Origin: Apostichopus japonicus
Lineage: Eukaryota; Echinodermata; Holothuroidea; Aspidochirotida; Stichopodidae
Assembly (NCBI RefSeq): GCF_037975245.1
Contig: NC_092577.1
Location: forward strand, 33,066,398 to 33,130,397
DNA length: 64,000 nt
Direction of reading: 5' to 3'
Shown: positions 1 to 64,000 of the stretch, one piece after another
Layout of the letters: each line of letters begins with the position of its first letter
Numbering within the stretch: the first letter of the stretch is position 1
Notes under the pieces: model-generated
Databases searched by the model: none
What the model saw: only the letters and a program-made list of their open reading frames with translations
Told to the model about the DNA's origin: nothing
Position numbers and translations under genes: made by a program

Positions 1-1749
1 ATATACATCACATATCCGCGTCATCAAATCTTTGCGAATGTTAAGAGATTTCATATTGTAAACATATCAAAGTTATAAAAATTTTAAAACCGTCTTTTAC
101 AGCTCTGCGATGATAATGCTTCATAAATTGCATCTATACTCTAACAATGGAGGTACTAGTATAAGTCAGGATCACGAACTTACCCATTTATGACAATAAA
201 CTTTGCCCCCTAAATATATACTACCCAGGGACCCCCAATTACTGTCAAACAGACATGAATTTTGACGAGGTAACGTGAAGGATTACACTGTAATATGGGG
301 ATGATGAAATGTAAGAAGACAAATATAAAATAAACAAAGAACAACAAACAGAGTAAAGTTAAAAAAAACAAAAAGAACAATTTTGTGTATATCTTCCGAA
401 TAATTTTCGTGGAATTGTTTTTGATTCCGGTGAAATATTGGATGAACTTTTTGATGCCGTGAATCTCAAAAATAACAGTACTGGAGGAGAACGAACCATC
501 AACCAAAAGGCTTGTTACTTGTCAAAACAGGTGAATCGTATGTGATAACGAATTCAACTTAAATGGTACCAGGGATGATCATTCAGACATTGGTTTGTGG
601 TGCTTGGGGAGGGGGGGGGGATTGGTGAAGTGAAAGGGAGGGGACTGAAGCTCAGTAAAAGATTAGTGCCTGACATTGTACTCATAAGAGTCTGCACTTT
701 CCCCTTAAAATATAAACAATTCACCAGTCTGACATTTATTCGAACAAACGAATGACGTAGCTACAGTAATACTAAAATGTAGCGACTTACACAAATAATT
801 GTAGAAAAATGTATTTTAGATTTACAGGACAAATTCGCACTAGTACTACCCATGACATAAAATGTAATGAGCATACGCGCACCCTTTCTTCTTATCACGT
901 TCTTATCCTGCTTTATGTGCCCTAGTTTTCTGATACTAAGAGACGGGGGTGGGAGGGGGAGGGGTCTTGAGGGAGGAAAGGGAGACGGAAGTGGGGGGGG
1001 GGGGAGAAGGCAACAGAAAGCAAGTAAAAGTATGTAAAATATCCAAACTATAAACTGCCGGAAGTAACCCTCGAAGATCCATGAAGTGGCTGCATATTCT
1101 CTTGTGACCTAAATAGCCTAGGCCTATGTGTCTTTGAATTCGTTGAATTGGACATCCAACAACGTTAACGTTAGTTCATGATCTCTTGCCGATGATGTAC
1201 ATGTCTATACCCCTACACGCATAGATTGACTTGAACACATATACGGAGGGGGTGGGGCGAGGGGGGGGGGAGCGGGGAGCGGGGAAGGAGTGACAGAGGC
1301 TGAAACCATATCTCGGTTTTGTAGTTGAAAAGCTGCAATTTAATTGTATTATGGTCCCTAGCCCCCCCCCCCCCCCCTTCCGTTCTAACGTACATACCTC
1401 TTTTAATATATGGGATTCGACCATATATGAACAGTTATATGTTCTATTCCTAAGATAACGCTAGCAACTGCAAGCCTCTTCTTGTATACCTACGCGTTAA
1501 TTCAGAACACCATATACATACCCCTCCCCACACAGACATTGCATACAGCGAAACCATCCGGCCTTCTTCACACTTACATAATTACCTAACACTTAATAAT
1601 CGAAATGTACTAAATTAATGACCTCCTAAGCTTTAAATTTACCCGTGCGATTCACCTATATATACTTTCAAAATTGCTTTTTTTCACTCATTTACCTACC
1701 CACTTTATTACTAGCCTATTATTTTTTTCTTTTTTTGTTATTTGTCCAG
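1..1749. other. Non-coding flank upstream of the lectin exons
   Basis: No exon could be supported here. The stretch holds purine- or pyrimidine-rich tracts, including poly-G runs near 606-620, 945-1007 and 1249-1290 and a poly-C run near 1361-1378. The signal-peptide exon of the lectin at 1750 should lie upstream, either in this stretch unrecognised or outside the window. Confidence 0.5.
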
Positions 1750-3425
1750 TATGTAAGCCAAATTGGGTCTACTTCGAAGGTTCATGTTACCGATTGATTG
1801 ACACGGTGATGCAGTACTCGGATGCTGCCCTCTATTGTTCCAAGGCATCCATCGGTGGTCACCTTGCTGTCATACACAGCAGCCAAGAAAATGACCTTGT
1901 TGCCATGGTAGCAGAATCAAATCGAGCCTGGATCGGCGCGTCGAGAAAATTCCATAACAGCAGTAAGTAAACTCTGATGTTAAAGATGATGCTTTCATAA
2001 AATATATCCATTGGTTAAATTGACATATTTAACTTCTCTTCCAACCAGCCCCCCCCCCCTCACTTGAAGGTTGGGGAGCATGGTTTTTACCATGAATTCC
2101 ATATGTCGGCCGGTATGCCATATCAAAACAAAGATTCTGCCTTAAAGGCATTGAAGACTCGCGCACAAAGAAACGTCTCATGCCGGTAATCTAACCTATA
2201 GTTTCGTATGAGGTGTAACAGAAGTGTTAGACACCACCATCGATCCCAGAAAATACACACACAGCTTGCTACCGTCGGTAAATAGACACTAGTGTACAGT
2301 CAGTACATACAGCTACGGTCAATACCCACAACACAGTGTACATAGCAGCAATGGACATCTCAGGTCTAGATAAAAGATAGAAGGTATCACTGTTTTATTA
2401 CTGTCTGAATTTTGTAGCGACAAGAAAAAAACTTCACTTGCAAGCAACGGAAAAGTTAACTTTTGCAGATGGCGGCACGCGGTTTGGGACGAGTCTTCAA
2501 TGCCTTTAAAGAGGTATTCCCGTGACAGCGAATGTGGTGCTTAGAAAAATGAGAGGAAAAAATATTCCATATAGACTGTTAGTTGGAAGTCAAATCTCAA
2601 TATTTTGTCCATAACTCGAGATATGGTTGATTGAATGTAACATATTTTGACAGCCTAAGCCATTCCCTCACTGCAGGAATTAGCTCTCAATGGGTGGTTT
2701 GTGATGTCATCACGGCAACACGTATGTTCGTTTTTAACATGATTTTAATTTTCAATATTCTTCGTATCTAGATTTTCATCAAAATCAACTCTTTTGTATG
2801 AGATTTTCCCGCTCTGTGAATATATGATGAAACACATTAAAAAGAACAACAAATCACTTAGAGCTCAAGTGCCCTGATGACATCATTCATTCTGCTGTTG
2901 TCAGATACATAATTTAACAATATAATCAGTGTTGACAAAGATAAAAACATATCTTCGCTCTAGAAAATTCTTTAAGAATGTGAGGTTCTAACGGGTACGA
3001 GATAAACAGTCGAAATTATTGTAATGCAAAGTCGACCTTCGGAGATAACACTTACGACTTGGCAATTAATACATTTTTCTTTTAATGTCCTTCGAGATTT
3101 TTTTTTTCAATTTTTGTTTTAGACCAAATATTTGACTTCTTATAAGCTTACTTCATGTGAGCTGCGGGAATAACATTAAACTTGATTCGATTTCATATCT
3201 CATATTTTTTTTTATTTATTCTAAATATATTCATTTCGTTTTACAGAGGAATTCTTCTGGATCAACGGAGACAAGAAAACATTCACAAATTGGAGAAAAC
3301 TGGAACCAAATAATTTTAGTGGCAAAGAAAACTGTGTGGAGATTAATTACGTCAGAAAAGGCTTGTGGAATGATCATTTTTGTATTATGAAAAAGCCGTT
3401 CGTCTGTGAGATGCCCGCTCTTTGA
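1750..3425 (+). CDS. C-type lectin, mannose-type CRD (3' two exons, 5' end missing)
   Basis: The coding segments are 1750-1962 and 3247-3425 (stop TGA 3423-3425). The intron has GT at 1963 and AG at 3245-3246, and both exon junctions are phase 1. The spliced reading gives about 130 residues of C-type lectin-like domain. It starts with an extra N-terminal cysteine (CKPNW..EGSCY, long form), has a WIGA core, then EPN and WND calcium and sugar-binding motifs, and ends FVCEMPAL. Six cysteines are present. EPN predicts mannose, GlcNAc or fucose preference (known for the family); the ligand here is inferred. The reading frame runs back into the polypyrimidine tract from a TTG at 1674, but that is intron, not a start. 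The expected signal-peptide exon was not found. The protein is likely secreted and may serve innate recognition. The gene is convergent with T-brain. Confidence 0.85.
2142..2509 (+). mobile_element. TTAA-bounded MITE, family M1 copy 1
   Basis: A 368-bp element lies in the lectin intron, with perfect 20-bp terminal inverted repeats. It opens TTAAAGGCATTGAAGACTCG and closes with the exact reverse complement. It has no coding capacity. A second copy in the same orientation is at 32843-33209, with high identity along the whole body. The TTAA ends suggest piggyBac-type mobilisation, which is inferred. Confidence 0.85.
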
Positions 3426-3520
3426 AACTTTTTAACAACTAATCCTAAGTCAAACTAAAAGGTTCCCGGCGCTAGAGTGTATATAAAATCAAAGATTGTG
3501 ATATACCGTAAAAAGATAAT

Positions 3521-3526
3521 AATAAA
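3521..3526 (+). terminator. Poly(A) signal of the lectin gene
   Basis: A canonical AATAAA lies about 100 bp after the stop codon, giving a short 3' UTR. Confidence 0.6.
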
Positions 3527-5367
3527 ACTCTCGTCTTGGTTATTTTGTAAGAGCTATAAAACATAATGCCATCGTAAATACCTACCACGGCATTTTTATC
3601 ATCTTCAGTGGCGCATTTCTGTTTGTTTCTGTTTGCTTGGATAAATCTCTAAAAAAATCTTAGTACCGTAATATATAGGCATAATTGGACTGTTATGAAT
3701 TTGCTTAAATTAAATTATTACTATTAATATTTCCTCTTTTCCTTTTTTGTAAATAATCTTTCGCTTTTTACAGACTGTTTTTCATGGTAGCTGCAATTAC
3801 GAAATCATTTCCAAAGGATCCCATTTGTAAATATCACCCTTTGATGTTTCCATTTTCCATTGCCCTCGCCCCCTCCCCCGCCCCACGACCTATACAACAT
3901 CATTTGTTTATAACTTGTTGTTCATTGTGTTTATGCAAGAGGGGAGGTGAGTGGTATAGGAGGGGGTTAAGGTCACTCCCGGAATGCTGTAATTTTATAC
4001 AAACTTATTTACCCTTGATGAAATCTCTCGTTGGCTTGCTAACAAGGCATAGAGTTAAGTAATATCGATGCATTCCAATTGGTGTATGTAATATGTTAAA
4101 TTTATGTATTACGTAACGAAAGGCGAGCATTGGACAATTGGAAATTGAAAATAAAAATTAATTAAACCTCTGCAGCTTTTCAGTGGAAAAATGTGTGTTG
4201 CTTGTTATCTCCTGACTCGGTGATCCTTCCATGATCGATGGGAGGAACAAAGAAGCGACGGATGTCGTGAACTTGGGGTAGAAGGGAAGGGGTGGGGGGT
4301 CGGGAGGGAAAGTGGATGAGCGGATAAACCACAAAATCATCTCGAAACTCTCAAACAACATGGATTCTCTGTGCATTCTTTACCACAAATTTAGAATGTT
4401 TTGCAATAAGACACTTTGTAGTTACATTTCCTTCTCATTGTCTGACAAAAGAGCACTTTGGAATCTTAAAAGGGCACTTTTTAATTAGGAAAATGGAAAG
4501 AGGGATAGGTTTGTGGGTTCGTTTGTATTGTAACAAAAAGGAGCACCTTCTTTATGGAAACAGCCACTGAGACGATCTTCACAAAATTGGGCTTAGGGGA
4601 GGCATGCATGTGCCCCTTGGGCTCCCAGGTTCCGCCGCCTCTACATGAACGTTATAAAGCACCCCCCCCCCACACACACACACAACACCGTTTTCCATAA
4701 CAAGATCAAAGACAATCGAGTGTAAACATTTTTCCAATAATTTACTCTGTTTATTGCAAAACTTTAATGTTTAATGGAATAATGCTTAATGGAATATCAC
4801 TCCATATTTCAGACATGAATACCGGGAGAAAATAAAAATCAGCAAGAACATTTTCACGGAAACATGTCAAGTGATACGTAAATATAACCTTACATAAAGC
4901 TTACTCATCTCCCCCGCTCTCCACCTCCACCAACCTTATGTTCAACAATTCAATAAAATATAGTTTGTAGTAGAATATAGAATACTTGTTTAGGTCTCAG
5001 AAAGAAACATTAATAATGAGAACAGGACACCAATTACTTGCTTAACTGTAAGAAGCTTGTAAGATTTCTACTCCTTCCACATCTAACCCCTAACCCCATA
5101 ACCACACCTCTCCTATAAGCTAATATATCACGGCTCTCACTGCTTACGCAAACGGTTTTATATATATATTCTGATATGAACTGAACTAAACAAATGCTAT
5201 TTATTGGTACATATTTCTTACCCGTTAATGGTCTTACATTTCGCTTGTATACATAAACCTCAACAATTACTGGCAAGAAATGCAATTTACTAACCTAAAT
5301 TAAAATTAAGTAACACACACATACACGGTACATTATATACGGTACATATATAATATATATATATATA

Positions 5368-5465
<98 letters not shown>

Positions 5466-6068
5466 GTTACATATAGATACATATATAGTTATACATATAG
5501 ATATATATTTATAACACAGATATCATTAATTATCGTTTGTGTGCATACGTAGAAGACTAAATTTGACATGGAATACTTCAAAAAGGAATGGTTTTGATTT
5601 CAACACTATAACAATTAAATAATAATTATTTTTGAAGACAGAAAAAATTAATTCCCAACCTCAAGCTAGAACGTTGGTTGTTCTTATCTGGAAGTGATGA
5701 CAATAGCATTTGACTTCGAGATACAATTGACCCCAAGGACCCCCTTATATAGGCATATTTCACTATTTCATGAGATAACAAAACAGAATTTCGATCAAAC
5801 GTTACCCAAAAAATAGTTTAGGCAAGATAGAGAAAAGCAATAAATGAGTGCCTAAATGACAGCGTTTGGCCAGCGCTCACGAGCCTGTATCATGCAACAT
5901 ACTTTTTTGTGTAAACATGTTAATTTCAGAGAGATTTTTATGAGTCCGTTTGCTAACTTACGCGACACGAAAACCCGATATGTGTTTATATAGTCACGTG
6001 ACAGAATTAGACAAACAAACAAGAAGCTTGAACAGGACCGAAAATATGGCCATCAAGTACGATATGAC
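3527..6068. other. Intergenic DNA between the convergent lectin and T-brain genes
   Basis: No conserved coding exon was seen. It contains short C, G and CA tracts (for example near 4662-4683) and a TA microsatellite at 5346-5464. The 3' UTR of the minus-strand T-brain gene must start here, but I could not fix its poly(A) site. A minus-strand AATAAA occurs near 5200. Confidence 0.5.
5346..5464. repeat. TA dinucleotide microsatellite
   Basis: A nearly pure (TA)n run with a few TAAATA interruptions, followed by degenerate TATAGATACA-like units to about 5510. Confidence 0.95.
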
Positions 6069-9000
6069 TTATATCGCGACCTGGAAAGCATCAGAGCTGT
6101 CAGAGCAACTACCAATGGATTGCTTCTGCGCATGTGTAGGAACTTCACTGAAGCCGTACGTAGAAGATTGTTCAGAACCACCATTAAAACAAGCGCCCTC
6201 TAAAATGGCGTTCGATTCGTGCTCAATTCCCAGCTGGTTAACCCGTTGTCGTTTATTAGGCTGGATGAAAACCTCGTCGTCATCATGCTGAGGTTCGACG
6301 TTCTGTTCACTTCGTTGGTTCGTGTCGTGTGTTACAATCGATTGGTTAATCGGTAGCACTTGGCCATTCATTCCTGTGAATGAATCTGTTGAAGAGAGGG
6401 CGCTATTCCGTTGATACATACCGCTTTGCGTCGAGTCGGGAGACGTGAGTGGAAACGAGGACTTGAATTGTTCGATAACCGACGAATGAGGGTCGTTTTG
6501 TTCAACACTATGACTCCGGTCGAATTGTGGCGGGAAAGCTGCCTGCTGCTGATGATGATGGTGAATGGTTGTCACGGGAACGTGCGAACGATCGTTTGCA
6601 AGATGGCGCAAACTGAACAGGCCATTCTCGTACTGGTTCGATGCAGACGTTGCGTTCAGTGTCGACGGAAAACTACTGTTGGGTGGTGATGGCTGGCCTC
6701 CAATGTTACCTCGTGTCGCAAAACTGTTGTAGCATCAAAATAGAAACGTAAGTGACAGGAATATTTGTCTTCACTACTTTAATTGTTAAATTACAAAACA
6801 CAGTGGATTTTTGTCTTGTGGAAAACATTGCATACTGTCATACCTTTACACTAAATATAACTTATGCGTTCACCGTCACCACCTCCCCCTCCCCCACCCC
6901 AACAAAGGAGAGTGGTACAAAAGTAAAAATTGAGGAAACGAGGGGCAACATCCAATTTATTTTTTCCCTGCAATGCTTAGCAATATATATAGAAACTGTT
7001 ATTTCTCGACTGATAAGAGGTATTCTACTTCATGTAAAAAATTGGTCCTGGATTGGTGGCGCTATTCATCATCAAAAAAGAAAAAGTCATTGAAAATCTG
7101 CTCTACTTTCCTAACTAAACAGTCTCAACAAAGCCATCACGCGCTGGCGTCAGCACGCATTTTAAGACATTACTTCTATGCAGAAAGATAAGTGTTGCGT
7201 TAATAACGACTCCATTCCATGGCCAATATTTGGTCGCCCAGACAATGTTTCACTAAATTCAAATTGTAGATTTTCAATATTCTTGAATGTTCATACAATA
7301 TTTTGAATGAAACCGACCTAGACAGACAAAAAATAATTTTCAAAATTTACCGGATTTTAAATTTTCTCACACAAATTAACTCAAAAAAAGTATTCAGAAA
7401 ATAGAAGAAATAACTTCAACTATATAAGAGAGACAGAGACAGAGGTTTGTCAACTTACGTGGAATAGCCGTCACGGAATCCTTTGGCAAATGGATTATAG
7501 TCTATCTTAAGCTGGGTAATCTGCAAGAAATAGATATGGATATATTCGTGTTAAAGACACTGAAGGGAAGATTTTAAGTACGAAGGGTCTCTGTCGGAGG
7601 AGTGGTGGGGTACGGGGTGAGGTGGGTTATGGGTGGGCATAGGAGGAATAGGGTATAAGGTCAACATGATAGTTTGCATGCATTTCATCTTAAAACTGAC
7701 AGTACAAACAAGATGTTTCAGGATGAAGGAAGAAAGTCATAGGTAGTGATGAAGACATAATCTGCAAAAAGTCAATCAATCAATCAATCAACCAATCGAA
7801 CTTATCTATATACTATAAACCTTAACATGTTATTAACTAAACATCAAAGAACGATGGTTCTCAAATACTGGAAGCTCTCTTGGTGGATGCTGGGGTACCG
7901 TAGTAGGGTGGGTGGGATATGGGTCGATAGAAGGGATACGGATGAAGGGGCAACAGTTATAATGTGAATTGTAATTTTTAGTTCTTACACTCAAAGTTGA
8001 TTTCTAATTTTAAGTATCAGATGGAACGTTAATTGGCAGAGTGGGATTAACACCAAAAATAATGACAAAAATAGACCTATACTCTACCCCTCCTGCAGCT
8101 TCCATCTACCCCCCACCCAACCCCCCCCCCACACCCACTTTATTGACGGTAAATAATATCAACTTACGTCTGTGTTCTGGTAAGCGGTGACGGCAAAGAA
8201 TTGAGTTTCTGCAAAACTGTGCGTCTGTAATGTCCTGCTGTTTGTGACGTCGAGAACATGAATACGGGGCTGGTACTTGTGCATGGAACTGAGAACAATC
8301 TATAAATATAGGAAAATGAACAACCAATGAATCAGATGTGTATAATAGACAAAAGGAAAAAATTATTAATGATTAATAAGACCTATTATTTTCCCTGATT
8401 ATGCTTTTGTTTTCCCTCATGTGTATTTATTACTAAAGCTACCAGTCTTTTTCTTTTCTTTTGTAAGTTTTTTTTTATGTAAATTTATTAATAGCCATAT
8501 TTGTTAATACACATTGTTTTGAGCATTTGTTTTTCCGGATTACAATGTGGCAACTTAACCCATAATAATCGATTCTTTGTTTATTTCAGTGAAGGACGGG
8601 GAGGGGTCACGGTGCATGTACCCATAGACAACCCTCCCCCCCCCACTAAAATCCCCAACTCTCTCCCACTTACCGCGCTCGCTCACATGGCGTCTGTCGT
8701 GGGACTCCAATACAGTACGATTCGAATGTTTAACCCTGTAAGCATACCAATGTTTGCGTCAAATTATCAAACACAATTTGCTTTTGTCCACTCATTCCAA
8801 CCGGAAGTAAACTGACCCTAAAACCTCACCTAGAATTCCCTAATGTACTATCACCGCAATTATTAATAACTTCCTGTTTGAAAAGCCTAGACTTAAAAAT
8901 TGCCTCTCCACATATTACTACTAAGTAGCGCTAACAATTTAAAGATACGTATGTGATTGAGCACTATACCAAAGGAAAAACTACAAAGTCATTTCTCCTC

Positions 9001-11198
9001 CAAACTCCCTCCCCTACCTCATCCCTCAACCTTCCTCATGTTATTGTTGTCATTGTTACTAAGATGTTTGGCCACACCCCCGTGTTTTCATTCAGTAAAA
9101 CTTATACTAAGATCGATGTGAAGTGTATAGTCTGTGTACAAAATCATTTATGCTAGAAACTTACAAATTTGTCGTTCTTTCCTTTGTGATTGGTCAGTTT
9201 AATTTTACTGAAAATAACTTCATTCTTCATCCAATAGGCCCCCGTAGCTGGTGAATCTGGGTGGACGTAGACGTTACTTGCTAATAATAGTAAGAAAAAT
9301 AAAACAATACATGATGTTATAAATCAATACATTAGTTAACGTTTTACTATCATAATTATCCAACAAACACAATTTTTTTTTCCAACACTGGACAGGTAGA
9401 GGTTTGCTATGTTACTATTCAATTAAATATAAATAAATTAAGTTAAATGGGATTAATTAAGTTTGCCTGAACCACATCAAGGAATATTCCAATGGCTGAA
9501 GTTGATTGCGTAACAACATTTTTGTCAATTTCCTACATAATGTTGGTCGTTCCTGATGACCTTAAAACAGGTTTGCTAAACTTTGGGGATCAACACAATA
9601 ATTATGCAATGGATGTCTTCCAAAGTAGTAATTGACTTATAAGAGCTCTTGATCTGACCATTGTAGAGTTGGGATAATAAGTAATGTTTAGTGACGCTTC
9701 ATTCTAGAAAACAATAGAATGTTATATCATTTTAATTCTATAGGAATTAAAACTAAAGGAATTTACTAGCAAGAAATATTATAATTCAATATATTGATTT
9801 ATCTATTTTGATTTATTAACGGAACAGCTTTCCGAGAACAATATATGACTAAATGTCTGCTATTACCCTAACTCCAAATGGAATCACCCATGACGGGAGA
9901 CTTCTAATTTAAAGGTTTGCAGTATTGGCCCCAAATATACTAGATATTCAAATATGGTCACCTTTGGTCAACATTCTTAGACTCTTTTTATTACAACCTT
10001 CGAGGAAATTTTCCTCACTGTGACATTCAGTCATCTTGTGTAATCCTTAAAAAATGTCTGAGAACAATTTTGAGAGTAAAGACCTCCAGGAAAGTACTTT
10101 TTGAATTCTTCTAGCAATCATAGCCTTCTATAATTTGGGGCCTATACTGACTACCTATTATGTATACTCACATTTAGGGATACTTTCCGCTTGTCCACAC
10201 ATTGCCCACTTTCCGCAACTGAATTTCCATTGGTTGGGATCCGCGAGAACCATATCTACCATGACGTTGTACTTAGTCTCTGGCTCGAGTCCTGTGAAGC
10301 GATACGACAACTGGGGAAACATCCGCCTACATACCAAAGAAATTAGACAAATATACAGAATTATGAAATGTACAGTTAAGGGTGCGGGTGGAGCGAAATG
10401 AAGAGTTGTAACAGTGACTTCTTTCAGAAACCAAATATGTTTACTTAGTTTTCTTTTCCTTAAATGCGAGAATAGTCGCCCCCCCCCCCCTGCCACCCCT
10501 CTCACCCAGTCCGTGAAGATTAGAAATTTGCTGGATCAATTCTTTCATCTCACCAGTCGGATTCTTCCATTTATTTATTACGGGGTTGCAGCAGTAAAGT
10601 TGGTTTGTCATCATAATTATTATTACTATTTCCCAGATTATTATCCATGCAGCGAAAAAAAATCTTGGTATTCTCACATTTGCATCACTTTTTATCCCCT
10701 ATATTGGATGCTTTAAAGGAATAAAGTAAGGCAAGTGTCACTTTATTAGTTTACTGTTATGCACCATGAAGCTGTATATGAACACAAACATTATCACAAA
10801 AGCATGAATACAAGGGAAATAGATATTCTAAAACTTTGAAAGGAATTCTAACAGTGTATTGTGAGGTTTTGTGTCTTTGTTGCAATATAGTTTATCTAGC
10901 GTCTGTTTTGGTGCCACTGACTATTGGTGCCTATTGTCATGTGTACTTGTTGTAACTTCTTGAGCACCAAGTGCAACCACTGTTTATTGTGTTAAGTATT
11001 GAGTAACCCTTACCATTTGAGAAATATTGTAAAGCTATAGGGGGTGCTCAGATGTAAATTGTGCTATAATTTGCAGTTATGAAATAATGTTCAATTAGTT
11101 TCTTTTGTCCAGGTTGTGCCGCATATGCATGAAATATATAATATAATAATATTAAGTAATACAAAGTAATACAATAAAATAAGTTATATATATTTATA

Positions 11199-11283
<85 letters not shown>

Positions 11284-11375
11284 ATATATATAATTCGAAC
11301 CCGGGCCTCCCGCTTTATATGCAGACATATAATATATAAATAATATTAAGTAATACAAAATAATATAATAAAATA

Positions 11376-11432
<57 letters not shown>

Positions 11433-12677
11433 TACCCCCCCCCCCCCGCCCCCAAGAAGACTATGTGGCTGTGCCACACATGTCTTCTCAAAGTGATACT
11501 TCATTTAAACTACGCGTGCACGAAGTGTTTAGATGATGTACCATATCCCGCTATGATATTGTCCATGTCGTTGCAACAAAAGCTAACATTATCCATGTGA
11601 CTTGATCCTTAATGTGGCTATGAAAGCATCACTGGTTCACCAAACCTCCTAAAATAAGGTTTCTATAAATTTAAATATTTTATATGAGAAATAGCCTTTC
11701 ACGTGGGAGAGGTTGTTCTGAGTGGCTAAGAATTGACAGGAAGTGCCGGGGGGGGGGGGGTGTAGGTTATGATTTAAAATGACAGCGAAAAAAAACCGTT
11801 CTATGTCCTACCTTCCTTGTTTCGTCACGATCATCTCTGTGCCATGATTGTTAAACTTGAGCCATAATTCACGATTGCAAAGAAACACAGAGGCCTTCGT
11901 TGGCAAGATAATCATTTCATTTAAAGGTGGTAATATCGGGGGTGACCTGGAGGCTCTATCGTCATCGTGTTCCTCTGACGATGTGTTCGGCTGTTCTTCG
12001 GTGACGCTCGTCTTTGGATCGGATCTGTTCGGAGTAAGCAAGCAGCCGTCTCGCGTGTCCCGAAGATCGATGGTACCAGCTTCCACGGTAGCATGTATTG
12101 AAGTTGGTAGTTTATCCTTCAAGGTTTCAGTTTTCCTTTTAAGGCAAAGAGCTTCGTTCTGTGGTGGGAGCTGGGAGGTATAATCTTGACCGGCTAACGA
12201 TGGGTATCCATAGTGGTATGGTAGGAAAGACATGACCGGGTACGATGGAGCATAACCTTGAAACTGCATACCCGATTGGTAGTTCTGACCGGGTCCACCT
12301 GTCATAAACGGTGTCGGAGGGTAACGAGGTACCATGGCGTTATTGTTAAACTGTCCATTAAAGCTGCTGGGCTCAGATGATCGTCCGAATTCGCACGAAG
12401 GACGAGTTGGTTCCCGTTGCCAATTAGGGTACCATCCACCGCCATCTTGTTGAGTAATTGATGAGTGGAAATATGTAGGTGGGAAAACTGGATGAATGGA
12501 CGGAACTGTTTGTTCTGGCGAAGAACCAATTGAAGAAGAATCAGGACGAATGACGTCAGTTTCCGGATTTTGTCGATACATATCGACGGTTCCACGAATT
12601 GCACACGAAGACGACTCGCTTTCCGATGAGTTGATGAAATTCCCACCGTCAGTTTGCGTACAATAATTTGCAGGCAT
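6069..12677 (-). CDS. tbr: T-brain / eomesodermin-type T-box transcription factor
   Basis: Exons in transcript order (minus strand) are 12677-11812, 10326-10172, 9280-9165, 8299-8168, 7520-7459 and 6723-6069 (stop TAA). All introns are GT-AG, and the lengths sum to 1986 nt (661 aa). The ATG at 12677-12675 opens MPANYCTQ. Residues 1-261 are a low-complexity, Ser/Pro/Tyr-rich N-terminus. Residues about 262-441 are a full T-box. Residues 444-661 are a Ser/Gln/His-rich tail with an HHHHQQQ run. Subfamily markers are TKQGRRMFP and [10 protein letters not shown], typical of Tbr/Eomes/Tbet rather than Brachyury or Tbx2. It is a nuclear DNA-binding regulator. In echinoderms T-brain acts in mesoderm and endoderm gene networks (established); the role here is inferred. 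The gene is complete, with no frameshift. Confidence 0.93.
9909..10160 (+). mobile_element. TTAA MITE, family M2 copy 1
   Basis: It starts TTAAAGGTTTGCAGTATTGG and ends with an imperfect inverted copy (GGGGCCTATACTGACTACC) that stops only a few bases short of the splice donor of tbr exon 2. A second copy in opposite orientation is at 46758-46996, and the two match along almost the whole length. It is non-coding. Confidence 0.8.
11139..11430. repeat. Compound TA microsatellites with duplicated AT-rich flank
   Basis: Pure TA runs lie at 11201-11280 and 11379-11429. Each is preceded by a near-identical AT-rich unit (ATATTAAGTAATACAAA..AATAAAATAAG) at about 11145-11186 and 11339-11377. A SINE fragment sits between them. 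The whole lies in tbr intron 1. Confidence 0.85.
11292..11325 (-). mobile_element. Fragment of tRNA-derived SINE (family C)
   Basis: The minus strand reads CTGCATATAAAGCGGGAGG, then GGTTCGAAT. This matches the anticodon arm and B box of the fuller SINE head at 22427-22492. Both ends are lost in TA repeats. Confidence 0.6.
11431..11458. repeat. Poly-C tract after the TA repeat
   Basis: A C-rich run of about 20 bases directly follows the second TA microsatellite. It is one of many C or G homopolymer tracts in the window. Confidence 0.7.
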
Positions 12678-15600
12678 GATGAGTGGAAGTTATAAATAAA
12701 ATATTAAAAACTCCAAAAATGTACAGGAAAAAAGAGAGTAAATAACGAGTTCCGCAGAGTAAAATTAAATACTTGAGGATATCGCGGTGTTTGGTGGTTT
12801 ATCCATGCAAGAAACTCCGGTCAGTTTCTATAAGTTTTCCATTGAAGTCCTTTCCTCTTCGATATACATATACAAGGCAGTGAACTTGAAGACACCTCCT
12901 GCACACCGTTATGAATTCACACCATGCACTATACAAGAATAGTATAACATAACACTATACGCTTCGCAGCTTGTTCACTCGTTACGTAATATTACTACGA
13001 TGAAAGCTTCAATCGAAATGGGAAATCAAAGTTAATTGAGGCGCATTCTCAGAGGAAGAGTGCTGCGTGTGACCAGCACAAATAGACTCTTTTCATTGGA
13101 TGGAGAACCTCTGACTCTTGCCCTCATTTGAATGATTGACAGCTGTGCAACAACAGTACCCTAATTTGACCCTATATACCACGAATGAATAGGCGCGGTT
13201 AAAAAACATGACGGATTAACTCCTCGTTAAGTCTTTAAGCTTTTTTTCCCCTTTCCTTCGCGTCTTGTCCAGGAAATGGTAATAGTGGGAGAAAATATCC
13301 AAGCTAAAGTTCGACACAAACCGATGTGAAATGCAAACAATGTAGATAGATACCAAGGAGAGAGATTTATTTAGAAGTGTGAATAAACATTAAAGTGGTT
13401 ATAAAAGTATCGTGGGAAGAATGTGCATATAATGTTTGCATTCAGTGAAGTGAAGGAAGGATGTACGACGTCGTTTTTAGTCTGATTTAGTAATAGCCAA
13501 ATGTATAAACGTATTATTCATATTCAATTAGTTCACAAATTGAGAAGTTTCCATATGTAGAACAGACAAGAATACATGAGTAACCGTTATCCTTCCTACA
13601 AAACACTCTTTATCCAAAACATCAAAAGTCACCACCGCCCCACACCCTTCCCAATATCGAACAGGTACGTTATAACTATATCGTATTTATATAGGGATGT
13701 TAACACACTTTAAGATAACTCCAATCGAGAGCATGGGGGAGGGGGTGGGTCATCGTGGGGTGGGCGTGAAAATTCTCCCACGTGAGAGACACATATTCCC
13801 CAAAGAATGTAAAGAATTTAACCCCCAGGAATTATAGCCAGGGGTGCATATACAGCCATTCTTCTTTTTTGTTTTTCTTGGGGAGGAGGAGGAGGGGGAG
13901 GGTGGTGGGGGTGGGGGAAGGGGAAGGGGAGGTGGGATAGATATATTTCGAGACCTGCTATGGCTTTGTTGAAACTGACAGCAGTAATTGACTAAGCAAG
14001 ATGTATCACTGTTAGGTGGAAACAAACGTGGGGGTTGGGGAAGGAAAATGACGTTGCGTGTCGGATGCAAAGCTTGGGTTACCATTATAAAATGATATCA
14101 GAGCCCTGCTGAGGGGCCGGCAGTCGGAGGCCGAGGCCACACCAAATAATGATTATTATTCGGGCCTTTTTTATTTTAAAGATGGAAGTAGAATTAGTTT
14201 CTTAAGCGAATTGCCAGTGGTAATAAATTATATGCTCTCATAGTGAGAATCTAATAAGTTGATTGAAAATTTGGATACTGGTTTAAGAATTGAATTAGCC
14301 ACCTGGTCCTTTCATAATGAGAGGATGGGGGAGAGGAGGACGCTGGGGCCAGGAGGATATATACAGCCCAGGGGTTAGGGTTATGGTTAAGGTTGACCCC
14401 CCCCCCCCCCCCCGGAACAGCATTTTAAAGGTGCTGTTGGTCAGTATTTGTGTGATGTATTTGGTGCCGTTCGTGTATACGTAGAAGGTGTACTAGAAAC
14501 CGTAAACACTAAGTTGTTTCAATCAACCAAATTAGTACATCATTTCATTTCAGTTGAGTTCAACAGACACAGCTCCTTGTTATTCAATTGCAGCACTCTA
14601 TGCGAATGTTCCACTTAATTAATTGTTACGTTAAGCTAGAAGAGAAAGCCTCTTGTCTCGAGGTTCAATTGATACCTGGATGAAGTAAATCCCTTAATCA
14701 GACGGTCTGTCACATTTATTAACCTGATGAACTTGAAAGGTTATAATCACGATGATGACCATTCAGTGTATTGATTCATTAAGAGCATGATTAATAAAAT
14801 TCAAAGGCTTCGTGTACAACAGGCGTGTGTACAACGGTTGGAACACAACTGTCCAACTGATTCCGCGAAACTATATGCGGTTCTTCTTTCCATCGTTTAT
14901 TGCAGCCATATTTAGTGGGGCTCTCCTTAGGTTTTCTTCATAAGCTAAACATAAGCTATAAACTAAACTGAGAGGAGGTTTCGGCTCTGTGAGATGGGCT
15001 CCTATTTTAGGAACCCCGGTGGGTAGAGGGCTTGGAAGTAATACTACTTCAGTGAAGTTCTGGGAATAGCCCAGCCACCAGGGAGCTTTATTTCGTGGAA
15101 GGGTGGATATGCCAGGGCTTCTCTACTTTCGCGCCACTTTCTCATTTCCCCCATTTAAACTGCTTTTTCAATCCTAAAGCTCGGTCAGGCTTGTCCCCCT
15201 CCCCTCCGCCACCCCCAGCCCGTCACCGATTTTTTCACACCTGTGCCCTGCACTCCTTGAAAATGATCTCCACCACGTACAAAACTTGTTACGGTAAATG
15301 GATACTATTTTAATGTTGAAAGGACTAGGAATGACCATGTTTACATTAGTCAGTGAATTTATGTATATAATTTTGCAGTAAGGAAAAGCAATTTGTTAAC
15401 AGTTTTTTATTTTATTTAATAATATTTCACTGTAAAAATTAATCGAAGTCAAAGTATCACAATCTTTGTATATGGAACGAGTCAGTATGAGGCAGTTGAC
15501 GGAGAAAATTAGTTTTAGAAGGGAATATGGGTGGGGTGGGAGGGGGGGGAGGGGATACTCAATAGGCAACAGAACAATGATCTAATTAAACTTTTCTGTT

Positions 15601-18600
15601 ATTGCACAATTTGAAAACTGCCTTAAAAATGTGAGACACGTCAAAGTAGCTACGCGTTTTTTGTTTCGCTTGTGACATATTTTTCTTCTACTGTACAAAG
15701 GGGAAGTTCATAAATTACATTATCTATGGGACGGAAGAAGGGATGAGGGTTTGTGACGAAGGGTTGGGGGGGGGGGAGGGTAAGATATATAGCATTGGGA
15801 AGGGGACGAAACGTACTTGATCGACAGTAGTACAATGACTTAATCAATTGATTTGTGTTATAATACAATTTAATATCTTCTGTCTCTAAACTATGAGACA
15901 CATTAACTAACAGCTGTAACCACATTTTCGCTTGCATTATATATATTTGATAACCGTTGCTTTTAAATAAACTGGCAATTCTTCTGCTTGATATAGTTGC
16001 GTACATTATAGAAAAATGGTTATGTCTTCCCACGTGGAAAAGCTTTGCACCCAAGCCTCCCCACCCCTAAAATGGAAGTGTAGCTTCGAGCCTGCATCGA
16101 GTGGAAGCTTCCAGGAAAAACAACTAGATATACGATAAAGAATGCTTATTTATCTGAACAAGAATCCATCTTGCCACTTTCACCTCTACTGCCCAAGACC
16201 CATATCTTTTAATTCTCAATCCCCCTACCCACATGTTTACCTTCTAAGGATGTGACAACCAGGGGCAGTCCAGTAACTTGAAATATATAGTTTACATATT
16301 CCGATAACGCCGCGAGAGTGTATACATAGTGCGACACAATTGCGAGGGAACGAATGGCTTCTGGCTTTTCGAAATATACTCATCAGTTTATTGTAAACCA
16401 AAGTTTCCCACAGCGGCTACTTTTGAACTTGTACCGCAAAGATGAAAGAACAAAGCAGAGACCATTGTTTAAGAGGAAGTTTAAGATGATCTCTATCAGT
16501 TAATACCAGCATACATGGTGGTGACCATCGAATGGTGTTACGTCATCGAACTCGGCCAAAGTTAACGAAGCAGGATGTAGCAGAAAATCAGCCCTGTAAA
16601 CTCATAATGTATGATTTGGTAAACAGAGACCGTGTTTAAATTTGGCTGTATATAGCAGGAAATGTTATAATTGGATTTGCTGGTAGTTAAGCTTTCCTGC
16701 AGGCTCCATCTGGTGTAAACCTCAAGGCACGTATAGTGTCGAGATGAAAGGGTCAATCTCAGGTGACCGGGGAAAATTTCTTGGAAGAAGAGGTTACTGA
16801 CTGTATCTGGAATTGCCAAATTGCCAAGTGAAAACCGAGCCTATATAATAATTATGAGTAATAATTTACAGTGTGAAATTCATACTTTGCATAATAAGAA
16901 GGGGCTCAATCATGTATAAAAATGAAGAATATATCAATAAACATTAGAATAAAATCTAAAAATATATTTGTCTCGTTGTGCTTTACTTTACATGCTCGCT
17001 TAAGATGGATGAAGGAGGGGGCTCGTATGGTTCGGACGAAACCCCACCCAACACAAGCACGCAATGAATAAATAAACCATCAAAAACCATTTCGATGTTT
17101 GTATCTTGATTTTCAAACTACTAGCCTATAAATGAACTATACGTTAACTTCATCAATTCTTTGTTCAGCAATTAATATGAGCTCAGATCGAATTAATAAC
17201 CTATTTCGTTTACTAACTTGCAGTGCTTTCCAGCGAATTATGTTCTCAGCTGGACGGCATGGGTTTGTCACAACTTCCATCTTAATCTACTACGTGACTA
17301 GTATCTTGCAATATTTGAACAGCAGAGTGCACCCCCTTCCCCGTTACCTCCCCCTCAACACGATGTAATTTATAGGCATAGGCCTATTATACTTGCAAAA
17401 TTTGATGTTTAAATTTTTTTGATCGTTTTAAACATACAAGGTCTATACTGCCCGATACTTGAAATTTGTTTGTAAGTTTCGCATTAAGGCAGAGTGGGGG
17501 AGGGGTGGGACATCCCTCACCATAGACCTCTCACCAGGTCGCCAGTCCATAACCTTATTTCGAACCCCCTCCTTAGAAAAAAAATTGTGCGGCACGGTCG
17601 ATCATCACGTAATATTGTCTCTTGCCGATAGCATACATAACAGACAATAGTCGGGAACACTTCAGCGAATTCTAGTCCCTAGATATGGTCATTCGTTATC
17701 GTACATAAAGGCTTTGTTTGCAGTGTAGTGAATGTAGGACCCAGCGGAAATGTGAAACGCCGTCCCTGGTGGAACTCTCCAGGTTCGTTTGCCTGTTGTA
17801 AGGTTTCTTTTCAAAAGCATGAATATGAGTAACATATATTTCACTTGAGAAAAGTTAAAGCCACCAATATATTGTGAAATTACACATATCGTTTATCTTA
17901 CGTTAGAGTAGCCTACTGTAGGCCCTAACGTTAGTGTTAAGCCTAATATGCTACTATTCGACCTCATGCAGCATGATTGTTTGTGCATGTGTTATCGATC
18001 AGGTTCCAAATTTGAAATATAACGAAAACAACATAACAACTTCAAGACCTGCGCACATTTTCGCTGACATTTTGGTCAGCATTAATGGTCATAGTATTCA
18101 AATAATTGTTTTGTATGTGCATTTAAGATATTAACATATGAATTCCAGTGTTGGAACAAAGTTAACCCCCATGTAGCTGACATTAGCAGTATAATTATCA
18201 GAAACTCAATTATTTTCATGTCAAAATCTCAGTGAAACAGAAAGAAGTATAATTTAATTATCATAACCATCAAAGCAAACAAATGATATCTATAAAATTT
18301 ACTGAAATTTCGATCAAACTCAATCCAGAGGAAGGCAGAAACACAGCTTGAAGTGATGGAAGCTGGACTTTCAAGATTCAAATTCTGCTGAGTGGTAGTC
18401 GAATACCTTAAAGTTTAAACTAGTATTAACAAAATATTGGATGTCACATGTTAAGCAAGAAACTGACATTCAATAATGTGATTGAGATTCGAATGCCAGT
18501 TAGTAAATGACTGAAACAAGGCCAAAGTGATATACTGTAGTGTAGATTCAGTCAGACGAAAATGTAGCTAATAGGCCTAACACAAACTTGAGCTATCGCA

Positions 18601-19940
18601 ATAAGAATACTATGATTGTGGTCATTTTTGTATTCACTTTCAGTCAAATGCACTGGCTATTAGATAAATTACACAAACTTCTGTGAAACCTTGATCTTCA
18701 GAACTTCAGGGATTGAAGTACCCTTTATAAATGGCTAGGAAAAGACACCTAAGTCGATGATATTTCTTGGCAATTTTAAGTCTCAAAACAAAACATTTCT
18801 AATTTATTGTGTGAATGAACTTGCCACTAATTTTGTGAGTTATTCAGACCTGTCATTCTCAGTGCTTACCTATGGTCAGAAGTTCGTTCTCCAAATCGTA
18901 CTTTTACGAGAGCCAAGATTTCAACTCGCAGTCGAAAATCAGAAACCATGTAAAGTTCTGCTCATCTACTGGGATAATTCCATTTGGCATTGAGCATCAG
19001 CAATTTTTTTGGCAATGTAAAGTTTTGGTTAAATACTATAAATATCCAGCTACGGTAGCCTAGCCTAGGCCTAACTGAGTTAGTCTAGCCTAGGCCTGTT
19101 CTGTTATATTCTAGAGTCAGCTAAACTTAGGCTCAGGCACTCACAGTTGCAAGAAGGCCTAGCCTTCTGTACTTGCAGTTTGTAGGTCTCCCATACAACT
19201 AGATGCAGTACCAGCCTTGTAAGCTAATTAATGCTTTTTAAAGTTAACAGTTAGTGAATGAAAATAGTGTAGGCTTGGTTCTATGCTAGTGGTGATATTC
19301 ATTGCGAATTATATGATTACAACCCAATCTCAGGGCGGATAGTAGAAATACAGTAGGAAGAATTGGAGAGAGTCCAATTCCTTGCTTGGGTTTCACAGTT
19401 CTTGCCTAGGGAAGGGGTCTTTGGATGGGGGTGTTCTCCTTTGGCACAATTATATCTTTGATTGAAAGTGTTTGTATCCAACCAAATGGGTGGCATCTTT
19501 TTCGTCAAGACAAATCTGCTTTTATTTTATATCAGTGAATTCTACACTGGTTCTTCTGTCTTACTGTACTGTCCATATAACATTGGTTTTTGTGCATGCA
19601 TGCCATTTTCAAACAGTTGCATCAACTGGCTAAAATGGTGGTGCATTTAATTTTCTATTTCTTTGGTTTGTGGCATGTGGTTCCATGTCTACTCTAAAGC
19701 CTTGCTGTGACTTCATTAAGGAACCTAACTCATTCCATGTACAAATAGTGATGTTATCAATTTGAGTGAACCTTAACATTATTTAAAAATCACTATTTTT
19801 ACCCAAATTTGACTAACACAACAAACTAATATATCACCCTTGATGTTATCTTAGGCCTAAAGTAAAAAAAAATTGTGAAATTGTTAGCTTCCCACCATCA
19901 CTTCAAACATTAATATTAAGAGTTTATCCGGTTTTAGTCG
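12678..19940. other. Gene-poor region between the divergent tbr and KDM1B genes
   Basis: The first few hundred bases should hold the tbr 5' UTR and promoter. On the minus strand a CCAAT is at 13094-13098 and a TATATA at 13173-13178. The KDM1B promoter and an untranslated first exon must also lie here, but I could not locate them. The rest shows only short G- or C-rich tracts (for example 13888-13932, 14398-14414, 15537-15554, 15766-15780) and open frames without recognisable domains. Confidence 0.45.
13173..13178 (-). promoter_or_regulatory. Possible TATA box for tbr
   Basis: The minus strand reads GGTATATAGG about 500 bp upstream of the tbr ATG. Placement is plausible if the 5' UTR is about 470 nt and unspliced. 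No other evidence fixes the start site. Confidence 0.25.
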
Positions 19941-20197
19941 TATGTATGTATGTATGTATGTATGTATATGTGATCTTCCCGCAAGCAGGAACTCGCGAAA
20001 GAAGCCATGGAGGCTTATAGACTCGCAAGCTGACCGAAGCCAATCTCTCGGCACACATCCATTTAACGTCCATGTCGGGAAGTTGTTATTGAACAACACC
20101 CTTGCCAGACGACACACATTGCTGTCGGCGGGGAATCGAACCGGGGATCTCATGACTGGGAGACGCCGGCGTTAACCACTAGGCTATACACTCCGCC
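19941..20197 (-). mobile_element. tRNA-derived SINE, family A copy 1
   Basis: Read on the minus strand, it begins at 20197 with a tRNA-like head: A box TAGCCTAGTGGTTAACG and B box GGTTCGATTCC. A body with a core ACTTCGGTCAGCTTGCG-like block follows. It ends in a (CATA)n tail at 19941-19968. A nearly identical copy is at 63043-63288, and a diverged relative is at 39541-39770. Confidence 0.85.
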
Positions 20198-20503
20198 ATG
20201 TACATAAGTCGTACATGCAGTAGATACAGTAGCTCCGTTCTTAAACTACACAGGGTCCACTTGCTTATCATATGTTGTAAGCAATGCTTTGAATATTTTG
20301 ATATATATATTTCCTTTGACAGCATACACCTTTGATTATTTGTATAAAGTTAAGCATATTAGATTCTAATGTTCTCACGTTATGATGATACTGAATAAAT
20401 TACATCATCTTTAAAAACAATAACTTGATTGACACAAACTTACAAATTTAAGACTTCATATGCTTCTAAGGCTACTTATTTTATTCTTTTCTTTCTTTAA
20501 AAG

Positions 20504-20569
20504 TAAAACATACTGACGTGGATATCAGTGGCTCAGTCTCTAAGCAGGTGGAATACAATTACCGAGACA
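20504..20569 (+). other. KDM1B 5' UTR segment in first coding exon
   Basis: A pyrimidine tract ending CTTTCTTTAAAAG gives a likely splice acceptor at 20502-20503, so this exon probably starts at 20504 and follows an untranslated exon. The first in-frame ATG is at 20570, with A at -3. Confidence 0.45.
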
Positions 20570-23500
20570 ATGTCGGCAAGAATAAAGCGCAAACCAGCCA
20601 AGTATTTAGAAGAAGGAGAAATACCAGCTGTACAGTCCCCTCAAGTGCGGACCCCTACTCCTACCACTACTCCTACCCCTACCCCACCCAAACTGCCTTC
20701 GAAAAGAAAACTTGAGGCGAAAGAAGAACAAAACAAAGCAGCCAAGAAACCGTTCAGGAGTTGCGAAAAGCAGAGATGTCCCGCAAAGCTTCCAATTTGT
20801 TTTACCAACGCGACAGAAAAGTATGTATTTTTTGTGTTTTTGTGTATGTGTGTTATGAACCCTTTGCACCCTGAATTTTACATCCATGGGGATTGACATC
20901 CTAACCATAAGTTTTTCAGACATAAATATTACCACATTGTGGTCCCAATACTGGTGGTACTGTAAGCTTGGGCCGAATGTTACTGGTTGATGATCCTTGT
21001 GTAACATTAGGTCTAAATCTAGGCCCGTATGTTACTGGTTGATGCTCTGTAACATTAGGTCTAAGACTCTAAGTCTAGGCCTAATGTTACTGGTTGATGC
21101 TGTGTAACGTTCGGCGTAAGTCTAGGCCTAATGTTACTGGTTGATGCTGTGTAACTTTCGGCCTAAGTCTAGGCCTAATGTTACTGGTTGATGCTGTGTA
21201 ACTTTCGGCCTAAGTCTAGGCCTAATGTTACTGGTTGATGCTGTGTAACGTTCAGCCTAAGTCTAGGCCTAATGTTACTGGTTGATGCTGTGTAACATTA
21301 GGTCTAAGTCTAGACCTAATGTTACTGGTTGATGTTGTGTAACGTTAGGCCTAAGTCTAGGCCTTTTCTTACTCCTAGTACTAACGCTAGTATTACCATA
21401 AGTATCACCCATTAGCATAGGCCTACTGTCATCCAAATCATTGCTAAAATCGTCATCAAATTGGCTTTCAAAACCACTAGAATTGCCGTAATCAGACACG
21501 TTCAAATCTTCGTCCTCATCTTGAAGTAGCAGCATCAGAGCTTTGTCAGTCGACATTATTTTTGATGTCATGTTTGCGATTTTTCTGTACGAATTTCGGT
21601 CAAAAATTCACTGATGGAATGTGCACATGGAATCTAGTGACTTTGTTCCACACCCTACAGTAACAGACTCTTTCATTGTCTTAAAGTGGGAAAACCCCTA
21701 TTGCATCATGTGAAAGCTGCTCTGTCAGCTTTTTCGAGTTACTGCAGTTTCACAGGAAAGCCGCTATAGCGGCTTATATGGTTGTAAGGGTTAAGTAAAT
21801 ATGGCAGCTTTGTTCAAATTTGTGCTTAAATATGATTTTATTATCTAGTAATATTAGTATCTCAACAGATGCTTTAAAAAATCATTAATCGTCAAGGTGT
21901 GATTATCCCTCCGACCAAATTTCCGGATAACAGACTTTGCGAGAATCTATGGCAGTTTGAATATATTTTTTTATCACAATTTGAATATTGGATCTAACAG
22001 AATCTTCTCTTCTGCAGGTGCGCTGGGGACACTTACACATCACGGTGGTACCACATGTCGGCCGGAGAGCATTTCTGCAATGAATGTTTTGATCATTATT
22101 ATAGGAGGTACTGTATGATATATACTGGTATTTCCACCAGCATTTTTAAAGGATGACTTAAGTCTTTAAGTCTTTAGTCTAATATTTGTCATAAATTGTC
22201 ATATTTCTTGAGAAAATAATAATTCATAAAGTGTTTAAACTCTATTGTAGGAAACAGTAAGTTAGAACCATCCTTATCAATTTCTTTGCCTTCTTTCGTT
22301 CATTTCACTTATCAATAAATAAATGAATCAGTATCTTTGTGTGTGTACAATAATATACAAATGCCTAAAGTGGAATTACGACCTTCCTTATCGGTTTTGA
22401 ACCTCTGGACATACATTCAGCGTCCATTGCCAAGTGGTTAGGTTGTCCGCATATAAAGCGGGAGGCCCGGATTCGAATCCTGGTGGAGGCTGGAAGTTAT
22501 TGCACTGTTCTGGATTTTCCAACTCACTACGATTTCAATATATAACGTATATTGTGTGTGTTTGTATAAAGGTACAGATTTTGACATATTTTCCCGTCAA
22601 AGATTGTCGTAAAAAACATTGTTGTTCCCAGTGTCTTTCTTATCTCCTGCTGTTTTCATACCTTCCTGCATCCCATAACGCCATATTTCATAATTTGGAC
22701 TTTCATTGGATATTTGGTTTCCTAATTAATCTTTCTTTTACCCGCCGCAGCCATAGGGAAGGTTACAAGCTGTTCTCTGAATGGAAGCGGGAGTGGAGTA
22801 AGAACGGCAAGACGGATCCAAATCTGAAGACCTACATGGCTGATCAAGTGCTTCCGTATTGGGTCCAGTGCAACAAGCAGTCGTGTAAGAAATGGCGCCC
22901 CCTACCCCCTCGGAAGGACCTGACAAAGGAGATAATCAGTTCGTTTGTATGCGATCACGCAGATAACAAGGCTGTGAGTAGTCAAAGACAGAAAGCTAGT
23001 ATCGATAAAGTCGTAGTCGATTACAAAAACTTCTTTAGTCGTTATAGTTTTCCTGGTTTTCAAATTTGTGCTAAAATTCTGGACTGCTGACTTGAAGGGA
23101 CATTGAGGACATCGACTCCCTCGTCTCATCGTAAATGTCGTTGGTTCACTTTCATTTTATAAATTTGAGGCTCTATTTGACAGTAGTCTTGTTCCTATTG
23201 ATTTCTTTGTTACTGCGGAGGAATCAACCTCATTTACTAGACCGCAGGAGGGAGGGCAAATTTTAAGTTCACATGTAGCCTGCAAGCAAACTTTCTGCAG
23301 CCCTTTAAATGGATTTTCAAAAGTCTATTAACACTTCATTATAACAGAGAAATCTCTCTATCGAACGGATAATCCACCGAAACGATAAAGTTCACCGATT
23401 ATCTGAATGGTAGAATATGAAATATTTTTACTTTTCGGAGTTTGTACAGTTTTTTGCAATAGGATATTTCAAACCTTTTGTGAGGAGGAGTAAACCAGTG

Positions 23501-26500
23501 CTAGCATCTGGACCTATTTTTCATCTGGAACAATCAATGACTGGCTAGATATGAGAGTTGTGGAATATCAGAATGCATCCAACCAACCATCATAAACAGT
23601 TGAATCGAAAATATATGACAATGATTTATTAAGTAATTGTCATCGATGCGCAAAACAAAATACCAAATTAAAAATAACTGCAAAATACAAACGAAAAAAA
23701 CGGCAGTTTTTGGCGTCACATTTCGAAGAACATGTTTGGACAAAAGATAATAGATCTGGTCCTGAAAGGTCCGTAAAAGTTTCTTTCCAGCTTTTCGTCT
23801 TTCTTTTTCAAGTTTTCAACTGTCATTTAATTTTACTTAGGGAGTCGGTGACTCTTGCGAGTGGCCGCAGGACCCAAGGGTGAATCAGGTTTTCGATGAT
23901 ACATGGCTTCAACTTCTGATGACCCCTCCCCTTCTGAAGAGATCCCCTGCCGCTCAATTCCTGTCCGCCTATTTTCCAGATGGGGTCGGATTAAGCCCTA
24001 CGAGTCAAAATCCAGAGGAAGTAGATAATAGTGAGTTGAAATGGTTGACTTGTTTTCTGTACATATGTTTTGCAATGCAAGTTTGTGGAAAAAAGCAAGA
24101 TGTTTAAAAGCAACAGAGATGGGCCCTCAAGGTTTAATCTAGAAATAACCAAACTTAAGAGAAATCGGAAGAGTATGGTCAGACTACTACATCTACTGAT
24201 CAGACCGGTGCTTGTTCTGAACCAGCTTGTAGGCAATGTTATCGGAAGGTGGGTGAAGGTGGGGGAGGGGGAGGGGAGTGGGCAGGTGGGGAGGGGATGA
24301 TATTGATTGCTACATGACATATCTATGGATTTCAAAATGGGACAAGCCAAACTCATCAAATTATGGAAAGAAATTATAACCTTAGTAATCTCTGTATGTT
24401 CATTTAATACATAATTTATTTGTCATATTTAATGTCATTTATTTGAAATTAAAACCATAATAATCATAATAATCTTTGAAACAGATGACACTCTCAAAGA
24501 ATATCTGTGCCTCCACCATATACCCAAAAATTATTGGAAGTTTGTACAATTTTTGTTAACTTTTTTTTTCTTTTTTTTTCGGGACCAATTCTTCTTTTTC
24601 TACCAGAGTCTGTACCAAAGTCGTACTTTCAGCCTTTCTACCAGCCTGACGAACAAGGCCGGGCCCTCTGTGTCTGCGCGGATGTGATGGACTTTGACGA
24701 GGTCCAAGCGTTCCCACAATTCGCAAAAGAACAGCAGATGTATCTGGCAGTACGGAACCTGATACTAGCGTTATGGGCCAGAGACTGTAAGGTAAGGTGG
24801 CCAGAAATGAAATGGACTTGATACATTCCAGCAGAAAATAAAGAAACATGAAGTCCATTGGCAGCATGGTTGTCGAGTCCGGGCCCAGCTTGAGGGGGGT
24901 TTTTGGCAACTTTTCGGTTTTATTGAAAGTGCTAAGAACTCCAAATGGTGGTGGTTGGATTTGTGTCCCCTTTAATGCTGCTTTTGTTTGCAGACTACAA
25001 CTTAAACGTTTTCTCAATTAACTACACATTTACTTCTTAACTACTCATTAACTACTCATTGTCTTTGCAGTAAAAGTAGAACATCTGTATGTAAGAATAT
25101 GACAAATATATATATATATATGTAAATAAATATAACTGAAATCGTAGTGAGTCAGAAAATCCAGAACATATATATATGTTGATACTAGTTGGGACTAGTG
25201 GAACACTAGTAGTTGTAACTTGGAGTTTCACACGTTTTAGCGATCATCAGACAACTCTATATATATATTTATATGTATATATATATATACATGTGTGACA
25301 TTTTAATTCTCAAAGAAAAGAGTGTAAAATGTGCAAAATTCTTAAAATCTCCACTAACTGTTTTGTGATGTTTTCTTTCATGTGTATCTCGGCAGGAATT
25401 TCTTACAGAAAGCAAATGTGCACAGTATCTGCTGGTGAGGGGCTTGGTCCGTATAAGCTGTTCCAATTTGTTAGAGAGTGTTTTAGTCTTCCTCACGAGA
25501 AAAGGTCTCGTCAACACAGGTCTCCTCACGGGAATGCCAACAGAGCTTCAGAGTAAAGCGAAAACACCACAGGTGAGGGGGAAGTATTCGTTTGGGGTGG
25601 GGGTCAGCGGTGGGGAGACAACAGGGGATCATTATGTTGTATACATGATGCAATACATTTGTATTATGCCTCTTGTGTGCTTGTACAGAACTTTCAAGGT
25701 TTGTAATCTCAAATTGCAACACTTTCCACATTTTAGACTTTAAACTGCAACACTTCCACATTTTAGACTTTGAACTGCAACACTTTTCAACATTTTAAAC
25801 TGTGGTTTGCAACACTTTCAACATAATAAACTGGATTGCAACACTTTCAACATATTAAACTGTGGATTGCAGTGCTTTCAACATTTTAAACTGTGGATTG
25901 CAACTCTTTTCAACATTTTAAACTGTGGATTGCAAGGCTTTCAACATATTAAACTGTAGATTGCAACACTTTCAACATATGAAACTGTGGATTGCAACAG
26001 TTTCCATATATTAAACTGTGGATTGCAACTCTTTTCAACATTTAAACTGTGGATTGCAAGGTGTTCAACATATTAAACTGTGTATTGCAAGACTTTCAAC
26101 ATTTTAAGCCTTGGACCATAGCACTATCAAGTTCAATAATTTTCAACCTTCTCTAGTGCCTGGTCTCCTAAGACAACATTTGCAAATTTAAAACGTATTT
26201 CAGTGCTTTCAGCATTTCATGTATTGGACCTATATACACAACATGACATGCCATAGCAGTGCTTTCAACATTTAATGTATTGTACAGAAGTACTCAATGT
26301 GCTATGCCATAGCATTGCTTTCAACATATAATGTATTGGACCTAAGTACTCAACGTGCTATGCCAGAGCAGTGCTTTCAACAAATTTCAACATTTTGTAG
26401 TGCCCCATCTCCTTGATCAGCATGTTGATCAACATTTACAATCTTGGATTACAACACTATGAACATTTTAAGGTTATTTGACATATTAACATCGCAATGT

Positions 26501-29500
26501 TAACATTTTACTCCTTGGATTTCAATTCTTTTGTCATTCTATGTCCTCTGCTGCAGTCCTTTAAATAGTTAACCCTTGGGACTGTGCACTACTTGAGACA
26601 CTCATGCCACTCTGATAAATGCTTTGTGTTCAATCAACAGGAAACGGTGGTTGTTATCGGGGCCGGAGCAGCCGGGCTGGCCGCTGCCCGTCATCTAAAC
26701 AACTTCAACCACAAAGTCATCGTCCTAGAAGCGAGAAACCGCATCGGCGGGAGGGTCTGGGACGTTGACGACAAGTCAACAGTGGTCGGAAGAGGGGCGC
26801 AGATAATTAATGGCTGTATTAATAATCCTTTCATGATGATGTGTGAACAGGTTTGTGTTTTTCTCACTTTGTAGTAATGTTTGCTGTTTTTTTCTTTGCG
26901 AAGGGGGAGTAGTGGGTGATGGTGGGGAAGGTTGAGTTGTGCATATTTCTTCATTGGGTAGCCTATTCCTCATAACTGTGGGTTGTATTTCTTTATTGGA
27001 TAGCCTATTCCTCTTAACTGTGGGTTGTATTTCATTATTGGATAGCCTATGCCTCTTAACTGTGGGTCGACATGTTTCTTTATTGGATAGCCTATGCCTC
27101 TTAACTGCGGGTTGTAACAACTCAGTGAAAGGAGAGTGTGTGGGTCTGTTTGGTAACAACAGAATGAATAGCGGCTACACTTATTGAATATATATGGAAA
27201 GGGTTGGTAAAGAGAAAGTAATTAGAAACAAAGCTAATGAGATAGTAAGAAGAAATTAGGTCAAAGAAAATTATGTTGGACATTTGGTTGGTAATTAGGT
27301 TGAAAATTAGGTTGATAATTAGAAACATTTCAGGAGATGCATCTGTCAACTCAATATTTCAACAATATTTCCTTCATCCATTTGTTTTAAAAAATACATT
27401 ATACACATATAATTGAATAAGTTAAATAATAAAAATATATAGTTTGTGAAAGGTATTGTTCTAAGAAGCCTCAGGGCACTTTCATGCTGGAAAGGGAAAA
27501 AGTAAAAAAAGGAATAAGAAATAAGAAATTGTTTTTACTTAACAGAATGAATGCAACACAAATACCTATGTCACGATACATAAACAATACTAACACTTGT
27601 AAAGCTTTGCTCATGGAAGGTTGTTTATTAGTGAAGAGAAATATTATATTTAATATTTAATACCAACATGCTAAAGAATATTTCTCCAAATAGATGACTT
27701 TTCTCCCGATAATGTGACTTCTGTAAAGTAAGTAAAGAATGACAGATGGCCAACTTGGACCAGTCTGGCTTAATTATAAACTGCCAGTTGCTGTGTCTGT
27801 GTTTGGAAATTTTGAAAATGTTGCAAGTGCTTATTTTATCTCCCTTCGTTCCGTTTTCTTCAGGCCGGGTTTGAAGTACAAGAACTTCATCACCGTTGCA
27901 TGCTGGTGGAAGACGGCGGGCAATTGGTGGATTCTACCTCAGATAAAAAAGTGGACTTTCATTTCAATGCAATGCTGGATGCTGTAGCAGAATGGCGGAG
28001 AGACAAAAAACTCAGCGAGGACGTACCGTTAGGGAGTGAGTTACCCCCCCCACCCCAAATGTATGGAAAGAGTACTGTCTTGTGTGCAGGTTTAGGATCC
28101 ATTAAGTTTCAAGCTAGGACTATCTTCAGGCAGGGGTGTTAAGGGATGTTCAGGTGCTCAGCTAGTAGTTGGTGGCAGGGGGGGGGGGCAAGGGTGGGGG
28201 CTGGTGGGGATTGATGGAGAGAGTGTTGATACCTGAGTAGGACAAAGATTAAGTATAAGGTAAAAGTACTGTAACAAAATTGTTTATATCTCTCTTTGCT
28301 CCCCAATGATTGGGAACAGTTAGGAATGGCTTAACTATTTGGATTGGAAGAAAAAGGTGGGTGTTTGGTGGGAAGGGTGGGGAGGGTGGGTGTTTGGTGG
28401 GAAGGGTGGGGAGGGTGGGTGGCGTAGGGTGGGAAAATGAGTAGGGTGGGAAAATGAGTAGTTTGAGCCTCATTATCGGAATCTTAAAAACCTAGAGAAA
28501 TTACTTTTGGCAGGGTGTAGCAATTTTAGACTATTCCACTTATATTTGGGAGATTATGCAGGTCAACTGCAAGTTTAATACTACAAAGAAAAAATATATA
28601 TATATATATAAAAGTAAAGGAACATCAATCATGTGACATTTATTATTGTCACATTACGCATCACATCGTAAAAATGAATTACTTTGGAAAACGTTTGCGG
28701 TGAGTCAATTCAACAGGTTATGCATAACCCGATTTTAACATTCTTTTGTCCTTTTGTAGAAAAGCTCTTGGAGATGCATAAAACCTTCCAAGATGAGACG
28801 GATGCCACATTTACCTCCTTAGAGGAGAGGCTACTCCAGTTTCACATCAGCAATTTAGAGTATGCCTGCGGTAGTCACCTCACCAATGTAAGCCATTTCA
28901 GTTCTTCTGCAGTATTTCTTTGTCATATTTCTGTCGTTGAGACAGTTTCACATTATTGTTTTTTTCTAGTATATACCTCTGGTAGCCGTGTCTCTAACTA
29001 AGACTACAATTATTTAGTCTATACTTGTACTTGTATTCTAGCATAGCTCCCTGAACTTGCCTTTATAATGCAATACATGACCATGTGGAATGTGTAAATA
29101 TTAACACCCTCTGATACTTGTAGTAAGTCTGAACTTGTATTCTAGCATAGCTCCCTCTACTGGTCTCCACTGGTATTCAGTAACGCATTACATGATCATG
29201 TGGAAAGCGTCAATATTAACACCCTCTGATACTTGTCATAAGTCTGTACTTGTATTCTAGCATAGCTCTCTCCACTTGTCTCTACTGGTATTCAGTAACG
29301 CACTACATGACGATGTGGAATGTGTAAATATTAACACCCCTTGATACTTGTAATAAGTCTGTACTTGTATTCTAGCATAGCTCCCTCTACTAGTCTCTAC
29401 AGGTATTCAGTAACGCACTACATGACCATGTGGAAAGAGTCAATATTAACACCGCTGATACTTGTAGTAAGTCTGTACTTGTATTCTAGCATAGCTCCCT

Positions 29501-32500
29501 TTACTCATCTCCACTGGTATTCAATAACACACTATGACTATGTGGTATGTGTCAATATTAACACCCCACAATAAATCATTCTTTGTTCTTATGGGGTTCT
29601 GATCGTTCATTAAGTTGACGCTCAACAGTCGTTCAACTTCTTCTTCACGACTGCAAGGTCAAGTCAGGTCGCGTTCAGTCAGTCAGTGTTCTGCGGCCAG
29701 CCATAGGGTCACAAGCATTTCGATTCTCAATGATCACAAGCCCACATTTGTTTGCCCCCCCCCCACAGGTGTCGTCGCTCCACTGGGATCAGAACGAAGC
29801 CTTTGCGCAGTTCGCAGGAGATCACGTGCTGCTCAGTCGAGGTTACAGCGCAATCTTAGAGAAGCTCAGCTCGGGACTCGACGTGAGGATGAACCAAGAA
29901 GTGAAGACTATCAACCACTCAAACAGTCAGCTAATCGTCAAAACAAAACAGGGACTAGAACTGAAATGTTCAAGGGTAAGTCTTTAATTTTCCATAAAAC
30001 TTTTGACCTTTGACCTGACCAAACACATTATCGTGGTAATTTTTGTGGATAGAGATGGTCATTTCTGTGGAAGGAAAATTGTGGGATGTGGTAGTAACAT
30101 TTAAAAAACTTTCTTTGCTTGGTGGTTCTTTGCCTTCGCCACTTCACTATCACTTTAATAATAACAGGCATCAGCAAAATTTGACTTCGAAGTTACAGAT
30201 TTGAGACTGTTTCTGCTCTCTCACAAGTGTTTCCTTCTTTGCAGGTCATCGTCACATTACCGCTTTCACTTTTGCAAGAAGGTCGGATAACGTTCGAGCC
30301 CTCGTTGCCATCAGAAAAGACCAAAGCGATTTACGCTCTTGGAGCTGGGATCACGGAGAAGGTGAGAAAGTAGCTCATAAAATACAACTGATCAGAATTA
30401 TGTTAAATATTGGTGGATGAAATTTTTGTGAAGGGGCTTGGGATGCAAATTAGCCAACCAGGCATGCAGGTACTGTTTCTGTTCCTGGTAAAGTTTACAT
30501 AAACCTACGTGTTACGCATATCTCGTCAATATGATGCCTTCTGGCGTGACAATCAAATTTCTACACAGCAGTTACAAACTTTGGCCTTAGCCGAAACAAA
30601 CTCATAATTTACGTGCCTCACTTTTCAGGCAGTGAAAATGAAAATGAAAGTGTAGAACAGTTAAGTTTTCAGGTTTGGCAAAACATGACACATAGTGGAA
30701 CATGTGCACCATGGCAACCTAACTGTAAAGGTTTACTATTGAAGCACTCTAAACTGAAATGTATTCTAAGATTAAATTAACAATTAGAAAATGTGAGTAC
30801 CACTGACTATATATTCAACTGTACTGCTGTACTGTGTACAGGGATGTGCCCACGCTGGGCAGCACTGGGCGGCCCCGCCCAGCACTAAAACTTACCACCC
30901 AGCACTGTCTTAAAAATCGTGAATCCCGCCCAGCACTATTATCATCTAAAATCCCGACATTCGTAACATTATATTCAACATAAATTGGGCCACATGTATC
31001 CTTGATTCCCCCCATTTGTCAAATTCACGTAAACACAGGTGTGGAGATATGGAGTAGGCGTGGCTTTAATCTGCAGCATGCAGTATCACACTACACTAGC
31101 TCTGTATACAACTTCAAAAATCAAAAAATGTCAACCCTCCCCTTAGACCCCTCCCCCAGGACGGCGATCAGTATACCCGGCACTCAGGAAATCCTGGGCA
31201 CATCTCTGTGTGTATAGTGCTGTTGCTTGTATTCTGTGTCCATCATGGAATATAGAAGGCACTTAAATATTGACACAGATACATATTTGTCATATTCTAT
31301 GCTTTTCAAGTTTAAGATAAAACTTGACCTCTACTACTAATAAAATTTCCTAATTCCGCATCATTCATAAAACAGAAATGAAATTGAAGCACTTTTGTCA
31401 TATATTGGAATTAATTGACCCGTAATATCTGATCGATTTAAACACTTACCATCTGATTAATTTATACTTTATATTTATTTTTTGTATATTTATAGGTGAT
31501 ATTAGAGTTTCCTATCAGATTTTGGTCAGATAGAGTCCAAGGGACTGAATATTTTGGAAGACTTCCTACCTCAGCCAAGGACCGAGGGTTCTTCTCTGTC
31601 TTCTACGATATGACTGGAAACGTAAGGAACAGATATTCTGTTAATATTGCGTCCACAAACATTTCAGAGAGTGAACAAAAAAACTACTTTACTACTGCAA
31701 AAAAAACCTGTGAATGGGTGCCAAGAAAGAAGGCGACCTGACATTTTGATCCTAGCAGGATCTTCTTCAAAGGCAATACTGAAACGAAAACAGGAAGGGG
31801 GAGACATTGAATCAGAAAAATGGAAAGACAACTAAAGCAGACCATGAAACAATGAATGAAAATGAAATTGAATATTTCAGACGAGTTTATTTATATATAT
31901 TACAAAAGGTGATACAAATAAAGTAAAATAACATGCTTATTGTTTACTTTTGACAGTTTTGACAAATTTACATTTATTGACCATTTGGCTGTTATAAAAA
32001 TTGTTTTTCCTTTTAAAAAAACCGTTAGGGATAAATCGAAAGCAATTTAAATAGTGGCTGTGTCAGTTGTCATGAATTGATGTGAATTTTGCCAGTATCT
32101 TTTCTCATGCTCACACATTGCGATAATAAGCAGGCTAATTGAGGTCATGTGACAGAAAGCTCCAATGAGAGATAACTTTTAACCTTGTCTATTAAAAAGC
32201 GTGACATTTCTACCAACAAGCTTCACAAACTGACAGTAGGACTAGAACAAAACTTGGCACAGGTTTTTTGTTATAAAGAAATTCACAAATTTAAGATTTT
32301 TAGTCACCTATTAATTCTCTTCACTGTCTGACATGTTTGTAGGAAGATAAGTAGAGCGGGTTCATATTGATCACGTATTAATTCTCGTCACTGTCTGTCA
32401 TGTTTGTAGGAATATAAGAAGAGCGGGTTCATATTGATCACGTATTAATTCTCTTCACTGTCTGTCATGTTTGCAGGAAGATAAGAAAAGCGGGTTCATA

Positions 32501-34718
32501 TTGATCACGTATTAATTCTCTTCACTGTCTGACATGTTTGTAGGAAGATAAGAAGAGCGGGTTCATATTGATGTCCGTCATCAGTGGAGAAGCCGCAGAG
32601 GAGATGAAATCCATGACAACCGAAGACATCGTCTCAAAATGCATGACATACCTGAGGGGATTGTTTCCAAATCAGGTAATATGACCCGCCAACCTTCTAC
32701 ATGAATATACACCAATAAAGAATGCTCTCGCGTACCGAAAGCATTCTTTTCAGTAACAACGACTGGAAATGGATTAAGTCAAAATCAGATTTTGTATCCA
32801 GGAGATGCCACCACCTCTTTAATCATCGTCATATATATCTGTTTAAAGGGTGTTAAGACTCGCGCAAAAGAAACGTCTAATGCCGGTAATCTGACCTAGT
32901 TTCAAATGAGGTGTAACAGAAGTGTTAGACACCACCATCGATCCCAGAAAATACGCCCACATTTTGCTACCTTCGGTAATTAGACACTAGTGTACAGTCA
33001 GTACATACAGCTGCGGTCAATACCCACAGCACAGTGTACAAACAATACAGCGATGGACATCTCAGGTCCAGCTAAAGATAACAAGGTATCACGTTTCATT
33101 ACTGTCTGCATTTTGTAGCGACAAGCAGAAAACTTCACTTGCAAGCAACAGAAAGTTAACTTTCCCAGAGCGCCACACACGGTTTGGGGCGAGTCTTCAA
33201 TGCCTTTAAGCAAGAGAGCCTGCCATTTCGATCTCAGCGGGGTCTTCTTCAAAGGCAAACAGTTCTTGCCTACGAAGATGGGCAGGATAGCAATTTCAGG
33301 CCCTCTTATGTATAAATTTGACCTGCACAGTGCTATTTTGCAGTAGATTAGCCGTTTCTTAACATTGTTTTTTCCCCTCTTTGACATAGATATCTGTGGG
33401 ATATGTGGTCGTTTCTTACTGAGGAGGAGATAGTGGGGAAAAGTTGTGAACAAAATAGGAGGCACTTTAGAGGGCGCCAGGAGTATAGGATATGTCAATG
33501 GCTTAGGTTTTAGTACTTTTAATGAAGTTTAAAGAAAGAAACGAAACATGTCCCGATTTTCCTGTAATCTATGTGATGTGTATTTCTATATTTTGCTTCC
33601 TTTCGAGGCCAAATATTAATTACATGGGGAGGTCGTCAAGTTGATAATGAGGAAATATATTTAGAGCAAGCTTGTAATTGGAACAGTTTAAAAATAATTT
33701 ATTCATATTCCTCTTCTCATCAGCTTTATTGCCTGCTCAATGATTTGTACAAAATCTTTGTAGTATTTCTTCTTTCACCAAGTGGTTGTAATAAGCTTAT
33801 AGTTAGCCCCATGCAGACAATAACACCATCTGCCTGGATTCTAATATGCAAATTAGTCTAGTTACATATAGTATGAAGCCGTTGTAGGGATAGGTCTCAC
33901 TAGGACGAGTACCCTTTCTCTCTGTTTTTTAAAAATTTTTTAAGGAAATTTCTTCTCCCCAAATTTTTCCTTTATATTAGGAAAGGTAAAGTAGGCTGGG
34001 TGTAGAGGTCAAAATTATATGAAAATATTTGCGGCATATAGTAGTGAGTTTAACTCTTCAACGATTGTTTTTAAGGTTTACAATTTCCCTTCTGCAAAAG
34101 TCTGTTGTGACATGAATGAAAACAGAATGTTTTGCACTCGTGTAAATGTTTTGCACTTGTGTCCTTACTTTCTGCAGAGTGTACCTGAACCGACAAAGTC
34201 TTACGTCACAGAATGGTACAAAGATTCCTTCAGTAAAATGTCCTACAGCTACATCAAACCAGGAGGCTCGGGAGAGGTCTACGAGACTTTAGCCGATTCG
34301 GTGAACGATAGAGTGTTCTTTGCTGGAGAGGTGAGAATAAATGTCTAAAGGTTCATCTGTTAGTAGGCGATAATACTTGAATGTTTAAGTGTCACTAATC
34401 TATTTTTGTTCATATTCTGGATTCTGTATAAAGGATAGTTAAGAGCCTTTGGAGGTCAATTTCTAAATTCCTTCACTAATTTAAATATCTTCGATATATT
34501 AATATCAATGTTCCAGTTCTGATTTTATGAATTATATCTTGTAGGCTTTCTATCGACATGTCTGTTACCCGATATCATCGTTGCCGTTGTGATACCCTTT
34601 ATTTTCTTTTTTGATCTGGATCTAATTTCAGGCAACAAACAGACAGTTTCCGCAGACAGTAACCGGAGCCTACCTGAGTGGAATCCGAGAAGCCACAAAG
34701 ATCATGGAAATCACATAA
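20570..34718 (+). CDS. KDM1B: Lysine-specific histone demethylase 1B (LSD2), FAD-dependent
   Basis: Coding exons: 20570-20820, 22018-22107, 22751-22973, 23841-24030, 24607-24791, 25396-25572, 26641-26850, 27864-28035, 28760-28887, 29769-29975, 30245-30361, 31496-31621, 32544-32675, 34178-34330 and 34632-34718 (stop TAA). They sum to 2448 nt (815 aa; human LSD2 is about 822), all GT-AG and frame-consistent. Domain order is C4H2C2 zinc finger, CW zinc finger, SWIRM, then amine oxidase, the order that separates LSD2 from LSD1. Known chemistry of the family is oxidative removal of methyl groups from mono- and dimethyl H3K4 in the nucleus, using FAD and oxygen. The start [12 protein letters not shown] follows a -3 A; earlier GTG-started frames are not real starts. 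Nothing in the catalytic part is broken. Introns are unusually rich in minisatellites and mobile elements. Confidence 0.96.
20975..21365. repeat. 47-bp minisatellite, about 8 copies
   Basis: The repeated unit contains ATGTTACTGGTTGATGCTGT, GTAAC and CTAAGTCTAGGCCTA. Unit starts fall near 20979, 21030, 21084, 21131, 21180, 21227, 21273 and 21320. The last five intervals are 46-49 bp. Confidence 0.9.
21275..21571 (-). pseudogene. Truncated piggyBac-type transposase N-terminus
   Basis: An ATG at 21571 opens [17 protein letters not shown], followed by a strongly acidic, serine-rich stretch ([23 protein letters not shown]) and a basic RSKKRPRLR. The frame then runs into the 47-bp minisatellite and stops at 98 aa. 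An acidic, disordered N-terminus is typical of piggyBac transposases. The catalytic DDD region is absent. Assignment rests mainly on the flanking termini. Confidence 0.5.
22424..22540 (+). mobile_element. tRNA-derived SINE head, family C
   Basis: A box GCCAAGTGGTTAGG, an anticodon-like arm CCGC-ATATAAA-GCGG, and B box GGATTCGAATCC are in tRNA order and spacing. The acceptor stem does not close, so it is a SINE head rather than a tRNA gene. A truncated relative is at 11292-11325. The 3' limit is uncertain. Confidence 0.65.
24607..25572 (+). other. KDM1B: KDM1B SWIRM domain (coding exons 5-6)
   Basis: Residues about 252-372 read [44 protein letters not shown] and [13 protein letters not shown], matching the SWIRM region of LSD2. 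In LSD2 this domain packs on the oxidase and the zinc-finger module and has no DNA-binding helix role (established). The exon junctions (phase 1 in, phase 0 out) agree with translation. Confidence 0.88.
25690..26520. repeat. 31-32-bp minisatellite grading into longer degenerate repeats
   Basis: From about 25725 to 26110 the unit AAACTGTGGATTGCAACACT plus TTCAACATATT recurs roughly twelve times. From 26200 to 26400 a longer unit of about 60 bp containing TGCTTTCAACAT, ATGTATTG and TACTCAA recurs. It fills the KDM1B intron before the FAD-binding exon. Confidence 0.85.
26945..27117. repeat. 42-45-bp minisatellite, 4 copies
   Basis: The unit TATTGGATAGCCTATTCCTC, TTAACTGTGGGTTGTATTTC is repeated with GCCTAT at 26961, 27003, 27045 and 27090. 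It is intronic in KDM1B. Confidence 0.9.
28355..28465 (+). repeat. G-rich tandem repeats
   Basis: A 29-bp unit (GTGTTTGGTGGGAAGGGTGG) occurs twice from 28361, followed by two copies of an 18-bp unit (AGGGTGGGAAAATGAGT). The plus strand has repeated GGG runs that could form a G-quadruplex in the nascent RNA or DNA (inference). Confidence 0.8.
29025..29575. repeat. 115-bp minisatellite, about 5 copies
   Basis: Units begin with CTTGTATTCTAGCATAGCTC near 29030, 29133, 29248, 29362 and 29477. The unit also contains GTATTCAGTAACGCA, ACATGACCATGTGG and ATATTAACACC. It lies in the KDM1B intron before coding exon 10. Confidence 0.9.
31738..31775 (-). other. Hammerhead-like hairpin motif, copy 1
   Basis: The minus strand reads TTGAAGA, then the palindrome GATCCTGCTAGGATC, then AAAATGTC. 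It is the same motif as at 33219 and 41994. The GAAA box has mutated to AAAA. See the findings for the ribozyme comparison. Confidence 0.45.
32311..32572 (+). repeat. 67-bp tandem repeat duplicating the KDM1B exon 13 splice acceptor
   Basis: Four successive units carry TTAATTCTCTTCACTGTCTG, CATGTTTGTAG and GAAGATAAGAAGAGCGGG. The AG-exon junctions fall at 32343, 32410, 32477 and 32544, exactly 67 bp apart. The last is the real acceptor. Each upstream copy holds about 38 bp of intron end and 29 bp of exon start. Confidence 0.95.
32843..33209 (+). mobile_element. TTAA-bounded MITE, family M1 copy 2
   Basis: A 367-bp copy of the 2142-2509 element. The right terminus is intact (GAGTCTTCAATGCCTTTAA). 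The left terminus is mutated (TTAAAGGGTGTTAAGACTCG). It lies in the KDM1B intron between coding exons 13 and 14 and directly abuts the hammerhead-like motif at 33219. Confidence 0.85.
33219..33257 (-). other. Hammerhead-like hairpin motif, copy 2
   Basis: The minus strand reads TTTGAAGAAG, an imperfect hairpin around ACCCCGCTGAGAT, then CGAAATGGCAGG. The GAAA box is intact; the hairpin stem is degenerate. Confidence 0.4.
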
Positions 34719-35220
34719 AAAGACCCCAAAAATGATGTCACGGCCGACACAACGGCCTTCCTCCCATAGATACCAGCATCGTCAGGAATTGCCCTGAAGA
34801 TCCTGTTAGCTGACGGAGGGTCGCTCAGTCCAGTAGACACGTCAGTTCAGTATTAGAAGCCATTCCCACTGTCGTAAGAACAGCTGGTTTTGTTCCATTA
34901 TTTCAATGATCTGAGCACAAAATAACTTATTTTTGATTCCTTGTCATAGGCAGGAGGAAACGAAACGATAGTTACTGTGTGTGTGTGTGTGTAACAGGCA
35001 TGAGCTTTTTCCGCGAATTCGTGGAATATCCGTGATTTCTTTTCTACCTCGGGGACAAAAACTATTATCCTAACACACTGTAGCATACGCAAACTGGAGC
35101 CTATACCGCACTTTTTGCAAAGTTCTGTGATTTTTGTTTTACCCCAGGCTCATCCCTGGTGTAAGTATGCCCATGCTTGTAAAGACAGTAACTAAATAAA
35201 GTACAGGATGTTTGAACTTG
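34719..35220 (+). other. KDM1B 3' UTR
   Basis: This is non-coding sequence from the stop codon to just past the poly(A) signal AATAAA at 35195-35200. It includes a short GT run at 34977-34992. Confidence 0.6.
35195..35200 (+). terminator. Poly(A) signal of KDM1B
   Basis: AATAAA about 480 bp after the KDM1B stop codon, the first canonical hexamer on this strand after the stop. Confidence 0.6.
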
Positions 35221-35476
35221 GTGAATTGCATGTATGTATACAAGACTTATTGTAATGAATGAAAGAACACTATTGTTTTTAGGGAGGTCAAATGTTATTT
35301 GGGGTCGATGGGTCAAAGTGTGAAAACCTTGCAAACATGATAACTCTAAAAAGTAAAGTTTAGATGAAACGTCAGACTCGATGTTTAGGTTTCACACTAG
35401 CGTACATTAGTGCAAGAGAATCTTAGCGATAAATTCCTGTTAAGAGTAGTCATAGGTTGAAACTCCTTTGTGCCGC

Positions 35477-36054
35477 TTAAAGGATTGGTTCAGGTGTTTG
35501 ACATGACTATTTTGTATGAAAGAGCACAAAAAGACAAAAAGAACAGGGATAAAACTACCATGATAGCATGCTCTGTTAAGGAGATATGACACTTTGAAAA
35601 TATCAAAATTTCTTTGAAAACGACTGGTGTAGAAAGACTTACTGTGAGGGTGTGACGTCACATCCTCACTTCCTTAACATTTGTGTATATATTTCTTTAA
35701 AAATTATTTACATTTTTTAACACATTTGGAAATAATATAATCAAAAATTCTTCAGATGTTTAATCTCAAATACTTCCTTTGACAAATATGAGATCTCCTG
35801 ACATATCTTTTGGTTGAAAGTCATGAAATCTCACAAAATATTTAGAGAAAAAAACAAAGACTTTTCAGGAATGTGAGGATGTGACATCACAGCTAGTCAG
35901 ATTTCAGCAATTTCTACACAATCTGATAAAACTTTACACTTGAATATCTCTTTAACCGAAAAACATATTTGAACAGTTTCTTCACCATTGTGTTTCTTTT
36001 ATTGTCCTCTTTCATATAACATAAACATGTATGACAACTGAACCAATCCTTTAA
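35477..36054. mobile_element. TTAA-bounded MITE, family M3
   Basis: A 578-bp element with a 17-bp perfect inverted repeat, TTAAAGGATTGGTTCAG at the left and its reverse complement ending at 36054. Imperfect pairing continues for about 40 more bases (CATG.. and TATGAAAGAG blocks). It has no open frame of interest. Confidence 0.85.
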
Positions 36055-37377
36055 AGTTCAGTATTCTCATCAAGAACAGAGTTTGTTGGACTGGTGTTTG
36101 ACAAAATGATAAGTGAAAAATCTGTTTGCTTTCTGAACCAGATAGCAGCACTCTATTTTTTTAAACAATTCACAATTGAATGAAACCATTCTTTTGAACT
36201 TTTCAGTACGAATAATAATAAATTTGTTTCATTTCATGTCGTCATCATAAGGAATTTTATAAAAGATTAATGAAACTATTTCAAAATGAGTTATAAGTTC
36301 TGGTCAGCGCAGGCAAACTTGAAACTTTCAAATTCAACGACAGGGTTTGATTACTTCCATCAGATACTTTGCTCTTCGGTTTCATAGGAAGAACTGCGGT
36401 TTGCCCACCTCCCCCCCCCCCCCCCTCCAGGCCCAAAGAAGTCAATTTAAATGGTACCAAAGAATTGTTAGATTCTTTAGTCAAAAAAAGAATAGAAAAA
36501 AAAGAGAGATTTCTTACATTTCATCTCATATTTTTTATTAATTTCTTAGAAAAATGTTTAGACCAATGTAGACAAACTTGAAATACTTTTGAAAGTCTCA
36601 AATTTTTAGACATAACAGTTTGACTATTTCATCAAATTCTTGTAAGGTGTAGGAAAAGTAAAAAAAATCTAAAATTTGGAAACACTGAAATTCTTGCACT
36701 TGTCGCTTTGTGCGAGGAAGTTTCATAGGTTAGAAAACCAGTTTGATTTTCTCCGAAATGGGAAAAATAAATGCCCAGCTGGATATGATAATTCATACAG
36801 GAACCTTAAGCCAGCAGCCACACACACTCCCAGCAATCCAACTCTAATCAACAGTCTTGACCTAGTCTTCAATTGTCCTGAAGATCCCCCCTATCCTCCC
36901 CCCCCCCCGTACTTTCAACAGAACACCAACACACTGCCCTACTGATAAGAGCACACAACGGCTGTTTGCTGTTTTTTAAAGACGGGAATCTCGTTAAGGT
37001 CATGTGCAAAAATGTATTTCTCTGTGATTGGTTACAGTTGTTAAAACTGCGCATTCGTGTTAGTGAACAGCAGCACACTGCCGAACTGCCTGCAAGTCAG
37101 GAAAACTTCTACAAACGTTCAATTTTAAAAAATTAACTGAATGTTAGGAGGATAAGTGTGGTTTTTTAATAACTCTTTGCAAGTTTTTCTATTTCAAAAA
37201 GGTTTGGAGCAAGTATAGAATGTAAATGCCCTTCTGAGTCAACCAATAGGGTCATTTTTATCTGGAGTAAGAAATGGAATAAATTTTCAAAATTCATTTT
37301 ACCCAATACTAGCATTGGAATATCGACTGACAGTTTGCATCTGTTCCATATTTCACTTTTAGTGCAATTGGATAACT

Positions 37378-37491
37378 CCAGATACAACATAAAACTTATT
37401 AGGAACTCATTAGACTTTTATGGCCTCAAATGAACCAGATACAACATAAAACTTATTAGGAACTCATTAGACTTTTATGGCCTCAAATGAA
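37378..37491. repeat. Exact 57-bp tandem duplication
   Basis: The unit starting CCAGATACAACATAAAACTT at 37378 is repeated without change from 37435. Confidence 0.95.
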
Positions 37492-37700
37492 ATGTTTACA
37501 ATACATTACAAATTTGGCAAAGGACAAGTGATGTTGAATGTGTTCTGTTGTTTATATGAAGTTAAAAGAACGAGTCTTGGATTTGCTGTTAGAGTTTTAT
37601 AAATCAATTGCTTAAATATTGATACTTTTTAAGTCTACAGCGAGGAGCCAACGTCATTGGCTCTGAAACCTTAAAGGAGCACTCCAGACTTTGAGCATAA

Positions 37701-37817
37701 TTTAAAGGTGATAATTATGAAAACCCTCAAATATTGGTATAGAAACAAAAAAATATCACTCAAATATTTCTTTTTTGTCCTAGATTGTAAAATATCAAAA
37801 TAATATCACCCTTTAAA
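37701..37817. mobile_element. Small inverted-repeat element
   Basis: TTTAAAGGTGATA at 37701 is mirrored by TATCACCCTTTAAA ending at 37817, with one base inserted. The 117-bp interior is AT-rich. It may be a minimal MITE related to the other TTAAAGG elements, or the interior of a larger one starting TTAAAGGAGCACTCC at about 37672. Confidence 0.45.
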
Positions 37818-39540
37818 TTTTGGAATATTGAGATTATATCAATTAAGCTCCGTATGAAATGAAATATTAATGGTGCATAAATGTAAACTAACGAAGAAAC
37901 AGTATGTGGCATGTGCTCGAGCATTTGAGTAATTTAAAAAAAATGTATTATTTGTGACCCAGGGGCATCGAAAGCGAGGTAAAGGCCCCGGAGTACGATA
38001 ATGTCGCCGGACCTTGTTTTGCCCTTGATTTTTTCTTAATTATTCATATGAAATGACCACCTCCCCCTCTCGTAAGTGCTGCCCCCAGTGTGAAATATTT
38101 CGTTTCTTGTAATGCAATATATATAGTAATAAACATCATGTTTTTTTGTACAGAATGCTTTCTGCAAACGTAGGCAAGAGGAAACGCATGTGTTAAACGT
38201 CACCAGTATATATATTGCCCAAAAGATTCCACCGAAAAAAAAATAGTCATAGTTTGAACATCCACCCAGTACACATAATACTGCCACCACTTACTAAGCA
38301 CAAGTTTCCTTTAAGTTCCCAGCTTCTCCTCTCGCCGAAGTTGGGTTGGGGGGGGGGAGTTTCTTTAAGATAAAACCCCCCAAAAAGAAAGTAATATTTG
38401 GGGAACTTTTAGCCATTTTTAGCTTGCATCTTTTTTTTTTTGGGGGGGGGGGGGGTTACTGGTGACCTTTAAAGTACCTGTACTCTAATTAATGTGTTTT
38501 CTATTTTTTTTTCTTCATTTAATATTTTTATTAATAACAATAAAAGAAAAGCGTACTTTTTGTAATATAATTCATTAGCAATTTCGGATTGATGGTTGGA
38601 ATGAAACATTAAAATGAACCGGAACCTCATTATTTTCACTATTTTTGTAGCCTAAAGCATTCTTTTCCTCTTCGAGAATAATTATTTGGTTCAATTTCTT
38701 GTAAAGTTCTGTATCGCATGATTGGGTAGTGTCTGTACATGTTTGTTTTTCTCGGAACCAATCACTTTTTCTTTTTGTACTTTCTTCCTCTTTGGCAATA
38801 AAAAAAAGAGTGTCGTCAAAACATTGATTTTGTGTGTCTTCTCAAAATTTAATATTTCATTATTTTTCCACAAATAAGTTGTGGCCGTTGTTTTGTTTTG
38901 TTTTTTGAAAGCATAATCTTCTGTTGAAAATCCAATAGTGAAATTTGTGGTACTGAATACAAAAGGGGTTTTATTTGTTAAGTTTTGAGGTAACTTTATT
39001 TTTTCCCCTACATTAAAATTCACATGTCCCGCTGTCTCTAAAAGTTTGCCCCCCCCTCCCCCAGATTGAACCCTCTTCCGCCGCCCATGTAGAAGTACAA
39101 AGAACTTTGATTTGTACATGATTGTAAAGTTGATGTGGAGGGGTGGGAAGGGGGGTGGGAAAGGAAGATTCCAAATTTCCCTGCCTGAAGTGATATTGGC
39201 ATGGACCTTTTTGGTGCTGTAGGTGGATCAATACATTTTCATTGAGGGTGTAGCTGGGGGACGTATCAGGCTCCCTTATATATAGGGTGAGTGGTCTAGG
39301 GATTCTCCCACAGGACAAAATACATAGCTTAGAAACCAAAATGGTGCTTTTTGAGGCATATTTAGATTACAAAAATGTTCAAAAGTAGGTTTAAACGCAA
39401 AGTTGTGCTATAAAATACTTGTACGTTATTAGTTTTGTTATGAGTTATGTTTGTTGCTGCGATTACCGATAGAGCTGGGGGCATGGCCCTCGCTACCCCA
39501 CTTCCTCCCCCATTTGCGCACGCCACTGATAAAGATTGTG

Positions 39541-39770
39541 GAGTGTTGTTAGCTCAGTGGTTAACGTCGGTGCCTTTCAATCATAAGGTCCCGAGTTCGA
39601 GTCACTCCAAGATTAATGTATGTCGTCCAGTTACAGAGTTCTTGACAATTCATAATCATGGAAGTTAAATATGAATCTAAGAGGCTGACTTCGGTCAGCT
39701 TGCGGCTTTGATAAGCCAATGATGGCTTCTTCGCGGGTTCATGCTTGCAGGAGGATCTATAAAAAAATAC
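39541..39770 (+). mobile_element. tRNA-derived SINE, diverged member of family A
   Basis: The head has A box TTAGCTCAGTGGTTAACG and B box GAGTTCGAGTC. The body ends in TGACTTCGGTCAGCTTGCGG, GATGGCTTCTTCGCGGGTTC and TGCTTGCAGGAGGATC, then an A-rich tail. This core matches the family A SINEs at 19941 and 63043, while the head and central part are diverged. Confidence 0.8.
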
Positions 39771-41993
39771 AAGATTCACCAACCTCAACGGCTTGAATAA
39801 CGTGAAAGTTGTTTACAAATAACTCCTAATATATAGCTTTGAATGATCTGTTTTCGACATTTATCTACGCTACCTTCTGTTCACCTCTTTATTCTTTTCT
39901 GTCTCTCCTCTTTTCACAATTGTCTTTTTTTTAGTGTTGTAAAGCAAGAAAAAAGGTGGTTAAACATGTCTAGGGGCTCTGTAAGAATCAATGTAACAAA
40001 ATAATCCAGAGTGTATTTAAGGGCTATTCCCATTTGTAAGCAATCTATAGCTATACTGTAGACAAGATTTTTCCATCCATTTCTTTCAGAGGAAATTTTG
40101 TGAAAGAGAGCCGACCTTGGCTAGCCTGTGTGAAGTTATGTTATTTGTATGATGAGCTTGTTTAGTTTCTTGCCCAGACCCCTCTGGATTTAGTTTAACT
40201 AGAGAAAATGTTCAAAAGTAATCCAGAAAAACGTTATTTCAAGACTGCAAATCGGTGTTTCGAAGCATTTTTTTCTGATATTGTATGCATCAGGCCGTCG
40301 ATCTTCTCAAAAACCATAAAGACGTTAGAAACACCATCTCCATCAGGATGCAACCACGTTAACTGAAGGGGCGGGGGGGGGGGGTGGAGTTATTCCTATC
40401 TCCGCAATAAAACCAGTTTGTTCAGTCCCCTGTGCCCCACCAAAACCGACAGACAGAATATTACCCCACCCCCCCTCAAAAAAAAAAAGAAAAAGGAGAA
40501 AAAACCCAAGTGCGCATTACATAAAAATGACATGTATATTATGTACCGTACAACAAAAAAGTTCTTCAACATTCTTTCAAAACTTGCAAAATATAGAATC
40601 CACTTTGATCTTTACACTCTCCATTTGACCAATAACTTTAGACATATCCCAATGACGTCATACCATCTTAACTCCCGCACCCCTCATCCCTCCCCCGCCC
40701 ATAACCCAAAGGGTGTGTTGGGCCCGTGATTTGCAGGCATGGCATATACCGATTTGACTGTTCTAGCTAAATTTCAAAGGATAAGTTATAAGTGATAATG
40801 CCACCAATAACAAATATTCAACGTTTCAATTATAACTGTCTGGGTTAATGAATATGAAGAGTGGCACAGTTACAGACAGTCACAGATGGAACTTCACACA
40901 AATTTCCGCCAAGCGGAGCAACCCTGTATTCCTATCTCTATAAACAGCGAACTGCGGCTCACTTCTACGAAATGAATGATTACCCTTAAGTGATTAGCAA
41001 ACAGGATTAAAATGGTTCTTTACATTCCACCTTCGTCATTCTTCTCTATTGTTATGTAAAGCCTTTTTGCAATCTACATTTCTGAAGTAGTCTGACTAAA
41101 CACAAATAGAACTTTCCTCAAAGCTAGGATTGTGATCGATAATTACCATAAACGCACCAAAAGCTTCACTGCTGTGAAGGGATTTCATGATCAGTTCTAG
41201 TCAATAGTATAGACTACTTCATTCACTATACAGGTATCTTGAAGGAGGAAAACTGGGAGGAATCTGAGAATAGAATCAACTTTGGGGATAATATTGGGTT
41301 GATCGACGTGACTGTTTAACCTTTATACTTTATAATTAACGTCAAATTAACGTCATTTTTATTTTATATATGTAAACATCAATATTGTAGTTTTCGTGTT
41401 GCCCAGTACATCAAAGTTGATCCCTGTTCTGGTATGCCTAGCAGAGATATCCGTGGGGTGGGGGAAACAAGTGGATTACTCTCCATAGGCGACGAGAGCC
41501 AACTCGAGCCAGTGACATCATCGGTCCCCTTTATGCATGCACTTTATAGTACTTTACTTTGAAATGATAATTCACTATTCCATTATGACCAGGGGCTGTA
41601 GCTCCCCCCCCCCCCATAGCCCTTCTCGTCAGGCTTGCTTACACAACATGATGTGTTCTGAAACATTACGAGAGGTAAACTTTACAAAAACGACTACCAG
41701 GTGACTGAAAATCCTTCGTCTCAGATTAAGTATTACAGATGTGGACTTGTGCGAATTTGTGAAAGCTTACTTCCTCTCTTCGTAATAATCTAAGATATTT
41801 GTCTTTATCGACATATTTTCAAGTTATGAGACAATAAATAGTGCATAATTAATCAGTACGCGCATTAGAGAATTGACAGATTAAATTGACAGGTGATATT
41901 ATAAGTTAAAAAAAATCAAAATAAAATAAAATTGTTAGCAAACTGCTTATCCACTAGAGAGCCTGTGTAATAGAATGTGTAAAAGTAAGCTGG

Positions 41994-42032
41994 CTTGACG
42001 TTTCGATCCTGGCAGGATTTTCTTCAGAGGCT
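41994..42032 (-). other. Hammerhead-like hairpin motif, copy 3
   Basis: The minus strand reads CTCTGAAGAAAATCC, TGCC, AGGATCGAAACGTCAA. It contains CTGAAGA and GAAAC boxes separated by a short hairpin, the best preserved of the three copies. Confidence 0.5.
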
Positions 42033-42280
42033 AAATGACAAGTAACAGTTAAAAAAAAAAATTAACACCCCTCCCTCAAATAGTGGAAGCTGCAGAAAGT
42101 CTGTAATTAACATAACAAAAGGAAATAATAAGACCTGGGAATGACAAATATCTTCTCCCTTGGATAACAAAAAAACTTGGAGAACAATACGGAAATTTAA
42201 ATGTACAAAAAACAAAATCAATACAAAACGCAGGTTTCCTCAAACATGTGGCAAACGTAATGGGGCCACAAAAGGTGGAA

Positions 42281-42286
42281 TATAAG
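42281..42286 (+). promoter_or_regulatory. Possible TATA box of the MFRP-like gene
   Basis: TATAAG sits 56 bp upstream of the ATG at 42337, which would give a 5' UTR of roughly 25 nt. There is no independent evidence for the start site. Confidence 0.35.
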
Positions 42287-42336
42287 TGGGCAACATCTCT
42301 TAGACTCAAAGACCAGCAGACCAGCGAGGATCTTGT

Positions 42337-58981
<16,645 letters not shown>

Positions 58982-59917
58982 TAAATTTGCTCCTTCCAGA
59001 TGAAGCCTAGCAGTTGATAGATCGGCAGCTATCTACATATAGAGTATTTCTCCTGTCTCTAATCTCTCTTTATGTTTTCCTTTTTAAAATTTTACTCGTC
59101 TTTTTATTCAAATTTGTTGAAGTGCAGACTTTAATATATGACTGAGGTAATATATGATCACAGTTGGGTTTTTATCTTTTATATATTGGACTAAAGGACC
59201 CTCACTTGCTGATTGGATCACCGTCACTGTTTTAAAGTAAGTCTTGATTTCGTAGGCTTCACTCATCCATCTATTGATTGGCTATTTTACACATAGATTC
59301 TCGGCTTAGATCAGGTATATAGGAAGTGTGCATCGTAGCGCAGATACATAGTACACGGTAAATATATAGCTTATGAGCCTATCACCATGATCACGTGTTG
59401 TATCTGTTCCATTTTGAGAGGGGTCAGTGATACCTCCATCTTGACGTAACACCGTCATGAAGACACTGTCACCGTCTGAATGTAAGGGATTGAGGTTGAG
59501 AGTGTGTCAAGTCGTTTGGTTTTCGTCGAGCCTACTCTATCTTGGGTGAATGATTGAAAGTATTGTTTTCCCATGTGAAAACTATAGTAGAATATGTTTA
59601 CAACGAGTTGCATCGAGTGTAAACAAAATAGTGCTGATTGTATGACTTTTACCGGATAGTGTAAGTACGTTTTTGTTGGTGTGTGAGGTGGTAGGGGTTG
59701 GGTGGAGGGGGGGGCTTTTAAAATGTAATTATTCTGTCGTCTTTAGGATCCCTCGTTATCCAACAATAAGGAATGCGGTGAGGTAATGGTGAGGACTGCT
59801 TGTAGGGGGTTGTACTTCTGTGTATTGGTTTCTTATCTTTTAACTAACGTCTTTCAAAATTTGCAATGTTTTTTAAAAATGTTTCCCTTCTTATCATGAG
59901 ATGATTAATTCATTTTT

Positions 59918-59923
59918 AATAAA
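59918..59923 (+). terminator. Poly(A) signal of the MFRP-like gene
   Basis: AATAAA about 940 bp after the TAG at 58979-58981, followed by a short A-rich stretch. Confidence 0.45.
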
Positions 59924-59944
59924 GTCTGATATTAAAAAAACTAA

Positions 59945-62900
59945 AGGATGCTTCAATTTTTTTGTGTTATTGTTTGAATGTACATATAGAAATCTCATAA
60001 ATAAATTTTAAGGGTTTCCTGATGTAATATATATCAAATATTGCTAAAGGGAGTGTCACAATTCGAGGGAAGGGTGTTGATTTCACTAAGCAGGTTTGGA
60101 GTAAGGAGGGTTAAAGTGGCTGATAAAAGTAGTTTCACATAAGAATTACGCTAATGCACGCAGGCTACTATAAGGGTAGTTAGTCTTGGTCAAGACGTTC
60201 GTTCTTCGAATGATAACTTCTGAGGGCGCCCTTCCACAAATCTGCCTGTCAGGAGAATTAGCACTAAAACGAACTGTTTTAACAGATTTTCGCAAGAGGA
60301 TGTGAGGGCGCATTCATGTTGACAATGATGTCTATAACGGGTATTTATGGGCCAGCATTGTGAATACGGTAAGGACTTTACTTGGAACGTATGTACATTT
60401 TATTGGTACACTGTTCAATCGGAATAACTGACAATACTTTGGAAAGTACATGGAGGAGCTGAATCAAAAGGATATGCAACTATTGACCTCAAGTTTGTAA
60501 AGATAATATGCTAAGGGTAACCATTGTTTTTGAAAAAAAACTATATATATATATTTATATATATATATATCGTTATATGTATATATATAGTTATGTATAG
60601 TTATGTATATATATATGTTATGTATATATATATGTTATGTATATATGTTATGTATATGTTATGTATATATATTATGTATATATGTATTATGTATATATGT
60701 TATTATATATATATATATTATGTATATATGTATATATGTTATGTATATATGTTATGTATATGTTATGTATATGTTATGTATATGTTATGTATATATATAG
60801 TTATGTATATATATATGTATAGTTATGTATAGTTATATATAGTTATATATATAGTTATATTGTTATATATTGTTATATACTGTTATATATTGTTATATAC
60901 TGTTACATACTGTTACATATAGTTATATATTGTGATATACTGTTATATATAGTTATATATAGTTATATATAGTTACATATAGTTAATTCTTGTTAGGGAT
61001 TATATCAGATAAGTTTATCTGTGATGTCATCACTGCGGATGTTCTTCAAGATCTCGTTACTATCCTATCACAATAATCTTAATGGTGATACATTTGAAAT
61101 GTTTGCTTAGCTGTCAATAGTCTCTGTACCTAGAATTCCTTTCAAATTCAACTTTTTGTAGGAATGATACATTTTGTCCTCGTTAGATGATTAAAACATT
61201 AATCTCAATAAACAAACGTTCTTAGCTCAACTGACATGATGAAACTTATATCATAGGCTTATCTGGACTTTGCATCCTAATAATCCAGCATTTAATAACA
61301 AGAAAGGTCCAGCCAAATCACGGATTATCTTTACTGAAAATCAGCTGGTTGTTTCGTTTCTTTTATATATATATATACCACTTTACTTCAGAGTCAAAAG
61401 TATATATTCAATGGTTCACTCTACGACTCCTGACCTGTCACCTCACTACTATTGCACCTTTCTTTGTACCTGGTTTACATAAATCCTCATTCTCCCACTT
61501 CCTTCCGAATTTACCAGTATACGTTGCTGTACTGTCACGTCCCGCTTTCAAAGCATTCGTATTGGCAGTATGAGCAGTATGATTATCATGTTTCTCTCAG
61601 ATGAATGGTATGAATTGTTCACACTGTCAGTTAGAGTGATCTGAAGCATGATTTTGGAGTACAGTATATATTGGTACTTGCATTGAGAAATGTCTCCCAA
61701 CTGGCTTTTTCATCGTATTTTGCAGTTTAGAGTCATTGCTTGATGTGTATTATCTGCACACGATACACTTGAACTACAAATACACTTGAACACACTTGAA
61801 CATACACTTGAATATACTTGAAAATACACTTGAATTTACAAAGATACAACAATTACGCTTTATTTACGATATGATTGATACCCACATAACATCGAGAAGT
61901 TGGAAAGGCTACCCTGGACCGCTATACTCAAAGAACTAACTACACTACCTAATACTCGTGTATCTATCCGTACATGTCCACAATGCGAGCCATCCAGGTG
62001 TATCTGTTTTGAAACCAATTGATATTTACAATGGATACACCCAAAAAAAAAAGGAAGACAAAAAATAGATGGAAGAATCTTTTATTTACAATTCAGGCAG
62101 AGGTATTCCGTTCTAGTCCCTTTTATACAAACAGAACCAGGTAGACCTTGATCACAGGAATCCATCTATTAGGTAAAAGAGTCTATAGGACTACTCGTTC
62201 CGTGTTGATTTTAAGGCTCTGGTTCGGTCATTCTGTGGGCTATAAAACTCCTAGGATGTTGACATAACTCGGTTGCGGAATTCGTTTACGATTGGGCTTG
62301 GTGCATATTTAGCGGAGATGTGAAGCGGTTTAAAGGGCCAAACTTGGCTTATACATTCTATGACGAGAACTACGGTGAGCAGATCTACATGGCAACATTT
62401 CCATCTTGTTATTACGTGAGAACTCGACAGAAATGCTTTTACTTCGCGATTAACTCGTTTTCATGTCATTTCTTGTGGCGGACAACAGGTTGGTAATACA
62501 TGGTTGGCGATAACATTACATTTTGATTATTTACATTTGGAGGAGATTGGGGATAAAATAGTTCTCGTTTGGACTTGACAAAATGAGAAGAGACTGCATT
62601 AGTGAAGCTACATATATACGCCACTAGAGGACTGAATACTTAATTTTTTGCGGGCTCATTTTCAAGTTTCTCACAAAACCGCGATGCCGATGTTGTTCTT
62701 ACAGGAGGAAACTAACATTACTGTGGTAAGTTTAACCGCTTCATTAGCAGCTCCCTGCATGGTGGAAAAGAGTCATTTTAATTTATGCAGGGTTCGTATC
62801 CACATTAAAGGAGATAGTACAAACCCAACATCACTATTGATCTTTGTGACAGAGATATATGCTACGAACAAATTCCACAAAGGGCGGAGAAAAATCATCT

Positions 62901-63042
62901 TATTCCATTTGGAAGATGTAACAGATTTAATACTCTTTCACACACAAGGCTCGAGACTTGATCAAGTCTAAGTATATGTAATACTGAAATTGAAGTTCAA
63001 GAATATTTGTTAGCACAACCTAAATATTTAGTGACCTAATTC
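59945..63042. other. Intergenic DNA downstream of the MFRP-like gene
   Basis: I found no supportable coding exon. It contains the TA-rich satellite at 60541-60990 and a short run of ACACTTGAA-like units at about 61768-61840. Confidence 0.5.
60541..60990. repeat. TA-rich satellite with TGTTATGTATATA units
   Basis: Alternating TATATA tracts and GTTATGTATATAT units shift to AGTTATATAT and TGTTATATAC units toward the 3' end. The Y/I/M/V-rich open frames it creates are not genes. Confidence 0.95.
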
Positions 63043-63288
63043 GTATGTATGTATGTATATGTGATTTTCCCGCAAGCAGGAACTCGCGAAAGAAGCCATG
63101 GAGGCTTTTAGACTCGCAAGCTGACCGAAGCCAATCTCTCGGCACACATCCATTTAACGTCCATGTCGGGAAGTTGTTATTGAACAACACCCTTGCCAGA
63201 CGACACACATTGCTGTCGGCGGGGAATCGAACCGGGGATCTCATGACTGGGAGACGCCGGCGTTAACCACTAGGCTATACACTCCGCC
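63043..63288 (-). mobile_element. tRNA-derived SINE, family A copy 2
   Basis: Same orientation and almost identical sequence to 19941-20197. I noticed two substitutions and a shorter (CATA)n tail. The head starts at 63288 with GGCGGAGTGTATAGCC. The left flank (TAATTCG) and right flank (TAATTTG) may be an imperfect target-site duplication. Confidence 0.88.
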
Positions 63289-64000
63289 TTAATTTGTAAT
63301 TAATTAATTTGTAATCTAAATATGCTTCTAAATGCACCATTTGTCGTCTAAACGTCTGTTTTTTCTTCTGAGGGAGAACCCCACACACCACGCCCCACCT
63401 CCCACACACTCAACCTAAATCTGTAAATTGAGATTCTCCCCCCTCCCCCCCAACTTTGAAATCCTGTGCATGCCATTGTCTTGATATGTCATAGTCCAAA
63501 TGACAGATTTGAATGCTAGCAATGTTTATATAATAGTTATTCCCATTTCCAACGTGTATGTATATCATATTTGCTATCATGATAGTTACTGATAGTTAAA
63601 CGCAGTAAAACTAAATGACATATTCCGCATCTTTCCCTAGAGTTGATATCGTAGTACAGGCAATACTCTAGTGCGGAATGTTTCACCACTGCAGCTCTGT
63701 GACTTCGAACTGTCCTCCAACCCAACAACTAGATGATAAACACTCAGTTATCAATTCTTTTTTTTTTATGGAAAAGTCGCCCAGGAAAGAACCTGGGCAC
63801 GAAAACCAAACTACCAAACGACTGATCCGCTCTCAGCCCCAGTCCCCTTGCATCGGGACTGTGACTGTGTGATCATCGTCAGGTGTGCATCACCATTCCC
63901 CTTTCTTACCCCAATTCTTTCTTACCCAAACGGGGAGGGCAATGGGTCCAACTATACGCACCCTACTTTTTCCCCATTATTATTGTTATTTTTGACGTGC
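63289..64000. other. Non-coding window end
   Basis: Only short C-rich tracts (63437-63450) and AT-rich sequence were seen. No exon was recognised. Confidence 0.5.

What the first reader, a model, noticed from the sequence alone, without database searches (positions are those of the whole stretch)
32311..32572. Tandem-duplicated 3' splice site with in-frame stop decoys in KDM1B
The acceptor of coding exon 13 lies at the end of a 67-bp tandem array that copies the end of the intron plus 29 bp of the exon. Acceptors at 32343, 32410 and 32477 look as good as the true one at 32544. Using any of them adds 201, 134 or 67 nt and reads TAG or TAA within 4-13 codons. This could be a poison-splice switch that lowers KDM1B by NMD, or a neutral expansion masked by choice of the last AG.
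Basis: partly seen in the sequence, partly recalled or inferred. Interest (0 to 1): 0.75.

Follow-up and report, generated by a model that had tools for sequence, protein, structure and literature searches.

The report
Minisatellite spanning a KDM1B splice acceptor
In what is most likely a sea cucumber's histone-demethylase gene, a short repeat carries the signal that marks where an exon begins four times in a row; only the last copy gives a working protein, and the array is most likely an accident of a repeat-rich genome, not a built-in off switch.

Summary
Positions 32304-32572 hold four head-to-tail 67-bp copies (2-5 differences between any two), each with candidate branch points, a pyrimidine tract, an AG and 28-29 bp of KDM1B coding exon 13. 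Splicing to copy 1, 2 or 3 adds 201, 134 or 67 nt and meets a stop at codon 4, 13 or 13, 160-321 nt before the next exon junction. Only copy 4 (exon start 32544) gives KDM1B-like protein.

The 'poison switch' reading gains nothing from the stops: 99.5-100% of shuffled inserts hold one. The genome has an echinoderm mitochondrial code and most likely is Apostichopus japonicus. Minisatellites cover 5.3% of 200 kb sampled from the same chromosome, so one crossing an acceptor is no great surprise, though 0 of 60 kinase exon starts examined were crossed. By a hand-made matrix, copies 2 and 3 score above the true acceptor and copy 1 equals it.

Best reading: a non-adaptive, stepwise expansion. Copy 4 makes the productive mRNA, helped by exon definition and an intact purine-rich block; copies 1-3 probably leak a minority of NMD-sensitive mRNA. 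No RNA evidence was available.

The parts
31496..31621 (+). KDM1B coding exon 12, ends phase 0 (AAC|GTAAGG donor at 31622)
   Evidence: translation and PDB alignment
31622..32543 (+). intron 12, 922 nt when the last acceptor is used
32304..32370 (+). array copy 1: decoy acceptor AG ends 32342; exon copy carries TAG in place of AAG, stop at codon 4
32371..32437 (+). array copy 2: decoy acceptor AG ends 32409; stop TAA at codon 13
32438..32504 (+). array copy 3: decoy acceptor (CAG) ends 32476; highest-scoring of the four; stop TAA at codon 13
32505..32571 (+). array copy 4: the acceptor that keeps the frame, AG ends 32543
32544..32675 (+). KDM1B coding exon 13, 132 nt, phase 0-0 (skipping it would stay in frame)
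34178..34330 (+). KDM1B coding exon 14, 153 nt
34632..34718 (+). KDM1B last coding exon with its stop codon

Best explanation
A minisatellite grew by tandem duplication across the intron 12/exon 13 border of KDM1B. Shown: the four copies, the stops, and one place for the array in the genome. Inferred: the first event joined exon '...TTGAT' to intron 'CAC(C/G)TATT...' with one shared T. Inner copies were then added (copies 2 and 3 share T at unit position 28 where 1 and 4 have A; copies 1 and 4 differ at only 2 of 67 sites). Productive KDM1B mRNA uses the acceptor of copy 4, because both flanking introns are long (922 and 1,502 nt), which favours recognition across the exon, and because copy 4 alone keeps the whole purine-rich stretch GAAGATAAGAAGAG and adjoins the rest of the exon. 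Copies 1-3 compete, and probably divert a minority of transcripts into mRNAs that NMD should remove. The array is a by-product of a repeat-rich genome, with a possible mild cost, and not a selected switch.
For: Array anatomy. Only copy 4 gives the open KDM1B frame that matches PDB 4gu0. Minisatellites (period 30-200, 1.9 copies or more) cover 5.3% of 20 x 10 kb of the same chromosome: 31 arrays in 200 kb, 21 of them with 3 or more copies. Stops are uninformative. 3 of 3 exon-part changes sit in the decoys' purine block and 0 in copy 4, as decay of unneeded copies would give; but the block is half of the 28-nt part, so chance is about 1 in 8 (my arithmetic). One match for the array and one KDM1B in the genome. 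Copies differ from each other, which argues against assembly stutter, and the assembly it appears to be was built from PacBio HiFi reads.
Against: No RNA was seen. Copies 2 and 3 score above copy 4 and copy 1 equals it, and copy 4 is the weakest of the 12 used KDM1B acceptors scored, so on signal strength alone the last site should not win; the matrix is made from recalled base frequencies. Human 3' splice-site pairs tend to favour the upstream site. 0 of 60 kinase exon starts had an array crossing them where 2.3-3.2 would be expected from coverage (my arithmetic, chance about 0.04-0.10), so such arrays may be disfavoured, and survival here could mean tolerance or use.
Confidence: 0.72

Rival explanations
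1. A selected poison-splice switch: decoy acceptors lower KDM1B through NMD in a regulated way, with array copy number setting the level.
For: All three decoys give stops 160-321 nt before the next junction, with a further 153-nt exon before the last junction; decoy signals equal or exceed the true one by the hand-made matrix.
Against: Stops are expected of any insert; many poison exons are described as highly conserved (start of the abstract of PMC11357089), and conservation could not be tested here; the 10 papers listed of 185 hold no mention of KDM1B.
Confidence: 0.08
2. The decoys win: most transcripts of this allele use copy 1-3 acceptors and the allele is a hypomorph or near-null.
For: Copy 3 scores best; upstream preference in human 3' splice-site competition; BRCA1 duplication of intron 9 end plus exon 10 start retained in mRNA.
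Against: The coding frame over exons 12-15 is intact and human-like, as expected of a gene still under selection; the BRCA1 assay used primers for the altered allele, so it gives no ratio.
Confidence: 0.12
3. The array is an artefact of, or private to, this one assembly or animal.
For: Only one genome was available.
Against: Copies differ from one another at 7 unit positions, no indels; the assembly it appears to be is built from HiFi reads, which should span 269 bp easily.
Confidence: 0.06

Closest known systems
Disease-type tandem duplication of an acceptor with part of its exon (BRCA1 intron 9/exon 10, PMC11839443, passages read)
   Same: Copies the end of an intron with the start of its exon; the copied intron part kept in mRNA gives a stop after 10 residues.
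   Different: One extra 2,012-bp copy, classed as pathogenic; here three extra 67-bp copies in a genome assembly, RNA unseen.
[quoted passage not shown] Zhuo et al. 2007 seen only as a reference)
   Same: Tandem duplication multiplies splice signals; those copies hold premature stops, so NMD may act.
   Different: Those units carry an acceptor followed at once by a donor (AG/GY) and make new introns; here AG is followed by GAA, no donor is copied at the junction, and only acceptors multiply.
Alternative 3' splice-site competition under the proximity rule (PMC9225289: abstract, section 4 part 1, section 9 and passages read)
   Same: Near-equal acceptors 20 nt or more apart compete at first recognition.
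   Different: Natural human pairs; here four near-identical sites in what is most likely an echinoderm.
Poison exons / AS-NMD (starts of abstracts in a listing)
   Same: Stop-bearing isoforms predicted to be NMD targets.
   Different: No separate cassette exon, no shown regulation or conservation.

Membership tests
Minisatellite (tandem array, unit about 10-100 bp) | Head-to-tail units with high identity | tested here: met
   67 bp x 4.0, 94%
Minisatellite (tandem array, unit about 10-100 bp) | Copy number varies between individuals | not testable with these tools
   one genome only
Alternative 3' splice sites | Complete acceptor signal at each site | tested here: met
   four AGs in the top 1-8% of 3,485 plus-strand window AGs by a hand-made matrix; branch points only as candidates
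Alternative 3' splice sites | Junction reads at each site | not testable with these tools
   no RNA data in the tools
AS-NMD / poison splicing | Stop more than 50-55 nt before a downstream exon junction (rule recalled) | tested here: met
   160, 227 and 321 nt to the exon 13/14 junction
AS-NMD / poison splicing | Stops beyond chance | tested here: not met
   99.5-100% of shuffled inserts hold a stop
AS-NMD / poison splicing | Regulated use and conservation | not testable with these tools
   no RNA and no related eukaryotic genome
Intron gain by tandem duplication | Acceptor followed at once by a donor (AG/GY) in each copy | tested here: not met
   each AG is followed by GAA

The most novel reading that the evidence does not exclude
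A copy-number rheostat: the number of 67-bp acceptor units sets what share of KDM1B transcripts go to NMD, so that a length-variable repeat tunes a histone demethylase between animals.
Probability: 0.1. Interest if true: 0.75.

Novelty: new member of a known kind. Interest (0 to 1): 0.35.

Why it matters
Four almost identical natural acceptors in a row, differing by a few bases in tract, AG or purine block, form a ready-made competition test of upstream-site preference against exon definition in an animal with long introns. If copy number varies between animals, it would also link a repeat to gene dosage. If neutral, it is a small example of how a repeat-rich genome tolerates splice-site copies.

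Tried and rejected
Recursive splicing or intron birth from the array: rejected, since each of the four AGs is followed by GAA and no donor is regenerated at the junction. A transposon or repeat family as source: rejected as far as tested, the 269-bp array has one match in the genome (that search skips very common words). A second KDM1B copy or retained haplotype to compare copy number: none among 15 matches, 12 on C17 in this gene and 3 on C21 at 30-44% identity, taken by recall to be KDM1A. The AG at 32303 as a fifth acceptor: it scores -5.75 against 1.61 or more, so set aside. Design in the stops: rejected. Branch points: TTCAC (A 19 bases before the last intron G; GTCAC in copy 2), CTGAC (A 11 bases before it; lost in copies 2 and 3) and TATTAAT further up are candidates; I could not choose.

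Literature: searches listed no report, by title and start of abstract, of a natural minisatellite array that copies a whole acceptor. They cover open PMC papers only; two searches asked for all terms and found 0, and one search gave nothing on this gene in the sea cucumber among 8 listed of 229.

Errors of mine: one search used a wrong-frame peptide; one search translated three isoforms one base off (redone); one search scored three wrong positions (24605, 24623, 28757; the first and third redone as 24606 and 28759, the second dropped); one search used a too short end for the exon that begins at 25396, as its frame runs on in a KDM1B-like way (seen).

Full report
What is there. The array at 32304-32572 is real: four 67-bp units, no indels. 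Unit positions 1-39 are intron (ending in AG), 40-67 are exon; with the T shared at the join, 29 exon bases are copied. Copy 4 is followed by the rest of coding exon 13 (32544-32675, 132 nt). The joined exon pieces match KDM1B in the PDB (4gu0, E 3.8e-211), and the exon 12-14 stretch alone gives E 2.5e-39. At the start of exon 13 this protein has three residues more than the human one in that alignment.

Isoforms. Splicing 31621 to 32343, 32410 or 32477 stops at codons 4, 13 and 13. The stops lie 321, 227 and 160 nt before the exon 13/14 junction, and exon 14 (153 nt) precedes one more junction, so by the recalled 50-55 nt rule all three are NMD candidates. The stops say nothing about design: 100%, 100% and 99.5% of 5,000 shuffled inserts of 67, 134 and 201 nt hold a stop before the end of exon 13.

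Signal strength. A matrix made from recalled base frequencies gives the four sites 1.61, 3.29, 5.21 and 1.61. The 11 other KDM1B acceptors scored lie between 1.82 and 9.82, so the true acceptor is the weakest of the 12 used ones scored; those of the exons before 23841 were not scored. Copy 3 has CAG and a T in place of an A in its tract. Each decoy has exactly one change from copy 4 in the exon part, all within the 14-nt purine-rich block, and copy 4 keeps it whole. The block covers half of the 28-nt part, so three of three has a chance of about 1 in 8; the enhancer role is recalled knowledge, not tested.

Which site wins. Both flanking introns exceed 250 nt (922 and 1,502 nt), the class called exon-defined in PMC9225289 (passages). 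There, competing 3' splice sites of similar strength show an upstream preference that is strong for short introns and 'significantly reduced' for long ones (section 9), while the abstract states that sites closest across the exon are preferred. That mixed picture suggests that copy 4 is used but that leakage is likely. A BRCA1 duplication of the same plan kept the copied intron part in mRNA (PMC11839443, passages), without a ratio.

Origin and setting. The window lies in a 671,581,487-base genome of 35 contigs. Its mitochondrial COX1 reads AAA as Asn and ATA as Ile at well-known places (the places are recalled), as in the echinoderm code. The size fits the A. japonicus assembly: 671.60 Mb in 34 scaffolds, 23 chromosomes of 18.21-46.02 Mb, HiFi reads (PMC10344927, passages). 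Matches at megabase positions fall on contigs numbered 1-23 only, and among the 21 contigs whose length I saw the shortest is C23, 18.20 Mb, and the longest C16, 46.04 Mb. Close but not identical, so the name is an inference. In 20 stretches of 10 kb from the same chromosome, 31 arrays of period 30-200 cover 5.3%, and 21 with three or more copies cover 3.8%; the window has 10 and 7. Of seven arrays of period 29 or more that I listed by hand between 20971 and 32572, only this one touches one of the 13 exons (some edges approximate) used in that comparison; the next nearest lies 94 bp away.

Control. Of 134 kinase matches I took 60 that start inside the domain, with 300 bases before and 150 after the match start. 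Six of 60 have a tandem repeat of 75% identity or more in that stretch; in these six it ends at 107-267 of 300, before the match start, though two (L067, L078) end only 33-38 bases before it. The same test on KDM1B gives 96% at period 67. So 0 of 60 cross, against 2.3-3.2 expected from coverage; the sample was picked by me, probably holds paralogues, and exact exon starts were not mapped.

Verdict. A real, tidy and apparently uncommon accident: a minisatellite that copied a whole 3' splice site. The poison-switch idea is open but has no evidence beyond layout. The history (copies 1 and 4 oldest, 2 and 3 sister copies) is read from 7 variable unit positions and is only the simplest account.

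Noticed in passing
window 53423-53985: A perfect (AT) run of 281.5 copies (563 bp) just after a CUB-like reading frame (CUB by recall).
   Followed up: no
window 22419-22492: ARAGORN calls a tRNA-Tyr with the odd anticodon ATA inside a KDM1B intron; probably a false call or pseudogene.
   Followed up: no
window 6069-12689, minus strand: Reading frames that look like a T-box transcription factor gene (recognised by recall).
   Followed up: no
window 45692-58778, plus strand: A row of LDL-receptor-, CUB- and Frizzled-like reading frames, perhaps one secreted or membrane protein gene or a cluster (by recall).
   Followed up: no
G000 contig C29:14745-31219: A second, broken-up set of five COX1 matches on another contig, a nuclear copy or a mis-assembled mitochondrial piece.
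   Followed up: no
L067 and L078: Two kinase exons have long tandem arrays ending 38 and 33 bp before the match start, so arrays can come close to acceptors here.
   Followed up: partly
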